23,475 nucleotides of DNA, taken from a virus. Under the pieces are notes generated by a model. It saw only the letters and a list, made by a program, of their open reading frames with translations, ran no database searches and was not told where the DNA came from. A program made the position numbers and the translations under genes. Position 1 is the stretch's first letter. Every line of letters begins with the position of its first letter. This document shows positions 1 to 23,475 of the stretch, piece by piece. Location of the stretch: positions 1 to 23,475 of IMG/VR virus record IMGVR_UViG_3300021962_000672; one strand, 5' to 3'.

Positions 1-777
1 ACAGAATTGTAAAGCTTGTTTTTGAGCGTCTTTATCAAGGGCAATATATATTTTATCTACAGAAGACATTACTATCTTCTTCATTAATTTTGTTTGAATA
101 TTTTTTCCTAAAAGCGGGACTACATTCCTTTTGATAGATATAGCGTCAAATGGTCCTTCGCATAATATAAGCGGTATATTCCAGTTTATAAACAACTCAA
201 ATGGTATGATGTCGCGCGATACAGATGGATTCTTATATTTTAAAGTAGAGTTTTTATCAAAGTTTCTAGCAGTAAAATAATTTAGTTTTCCTTCAGCATC
301 ATATGATGGAATAACAATCATTTTTTTATAAGGACCTGAAGTGCAATATCCAATATTATATTTTAAAATATCTTCTTCTGTTATTCCTCTTGACTTTAGA
401 TAAGCTAAAGCATGTCTTCCTTCAATATCTGATTTAGGAATGTCTTTAAATGCTTTAAATTCTTTAGGTAAAGTTAGCTTATTAACAGTCTCAACTATTT
501 TTTCAGGACCTGTATATTTTACAATAGAGTTTAACTCTGTTATTTTATCAGGATGAGCTTCAACTGCCTTAAATAATTGATATACTTTTTTACCTTTTTT
601 ATCACACACCCAACAATGCCAAGGATTTTCTCCTTTAGCATTTTCTTTCATATTGACTTCTAACTTAGGTTTATGGTGATTACAAAAAGGACAATGGTAA
701 GCATAGTTACCACTTGCTGTTTGTTTGCCTGTTCCTAGGACAGAGTTAACTAATGCAATCAAAGGCTGATTGAGCAT
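1..777 (-). CDS. DnaG/gp61-type DNA primase, N-terminal part (runs off window)
   Basis: The gene is open from the ATG at 777 to the window edge, giving 259 codons without a stop. It would make RNA primers for lagging-strand replication with the phage replicative helicase. I see an N-terminal zinc ribbon with cysteines at residues 29, 32 (CPFC) and 55, 58 (CWVC). A catalytic core follows, and then a TOPRIM fold with the acidic motif CEGPFDA at about 206-212 (Glu207) and the ALDKDA motif at about 246-251 (Asp248, Asp250), which bind catalytic metal ions. These are the hallmarks of DnaG-family primases, including T4 gp61. The C-terminal helicase-interaction region lies outside the window. No Shine-Dalgarno sequence precedes the ATG, and the upstream neighbour is a GIY-YIG nuclease-like gene 23 bases away. 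This is the only replication gene seen here, so it probably marks the border of the replication module. Confidence 0.93.
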   Translation of the reverse strand, partial: MLNQPLIALVNSVLGTGKQTASGNYAYHCPFCNHHKPKLEVNMKENAKGENPWHCWVCDKKGKKVYQLFKAVEAHPDKITELNSIVKYTGPEKIVETVNKLTLPKEFKAFKDIPKSDIEGRHALAYLKSRGITEEDILKYNIGYCTSGPYKKMIVIPSYDAEGKLNYFTARNFDKNSTLKYKNPSVSRDIIPFELFINWNIPLILCEGPFDAISIKRNVVPLLGKNIQTKLMKKIVMSSVDKIYIALDKDAQKQALQFC

Positions 778-800
778 AGTCTTAATATAATAAGAAATAA

Positions 801-1244
801 TTAAAAAGCAAAGTCTTTGGTGAAAAACTTTCCTAAAATATTATCATTAAAATATCCTTCGGGATGTTCTAGCACACCATATTTAAATAAAAACTTACAT
901 TCATAGTAAGTTAAAAGTTTTTTATTAGGAACCAATTGTAAAATTTCACGGGTAAATTCCTCTTGTTTACCATCCTTTATGTATTCTAAAATTGGTTTAG
1001 CAGAGCCATAATAGGTTTTCCAGTCTGATTCTTTTGTTACTACTTTAGTAGCTGATTTTCTACCTGGGCCTGTTTGTTCTGCTAGTTCCTTTTTTGTTAG
1101 TTTTTTCTTTACATTATGGTAAAGAACTTTTTTACCAATATAAGATTTATTACTTGGTTTATGAGTCACTATGTAAATAAAACCAAATGTGTCTTGAGGA
1201 AAATCCTCAATATTTTCTATAACCTTTTTATTATATAACCACAT
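801..1244 (-). CDS. GIY-YIG family endonuclease-like protein
   Basis: This 147-residue protein has the GIY-YIG nuclease signature: GFIYIV at residues 21-26, then YIGKK at 35-39. A basic stretch follows, with ESDWKTYYGS at 72-81. A Glu in YYECK (Glu115) is the likely metal-binding residue, and asparagines in YFNDN (133, 135) close the fold. GIY-YIG domains cut DNA in homing endonucleases, UvrC and restriction enzymes. Here the insertion between YIG and SDW and the absence of an obvious separate DNA-binding domain resemble the small free-standing proteins common in T4-like phages, whose role is unsettled. Its ATG overlaps the stop of the upstream 340-residue structural gene as TAATG, so it is probably translated by reinitiation at the end of the virion operon. 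It could be a homing nuclease, a recombination or repair nuclease, or an enzyme that degrades host DNA. Confidence 0.82.
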   Translation of the reverse strand: MWLYNKKVIENIEDFPQDTFGFIYIVTHKPSNKSYIGKKVLYHNVKKKLTKKELAEQTGPGRKSATKVVTKESDWKTYYGSAKPILEYIKDGKQEEFTREILQLVPNKKLLTYYECKFLFKYGVLEHPEGYFNDNILGKFFTKDFAF

Positions 1245-2266
1245 TATCTATCTATGTTTATAAGTATTGTTGTATCAGTTGTTGCTGAGGTTGGTAATGG
1301 TTGGGATAATTTTCCTATAGCTAGTAAGTTTTGAGCGTCATCATATAAACCTACTGTTGTAACATAAGGATTAAAATATGAACTAGTAGCAAAATATTCT
1401 AAATATTGACCAGGAGTAAAAAAGGTTCCTGCTGAGCTTGTGATTGAGGTACTTCCTGAGCTTATTGTTGGGTTTTGTGAGAAATTAAATTCATTTTCTC
1501 TAATAGTACATTTATATTGGGTTTCATAAATAGTTAAAGATGAAGAAAATGAACAAGTAACATTTGGAGAAGCTATGAAACCATCAATAATAGTAGCATC
1601 TGTTACACCATATTGTGAAGAACCATATCTAGCTGTTCCGTAAGCATCCCCTAATGGTTGAGAATCACTAGTAATTACTGCTATACCATGTCCATAAAAT
1701 ATATTACCACATATTAAATTAGTAGAAGTTAAAATTAAATTACCTTCTCCATCATCTGTAATAGAACCACTAGGTGATATCCAAGAAAAAGATTTTGGTT
1801 GAATATAATTTCCAAATAATCCTGTTGGAATAGATATAACACCTATTAGTGAGTCAGAACCCGTTGGAAAATAATGTTCAAATGTTAAAGTAGTTTGGGA
1901 ATAATTATAATATCTGCCCGCTGAAGAAGTATCTCCTACTAAAACATCTCCTTCACTATCTCTACCAGGAATCAAACTCGCTGTATAAGCGGGGGATCCT
2001 AAACTAGCTGTATTGTTTAAATAATTGGAATAATATAATTGTTTAACAGATTCATAAACTAACTGTTGATCATAAGTAGCTATTTCCCCTGTTGTTGGAT
2101 TTGATCCAGAAATAAAAGGTATTAAGTTTAAATTTTTTCCTAAATAACGATCAATACCAACACTAGAACCAGTTAAAGCAGCTGCCCCTTCAAAGGAAAA
2201 TCTTTTGTTAACCTCAAAGGGAGTAACAACTATATCTGATGCTAAAAATTGTTTGTAAGCACTCAT
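1244..2266 (-). CDS. Virion structural protein (paralogue of next gene)
   Basis: The 340-residue protein is rich in Ser, Thr, Gly and Tyr with few charged residues, typical of beta-rich tail or baseplate proteins. Its last ~95 residues contain NEFNFSQNP, then YVTTVGLYDD and LLAIGKLSQPL. The same pattern occurs at the end of the neighbouring 354-residue protein (SEFNYSENP, YITTVGMYND, LLAVAKLSRPL), so the two are paralogues. The N-termini also match loosely (MSAYKQFLASDIVV against MSFKRFEADDFVV). I remember this C-terminal motif from uncharacterised structural proteins of T4-like marine phages, but I cannot name a function. It is the last structural gene of the block and shares a TAATG with the GIY-YIG gene. 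There is no signal peptide or membrane segment. A baseplate-periphery or fibre-associated role is inference. Confidence 0.78.
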   Translation of the reverse strand: MSAYKQFLASDIVVTPFEVNKRFSFEGAAALTGSSVGIDRYLGKNLNLIPFISGSNPTTGEIATYDQQLVYESVKQLYYSNYLNNTASLGSPAYTASLIPGRDSEGDVLVGDTSSAGRYYNYSQTTLTFEHYFPTGSDSLIGVISIPTGLFGNYIQPKSFSWISPSGSITDDGEGNLILTSTNLICGNIFYGHGIAVITSDSQPLGDAYGTARYGSSQYGVTDATIIDGFIASPNVTCSFSSSLTIYETQYKCTIRENEFNFSQNPTISSGSTSITSSAGTFFTPGQYLEYFATSSYFNPYVTTVGLYDDAQNLLAIGKLSQPLPTSATTDTTILINIDR

Positions 2267-2269
2267 TCA

Positions 2270-3334
2270 TTAGAAATCTAACTTAACACGGATTAATGCT
2301 TCTTTTGTAAAATCTTTAACTAACGGTCTTGAAAGTTTAGCTACAGCTAATAACTCATTATTATCATTATACATTCCTACTGTTGTAATATAAACTTGAG
2401 GATTATTAATAAAACTACTGTATAATATTTCACCAGTTGAACCAGAAATAAATGATGGGTTTTCTGAATAGTTAAATTCTGAACTTCTAGGTCTTACAAA
2501 AATATAATCTGATGTTATGGTTTCTTGGGCATTAATAGTAAAAGAAGAAGCTGTAGATCCGGAAATGGCTTTATACATAGAGGTTAAAGGAGTTAAAGTA
2601 GGTGTAGCTGAACCTGTACCTGCATTTCCTCCTGATTCTGTTGAGCCACTATATCCAAAAGCAATACCTCCACTAATAGCAGGTTGGGCTAAGGCTATAG
2701 GATTTAATAAAATAGTTCCAATATCTGGTAAGAACCAACCATATGAACCTGATTTAGCAGAATAACCATCTGATGTAGTTCCATTATTAGTGTATTTAAC
2801 ACCTGCTGAACCAGAAATTAATTGGTATACTCTTCCTGCTTCATTAAAAGTTTGAGCTATAACATATTGACTATCATCTGTTAAAGATATTTTACCCGCT
2901 GAACCTGAAAGATTTAATGTTAATGAACCTGGAAATAATGATTCTTTGTATCTTGCTCTTTCAAAACTAATAGCAAAGAATTGGGATTGAGTTACATCTC
3001 CAAAAAGAAAGTTAGTATTCTCATCTCCAATTACTAAATCTTGATATTGTCCATAGATAGTAGATGAAGGTGATCTTCCATCAACTGCTAAGTTATATAC
3101 TCTACTACCACTACCAAATGAGTTACCATAGGCAATAGCAAATTGAACTGCTGAGCCTGATAGATCAGATCCAGTTTGGTATACATTTAAATAAAAATTC
3201 CCAGAAGAACCAGCTTCTTGTACTGAGGCGGAATAAAATTGAGTTAATGTTGCATTACCAGTTGACCATAAAGTAGAAGTTACTGAATCAGCACTTACTA
3301 CAAAATCATCGGCTTCAAATCTTTTAAATGACAT
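2270..3334 (-). CDS. Virion structural protein (paralogue of previous gene)
   Basis: The 354-residue protein is Ser/Gly/Thr-rich and beta-prone. It shares its C-terminal module with the 340-residue gene immediately downstream: SEFNYSENP at about 284-292, then YITTVGMYND, then LLAVAKLSRPL and a charged ending in RVKLDF. The middle of the two proteins diverges, which fits a duplication with different exposed or receptor-facing parts and a common attachment end. It is 10 bases from the upstream 215-residue gene and 3 bases from the downstream paralogue, so the three are probably cotranscribed. No enzymatic motif is visible. It most likely belongs to the tail/baseplate block. The exact position in the virion is unknown. 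Confidence 0.78.
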   Translation of the reverse strand: MSFKRFEADDFVVSADSVTSTLWSTGNATLTQFYSASVQEAGSSGNFYLNVYQTGSDLSGSAVQFAIAYGNSFGSGSRVYNLAVDGRSPSSTIYGQYQDLVIGDENTNFLFGDVTQSQFFAISFERARYKESLFPGSLTLNLSGSAGKISLTDDSQYVIAQTFNEAGRVYQLISGSAGVKYTNNGTTSDGYSAKSGSYGWFLPDIGTILLNPIALAQPAISGGIAFGYSGSTESGGNAGTGSATPTLTPLTSMYKAISGSTASSFTINAQETITSDYIFVRPRSSEFNYSENPSFISGSTGEILYSSFINNPQVYITTVGMYNDNNELLAVAKLSRPLVKDFTKEALIRVKLDF

Positions 3335-3344
3335 AGTCTATATA

Positions 3345-3992
3345 TTATGATACTTTTGTTACTGTTACTGGGATTGTTAAACGAGCACCTGAATCTCTAC
3401 CTTCTACAGTTAATGTAGCTTGTAATTGTGTATTTGAACCAAATAAAGTATTAACAGTAGTAGCTCTTAAATTAATTGTTGTACCAACTACTGTTTTAGA
3501 TACATTTGTACCTAAAGTTGTTGTAGCGTTAAGTGCTGTTGCTTGTGGTGTATTAATACCTGCTCCTTCAAAAGTACCAAATAATCTAACATCAGAAATA
3601 GTAGCTGTATAACCACTAGTTTCAAAAGTATTACCACCTAAATAATTTAATGTTTGAGGAGTAATTGCTAATGAAGCACCTTGTTTAATAGTAATAGCAG
3701 AATAACCTAAATCTAGGATAGGTAACTTAGCTGTACCACGAGGCAAAGTAGCTAATTTATATTTCATTACTTGAGTCTCTTGAGGAAATGCTTCTAATAA
3801 AGGCATGTTTTGAAGAGCTTCTCCATAATAAGCAGATCCTGAAGGATGTGTTGGATTATAAAGAGTATAATCAATTTCATCATCAGCTAAAGCAAATTGT
3901 GTAATATTAAAATTACCTTGAGCTAATAATTGACGACCTTTAGTAGTTAAAATAGCATCAACTGTTACTACTGAATTGTTTAAATATCCCAT
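3345..3992 (-). CDS. Conserved phage structural protein with Ig-like C-terminus
   Basis: The 215-residue protein begins with GYLNNSVVTVDAILTTKGRQ followed by LLAQG and FALADDEIDYTLYNPTHPSG. I recognise this N-terminal block as typical of a conserved structural family in T4-like environmental phages, although its function is not established. The rest is Ala/Thr-rich, and the last ~70 residues alternate hydrophobic and polar residues and end in SGARLTIPVTVTK, like an immunoglobulin-type or bacterial Ig-like beta sandwich. No catalytic motif is seen. The gene is preceded by a 44-base gap after the giant 1899-residue gene. That gap contains a promoter-like motif, so this gene may start its own late transcript with the two paralogous structural genes downstream. 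Confidence 0.8.
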   Translation of the reverse strand: MGYLNNSVVTVDAILTTKGRQLLAQGNFNITQFALADDEIDYTLYNPTHPSGSAYYGEALQNMPLLEAFPQETQVMKYKLATLPRGTAKLPILDLGYSAITIKQGASLAITPQTLNYLGGNTFETSGYTATISDVRLFGTFEGAGINTPQATALNATTTLGTNVSKTVVGTTINLRATTVNTLFGSNTQLQATLTVEGRDSGARLTIPVTVTKVS

Positions 3993-4003
3993 TGTTGTGT
4001 AGT

Positions 4004-4018
4004 TTTATTATAAATATA
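4004..4018 (-). promoter_or_regulatory. Candidate late promoter motif before the 215-residue structural gene
   Basis: Read on the minus strand the site is ATATATTTATAATAAAA, with TATAAT at 4012-4007. It ends about 14 bases before the ATG at 3992. Closely similar sequences occur before genes starting at 17495, 13923, 21596 and, on the other strand, 22305. It resembles the -10-only late promoters used with gp55-type sigma factors, but the sequence differs from the T4 consensus TATAAATA. There is no experimental support. Confidence 0.4.
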
Positions 4019-4036
4019 TTAATTTTTTGTTTTTTG

Positions 4037-7000
4037 TTATATTAGACTATCCTTTTGCAATTGAGCAACTATATTATCTAAATTATCTTTTAGTTTTTGG
4101 GTTGGATAAAGAGGTAATATTAAACCTGGTCCTACTAAAGTGGTACCTGATTTAATAATCAAATTATCTGAGCTAAATGCCCATCTTCTAATAGAGAAAT
4201 AATTTAAATTGATTAAACTATCAGAGGTAATAGGACTATTTAAATATAAATAAAGAATACTATTTATACCATCATACTCAACAGAATTAATAACATATAC
4301 TTTTGATTCATCTCCTTCAAACCTTATTTCATCTAAAGGATTAATTACAAAAGGTTGAGGATTGCCAAATCCACTAGATGTATTATTTGATGTGAGCTCT
4401 TCTTGTTGAAAAAGACCACCATAAAAATAAGACATATCAGCTGAGGCTGTTAATATGTATTGACTATTAGATCCTGTAGTAAAATAATAAGAACCAATAT
4501 CAATAGAATAATTACTATTAGAACCTGTAAATGGGTTAACTTCATAATTATTAAAATCATATCTATCTAGATCCTGAATAGATGAATTTAATGTCACGTA
4601 AAAAGTGTCTCCTGGAGATAAATAAATACTGGAAGATATACCATGTTGGTTATTTATAGAACCTGTATCTGAGGTTTTAGACGCACTAGCTATTTCAGTA
4701 CCATTTTTATAAATTTTTAAAGTTACAATTGTATAATCAGGAGGTCCAACACCAGGATCATTTACATCATAACTCATTGATGCTGTTATAGAACCTCTTA
4801 AAGAAATATAACCTTGAGGATATATATAAAGTCCAGTAGATGCGGTTAAAGCATTAGCTTGATTAATAGTAGGGGTATTAAAACTAGCTGTTGTTTCTGT
4901 ATTGCTTGGTAAGTTATACTCATAAGGTCCAATTGCTTTAGCTTTTATAGATGTATTTACTCCAGGAGCTAAACTCATAGAAATATTATCATAATAACCA
5001 TTAACTAAATAATTTTGACCTACAGAACCTGTGTCTGAATGAAGAATATTCTGGGAGTTTACTAAAGGTTTATATATAGAATAAGATTGGGTAGCATTAA
5101 GAAAATCAGAATTATTTATATTACTAAGTACAACTTGGTCATTTGTAGTAAAATTATTATATATTACTGTTGAGTAAATATTTTCCTCTGTTGTATTAGG
5201 TTTATATATTTTTCCATCCTCATCAACTACAAATCCTATCACATAATTTCCACTACCTGATAACTCTGCTAATGTTCCTCCTCTTCCTCCTGGGGTGTAT
5301 ATGAAATAAGGGATTGTTTGTTCAACATTTGGAAGTTGACCTATTCCACTACCTGTGACAGGTATTTGGTTAAATCCAGGTGATGTAGATCTACTACCAA
5401 AATATCTTGGATTCGCGCTTCTAACCATAGTATAATTAGAAGCAGGAATTGAAGCTCTAGTAGCATTTCCATTTATTAGACCTTCTTGATTAACAGGGAT
5501 TAAACTATTTTGTGAATAATCCGCATCAAATAAACGATCATTTGGTCTAGAAATATCTACAAAATTAAGTATAGGATCATTATTTATATCTTCAGGGAGT
5601 GCTTCAAATACTGTAAAATTACTTAAATTAGTAGGACTAACAGTTCCACCACCAGTAATATCTAAAATATATACTTTAGGATTCATTCCTTTAACCTCAA
5701 ATTTATCAATAACTTGTGGATTAGTAGTTAAAGTTATTAAACCTATATCTTCATAATATGGAGATGTGTCTTTCTCTGTAACTCCATTAGCAAATGTTTT
5801 ATTTGAATTTACTACAGCAAGTTTAGCACTTCCGAAAGAACCAGTAACATGAGCTGTGAAACTAAAATAATATGTTTTATCTTCTTCAAAATTATAATCA
5901 ATTAAATTAGCAGCACTTGCTGTTACTCTGGCAAATCCTTTGTTTACACCAGGAGCAAAGAATGATGCTGGATAAGTATAAGCCACAGGCACAGATGAAG
6001 TTGAATATACTTGAACTAAGTTAACATTATTGTTTGATAGATTACCATCTGTAACAACATATTCAGATCCTTTTAATTCACCATTAAATTCATACTCATT
6101 GGTATAATATTTTTCAACTGAACCTGAAGGTGTTTGGATTGTTTCTGAAAAACCATTTATAGAAGAGGCTGTAACACTTGTAATTGTTATGCTATTTGAG
6201 CCTGAATCATTGTTGTTAGAAAATAATACATAACCTGATTTGAAATCATAATCAAAGTTAAATGCTTCATAATTACTACTTAATAAAGAGGAAGTAATAA
6301 TAGCTGTATTATTTCTAGTAGTAGGGAAAATAGGTAAGCTAGCACTATCATATACTTTTAAAGCAGTAGTACCACCAGTAGAGGAAGACATAACAAAACT
6401 TATATTATTAAGTCCTGATTGTGATAAAAATATTCTACCAACTTGTCCTGGTGTTATTAAGAAAGAAGCTGAAGTAGCTACAGTAGGAATATAATCTATA
6501 AAAGCACCACCATTTGATCCTATGGTTTCTTCTATTTCAATAGAACCTGTTAAAGTTAAATCTTGATATACTCCTGGTTCATTCCATCCTGAATTACTTC
6601 CTGAGTAAGAAGTAGTTGTTTGGGTGTCTAGCTGTGGTACAGGATATTTATTTCTTTCTAATAAATGTTGTTTAAGTACAACACCTGTAGCAACACTTGA
6701 ATGTGCTGGACTCCAATCTAGGATCATTTTAAATAAAGAATTATCAAAATATTTAATAAGTCTTATATAATCCCAAATATTATAATTATGAGTATATTTT
6801 TTAAAATAAGTATCTCTTAAAGCATCTAAATCAGGATATGTTTCAGATGATGATGATACTTGTCTTGGATCCCCTATATAATCTCCAATATTAAAATAAC
6901 CTAAAGTTGAATTAATATCTTCATTTATTTCATTTTGTGGTGAAAATGCTACTTCTACATAGTCAATATTTGAAGTATATGAAGAACTAAGTGGAGAAGA

Positions 7001-9736
7001 TTGTTGAACAGAGATAAATGGAGATAATGTATCAGCATTAGGTATATTAGAAATACTACTACTATAAGGTAATATTAAATTTTGATTCTTTATCTTATTA
7101 GATATAGAGTTTTGAATACCTGCTGGTACTTGATCAAAATAAATATATTCTGTATTAGTATTAAATACACTACTGCTTATATAGAAGTCACTAAATGAAC
7201 TACTAAAGAAATCTACAGTAGTAAACGATGCTGTTAAAGCCCAAGAACCTGTTACTTTAGGATGTACAGAAACTGAACCTGTATATAATTCACCTCCTAA
7301 TGGTGCTCTAAATGCTAAATAATCTGATCCTTCTATTGAGTAAGGATTCATTACATAAGCATCAAAATGACTTTCAGATAAAGGTACTGTGTAATATCTT
7401 ATTTCTTGGATTGAACCTGTAAATATGTTATTGGTTAATGATGATGAAATACCAAAATAGGCTTTTGTACTAGCATTCCAAGCTGTTTCTGTTGATGAAA
7501 CAGAAGCTGAAGCTTGGTAACCTAAAGTATTAATGTTTTTATCATTATAATTTTTACTTTTTACATATAAATCATAATCAGTTCCATTTTTATTAACTAA
7601 TACTGACCACCAATTTTGGTTAAATATAGGTAAATAAACACTAGCTGAGCTATTTAAGTCTGTTGGGTCAGGTATAAAGTCTATTTGAGCATATTGATAG
7701 TAAGGATCAACAGGACCACCATCATAAGAAGCAGTAGTATATCCTGAACCTGTATATCTTAATATTAATTTAACATTTTCATTTGTTTCAAATAAACTTT
7801 GGGAAATTATACTAGATGTATCTTGGGGTAAGACATCTGTTTTAAATCTAAATTCTACTGCTTGTGGGTTATCACTATCCGCTGACCAATCTGTATTAAG
7901 ATTAAATGATGAACTTACAAAATATGAACCACTAGTATAAAAAGTATAGTTAAATTCATTCTGCCAATTATCCCAAGTGTTAAAGTTTTTATCTTTACCT
8001 CCAAATTCATTTATTCTTAAAACAGTATCAGGTATACCAAAAGAAGTTATTAAAGTTCTAATACTTTCTACTGTTCCTTTTGTTTTAAGTAAATAAGGTA
8101 AGTTATGATATAAACGTTTATAAGTTTCTTTATTTATATCATCTGTTGGAATTAGTGACCCTGTTGCTGAGGCTGTAATAAATGTGTTAATATATTCCCA
8201 TCCAAGAGGTGGATTTAAAGAACTTGTAGCATAAGGTATATTTAAAGCACTACCTGATGGAGTGTATCCTAAAAGAGCTGAATATAGATCATTAGATGAA
8301 AAGTTATTTTGATATATTTTTACACCTAAATCTCTTAAAACATCAGCTACTAAATCTTTTGAAACACCATAATTTAATCTATTATCAGCGTTAAATTTAT
8401 TAGTAACATCTTTTAAATAAATCCAAACATTATCAAACATTTGTCCTAACATTTCAACAAATAATTCATATTGATAATTGTTAGGATCTTCTCTTAAATA
8501 AGCAGGTATAGCATTTATTAAAGCATTATTGTTATTATTATCATAATCTAAAGCTATAGCTGATTGGGAGGTATAAAAAGATATACCTAAGGCTGAACCG
8601 GTTGAAGCATTAATATAAGGAGGTTCAGAGTTTGTTTTAGGCCAAGTTGTACTACTTGATTCAAAATAAAGATAATATTCATAACCATCAAAATTAGTTA
8701 TAATATCATCTATTTTAGCTTGATAAATAGCATTACTTGATGAAACATAATATGAATTTCCAGAGGAACCAGAAGTAGATAAACTAGAACTATATTGGTA
8801 TTGTTCAATTAAACTTAACTTATAGTAAAAATTTTCAAGACGAGTTTCAGCAGAAGATAAACTTACAAAATCAGACCAATCAGAGTAGTCAACATTTATT
8901 TCAAGTCCTTTTTCAGCTAAAATACTATTTAATTGATAATATAAACTTCCTGTTCCTTGTTGATTATTAGTGTTTGATAAAGAAGTATAACTTTCATAAT
9001 TTGTAGAATTATTAATTTGGTCTTTTAAATTAACATTTAAGTTAGGACCTCTTAATTGTATGTTATCTGTAAAATCAGGGTCTTCAAAATCATTTACTAA
9101 TGTTATTTCATAACCAATAGAGTTAGCTACTTTTTGAACTAACCAACATTCGCTTTTAACATTAAATTGATTAGGTAAAGGTTCATATAATTTTATTAAT
9201 ACAGTAGGTCCTGTTATATCTAATAAAATATTATTAGCTATTAATAATCTATTTCCTCCAAAATTAACATAAAACTCAGTTACATCTGTAGCATTTAACT
9301 CATTTAGTAATTGAATTGTTTGGTTATTTATATCAAAAGACGAAATTGAATTAGAACTTAATCTAATTTCTGTTCTATCAGAAGATATTTGAGATATATA
9401 AAATGTTCTTTCTGGAGAAGAAGATAATAAGTTTTGTAAAAAATTATATACAACATTAAATTTACCTTGACTAAATCCTAAAAGTTCAAGATCTTCTTGA
9501 TAATTTAAATTTACTTTATTATCTATTAAACTATAGTTATCCCAACTATTTACTTCCTCATAAATAATTTGATTATTTCCAGGAATAGATACAAAATATT
9601 CTATATGGTCTGTTGAAGGATCAAATACTACACTGCTTTCTCCATGGGAAATAAGAGATTCATCACTAACAGAATATTCTTGATAGTTTATTAAATTAGG
9701 TTCAAGTAAACTAATATTGCTAGTATTAACAGCCAT
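4037..9736 (-). CDS. Giant tail/baseplate protein with tail-protein-I-like and LamG-like regions
   Basis: This 1899-residue protein is the largest product of the window. Residues about 410-580 contain a helical block (YELFVEMLGQMFDNVWIYLK, then ETYKRLYHNLPYLLKTKGT and a region with LITSFGIP and INEFGG) that resembles tail protein I-like baseplate proteins joining baseplate to fibres. Residues about 600-800 look like a LamG/concanavalin-type jelly roll (VEFRFKT, WWSVLVNKNG, DLYVKS, FTGSIQEIRYYTVPLSESHF). A conserved stretch near 1000-1100 includes YFKKYTHNYNIWDYIRLIKY, then DNSLFKMILDW and HLLERNKYPVPQ. The remaining C-terminal half is Ser/Thr/Asn-rich beta-prone sequence. Its position after the gp25-like, gp6-like and connector genes suggests it fills the place of T4 gp7/gp8 and the proximal fibre. 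The start shares a TAATG with the upstream gene's stop. Virion location is inferred. Confidence 0.85.
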   Translation of the reverse strand: MAVNTSNISLLEPNLINYQEYSVSDESLISHGESSVVFDPSTDHIEYFVSIPGNNQIIYEEVNSWDNYSLIDNKVNLNYQEDLELLGFSQGKFNVVYNFLQNLLSSSPERTFYISQISSDRTEIRLSSNSISSFDINNQTIQLLNELNATDVTEFYVNFGGNRLLIANNILLDITGPTVLIKLYEPLPNQFNVKSECWLVQKVANSIGYEITLVNDFEDPDFTDNIQLRGPNLNVNLKDQINNSTNYESYTSLSNTNNQQGTGSLYYQLNSILAEKGLEINVDYSDWSDFVSLSSAETRLENFYYKLSLIEQYQYSSSLSTSGSSGNSYYVSSSNAIYQAKIDDIITNFDGYEYYLYFESSSTTWPKTNSEPPYINASTGSALGISFYTSQSAIALDYDNNNNNALINAIPAYLREDPNNYQYELFVEMLGQMFDNVWIYLKDVTNKFNADNRLNYGVSKDLVADVLRDLGVKIYQNNFSSNDLYSALLGYTPSGSALNIPYATSSLNPPLGWEYINTFITASATGSLIPTDDINKETYKRLYHNLPYLLKTKGTVESIRTLITSFGIPDTVLRINEFGGKDKNFNTWDNWQNEFNYTFYTSGSYFVSSSFNLNTDWSADSDNPQAVEFRFKTDVLPQDTSSIISQSLFETNENVKLILRYTGSGYTTASYDGGPVDPYYQYAQIDFIPDPTDLNSSASVYLPIFNQNWWSVLVNKNGTDYDLYVKSKNYNDKNINTLGYQASASVSSTETAWNASTKAYFGISSSLTNNIFTGSIQEIRYYTVPLSESHFDAYVMNPYSIEGSDYLAFRAPLGGELYTGSVSVHPKVTGSWALTASFTTVDFFSSSFSDFYISSSVFNTNTEYIYFDQVPAGIQNSISNKIKNQNLILPYSSSISNIPNADTLSPFISVQQSSPLSSSYTSNIDYVEVAFSPQNEINEDINSTLGYFNIGDYIGDPRQVSSSSETYPDLDALRDTYFKKYTHNYNIWDYIRLIKYFDNSLFKMILDWSPAHSSVATGVVLKQHLLERNKYPVPQLDTQTTTSYSGSNSGWNEPGVYQDLTLTGSIEIEETIGSNGGAFIDYIPTVATSASFLITPGQVGRIFLSQSGLNNISFVMSSSTGGTTALKVYDSASLPIFPTTRNNTAIITSSLLSSNYEAFNFDYDFKSGYVLFSNNNDSGSNSITITSVTASSINGFSETIQTPSGSVEKYYTNEYEFNGELKGSEYVVTDGNLSNNNVNLVQVYSTSSVPVAYTYPASFFAPGVNKGFARVTASAANLIDYNFEEDKTYYFSFTAHVTGSFGSAKLAVVNSNKTFANGVTEKDTSPYYEDIGLITLTTNPQVIDKFEVKGMNPKVYILDITGGGTVSPTNLSNFTVFEALPEDINNDPILNFVDISRPNDRLFDADYSQNSLIPVNQEGLINGNATRASIPASNYTMVRSANPRYFGSRSTSPGFNQIPVTGSGIGQLPNVEQTIPYFIYTPGGRGGTLAELSGSGNYVIGFVVDEDGKIYKPNTTEENIYSTVIYNNFTTNDQVVLSNINNSDFLNATQSYSIYKPLVNSQNILHSDTGSVGQNYLVNGYYDNISMSLAPGVNTSIKAKAIGPYEYNLPSNTETTASFNTPTINQANALTASTGLYIYPQGYISLRGSITASMSYDVNDPGVGPPDYTIVTLKIYKNGTEIASASKTSDTGSINNQHGISSSIYLSPGDTFYVTLNSSIQDLDRYDFNNYEVNPFTGSNSNYSIDIGSYYFTTGSNSQYILTASADMSYFYGGLFQQEELTSNNTSSGFGNPQPFVINPLDEIRFEGDESKVYVINSVEYDGINSILYLYLNSPITSDSLINLNYFSIRRWAFSSDNLIIKSGTTLVGPGLILPLYPTQKLKDNLDNIVAQLQKDSLI

Positions 9737-10098
9737 TATATTTGTGGTATATTATTTGTTTGTAATTTTATATTTTCCTCTGTTAAAGAAAGAATTTCTT
9801 GTCTTAAAGCATCTATTTCAGTTAAAAGTTCAGCTATATTTTGATCAGTAAAGTCAATATAAGCAGAACTTTCTTTAATAAGGTACTCATGGGAATTTAT
9901 TTCTCCAAATTGAGGTATATCAAAAAAAAGACTTCTGTAATCATTAAAAAAATTTGTTAACCTAACTCCTAAATCATTATTATTATTAGCTTGAGTTATT
10001 AACTGAGCTGGGTCAACTAATTGGGTAAAGGTATTATCAATTACTCTATCATATTGGCCTTTACTATATTGGGTTTTATCTAATTTTACTATAGTCAT
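9736..10098 (-). CDS. Small coiled-coil virion-associated protein
   Basis: The 120-residue protein has a mixed N-terminal part with a pattern I recall from small conserved phage proteins beside baseplate genes: FFNDYRSLFFDIPQFG at about 49-64, then NSHEYLIKESSAYIDF. A C-terminal amphipathic helix rich in Leu, Ile and Glu follows (about 85-115, AELLTEIDALRQEILSLTEE) and probably forms a coiled coil. No enzyme motif, signal peptide or membrane segment is seen. Both ends overlap neighbours by TAATG, so its translation is coupled to the 400-residue connector upstream and the giant tail protein downstream. A trimeric or dimeric linker or chaperone for the giant tail protein is plausible but unproven. 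Confidence 0.75.
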   Translation of the reverse strand: MTIVKLDKTQYSKGQYDRVIDNTFTQLVDPAQLITQANNNNDLGVRLTNFFNDYRSLFFDIPQFGEINSHEYLIKESSAYIDFTDQNIAELLTEIDALRQEILSLTEENIKLQTNNIPQI

Positions 10099-11300
10099 TA
10101 TCCATTAAGAATTTTAAAGTAGTAATTATCATCATACACTATAGTATTTCCATTAATATTTGTTTGAATTAAAATTTTATAATATCTTTCAGGTTCTAAT
10201 CCATCCATATATAAAGTGAAGAAACTACCAGTAGCATCACAACTTATTTTAGTATAAGTAGTATCAAAATCAATTACAAATTCATTAGTATCTAAATCTT
10301 TTACAGCATAATAAGAAGCTGTTGGTAAAGCATAATTTGTAGTGTACCAAGAACTAGTAACCCAGGTTCTTGGGGGATATTTAAGTCCAGCATTAACTCT
10401 AAAAATATTAACACTTTGACTAAAGAAAACTCCTGGGTTTTCATTTAATGAAAGAGTTGCTGGAGTGGTATTAATAACTGAAAGGCTACCTGTATTGTAT
10501 GACCAATCATTCCATTTAAATTCTAAACAAGGAGGATATATTGTATTAGTGTCTACTGAGAAGTATTTAAGTTCTGGTTGGTAATCTTTATTATTTACAA
10601 ACTCAGGATTTTGTTTTACAATAAAACCATTAAAAGCAGCATTGTTAATTGCTCCTCCATACCAAGCTCCTATTATATTAGTTACATCTATGTTTATATC
10701 TTTATCTGTTGAATAAGTAAAGGTTTGGGAACCAGTGATAGGATAAGCATCTGAGTCCCATGTGTTAGCTAATGATGAACTGTAATACCATGTTCCTCCT
10801 CCAGCATAAGGATTAATATTTCTATCATTAGAGGAACCAGTATAAGAAGCTGTTATTCCAGCAGAAAATCCAGAGGTTGCCCAAGCTGTGCTTCCTGAGT
10901 AAGTTGACCAATACCATGAAGTTCCATCTGTTGATATAGGATCATCTAAATATTTTCCTGTTCCCATACTCCAATCTACAGAAGGATAAAATACATCAAC
11001 AGCTGTTCCTGTTGGACTAATTTCTAATCCTGTAGCAGTAGCTATAAAACATCTTAAATTAACTTGAACACCTGATCCTGATAATTGGGCAGAACTACTA
11101 ATGCCCATTTTATTTTCTAATACATTTTCTACATCATTATTATCAAAAGATATTAAAAATCTACTAGCTTGAGGGTTAGGTTGAGAATAAGCAAAAGTAG
11201 TTAAAGTTGATTCAATCATTTCATCTAATCCTGTATTCATGTTAGGAAATAGAGAATATATTGTCGCGTCTTTATCAGGGAATATTTTATATACTGCCAT
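10098..11300 (-). CDS. DNRLRE-like tail connector or adhesin
   Basis: The 400-residue protein begins with YKIFPDKDATIYSLFPNMNT and later ASRFLISFD. This resembles the start of DNRLRE-type beta-sandwich domains (a DATI segment, a Tyr/Pro/Asn-Gly loop, then a strand ending in an FD motif), which often occur in secreted or adhesive proteins. The middle is rich in Trp, Tyr, Ser and Gly. The last ~120 residues include a fibronectin-III-like pattern with GLEPERYYKILIQT and a short strand YYFKI at the end. It lies between the gp6-like wedge gene and a small coiled-coil gene, so a role linking the wedge to the fibres, or a carbohydrate-binding role, is likely. Domain assignment is by eye and moderately uncertain. 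That it is a virion protein is well supported by context. Confidence 0.78.
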   Translation of the reverse strand: MAVYKIFPDKDATIYSLFPNMNTGLDEMIESTLTTFAYSQPNPQASRFLISFDNNDVENVLENKMGISSSAQLSGSGVQVNLRCFIATATGLEISPTGTAVDVFYPSVDWSMGTGKYLDDPISTDGTSWYWSTYSGSTAWATSGFSAGITASYTGSSNDRNINPYAGGGTWYYSSSLANTWDSDAYPITGSQTFTYSTDKDINIDVTNIIGAWYGGAINNAAFNGFIVKQNPEFVNNKDYQPELKYFSVDTNTIYPPCLEFKWNDWSYNTGSLSVINTTPATLSLNENPGVFFSQSVNIFRVNAGLKYPPRTWVTSSWYTTNYALPTASYYAVKDLDTNEFVIDFDTTYTKISCDATGSFFTLYMDGLEPERYYKILIQTNINGNTIVYDDNYYFKILNG

Positions 11301-11309
11301 TTTATTTTA

Positions 11310-13175
11310 TTATAAAGGTACTACTCTGCCTTGGATATCTGAATTAGGGTATCTGACTTCAAAAATAGAAGGGTCAAGTGAAGGATAAATTACATTACTA
11401 TAAGTAGCCGCTGGTATATCATAAGCATACTGCGAATATCCTAAATCTTGCCCTACTTTATTAGTAATATCAATTGTTTTTACTGTTTGTACACCTTCTA
11501 TAGCATCTAAAAGAATATAAATTTCTCTTAAAATAATAGGTTGATTAATTTGCCATTTATCAGTAGCAAAATAATCACGTAAAGCTATAATACATTTAGT
11601 TAAAACTTCATTACTATTAAAATTAGGTAAAATAATAATATCAAAATTAACTCCTATATTAATTATAAAAGCATCTTTAATATTAACAGAATCATTTACC
11701 ATTCTATATTGAGAAAGGTAAGTGTTTAAGTTTTGTTTAACACCATTAGAAGCTGATGATAATTGTTTAGCTCCATTGTATGTTAAAATATATAAATCTA
11801 AAACAGATTGAGATTCACCAGCTGATAGTGATTGGGCTTTAGTAGGTTCAATATATGCTTTTGAAATAACACCATATTTAGCTGGCATTGAAAGTGCTCT
11901 AACTAAATAATCATCTTGTGTCACATTACGTAATTGGGAAGCGAAATTAGCAGATGCGTTTTGCCTAATTTCTTCTATTGAATCTCCATCTCCTCCTCCA
12001 TCAGCTGCGTCTAAATTAGTTACAGCTAAAGATCTTAATATATTATTAGCTGTAGATGAGTTTAAATTTTTATTTAAAAAAGTACTAGTTCCTGTAAGTC
12101 TAGTTATAGTATTAGAAGGAACATTAGCTACAACTCCTCCACCTACTAAATATCTAACTATAAGAGTTGTATTTGAAGGAGCGATACCATAAGTATCTGT
12201 AAATAAGAAATTAGAAGGTGAATAAGCTGTTGTTAGTTTATTTTTTTCAAAAGGCAATCCAATACCAACATTATTAGAATTAGGTGTGATTTCTTCATCT
12301 GAGTCAGTAGCTGTACCTGCTCCAAACTGGATTTGTAATGATCCTGAATCTAGAAAACGTGTAGCAAATCTACGTTGTACTTTTTCAAGTTTTAAAATAT
12401 AAGGAGTATCTCCAGAATATTGGGATAAATTAGGATCATTAACATTAGTATTTTTAATAGAATTATATACCATTTCTTGACCTAAATAATCTACTTCATA
12501 CCATTGATCTCCAGAACTAGAATCTACTACATCTAAAACTCCTACTATATTACTAGCGTTAATTTCAACAGTAGAAAATCTTTGAGGTTCTCCAAAAGTA
12601 AATTCTTCTGTTACTATAGTAGCAGATATTGCTTTTCTAGTTTTTTTCAATAAAAAGAAAGTAGGATCATTAGTCACATTATCAATACTAAAGACTGAAA
12701 CTTCTGTTGGGTCTAATGAACTAGATACTGAAAAATCTACTGGGTCTTCTACTAAAAAGGAAATTGAAGAAGAAACTGTAGTAGCTACACTAGCATTAGC
12801 ATCTATTAAAATACTATATGAGAAATCAGGAGCAATATTAGGACTACTACCACTAGCTGGTACTTGTTGATAAAAAGTCAAATTTGTTGTAGCGACACCT
12901 GTAGCATTTGGTTTATAACCAAACATGTAAGCTAATTCATATAAATTATTTGTTTGACGAGCATACTGTAAATAATTTTCTTGGATTTGATTATCTAAAT
13001 AAAATGAAAGAACATCACCTACATAAGCAGCCATTTCCATAAACATCATTCCTGGTGATGCTGGACTAAAATCTGTGTATGTTGTAGGAAAATAAGTTCG
13101 GGCGTAATCTATAAGATTTGCTCTTAACTCAGAAAAATCCTTATTTATGTATTTTATATCTCTTTTAGTAGCCAT
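11310..13175 (-). CDS. gp6: Baseplate wedge protein, gp6/J-like
   Basis: The 621-residue protein matches the T4 gp6/baseplate J-like family. It opens with KYINKDFSELRANLIDYART and continues with DFSPASPGMMFMEMAAYVGD, LSFYLDNQIQENYL and LYELAYMFGYKP, the conserved N-terminal signature of these proteins. The middle is beta-rich. The C-terminal part has TQDDYLVRALSMPAKYGVIS, then a conserved region containing LDLYIL and INQPIILREIYILLDAIEGV. In T4, gp6 forms the inner ring that ties the wedges into the six-fold baseplate around the hub. The order here, gp25-like gene then gp6-like gene 2 bases apart, is conserved across contractile-tail phages. The full length near the T4 homologue (660) argues that it is intact. 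The start at ATGGC in an AATAATGGC context has no Shine-Dalgarno sequence. Confidence 0.95.
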   Translation of the reverse strand: MATKRDIKYINKDFSELRANLIDYARTYFPTTYTDFSPASPGMMFMEMAAYVGDVLSFYLDNQIQENYLQYARQTNNLYELAYMFGYKPNATGVATTNLTFYQQVPASGSSPNIAPDFSYSILIDANASVATTVSSSISFLVEDPVDFSVSSSLDPTEVSVFSIDNVTNDPTFFLLKKTRKAISATIVTEEFTFGEPQRFSTVEINASNIVGVLDVVDSSSGDQWYEVDYLGQEMVYNSIKNTNVNDPNLSQYSGDTPYILKLEKVQRRFATRFLDSGSLQIQFGAGTATDSDEEITPNSNNVGIGLPFEKNKLTTAYSPSNFLFTDTYGIAPSNTTLIVRYLVGGGVVANVPSNTITRLTGTSTFLNKNLNSSTANNILRSLAVTNLDAADGGGDGDSIEEIRQNASANFASQLRNVTQDDYLVRALSMPAKYGVISKAYIEPTKAQSLSAGESQSVLDLYILTYNGAKQLSSASNGVKQNLNTYLSQYRMVNDSVNIKDAFIINIGVNFDIIILPNFNSNEVLTKCIIALRDYFATDKWQINQPIILREIYILLDAIEGVQTVKTIDITNKVGQDLGYSQYAYDIPAATYSNVIYPSLDPSIFEVRYPNSDIQGRVVPL

Positions 13176-13177
13176 TA

Positions 13178-13582
13178 TTAAAAGGTAATTGTAATTTCAT
13201 CTGTTAATCCTGTGTTTCGAATAGAATATTTTAAAACAATAGATACTTGATTTAAATCAGGAATTGAATCTACATTTAGTTGATCTACTAAAACATTTGG
13301 AAAAAATATATTAAGTTGATCTTGAATTTCTTCTTTTAAATTATCTAATTCGTTATTTGTTATTTGTTGAAATAAAAATGCTCTTAAATTTCCTCCAAAA
13401 TTAGGATTTAAATATCTTTCTGGTTGGTCAGTTAGAAAAAAATTTATTAAATTATTTTTAATAGCATCTTTTGTAGTATAAGTTGATTTAAAAACAGCGG
13501 GAGCATTAAAAGGAATAGACACACCAACCGCTACGCCTGGTTTTTTATCTACGGGAAATATTTGTTTAGCTCCAAACGCCAT
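13178..13582 (-). CDS. gp25: Baseplate wedge protein, gp25-like
   Basis: The 134-residue protein belongs to the GPW/gp25 family, lysozyme-fold-related baseplate proteins that contact the gp6-like ring and help start sheath assembly. Visible signature elements are KDAIKNNLINFFLTDQPERY at residues 38-57, followed by LNPNFGGNLRAFLF, which is the strongly conserved core including the Glu-Arg and Pro-x-FG pattern. A helix (about 76-90) and two C-terminal strands ending in SIVLKYSIRNT follow. The length matches T4 gp25 (132). It sits directly before the gp6-like gene with a 2-base gap, as in many phage and type VI secretion clusters. The start overlaps the stop of the 113-residue gene upstream (TAATG). 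Confidence 0.95.
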   Translation of the reverse strand: MAFGAKQIFPVDKKPGVAVGVSIPFNAPAVFKSTYTTKDAIKNNLINFFLTDQPERYLNPNFGGNLRAFLFQQITNNELDNLKEEIQDQLNIFFPNVLVDQLNVDSIPDLNQVSIVLKYSIRNTGLTDEITITF

Positions 13583-13923
13583 TATTTAGTCATTAATCCC
13601 ATTATTTGGTCTAAAGAAACTTGTCCTTCTGGTAAGGCTCCATTAATTGTATCAGCATTCCCTGGGTTAAAGTTTCCAGCATATGTTGTGTTAGCTGCTC
13701 CTCCATTTTGCATTTCACCTAAAATACCAGAAAACATATCTCTACGTTCTTGAGCTGATAGTTGTTTTGGTTTTTCAATGTAAGGTTGAGCATAAGTGTC
13801 TTTTGATTCAGTCATAACTTGTTTTGGGGCACGAACTGCTTCTAAAAGAATTTCTTTTAATTCTTCTTGGATAGCTTCTTTTACAGCTTCCTTGATTAAT
13901 TTTTTAAATTCTGTCGGTTTCAT
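13582..13923 (-). CDS. Small virion-associated protein with amphipathic N-terminal helix
   Basis: The 113-residue protein starts with a highly charged, Glu/Lys/Ala/Leu-rich amphipathic helix (residues 4-30). A linker with QPYIEKPKQLSAQERRDMFS and a Gly/Asn/Ala-rich tail follow, ending in LDQIMGLMTK. No known catalytic domain is seen. Its place between a helical hub-adjacent gene and the gp25-like gene, and the TAATG overlap with gp25, suggest that it is a baseplate assembly factor or minor virion protein. A sequence like the candidate late promoter lies only 2 bases before its ATG, which is too close for a normal leader, so that site may not drive this gene. Function unknown. Confidence 0.72.
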   Translation of the reverse strand: MKPTEFKKLIKEAVKEAIQEELKEILLEAVRAPKQVMTESKDTYAQPYIEKPKQLSAQERRDMFSGILGEMQNGGAANTTYAGNFNPGNADTINGALPEGQVSLDQIMGLMTK

Positions 13924-13925
13924 TA

Positions 13926-13938
13926 GTTATAAATATTA
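13926..13938 (-). promoter_or_regulatory. Promoter-like motif at the 113-residue gene start
   Basis: The minus strand reads TAATATTTATAAC, sharing AATATTTATAA with the sites before 17495 and 3992. It overlaps the stop codon of the upstream 328-residue gene and leaves only 2 bases before the ATG at 13923. As a -10 element it would start transcription inside the coding region, so either the transcript serves the gp25-like and gp6-like genes downstream, or the match has another meaning. Confidence 0.25.
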
Positions 13939-14922
13939 AAGTTGTTGTTCTTTTTTTAAATTTAATTTATCTATTTCTAGTTTTGCTTCTTTTATAATAG
14001 AATTATTATCAGAGCCATATGTAGCGGTTGTATTTAAAACAAATTCTTTTTTAGAATTAGTTACTCGAGCAAATCTTTTAATTAATTTTGTAGTTTGTCC
14101 TTCTTCTGAGAGGATAGATATATTATATCCGTCATAATTGAAGTTACTAACATTAATATTATTATTTGGAGATGGTGGTTCATCTACAATATTGCTAAAA
14201 TTAGGAGATATATTTCCAACATCAATACCATTTTCTATAGAACAAAAAACTAATAGTAAATCTAAAATGTCTAATTTATCAGCAATACTTTTAAATTGAT
14301 TTGTTATTAAACCAATACTGCCTTTAGTTTGTTCAACAATAGAATTAGAAGCTTCTAAACCTTCTTGAGCATCATCTAATTTAGTAATAAGTGTAGCTAT
14401 AAATCCTGTTGTTATAGGGGCAGGGGCAGTTGGTAAAGGAGCTACTTTAATAATTCCAACCAATATTTCTAATGTAGGAATAATATCACTAATAGTTTTT
14501 AATTGTTCTTCAGCTTTTGTTATACCTTTAATAGAATTAGGATTAACAGTTTGGTTTATAGATGATTTAAATTCTTTTAATGAAGCTATATTTCTGTCTG
14601 TTGGACATTTTGATTTTAATTTATTTTGTAGTATTTTAGTATCTTCTGTTTGACTTAGTTTAACTAATTCTTCTTTTACAAAAGTTTTCCTTTGTTCTGG
14701 ATCTTGAAATTGTTTGGCTTTATTTTGTATTTCTTGATAGTCAGCATAATATTTTTCAAGTTTAGCTTTATTATTATTAATAATTTGAATGTTCTCTTCC
14801 CCAACAATACTATTAATTTTAGTATTTACTTTTTGTTTAACTTTATTTGAAAATCCAAATATAGGATCCAATTGTTCAAACAAATATTTACTTAATTTTA
14901 TGGCGAATTTTTTCTGTGACAT
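13936..14922 (-). CDS. Helical baseplate-associated protein, hub neighbour
   Basis: The 328-residue protein is mostly helical and Lys/Glu/Ile-rich in its first ~230 residues, with several coiled-coil-prone stretches such as residues 50-90. A short hydrophobic/Pro segment (VGIIKVAPLPTAPAPITTG) lies near 155-173. After a Pro/Asn linker, the last ~70 residues contain YDGYNISILSEE, an RFARV strand and a helix with IIKEAKLEIDKL. I remember this ending from structural proteins next to the baseplate hub in other environmental myophages, where the pattern is a Tyr-x-Gly-Tyr strand followed by a final helix. It lies 6 bases after the hub/spike gene. A role in hub assembly, or as a chaperone or tape-like helical component, is inferred. 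No enzyme motif is visible. Confidence 0.72.
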   Translation of the reverse strand: MSQKKFAIKLSKYLFEQLDPIFGFSNKVKQKVNTKINSIVGEENIQIINNNKAKLEKYYADYQEIQNKAKQFQDPEQRKTFVKEELVKLSQTEDTKILQNKLKSKCPTDRNIASLKEFKSSINQTVNPNSIKGITKAEEQLKTISDIIPTLEILVGIIKVAPLPTAPAPITTGFIATLITKLDDAQEGLEASNSIVEQTKGSIGLITNQFKSIADKLDILDLLLVFCSIENGIDVGNISPNFSNIVDEPPSPNNNINVSNFNYDGYNISILSEEGQTTKLIKRFARVTNSKKEFVLNTTATYGSDNNSIIKEAKLEIDKLNLKKEQQL

Positions 14923-14928
14923 TATATT

Positions 14929-17154
14929 TTAACATAAATGACCATATTTTTCAGCAAAATAAGCTGGCATTTTTGAGTGTCCTAAACCTAATGAAATTGT
15001 TTGACTTCCTCCTGCTTTTAAATTATTTATTAAATAATCAATCTGAGGAACATAATAAGATGGTGTTCCCCAATTTTTTTTATTATAAATCATAATACTA
15101 TTATTAGTGTATTCGTACTTAGTAAGCATAGCTTCTGGGGAAGGATCAATAAAACCAATAAATTTATAGGCTTTACCAGCGGATGTAGCACCTACTGATA
15201 CTCCTGCTCGTCCACTTTTTGAGAAAACAACAATACTATTAATATTTAAATTAGGATAATTTTGTTTAATATTAGCTTTAGCTTTAGCCATATTGTTCTC
15301 TCCATACTCCCAATCCATAAAAACAAAAGCTGTGTTATTAAATATAGGTTCATTTCCTTTTTTAAATTCATTATACATAAATTTTCCTCCATATGTAACA
15401 CTTTTAGTACCTCCAAACACCACACATATAGAATTTGGATCAGAAGGTTTATTAGGTATAACATAAACAATACCTGATTTTCCTGCTCCTACTGGAAGTT
15501 CTTTAACAGTATATCCTCCATTATTATTGATAACTGGGGGATCAGTTGTAACAACAGGATCTGGGGCGGAACCTGTATCAAAAGGAATTACTGGGGGTAA
15601 TTCAGGTTCAACATCCACATATGTAAAATCTCCAAATAAATCACTATCTACTTCAAAATCAGGAGATGACACTATAGAAGCAGAAACCGGAACTGAAGCT
15701 GAAAGGGATGATGATAATTCTGATGGTATTTCTTCTGAGCCTGAAGTTAGTGATTCTAAGGAACCAGTATCTTCTGTAGGGTATATTGGTTCATCAACAA
15801 TAACTTGTCCAGTATCTGTTACTTCAGCAAAAGTAGAATTTTCTGGGGTCACAATTGTTATTGGTGCAGGAGGTGTAGGTGCTTGGAAAGGTGCACTAAC
15901 AGAGACTTTACTATTAATTACTCTAACTTTATCTGAAAGTAAAAGATCTAAATTAGATTGAATAGTTTTAAGATCTACAGAACATGCTTTACTAACCATA
16001 TTTAAAGGAGCAAAAGGTGCTCCTGGGGGTAAGGAAGCCAAAACAGATAATTGATCTAAAACAGTAGTTAAACTATCTATTAAATCTTTTAAAGCAGTTA
16101 CAGTATCTTTACCTAATAATATAGGTTGAGAATCATTATCTGATTTAGTACCTAAATTAATTGCTTGAGCTGATATATTAAATGTATCAGTATCAACATT
16201 AACAGAGGTTAAACTATTTAATCCTATTGAATTATTTGAAGAAAGTAATAAATGATCTTTAGCAGCATTAAATACTAAACGGTCAGATGTTACTATAACT
16301 TGAGAACCTTCATATTCTGAAGGAACTGTAGGGGCTGATGTATAGCTATTATAATTTATACTAGCTGCTTGAAGAGGTATTTTTTGAGTACTACCTAAAT
16401 ATATTGATGCTAAATCTTCATTTACATCTTCTAAAATAGGAATCCAACCTTCTGTAGTAGTGTTTTTAGTTTGGCCATTTCTTATAATAGTGATAGGATC
16501 TCCATTAATACCTGCTGTTGACCAAAGATTAGGGTTATTAGCTCCATTAACAGTACTACCAAATCTTAAACTATTTCCCCATCTTCCTTCATAAATAACA
16601 TCACCTTCATAAGGTAAAAGAGGTTTAATTTCAGATCTTTCAAAAAAAGTTTGACCTAAAAATATCTCTGTAGATTGATCTGTTACTCTTCTAACACTGC
16701 CTGCCTCTGTTTGAATGTAATCTTTTTGTTGAGAATCAGGTAAAGTATTTGGAAATGAAGGAAATCCATTATGATGAGGATGATTCCAAACTGAGACTAC
16801 ACTTATATAATAAGCTATTCTATTACTAGTTGCACTAGCAATATTAGTACCTGGAAGGCCAAATATATAAACTATTTCATTTATTAAAGGTAATTGTTTT
16901 AAATTAGGAAAAGCAGGTCTAGCAGTCTGAAGTTTTTGGCCAGATGAAGTAGGGGCATTAATATGTTCATATTCAATAGTTCCTAAACCATTCCATTCAC
17001 CTAATTCTTTAAAGCGAGGATGATATTGATCTAAAACTATACTTTTAACCCTAACGGACGATAAAGGACCATTTATAGCTCCTGCTAATGTAGAACCAAA
17101 TTGGTTACTATTATTAAGATTTAAAGCTCCACCAATACCAAATTGTCCTGCCAT
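14929..17154 (-). CDS. gp5-like baseplate hub/spike with C-terminal hydrolase-like domain
   Basis: The 741-residue protein has an N-terminal domain (about 30-270) like the gp5 OB-fold of T4-like hubs: VRVKSIVLDQYHPRF at 34-48, GTIEYEHI, then PLINEIVYIFG, and EGRWGNSLRFGS at 189-200, a hallmark of this family. A helical segment (about 350-410) is followed by a Pro/Ser/Asp/Glu-rich linker (about 420-545). The C-terminal ~190 residues look like an alpha/beta-hydrolase fold. An ICVVFGG strand and oxyanion-type glycines lie at 576-582, a nucleophile-elbow-like VVFSKSG puts Ser647 at the turn, and there are candidate acid Asp670 (FIDPSPE) and candidate base His726 (GLGHSKM). T4 gp5 carries a lysozyme domain instead. 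The domain may cut cell-envelope material during infection, but substrate and activity are unknown. TAATG overlaps the upstream gene. Confidence 0.85.
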   Translation of the reverse strand: MAGQFGIGGALNLNNSNQFGSTLAGAINGPLSSVRVKSIVLDQYHPRFKELGEWNGLGTIEYEHINAPTSSGQKLQTARPAFPNLKQLPLINEIVYIFGLPGTNIASATSNRIAYYISVVSVWNHPHHNGFPSFPNTLPDSQQKDYIQTEAGSVRRVTDQSTEIFLGQTFFERSEIKPLLPYEGDVIYEGRWGNSLRFGSTVNGANNPNLWSTAGINGDPITIIRNGQTKNTTTEGWIPILEDVNEDLASIYLGSTQKIPLQAASINYNSYTSAPTVPSEYEGSQVIVTSDRLVFNAAKDHLLLSSNNSIGLNSLTSVNVDTDTFNISAQAINLGTKSDNDSQPILLGKDTVTALKDLIDSLTTVLDQLSVLASLPPGAPFAPLNMVSKACSVDLKTIQSNLDLLLSDKVRVINSKVSVSAPFQAPTPPAPITIVTPENSTFAEVTDTGQVIVDEPIYPTEDTGSLESLTSGSEEIPSELSSSLSASVPVSASIVSSPDFEVDSDLFGDFTYVDVEPELPPVIPFDTGSAPDPVVTTDPPVINNNGGYTVKELPVGAGKSGIVYVIPNKPSDPNSICVVFGGTKSVTYGGKFMYNEFKKGNEPIFNNTAFVFMDWEYGENNMAKAKANIKQNYPNLNINSIVVFSKSGRAGVSVGATSAGKAYKFIGFIDPSPEAMLTKYEYTNNSIMIYNKKNWGTPSYYVPQIDYLINNLKAGGSQTISLGLGHSKMPAYFAEKYGHLC

Positions 17155-17495
17155 TATTTTTTCTCTCCAACATTTTTAGCTAAATCAAATAATTGAGCTT
17201 TTTCTTCATCTGAGAAAGCTAATTCATTAGATCCGTTTTGGGCTTGCACTTGTAAAGCACGCTGAACAATGGTGGCCATTTTGATGAGTTGCTCATCATT
17301 TTTGACTCCAATTTCCATATATTCTTTAATTAAAGGTACTACTAAAGTAGCATCTCCAATGTCATTAATAAGGGGTTTTAATTCTCCAATTAAGGCAGAA
17401 ATTTGAGCTTCTTTTTTCTTTTGATTCTCATAAATTTCTTCTAAAATGTCAGAGAATTTTTTATTTTTAAATATTTTAGAATCTAATCCACTCAT
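17154..17495 (-). CDS. Conserved hypothetical helical phage protein
   Basis: The 113-residue protein is almost wholly helical by composition. It has a charged N-terminal helix (DILEEIYENQKKKEAQISAL), then LIGELKPLINDIG, and a segment with LVVPLIKEYMEIGVKNDEQL followed by MATIVQRAL. No catalytic or metal-binding motif is seen. It sits between the late sigma factor gene and the hub gene and shares TAATG with the latter. A candidate late promoter lies 8 bases before its ATG, so it probably opens the main virion transcript. The position hints at a structural or assembly role, but a transcriptional accessory role beside gp55 is equally possible. I do not recognise the family. Confidence 0.72.
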   Translation of the reverse strand: MSGLDSKIFKNKKFSDILEEIYENQKKKEAQISALIGELKPLINDIGDATLVVPLIKEYMEIGVKNDEQLIKMATIVQRALQVQAQNGSNELAFSDEEKAQLFDLAKNVGEKK

Positions 17496-17503
17496 AAGTT
17501 TTG

Positions 17504-17516
17504 ATTATAAATATTG
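17504..17516 (-). promoter_or_regulatory. Candidate late promoter heading the virion block
   Basis: The minus strand reads CAATATTTATAAT followed by CAAAACTT and the ATG at 17495. It lies in the 24-base gap after the sigma factor gene, at the point where the structural block begins. It matches the sites at 4004-4018 and 22282-22297. If TATAAT is the -10, the leader is only about 2 bases, so the message would be nearly leaderless. Confidence 0.4.
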
Positions 17517-17519
17517 AAA

Positions 17520-18227
17520 TCAAAACCTTGTATATCCGTGTTCTAGATAAAATACATATTCTTCTTTAAAAATATCATAAAGTTGATTAGCTATTTTAGT
17601 TATTTTAGGAGTTTTAGCATCAACCATTTCACGGATATAAATGTAAAGTGCTTTTTTATTAAAAACATCTATATCTTCTCTTTTTCTAAATAATTCTAAA
17701 ATGGCGTCTGCTATTTGAGCATCTTCACCTTTTGGGAATAATTCAAAAATATGTTTTGTACAATAGGCTGTATAAATATCTATAAAATCTGAAAGTTTTT
17801 CTATTTGGGGAGTATCATCTATTGAGTAAGAATGTGTCTCATCTTCTTCAATTACAGACACAGGGGCAGTTTCAACTCGTTTTTTATAATTTTTCTGGTT
17901 TGAAAGAATTAAATAACGCTTAACAATAGTACCAAAATAAGAATAAGCTTTAGCTCCTTTAGCAGGATTAAATAAATGAATTTTGCTTAAAAGAAATGAA
18001 ATACATTCAAATTGTAAATCTTCAATATTATCTACTTCTGTATAATAAAATTTAAAAGTATGAATAATATTTTCTGTTAATTTAAAAAAAGCATAATGGA
18101 TACGCTCATGATAAATTTTATTTTTTTCTTCAAAAGTAGCAGCATTATTGTAAGCTACAATTGCGTCTTCTGTATCTTGGGTAAAGTATTGTACTCCTTT
18201 TTTCTTTTTAGCCATTACAAGGGTCAT
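17520..18227 (-). CDS. gp55: Late-transcription sigma factor, T4 gp55-like
   Basis: The 235-residue protein is a reduced sigma-70 family member that replaces the host sigma on RNA polymerase and directs it to late promoters. The region-2 signature is clear. YFTQDTEDAIVAYN lies near the N-terminus, KLTENIIHTFKFYY follows, and then come NIEDLQFECISFLLSKIHLF and NPAKGAKAYSYFGTIVKRYL at about 85-125. This combination is nearly invariant in gp55 proteins of T4-like phages. There is no region 4. In T4 the partner gp33 and the sliding clamp supply that contact, and no gp33 is recognised here. The ORF start at 18227 overlaps the upstream stop as ATGA. A second ATG at 18215 (MAKKKKG) is also plausible. 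Placement just before the virion genes suits its role. Confidence 0.93.
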   Translation of the reverse strand: MTLVMAKKKKGVQYFTQDTEDAIVAYNNAATFEEKNKIYHERIHYAFFKLTENIIHTFKFYYTEVDNIEDLQFECISFLLSKIHLFNPAKGAKAYSYFGTIVKRYLILSNQKNYKKRVETAPVSVIEEDETHSYSIDDTPQIEKLSDFIDIYTAYCTKHIFELFPKGEDAQIADAILELFRKREDIDVFNKKALYIYIREMVDAKTPKITKIANQLYDIFKEEYVFYLEHGYTRF

Positions 18228-18499
18228 AAGTTTTTGATTTTAAATTGATTCAAAACATCTTGAATCATTTTTACTTGTCCAAAAAACCAACCAATTTCAT
18301 CATCAGCTTCAAATAACCCTTTGTCATCAACTTCTTTTAACTTTTTATCAGATATATCAATAATGTCTGAAATTTTGTTTAGATAAGTTAAATAAGAAGC
18401 AAGAATGTCTTCTTGTCTTTCATTTTTCTTAAGAAGGTTAAAGGTCGTGTATCCTAAGACCACGACCATTATTGAAAGAATTGTAATTATTAATATCAT
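18224..18499 (-). CDS. Small membrane-anchored protein
   Basis: The 91-residue protein has one hydrophobic N-terminal segment (residues 1-20) followed by a basic turn (LLKKNERQED) and a soluble helical part, so it is a bitopic inner-membrane protein or has a signal anchor. A conserved-looking acidic motif, FEADDEIGWFFGQVK, lies at about 63-77. I recall similar small proteins beside replication or late-gene regulators in phages of Bacteroidota, but no function is known. It overlaps both neighbours by four bases (ATGA), the HD hydrolase upstream and the sigma factor downstream, which strongly suggests coupled translation. It could tether a regulator to the membrane, but this is speculative. Confidence 0.75.
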   Translation of the reverse strand: MILIITILSIMVVVLGYTTFNLLKKNERQEDILASYLTYLNKISDIIDISDKKLKEVDDKGLFEADDEIGWFFGQVKMIQDVLNQFKIKNL

Positions 18500-19284
18500 A
18501 AACTATCTAACATATTTTTAAGTCCTTCACTTTTTAAATTACTTAAAGCTTTAGACTTAGTACCTGATGTTGCAGGTTGTGATTTTTTATTAGTCTCCAA
18601 TGTAAATGATTTCTTTGAGGTATCCAAGTTACCTTGTAATTTAGGTAACCATTCACGTTCAAATTCAATACGAGCAGCCATTAAATCAGCTTGATGAACA
18701 ATGTAAGGTAAAGATGTTCTAGGCTTAGTCTCTGGCATATATGTCATTAGATATTTTTCATTAGCTTTATCATATAAACCGTCATGGGTCTGAATGGCAA
18801 CCATTTCATTAAAAGTATATTTAATATCATGAGACTGAAGTAAATAAAGACCTCTATCAGGAACAGAAGCAAATGCTAATTTATCATTAAACATATAATC
18901 TTCCCCTAATTTTTCTCGTCTCCAATTATCAGTCTGGGGGATATAAGAGTCATGATTTTCATCTCCTAATTTACCTAGATCATGATTAAGAGCAGAGAAC
19001 ACAAGTTCTTCTTTAGTATAAGTACTAATATCAGCTCCCATTTGGGCCCATAAGTCATGAAGATGAAGAGCACAAGTGATAACTCTATTAACATGTTCTA
19101 CATAACCACCTGGGAAGGCATTATGATATTCTTTTTTATGAGCAGCAGGCATAAGCATAATCCTTTCAGCATACTTTTCATAAAATTCAATTAATTTAGT
19201 TTTACGAGGTTCAGAGATATGATCTTCAATAAAACCTAATAACTGCATCCAGTTACTTTGTATTTCTTCAGCTGTTAATTTCAT
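18496..19284 (-). CDS. HD-domain metal-dependent phosphohydrolase
   Basis: The 262-residue protein carries the HD superfamily metal site: His64 in FPGGYVEHV, His101-Asp102 in NHDLGKLG, a further His-Asp pair at 167-168 (QTHDG), and Asp200 in VHQAD. The FPGG-x-x-EH and NHD-x-GK spacing resembles YhaM-type 3'-5' exoribonucleases and related nucleotide phosphohydrolases, but no OB-fold RNA-binding domain is present. The C-terminal ~45 residues are basic and low complexity. Possible substrates are nucleic acid 3' ends, dNTPs or signalling nucleotides such as ppGpp or cyclic dinucleotides, and the sequence alone does not decide between them. It overlaps the membrane protein gene by ATGA and the upstream 64-residue gene by 17 bases, within the operon ending in the late sigma factor. 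Confidence 0.87.
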   Translation of the reverse strand: MKLTAEEIQSNWMQLLGFIEDHISEPRKTKLIEFYEKYAERIMLMPAAHKKEYHNAFPGGYVEHVNRVITCALHLHDLWAQMGADISTYTKEELVFSALNHDLGKLGDENHDSYIPQTDNWRREKLGEDYMFNDKLAFASVPDRGLYLLQSHDIKYTFNEMVAIQTHDGLYDKANEKYLMTYMPETKPRTSLPYIVHQADLMAARIEFEREWLPKLQGNLDTSKKSFTLETNKKSQPATSGTKSKALSNLKSEGLKNMLDSL

Positions 19285-19462
19285 TTGATCCTAATGGTTC
19301 TTGATTTAAAAAAACTTTAGCGTCATCAATAGCTTCACGTAAAGTAATTAATACCTCCTTTACATCTTCTTGACTACCACCACGTTGGAGGAAGAAATAC
19401 AGTTTCTCAATCTGTCCCTCAGCTTTCTCCAAACGTCTCATTATAATATTCCTATTTTTCAT
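19268..19462 (-). CDS. Small helical protein upstream of HD hydrolase
   Basis: The 64-residue protein is predicted helical: RRLEKAEGQIEKLYFFLQRG at about 9-28, then a second helix with LITLREAIDDAKVFLNQ. The pattern suggests a two-helix hairpin or dimer. A second ATG at 19441 (MRRLEKAE) could be the true start. Its 3' end overlaps the HD gene by 17 bases in another frame, so the two are likely coupled. It lies downstream of a 121-base spacer with phased C-runs, so it is probably the first gene of this operon. No motif identifies a function. A partner or regulator of the HD enzyme is possible. Confidence 0.65.
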   Translation of the reverse strand: MKNRNIIMRRLEKAEGQIEKLYFFLQRGGSQEDVKEVLITLREAIDDAKVFLNQEPLGSNEINS

Positions 19463-19477
19463 ATATGTCTATCATTT

Positions 19478-19519
19478 ATCCCCCTTATTCATCCCCCATC
19501 TTATCCCCTGTCTCTCATC
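19478..19519. repeat. Phased ATCCCC imperfect tandem repeat in spacer
   Basis: The 121-base gene-free stretch 19463-19583 is unlike its AT-rich surroundings. On the plus strand it contains ATCCCCC at 19478 and 19491, ATCCCC at 19503 and CATCC near 19516, spaced 12-13 bases apart, with a further CCCC at 19541. On the minus strand, which is the coding sense here, these are G-runs and form a purine-rich leader before the 64-residue gene. I see no good promoter or strong terminator. Only very short open frames occur. Confidence 0.5.
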
Positions 19520-19583
19520 CATCTTTCCTCAGTCTCAAAACCCCACATATCGAATAATAATAAAAACTTTTTTGGAGGCCAAA

Positions 19584-20027
19584 TTATCCTTGAATTTTCT
19601 TTACTTCATCTAAAATTTTCTTTAAATGAGCGCATTTTTCATATTCTTCTTTTTCCTGAAAGTATGAAATAGTTTCTTTTAAAGATTTTTCTAGAGTAGT
19701 ATCTAATATGAAATTAATTGATTCTTTATGAGTATCCAAGTTAGGATCAAATTTTGAAGCATAGTACCAAGCTCTTTCATAAGCAAGATCATCACCTACC
19801 AGGTCTAAATCTCCTAATTCTAATTCTGGGTCTGACTTTTCTAGGAATGAAACTATTTTCCTTTTAAATAGCTTATGATTTTGTATTAATTTTTTAAACA
19901 TGCCTAACCAGTAAGCAGGATGTTCTTTAAAATCAACAAATACAATTTGTGTATCTTCTTTTATTTTATCTTCAGAACCGGAGTCAAATAAGTTAAATAT
20001 CTTATTTATGTCCATATATCCATACAT
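19584..20027 (-). CDS. Hypothetical protein with C-terminal UVR-like motif
   Basis: The 147-residue protein (or 143 if translation starts at MDINKIF, ATG at 20015) is acidic to neutral and largely helical. The last ~35 residues read like a UVR motif, the short helical hairpin found in UvrB, UvrC and Clp adaptors: LKETISYFQEKEEYEKCAHL, then KKILDEVKK, matching the usual spacing of Tyr/Glu, Ala and Leu. The middle part (HPAYWLGMFKKLIQNHKLFK) is not recognised. A protein-contact role, for example docking to a host protease or repair enzyme, is possible but not shown. The first ATG sits at the base of a perfect 10-bp hairpin, so either that ATG is poorly used or the hairpin controls it. Confidence 0.7.
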   Translation of the reverse strand: MYGYMDINKIFNLFDSGSEDKIKEDTQIVFVDFKEHPAYWLGMFKKLIQNHKLFKRKIVSFLEKSDPELELGDLDLVGDDLAYERAWYYASKFDPNLDTHKESINFILDTTLEKSLKETISYFQEKEEYEKCAHLKKILDEVKKIQG

Positions 20028-20062
20028 ATAGGCGCCATAAAAAAGTTATATAGCGCCTATAT
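20026..20062. repeat. Perfect 10-bp inverted repeat at start of the UVR-like gene
   Basis: Arms ATATAGGCGC (20026-20035) and GCGCCTATAT (20053-20062) are perfectly complementary around a 17-base loop. The GC-rich core is striking in AT-rich DNA. No U-run follows in either direction, so it is not a classic terminator. In the minus-strand RNA the structure ends on the first two bases of the ATG at 20027. It could control translation, protect RNA ends or be a protein-binding site. Confidence 0.7.
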
Positions 20063-20068
20063 TAAACT

Positions 20069-20081
20069 ACCCTACAAGGGT
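20069..20081. repeat. Short hairpin in the endolysin 3' spacer
   Basis: ACCCT (20069-20073) and AGGGT (20077-20081) can pair around a three-base loop. It lies beside the larger hairpin in the 86-base gap after the endolysin gene, and the two together may form one structured RNA. It is too weak alone for a firm functional call. Confidence 0.35.
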
Positions 20082-20113
20082 CGATAAATTATACGAAAGG
20101 TTACTGAAGTGGT

Positions 20114-20995
20114 TTATAGACCAAGTAACATATCAATAAGTTCTGGTTGAGGAAACATATCAACTTTGTCTTTTCTGGTATTAGTATGTGTCCACATTCC
20201 TTTTATTTTACCATAATATGCGTCTTGATTAAATTCAAATCCATTAACACCTTTTTTCTTAATTTCTTCTACTAATCCCTTACGAACATCTATATTATCT
20301 CTTTCAGCAATCCAAAGTATCCACTTCCTAAGTGCTTCAATTTGAGCATCTGAGTAACGATGCCAAATTTTATGTCCTCTAAACTCTTTAGCTAGTGTTA
20401 CTGTTTGGGATTCAATAACTGGGGTTCCTTGGTATGCTTTACCATTGATAACATATCCAAAGTTACATACTTCAATACCAACTGAATTTATGTGCATTTT
20501 TTGGGAGCCATTTACTCCTAAATGCCAACCATAATTTCCTTGGGGAAATGCTTGAACCATTTCTCCATCGTATTTGTCATCATTTCCTTTAATTGAAGGA
20601 CCACCTAATACAAATTCAGTAGCAATAGCACCTCTAGTATCCTTACCCCAATTATCAATTGTTTGGTATGGATTGTGCCAACCTGCTGTGTGGTGTAAGA
20701 ATACCCATTCAGCTTTAATAGGACCTTGTTTATATTCACCTACAGGTAAAAAGTGTCTATTAATTACTAAACCATTATCTGTAGTATAAACTTTCTCAGA
20801 AGCATCTGTAGTGGCTAATCCTATAGCATCCCAAGTTTTAGGGCCTACAATACCATCAGCTTTTAAACCATTTGCTGATTGCCATTTTTTAACAGCAACT
20901 TCTGTTTTTGGTCCGAAGTCACCATCAGCCTTAATTCCTAAAAACTCTTGAAGTTCTTTAACTTCTTTACCTTGTGAACCTAATTTAAGTAACAT
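20114..20995 (-). CDS. Endolysin: N-acetylmuramoyl-L-alanine amidase with peptidoglycan-binding domain
   Basis: The 293-residue protein would cut the amide bond between muramic acid and L-alanine in peptidoglycan to release progeny. Residues 1-60 form a peptidoglycan-binding type 1 domain (LGSQGKEVKELQEFLG, then ADGDFGPKTEVAVKKWQ and ADGIVGPKTWDAIG). From about 80 to 285 lies an Amidase_2/PGRP-like zinc amidase. Likely zinc ligands are His101 or His102 in FLHHTAG, His270 in MWTHTNTR and Asp279 in KVDMFPQ. GWHLG (156-160) and INSVGIEV (169-176) are further family motifs. No signal peptide is present, so release depends on a holin. Its ATG overlaps the stop of the 71-residue membrane protein (TAATG), placing it at the end of the lysis cassette. 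The length is typical for modular endolysins. Confidence 0.93.
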   Translation of the reverse strand: MLLKLGSQGKEVKELQEFLGIKADGDFGPKTEVAVKKWQSANGLKADGIVGPKTWDAIGLATTDASEKVYTTDNGLVINRHFLPVGEYKQGPIKAEWVFLHHTAGWHNPYQTIDNWGKDTRGAIATEFVLGGPSIKGNDDKYDGEMVQAFPQGNYGWHLGVNGSQKMHINSVGIEVCNFGYVINGKAYQGTPVIESQTVTLAKEFRGHKIWHRYSDAQIEALRKWILWIAERDNIDVRKGLVEEIKKKGVNGFEFNQDAYYGKIKGMWTHTNTRKDKVDMFPQPELIDMLLGL

Positions 20996-21210
20996 TATTC
21001 TTCGTTTTTAGATTTTGGAACAAATTTTTCAACAACAGTACCAAATACAGTTGCTATTGTTAAATATTCTACAGCTGCGATTGCTTCTTCTTTATGGGTT
21101 TCTTTACAAGTAAATAAAAATATAACTAATGAAATAAAGCCAATGGTACCAAGCACACGTTTGTGCGAAGTACCTTCGTTATTGGCAAACATAGCTTTTA
21201 AAAAATTCAT
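20995..21210 (-). CDS. Two-segment membrane protein, holin candidate
   Basis: The 71-residue protein has hydrophobic segments at about 19-35 (VLGTIGFISLVIFLFTC) and 43-61 (AIAAVEYLTIATVFGTVVE), with charged ends and a basic C-terminal tail (KFVPKSKNEE). This is the layout of a class II holin, which forms membrane lesions to let the endolysin out. It overlaps the endolysin gene by TAATG and follows the 53-residue holin-like gene by 3 bases. The context is strong, but which of the three neighbouring membrane proteins is the holin and which an antiholin or accessory cannot be decided from sequence. Confidence 0.75.
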   Translation of the reverse strand: MNFLKAMFANNEGTSHKRVLGTIGFISLVIFLFTCKETHKEEAIAAVEYLTIATVFGTVVEKFVPKSKNEE

Positions 21211-21213
21211 GGT

Positions 21214-21375
21214 TTATTTTTTAACCAAAACAGACCATAAACCACCTACTAAAGTGATTAAAGCACCACTTAATTCAACAAAAGTGCTTTCATCTACTAA
21301 ACCTTTGGCTACTAAAATACCACCTAAAAAGGTTAACGAGTGACGTAATAAGCCTAATACTTGTTCTTTATTCAT
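21214..21375 (-). CDS. Small holin-like membrane protein (53 residues)
   Basis: Translation from the ATG at 21375 gives MNKEQVLGLLRHSLTFLGGI, then ILVAKGLVDESTFVELSG and a second hydrophobic stretch with LITLVGGLWSVL before VKK and TAA. This two-segment pattern (RH near the start, LTF-GGILVAKGLVDE, then a G-rich second helix ending in Lys) resembles the Pam3-gp28 family of putative phage holins. It is short but has a clean start and stop, and sits 3 bases before the 71-residue membrane gene and 11 bases after the 69-residue one, so it is very likely real. It may be the main holin of the cassette. Confidence 0.78.
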   Translation of the reverse strand: MNKEQVLGLLRHSLTFLGGILVAKGLVDESTFVELSGALITLVGGLWSVLVKK

Positions 21376-21386
21376 AATAATTAAGT

Positions 21387-21596
21387 TTATTTTATTAAAT
21401 CCTTAAGCCAATTTTTTACAATATCCCAGTTACGAGTAGCAAATACTCCAAATGAGAATCCAGCCCAAATCTTATAACCGAAAGTCCATAAGAATAAACC
21501 GGCGATTAAACCAGCTACACCCTCAACGCCATTTTTTATGACCCAAGTTTTGCAAACTAGGTAAATTTTTTTAATAAAATCTAATGCTTTTTTCAT
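21387..21596 (-). CDS. Small amphipathic membrane protein in lysis cassette
   Basis: The 69-residue reading from the ATG at 21596 (MKKALDFIKKIYLVC) is preferred. The frame is open further upstream to 21683, but that extension crosses a strong terminator hairpin and a promoter-like motif. The protein has a basic amphipathic N-terminus, a hydrophobic stretch at about 23-52 (GVEGVAGLIAGLFLWTFG, then IWAGFSFGVFA) and an amphipathic basic C-terminus (WDIVKNWLKDLIK). It is the first gene after the tRNA terminator and probably the first gene of the lysis transcript. It may be a holin, an antiholin or a membrane-targeting peptide. The family was not recognised. Confidence 0.68.
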   Translation of the reverse strand: MKKALDFIKKIYLVCKTWVIKNGVEGVAGLIAGLFLWTFGYKIWAGFSFGVFATRNWDIVKNWLKDLIK

Positions 21597-21615
21597 AATT
21601 AATAATTTTAATGTG

Positions 21616-21627
21616 ATAATAAATATT
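21616..21627 (-). promoter_or_regulatory. Promoter-like motif before the lysis cassette
   Basis: The minus strand reads AATATTTATTAT, one base different from the sites at 17504-17516. It lies between the tRNA terminator (21645-21678) and the first lysis gene (ATG 21596), leaving a 19-base gap to the ATG. The position after a terminator makes a promoter here likely on logic, and the sequence match is moderate. Confidence 0.38.
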
Positions 21628-21644
21628 GAAAAATATAAAAAGAA

Positions 21645-21678
21645 AAGGGGATCTGTGATTTCACTCACAAATCCCCTT
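21645..21678 (-). terminator. Rho-independent terminator after the tRNA-Met gene
   Basis: Arms 21645-21658 and 21665-21678 form a 14-bp stem with a 6-base loop. On the minus-strand RNA every pair forms, one as G-U, whereas on the plus strand that position is a C-A mismatch. The minus-strand stem is followed by TTTTCTTTTT. This polarity shows that it ends transcription coming from tRNA-Met, just before the lysis cassette. Confidence 0.85.
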
Positions 21679-21704
21679 GCCATAGCTACAACATCTGACT
21701 GCGG

Positions 21705-21778
21705 TGGACCTTATAGGGCTTGAACCTATGACCTTCGCATTATGAGTGCGCTGCTCTGACCAACTGAGCTAAAGGTCC
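21705..21778 (-). tRNA. tRNA-Met (CAT)
   Basis: The minus strand folds into a full cloverleaf of 74 bases including the discriminator. The acceptor GGACCTT pairs with AAGGTCC, the D arm is GCTC/GAGC, the anticodon loop is CTCATAA and the T arm has TTCAAGC. The anticodon-stem outer pair is a G-A mismatch. The body resembles elongator tRNA-Met rather than initiator, since it lacks the three G-C pairs of initiator anticodon stems. A CAT anticodon could also be tRNA-Ile2 after lysidine modification. The final A of CCA is not encoded. Confidence 0.92.
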
Positions 21779-21816
21779 AAATAAAGGAGTTCATTGACGG
21801 GTTTAACTTAATTTAA

Positions 21817-22128
21817 TTAAAAGTATTCCTTTCCAAGTGATTTCTTTAAAAAGTCTACTTTGCGATTTATTTCATCTAATTCTTTAAATAAAACATCATT
21901 TAATTTATCTACTCGAGAATCTATTTTACGATTTACATCATCAATATTTCTATGAAAGTCATATTCTCTATCATTTAGATCTCTTTGAAGATTATCAATA
22001 CTTCGTTCAACTTCACGTATTTGTTCTACGCATTTATTAACTTGTTTTCCTGACTTTAGAGCTACATTAACTATTACAACGCTAATAACTAACATAATTC
22101 CCAAACCAAAAGCTAAAATAATTTCCAT
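21817..22128 (-). CDS. Membrane-anchored coiled-coil protein
   Basis: The 103-residue protein has one N-terminal transmembrane segment (residues 3-24, IILAFGLGIMLVISVVIVNV) and then a long charged helix to the C-terminus. Heptad-like spacing runs from about residue 28 to 98 (for example VERSIDNLQRDLND and DEINRKVDFLKKSL), so a parallel coiled coil is likely. This layout recalls inner-membrane spanins of the Rz type, and the gene lies just before the lysis cassette, but spanins normally follow the endolysin and no lipoprotein partner is visible. It lies between tRNA-Arg and tRNA-Met. Unlike most genes here it has a Shine-Dalgarno-like AAAGGA about 9 bases before the ATG. Alternatives are a virion, signalling or exclusion protein. 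Confidence 0.75.
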   Translation of the reverse strand: MEIILAFGLGIMLVISVVIVNVALKSGKQVNKCVEQIREVERSIDNLQRDLNDREYDFHRNIDDVNRKIDSRVDKLNDVLFKELDEINRKVDFLKKSLGKEYF

Positions 22129-22152
22129 AATTTTTTTCCTTTCTTTTTAATA

Positions 22153-22163
22153 TGTCAAAGAAC
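22153..22163 (-). promoter_or_regulatory. boxA antitermination element (perfect match)
   Basis: The minus strand reads GTTCTTTGACA, an exact match to the boxA consensus GYTCTTTRANA bound by NusB-S10, and continues with TATT as in the Bacteroidota rRNA leaders I remember. It lies directly after tRNA-Arg and before the 103-residue gene, and forms part of the inverted repeat. Confidence 0.6.
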
Positions 22164-22170
22164 TCCTTTG

Positions 22171-22244
22171 TGATCCCAACAGGGGTCGAACCTGTAACCT
22201 GCTGCTTAGAAGGCAGCTGCTCTATCCAATTGAGCTATGAGATC
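22171..22244 (-). tRNA. tRNA-Arg (TCT)
   Basis: The 74-base cloverleaf on the minus strand has acceptor GATCTCA paired with TGGGATC (one G-T), D arm GCTC/GAGC, a perfect 5-bp anticodon stem GCTGC/GCAGC around the loop CTTCTAA, and a T arm with TTCGACC. The anticodon TCT reads AGA, the main Arg codon of the surrounding phage genes. The discriminator is A and the full CCA is not encoded. Confidence 0.95.
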
Positions 22245-22267
22245 ATGTTATTAATATAAATTACTTT

Positions 22268-22278
22268 TTTTAAAGAGC
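22268..22278 (-). promoter_or_regulatory. boxA antitermination element (perfect match)
   Basis: The minus strand reads GCTCTTTAAAA, matching GYTCTTTRANA at all positions, 23 bases before the 5' end of tRNA-Arg. With the site at 22153-22163 it brackets that tRNA. It lies in the divergent gap shared with the plus-strand gene. Confidence 0.55.
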
Positions 22279-22281
22279 CAA

Positions 22282-22297
22282 ATATGTATAATAAAAT
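22282..22297 (+). promoter_or_regulatory. Candidate late promoter of the plus-strand gene
   Basis: The plus strand reads ATATGTATAATAAAAT, with TATAAT at 22287-22292, 12 bases before the ATG at 22305. It is nearly the same as the minus-strand site at 4004-4018 (ATATTTATAATAAAA). Finding the motif in the coding orientation on the opposite strand supports a strand-specific promoter. Confidence 0.42.
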
Positions 22298-22304
22298 ATT
22301 AACT

Positions 22305-22748
22305 ATGGCTCAATATGCAATTACTTACGCTCCAAACTATAATGGAGGATCAGAACCAGTAAATACAAGCAAAACAGGAAGTTTCCGTATAGGAGCTTTA
22401 TCAGCTGGACCTTGGAATCAAACAGTACCTCAAAGTACTACTAATACTTTATTCTGTGCGAGTCCAAATGATACATCAGCTTACATAATCGCTTTACCTA
22501 ATCCAAGTCCAAGTGCTCCTTTTACAGGTTTAGACGCACCTCAATTTTGGCAATCAGTTAATCCATTAACAGGTGCCCCTCAAAAAAATGATGCTGCTTT
22601 TATAAACATATGTGATTATATATTAAAAAATTATGGTGCAGATGGAAACCCAGGTGTTATTAATGTAGGGGGATGTTCTACTGTTAGTCAATGTCAACAA
22701 TTAATAGATACTGCAGGATGGCAATCATATAACTGGTTAGCTCCTTAA
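22305..22748 (+). CDS. Lone plus-strand gene, putative secreted or virion protein
   Basis: The only plus-strand gene encodes 147 residues from the ATG at 22305 (MAQYAITYAPNYNG). An in-frame ATG at 22284 lies inside the promoter-like motif and is less likely. The product is rich in Pro, Asn, Ser, Ala and Gly, with four cysteines (in LFCASPND, INICDYIL, and GGCSTVSQCQQL near the C-terminus) and aromatic residues at the end (GWQSYNWLAP). No domain, signal peptide or membrane segment was recognised. Composition suits a small structural or decoration protein. It has its own promoter-like motif and a strong terminator, so it is a self-contained unit set into a tRNA cluster read the other way. It may be an accessory (moron-like) gene. 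Confidence 0.78.
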   Translation: MAQYAITYAPNYNGGSEPVNTSKTGSFRIGALSAGPWNQTVPQSTTNTLFCASPNDTSAYIIALPNPSPSAPFTGLDAPQFWQSVNPLTGAPQKNDAAFINICDYILKNYGADGNPGVINVGGCSTVSQCQQLIDTAGWQSYNWLAP

Positions 22749-22768
22749 ACAATAATATATAAAAAAAG

Positions 22769-22796
22769 AAACCCGAGCTTTTACTCGGGTTTTTTT
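22769..22796. terminator. Bidirectional Rho-independent terminator
   Basis: AAACCCGAG (22769-22777) and CTCGGGTTT (22784-22792) form a perfect 9-bp stem with a 6-base loop. It is followed by a T-run on the plus strand and by a T-rich run on the minus strand (A-run at 22761-22767). It ends the plus-strand gene 20 bases after its stop and can also stop minus-strand transcription coming out of the tRNA cluster. Confidence 0.92.
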
Positions 22797-22857
22797 ATGC
22801 TTAGGTGGGTCGCTTTGCATGGGAACCTAAACATATCTTTTTCTGTCTTCAGCGGCG

Positions 22858-22942
22858 CGGAGAGAGAGGGATTCGAACCCCCGGACCTGTTACAGTCATC
22901 AGTTTTCAAGACTGGCGCATTCGACCGCTCTGCCATCTCTCC
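22858..22942 (-). tRNA. tRNA-Ser (TGA)
   Basis: The 85-base minus-strand cloverleaf has the long variable arm of class II tRNAs. Acceptor GGAGAGA pairs with TCTCTCC, the anticodon loop is CTTGAAA with anticodon TGA, and the T loop is TTCGAAT. The discriminator is G, as expected for Ser. The outer anticodon-stem pair is a C-A mismatch. It would read TCA codons. The terminator lies 60 bases downstream, and that gap contains only a weak 6-bp inverted repeat. Confidence 0.93.
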
Positions 22943-22946
22943 TGTG

Positions 22947-23019
22947 AGCCACAAGACGGACTCGAACCGCCGACCATCTGATTACAAATCAGAAGCTCTA
23001 CCAACTGAGCTATTGTGGC
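22947..23019 (-). tRNA. tRNA-Thr (TGT)
   Basis: The 73-base cloverleaf on the minus strand has acceptor GCCACAA/TTGTGGC, D arm GCTC/GAGC, anticodon stem TCTGA/TCAGA around loop TTTGTAA, and T loop TTCGAGT. The anticodon TGT reads ACA. The discriminator is U by the sequence. Only 4 bases separate it from tRNA-Ser and 9 from tRNA-Pro, so the three are probably cut from one precursor. Confidence 0.95.
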
Positions 23020-23028
23020 TTATTTTTG

Positions 23029-23102
<74 letters not shown>

Positions 23103-23120
23103 AACATTGGTAATTCAATA

Positions 23121-23131
23121 AATTAAAGAAC
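23121..23131 (-). promoter_or_regulatory. boxA-like element between tRNA-Leu and tRNA-Pro
   Basis: The minus strand reads GTTCTTTAATT, matching GYTCTTTRANA at 10 of 11 positions, with the last base different. Its place in a tRNA spacer and on the same strand as the two perfect sites makes it more than a chance match, though alone it would be weak. Confidence 0.4.
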
Positions 23132-23151
23132 GAACTACGTGAGTCTCCTAG

Positions 23152-23237
23152 TACTGCTGGCCGGGATCGAACCGGCACGACCTTTTCGGGTCACGGGATT
23201 TTAAGTCCCGCGTGTCTACCTATTCCACCACAACAGC
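23152..23237 (-). tRNA. tRNA-Leu (TAA)
   Basis: The 86-base class II tRNA on the minus strand has a long variable arm (TGACCCGAAAAGGTCG region). Acceptor GCTGTTG pairs with CAGCAGT (including G-T pairs), the D arm carries GGTAGACAC typical of tRNA-Leu, the anticodon stem is CGGGA/TCCCG around CTTAAAA, and the T loop is TTCGATC. The anticodon TAA reads TTA, the dominant Leu codon here. The gene begins 6 bases after the stop of the 65-residue gene. Confidence 0.95.
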
Positions 23238-23243
23238 ATATCT

Positions 23244-23441
23244 TTATAGAGCTACATCCCACTCATCTGCTCCTACTTGTAGACATTCTAGGAGTGATGC
23301 TTTGGGAAAGCTTTCTTTATGTTTGAACGCTGAATAAACCACTTCAAGTTGCAAATTATAATAATCGGATCGTGCTAAAATTTTATCACACTGATCATTA
23401 AATATTGCTTCTTGTTGTGCCATTTCATCTATTTCATTCAT
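23244..23441 (-). CDS. Small acidic hypothetical protein
   Basis: The 65-residue protein is acidic and helical (QQEAIFNDQCDKILARSDYY, then a region ending in LQVGADEWDVAL). A second start at Met7 is possible. No known family, membrane segment or catalytic motif is seen. The AT-rich sequence before its ATG (TATATTATATTAACGAT) resembles that before the primase gene (TTATTATATTAAGACT), which might be a shared promoter or start context. It lies immediately before the tRNA cluster and may be cotranscribed with it. The last 34 bases of the window hold only this upstream AT-rich sequence. Confidence 0.6.
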   Translation of the reverse strand: MNEIDEMAQQEAIFNDQCDKILARSDYYNLQLEVVYSAFKHKESFPKASLLECLQVGADEWDVAL

Positions 23442-23475
23442 ATCGTTAATATAATATATGGTTTTAAATAAGCCA

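Follow-up and report, generated by a model that had tools for sequence, protein, structure and literature searches.

In the T4 spike protein gp5, a lysozyme sits mid-chain, between the OB fold and the beta-helix (PMC3004832). The specialised, or 'evolved', VgrG proteins of type VI secretion instead carry their effector domains at the C-terminus (PMC10433429), and in the diffocin CD1368, peptidoglycan hydrolases are joined to a gp27-like hub via a flexible loop (PMC10996793). We compare these systems with one gene in a window of 23,475 nucleotides, the whole stretch of viral DNA that was analysed (IMG/VR virus record IMGVR_UViG_3300021962_000672, positions 1 to 23,475). A first-pass annotation had described the gene as a baseplate spike with a gp5-like N-terminus, fused to a hydrolase-like domain in place of the T4 lysozyme. 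Our best reading of the sequences is that this domain is probably a fast-evolving, envelope-directed serine hydrolase, a swappable payload of the spike that is built like a specialised VgrG.

The gene is a single unbroken open reading frame of 741 aa at 14929-17154; it is encoded by the minus strand, a point left unstated in the first-pass annotation, and joins a spike/hub to a C-terminal hydrolase-like domain. Full-length copies with 96-99% identity are present on two other contigs, L001 and L002, which differ from each other by a single base within the gene and are therefore counted as one lineage. The chain has three parts, all on the minus strand. Residues 1-411 (15922..17154) are the hub/spike core, with a sequence pattern of beta-helix-like repeats, recognised by eye, at residues ~284-345 (16120..16305). 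Residues 412-545 (15520..15921) are by composition a flexible Ser/Pro/acidic linker of 134 aa, as had been claimed, with 15% Ser, 14% Pro, 16% Asp plus Glu and a net charge of -21. Residues 546-741 (14932..15519) are the serine-hydrolase-like domain of 196 aa, and within it the motifs FSKSG, FIDPSPE (Asp670) and GLGHSKM (His726) lie at the residue numbers first assigned to them.

Residues 1 to about 411 share 53-60% identity with at least 80 IMG/VR loci, counting at least 77 proteins of ~410 aa, and 29-30% identity with proteins of two isolates, Flavobacterium phage immuto and Microcystis phage Mel-JY01. Relatives are also found on contigs binned with Winogradskyella and with another Flavobacteriaceae genome. 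From these isolate relatives and binned contigs, a Bacteroidota host appears likely for the window phage.

The neighbouring genes, again all on the minus strand, are those of a baseplate. The hub is followed by a divergent member of the family of second cassette genes (328 aa, 13936..14922; phmmer E 1e-9 to the relatives' second genes), a conserved third cassette gene (113 aa, 13582..13923) with the same size and place in relatives, a gp25-like baseplate wedge protein (13178..13582; PF04965, E 1.7e-8; phrog_261, E 9e-16) and a gp6/J-like baseplate wedge protein (11310..13175; phrog_219, E 1.4e-16). The gp25- and gp6-type wedge genes thus lie near the hub, past two short genes downstream, and the same cassette order (the hub, then genes for ~310, ~115, 135 and ~620 aa) recurs in most relatives with enough sequence. 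Contractile phages keep their spike at such a position, as in the V-W-J order of P2. Immediately upstream of the hub is another 113-aa gene (17154..17495), which is syntenic, at 49% identity, in a more distant locus, L246. In four relatives (L056, L057, L070 and L072), the product of the second cassette gene is lengthened at its N-terminus by segments of ~80-100 aa that are unlike one another, possibly another site of domain exchange.

We take residues 1 to about 411 to be a complete baseplate spike/hub within this conserved cassette, probably an OB-fold, then a beta-helix needle, then a helical segment. The gp5-like character claimed for the N-terminus draws on gene order, on hydrophobic repeats seen by eye and on DUF2345, matched weakly (E 0.022) by 3 of 17 relatives, but a comparison of T4 gp5 with the hub profile (hhalign) was not significant. 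In Pfam and PHROG searches, no gp27-like part was recognised in the 741-aa chain. A lysozyme likewise had no match in the 741-aa protein, and the ~410-aa relatives have no inserted enzyme.

Elsewhere in the window, six tRNA genes (Met, Arg, Ser, Thr, Pro and Leu) lie at 21703-23237 on the minus strand; a 109-aa open reading frame on the plus strand (22797-23126) is antisense to three of them and was rejected as spurious. A 147-aa protein with a GIY-YIG-like start (FGFIYIVTHKPSNKSYIGKK; 801-1244, minus strand) is possibly a homing endonuclease.

We next consider how the C-terminal part is distributed among hub relatives. Among the at least 80 loci, the protein ends near residue 410 except in L001, in L002 and in one copy cut by a contig end. 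Because the relatives end there, the extension is a separate module. We then collected 236 hub open reading frames from 239 loci, some of which overlap so that the same gene is repeated; among them, extensions of more than 300 aa occur only in the window lineage and in five Mel-JY01-like hubs. Among these hubs, only the window lineage adds the linker and domain; nearly all of the ~230 relatives are complete at ~410 aa and carry no enzyme domain. On this sequence comparison, the domain was added to the C-terminus of the hub and does not stand in for a T4-type lysozyme, and the replacement proposed in the first-pass annotation was dropped.

The appended domain has also changed faster than the protein that carries it. 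Between the window and L001, amino-acid changes number 1 in 411 residues of the hub, 0 in 134 of the linker and 8 in 196 of the domain, none of them at putative catalytic residues; dN/dS, calculated from few substitutions, is ~0.66 in the domain against ~0.036 in the hub. A domain that evolves faster than its hub, with unchanged catalytic residues, is as expected of a host-facing payload. The five Mel-JY01-like hubs (L097, L098, L101, L116 and L121) have a repetitive linker that is GT-rich or Pro-rich, and in some collagen-like (in L116, PF01391 at E 5e-6, just under the cut-off), followed by a different C-terminal payload of ~200 aa with a stretch that resembles leucine-rich repeats, by eye only. 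The presence of a different payload at the same end suggests that the C-terminus of the hub is an exchangeable payload site.

We searched for relatives of the domain itself. The first-pass annotation had proposed an HMM search for the domain alone; run against the Pfam, PHROG and NCBIfam libraries, it gave no family match, and for E-values up to 10 nothing that points to hydrolases. Single-sequence searches against Pfam, PHROGs, NCBIfam, the PDB and phage and plasmid records gave no match, nor did a profile search with the domain against 395 genomes. Viral and genome contigs scanned for exact peptides yielded near-identical copies only, until the query was masked and new peptides were forced, which uncovered a homologue in L246. 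Among the matches listed, this protein, P0002, is the sole distant homologue of the domain (phmmer E 2e-18), with 32% identity over residues 557-739 (blastp E 9e-17), and a profile scan made after its discovery added none. The collection scans detect sequences through near-exact shared peptides and list no more than the best 80, so that the rarity of the domain is only a lower-bound impression. Matches at E 0.003-0.008 in ~790 Bacteroidota genomes were attributed to chance: the five frames read belong to a sulfhydrylase (L090 and L091) and an ABC-transporter permease (L240, L241 and L244), leaving out L242, which matches the same query stretch, and L243, which has stops inside. A 159-aa protein of Alishewanella phage Slicko01 (E 1) was also set aside as chance.

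P0002 is a protein of 344 aa (L246:4515-5549) whose gene occupies the slot orthologous to that of the window hub. The four genes that precede it share 57, 36, 53 and 49% identity between L246 and the window, and the N-terminus of P0002 matches hub residues 74-123 at 43% identity (blastp E 2.8e-4) and the hub over 81 columns (hhalign E 1.1e-4). P0002 lacks the remainder of the spike core as well as the long linker; the L246 hub apparently consists of an OB-like fragment and the hydrolase-like domain, with no beta-helix-like part. The same domain is thus carried on a reduced spike in one phage and on a full spike in another. The first claim, of a hydrolase-like domain on a spike, is supported by this second example from the same slot of a related phage.

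With two independent lineages in hand, the only two from which motif conservation could be judged, we compared their sequences residue by residue. The motifs V-x-GGTKS, VF-x-DW, FSK-x-G, FIGFIDPS, M-x-YN-x-x-NW and GH-x-K-x-P are identical in both. The FSKSG motif holds two serines, Ser645 and Ser647, and the first-pass annotation had chosen Ser647 as the nucleophile. However, residue 647 is a glycine in P0002, whereas Ser645, Asp670 and His726 are the same in both lineages, and the elbow V-F-S-K-S-G of the window reads N-G-F-S-K-G-G in P0002, a canonical GxSxG centred on the serine equivalent to Ser645. From this alignment, the nucleophile is likely Ser645 (15220..15222) and not Ser647, which was dropped. 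The Asp and His of the originally proposed triad hold up: the likely catalytic acid is Asp670 in FIGFIDPS (15145..15147) and the likely catalytic base is His726 in GHxKxP (14977..14979), and across the two lineages nucleophile, acid and histidine keep their order. The invariant GGTKS at residues 581-585 (15400..15414), after predicted strand 3, is a candidate oxyanion-hole loop; all four features are on the minus strand.

The homologue also bears on whether a hydrolase using Ser647 took the place of the T4-type lysozyme of gp5. In P0002 the domain comes almost straight after a short N-terminus, the position of the lysozyme in T4 gp5, which counts in favour of such a replacement. The window domain, however, sits past the whole ~411-aa core, its relatives have no lysozyme to replace, and the proposed nucleophile is a glycine in P0002. 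The conservation of Ser645 in place of Ser647, together with the enzyme-free relatives, refutes this reading for the window, and we regard it as highly improbable overall.

The same residues are relevant to a different proposal, that the domain has alpha/beta-hydrolase-like ancestry and is now a catalytically weakened head on the spike that binds a receptor or glycan. The window elbow, VFSKSG, lacks both flanking glycines, the domain evolves quickly (dN/dS ~0.66), and related hubs carry at the same place a leucine-rich-repeat-like payload that probably binds. Yet Ser645, Asp670, His726 and the GGTKS loop have been kept over 68% sequence divergence, which would be unexpected for a dead enzyme, and we consider a binding head unlikely, though the likeliest of the alternatives to an active serine hydrolase.

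Evidence on the fold is less direct. Two AlphaFold runs on the domain, with 3 and 4 sequences, reached a pLDDT of 51 and 46, too poor for fold calls, and the second was no better for including the L246 homologue. A Foldseek search with the first model returned acetyl-CoA carboxylase and Argonaute, matches that are meaningless, so the structure prediction and fold search suggested in the first-pass annotation left the alpha/beta-hydrolase part of its claim unconfirmed. In that first model, several conserved blocks fall at the ends of predicted strands in alpha/beta-hydrolase order; the order of predicted strands and motifs is compatible with such a fold. Of four bacterial families compared by hhalign, none supported the fold in register: the Abhydrolase_2, GDSL and SDR sets scored within shuffle noise, and Abhydrolase_6 scored above all 60 shuffles, but only by way of a 30-column alignment that is out of catalytic register.

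Alternatively, the domain may be some other, undescribed alpha/beta domain with a binding or structural role, and its GxSxG, Asp and His motifs would then be a coincidence. It has no family, profile or structure support as a hydrolase, and conservation is judged from two lineages only. We quantified the coincidence by shuffling alignment columns: a GxSxG with a conserved serine arises alone in 3.6% of shuffles, but the full ordered signature, with the GxSxG serine, the acid and the histidine conserved in both lineages, arises in 0.5%. The most conserved blocks of the domain are also the motif blocks. We therefore rate a non-hydrolase domain as improbable, slightly more so than the binding head.

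On balance we think it probable, though far from assured, that residues 1-411 make up a trimeric contractile-tail spike/hub and that, in this lineage, it has gained a tethered serine hydrolase of alpha/beta type with Ser645, Asp670 and His726. According to this mechanism, residues 1-411 would trimerise as the spike, and the last ~190 residues would fold compactly as the hydrolase, with Ser645 as nucleophile, Asp670 as acid, His726 as base and the oxyanion loop near GGTKS. The flexible acidic linker of 134 residues would tether the enzyme to the C-terminus of the spike. Upon tail contraction, the spike would cross the outer membrane of the probably Bacteroidota host, bringing the three tethered hydrolase domains of each virion to or through that membrane, where they would cut an ester or amide bond near the puncture and ease penetration. 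What the sequences show is the fusion, its confinement to one lineage plus a single homologue in the same slot, and the conserved motifs; the trimeric spike, the hydrolase fold, catalysis, the place of action and the substrate are inferred. Candidate targets are a surface glycan, an outer-membrane lipid or a peptidoglycan peptide. The window also encodes a protein with peptidoglycan-binding and Amidase_2 domain matches, likely a lysin apart from the spike (20114-20995, minus strand); because of this separate protein, peptidoglycan cleavage need not fall to the spike, and a surface or membrane substrate for the spike domain is weakly indicated.

A broader proposal is more tentative, and we hold it to be possible but short of probable: that payloads are swapped at the C-terminal end of the central spike in this set of probable Bacteroidota phages, that one payload is a new family of serine hydrolases, so far seen on spikes only, which cuts a polymer or lipid of the outer envelope as the spike penetrates, and that in one phage the spike has been reduced to about its OB-fold base alone. 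If true, it would point to a new entry chemistry at the outer layers of Bacteroidota, a group in which little is known of how phages enter, and the conserved spike would allow the exchange of payloads at a single site to be tested. The phage-tail spike enzymes in the papers cited here target peptidoglycan, and a serine hydrolase at the needle tip would be a chemically different route. In a limited literature search, which falls short of proving absence, no phage central spike that carries an alpha/beta-hydrolase came to light.

How the locus resembles and departs from known systems can now be stated. Like the alpha/beta-hydrolase superfamily (Abhydrolase_2/6), the domain has a candidate oxyanion loop, a serine elbow, a putative acid and a histidine in that order, with GxSxG in P0002; it differs in having no detectable profile similarity and, in the predicted model, in placing the acid after strand 6, with an Asn at the usual strand-7 acid position. 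The Mel-JY01-like hubs share with the window a homologous hub and a C-terminal payload of ~200 aa on a linker, but their payload is leucine-rich-repeat-like by eye whereas that of the window is hydrolase-like. In diffocin CD1368, an enzyme is also flexibly joined to a contractile-tail protein, but there a lytic transglycosylase and an endopeptidase are carried on a gp27-like hub rather than on a spike. T4 gp5 similarly unites a spike and a cell-envelope enzyme in one chain, with gp25 and gp6 wedge genes nearby, whereas the window protein has a serine-hydrolase-like domain at its C-terminus, no lysozyme and a hub profile with no sequence match to gp5. The window protein differs from a specialised VgrG in coming from a phage baseplate gene, with no gp27 seen fused at the N-terminus, and its domain shows no sequence relation to known effectors within the libraries searched, but both place an extra C-terminal domain after a spike; if our reading is true, the window protein would be a phage counterpart of specialised VgrG effectors.
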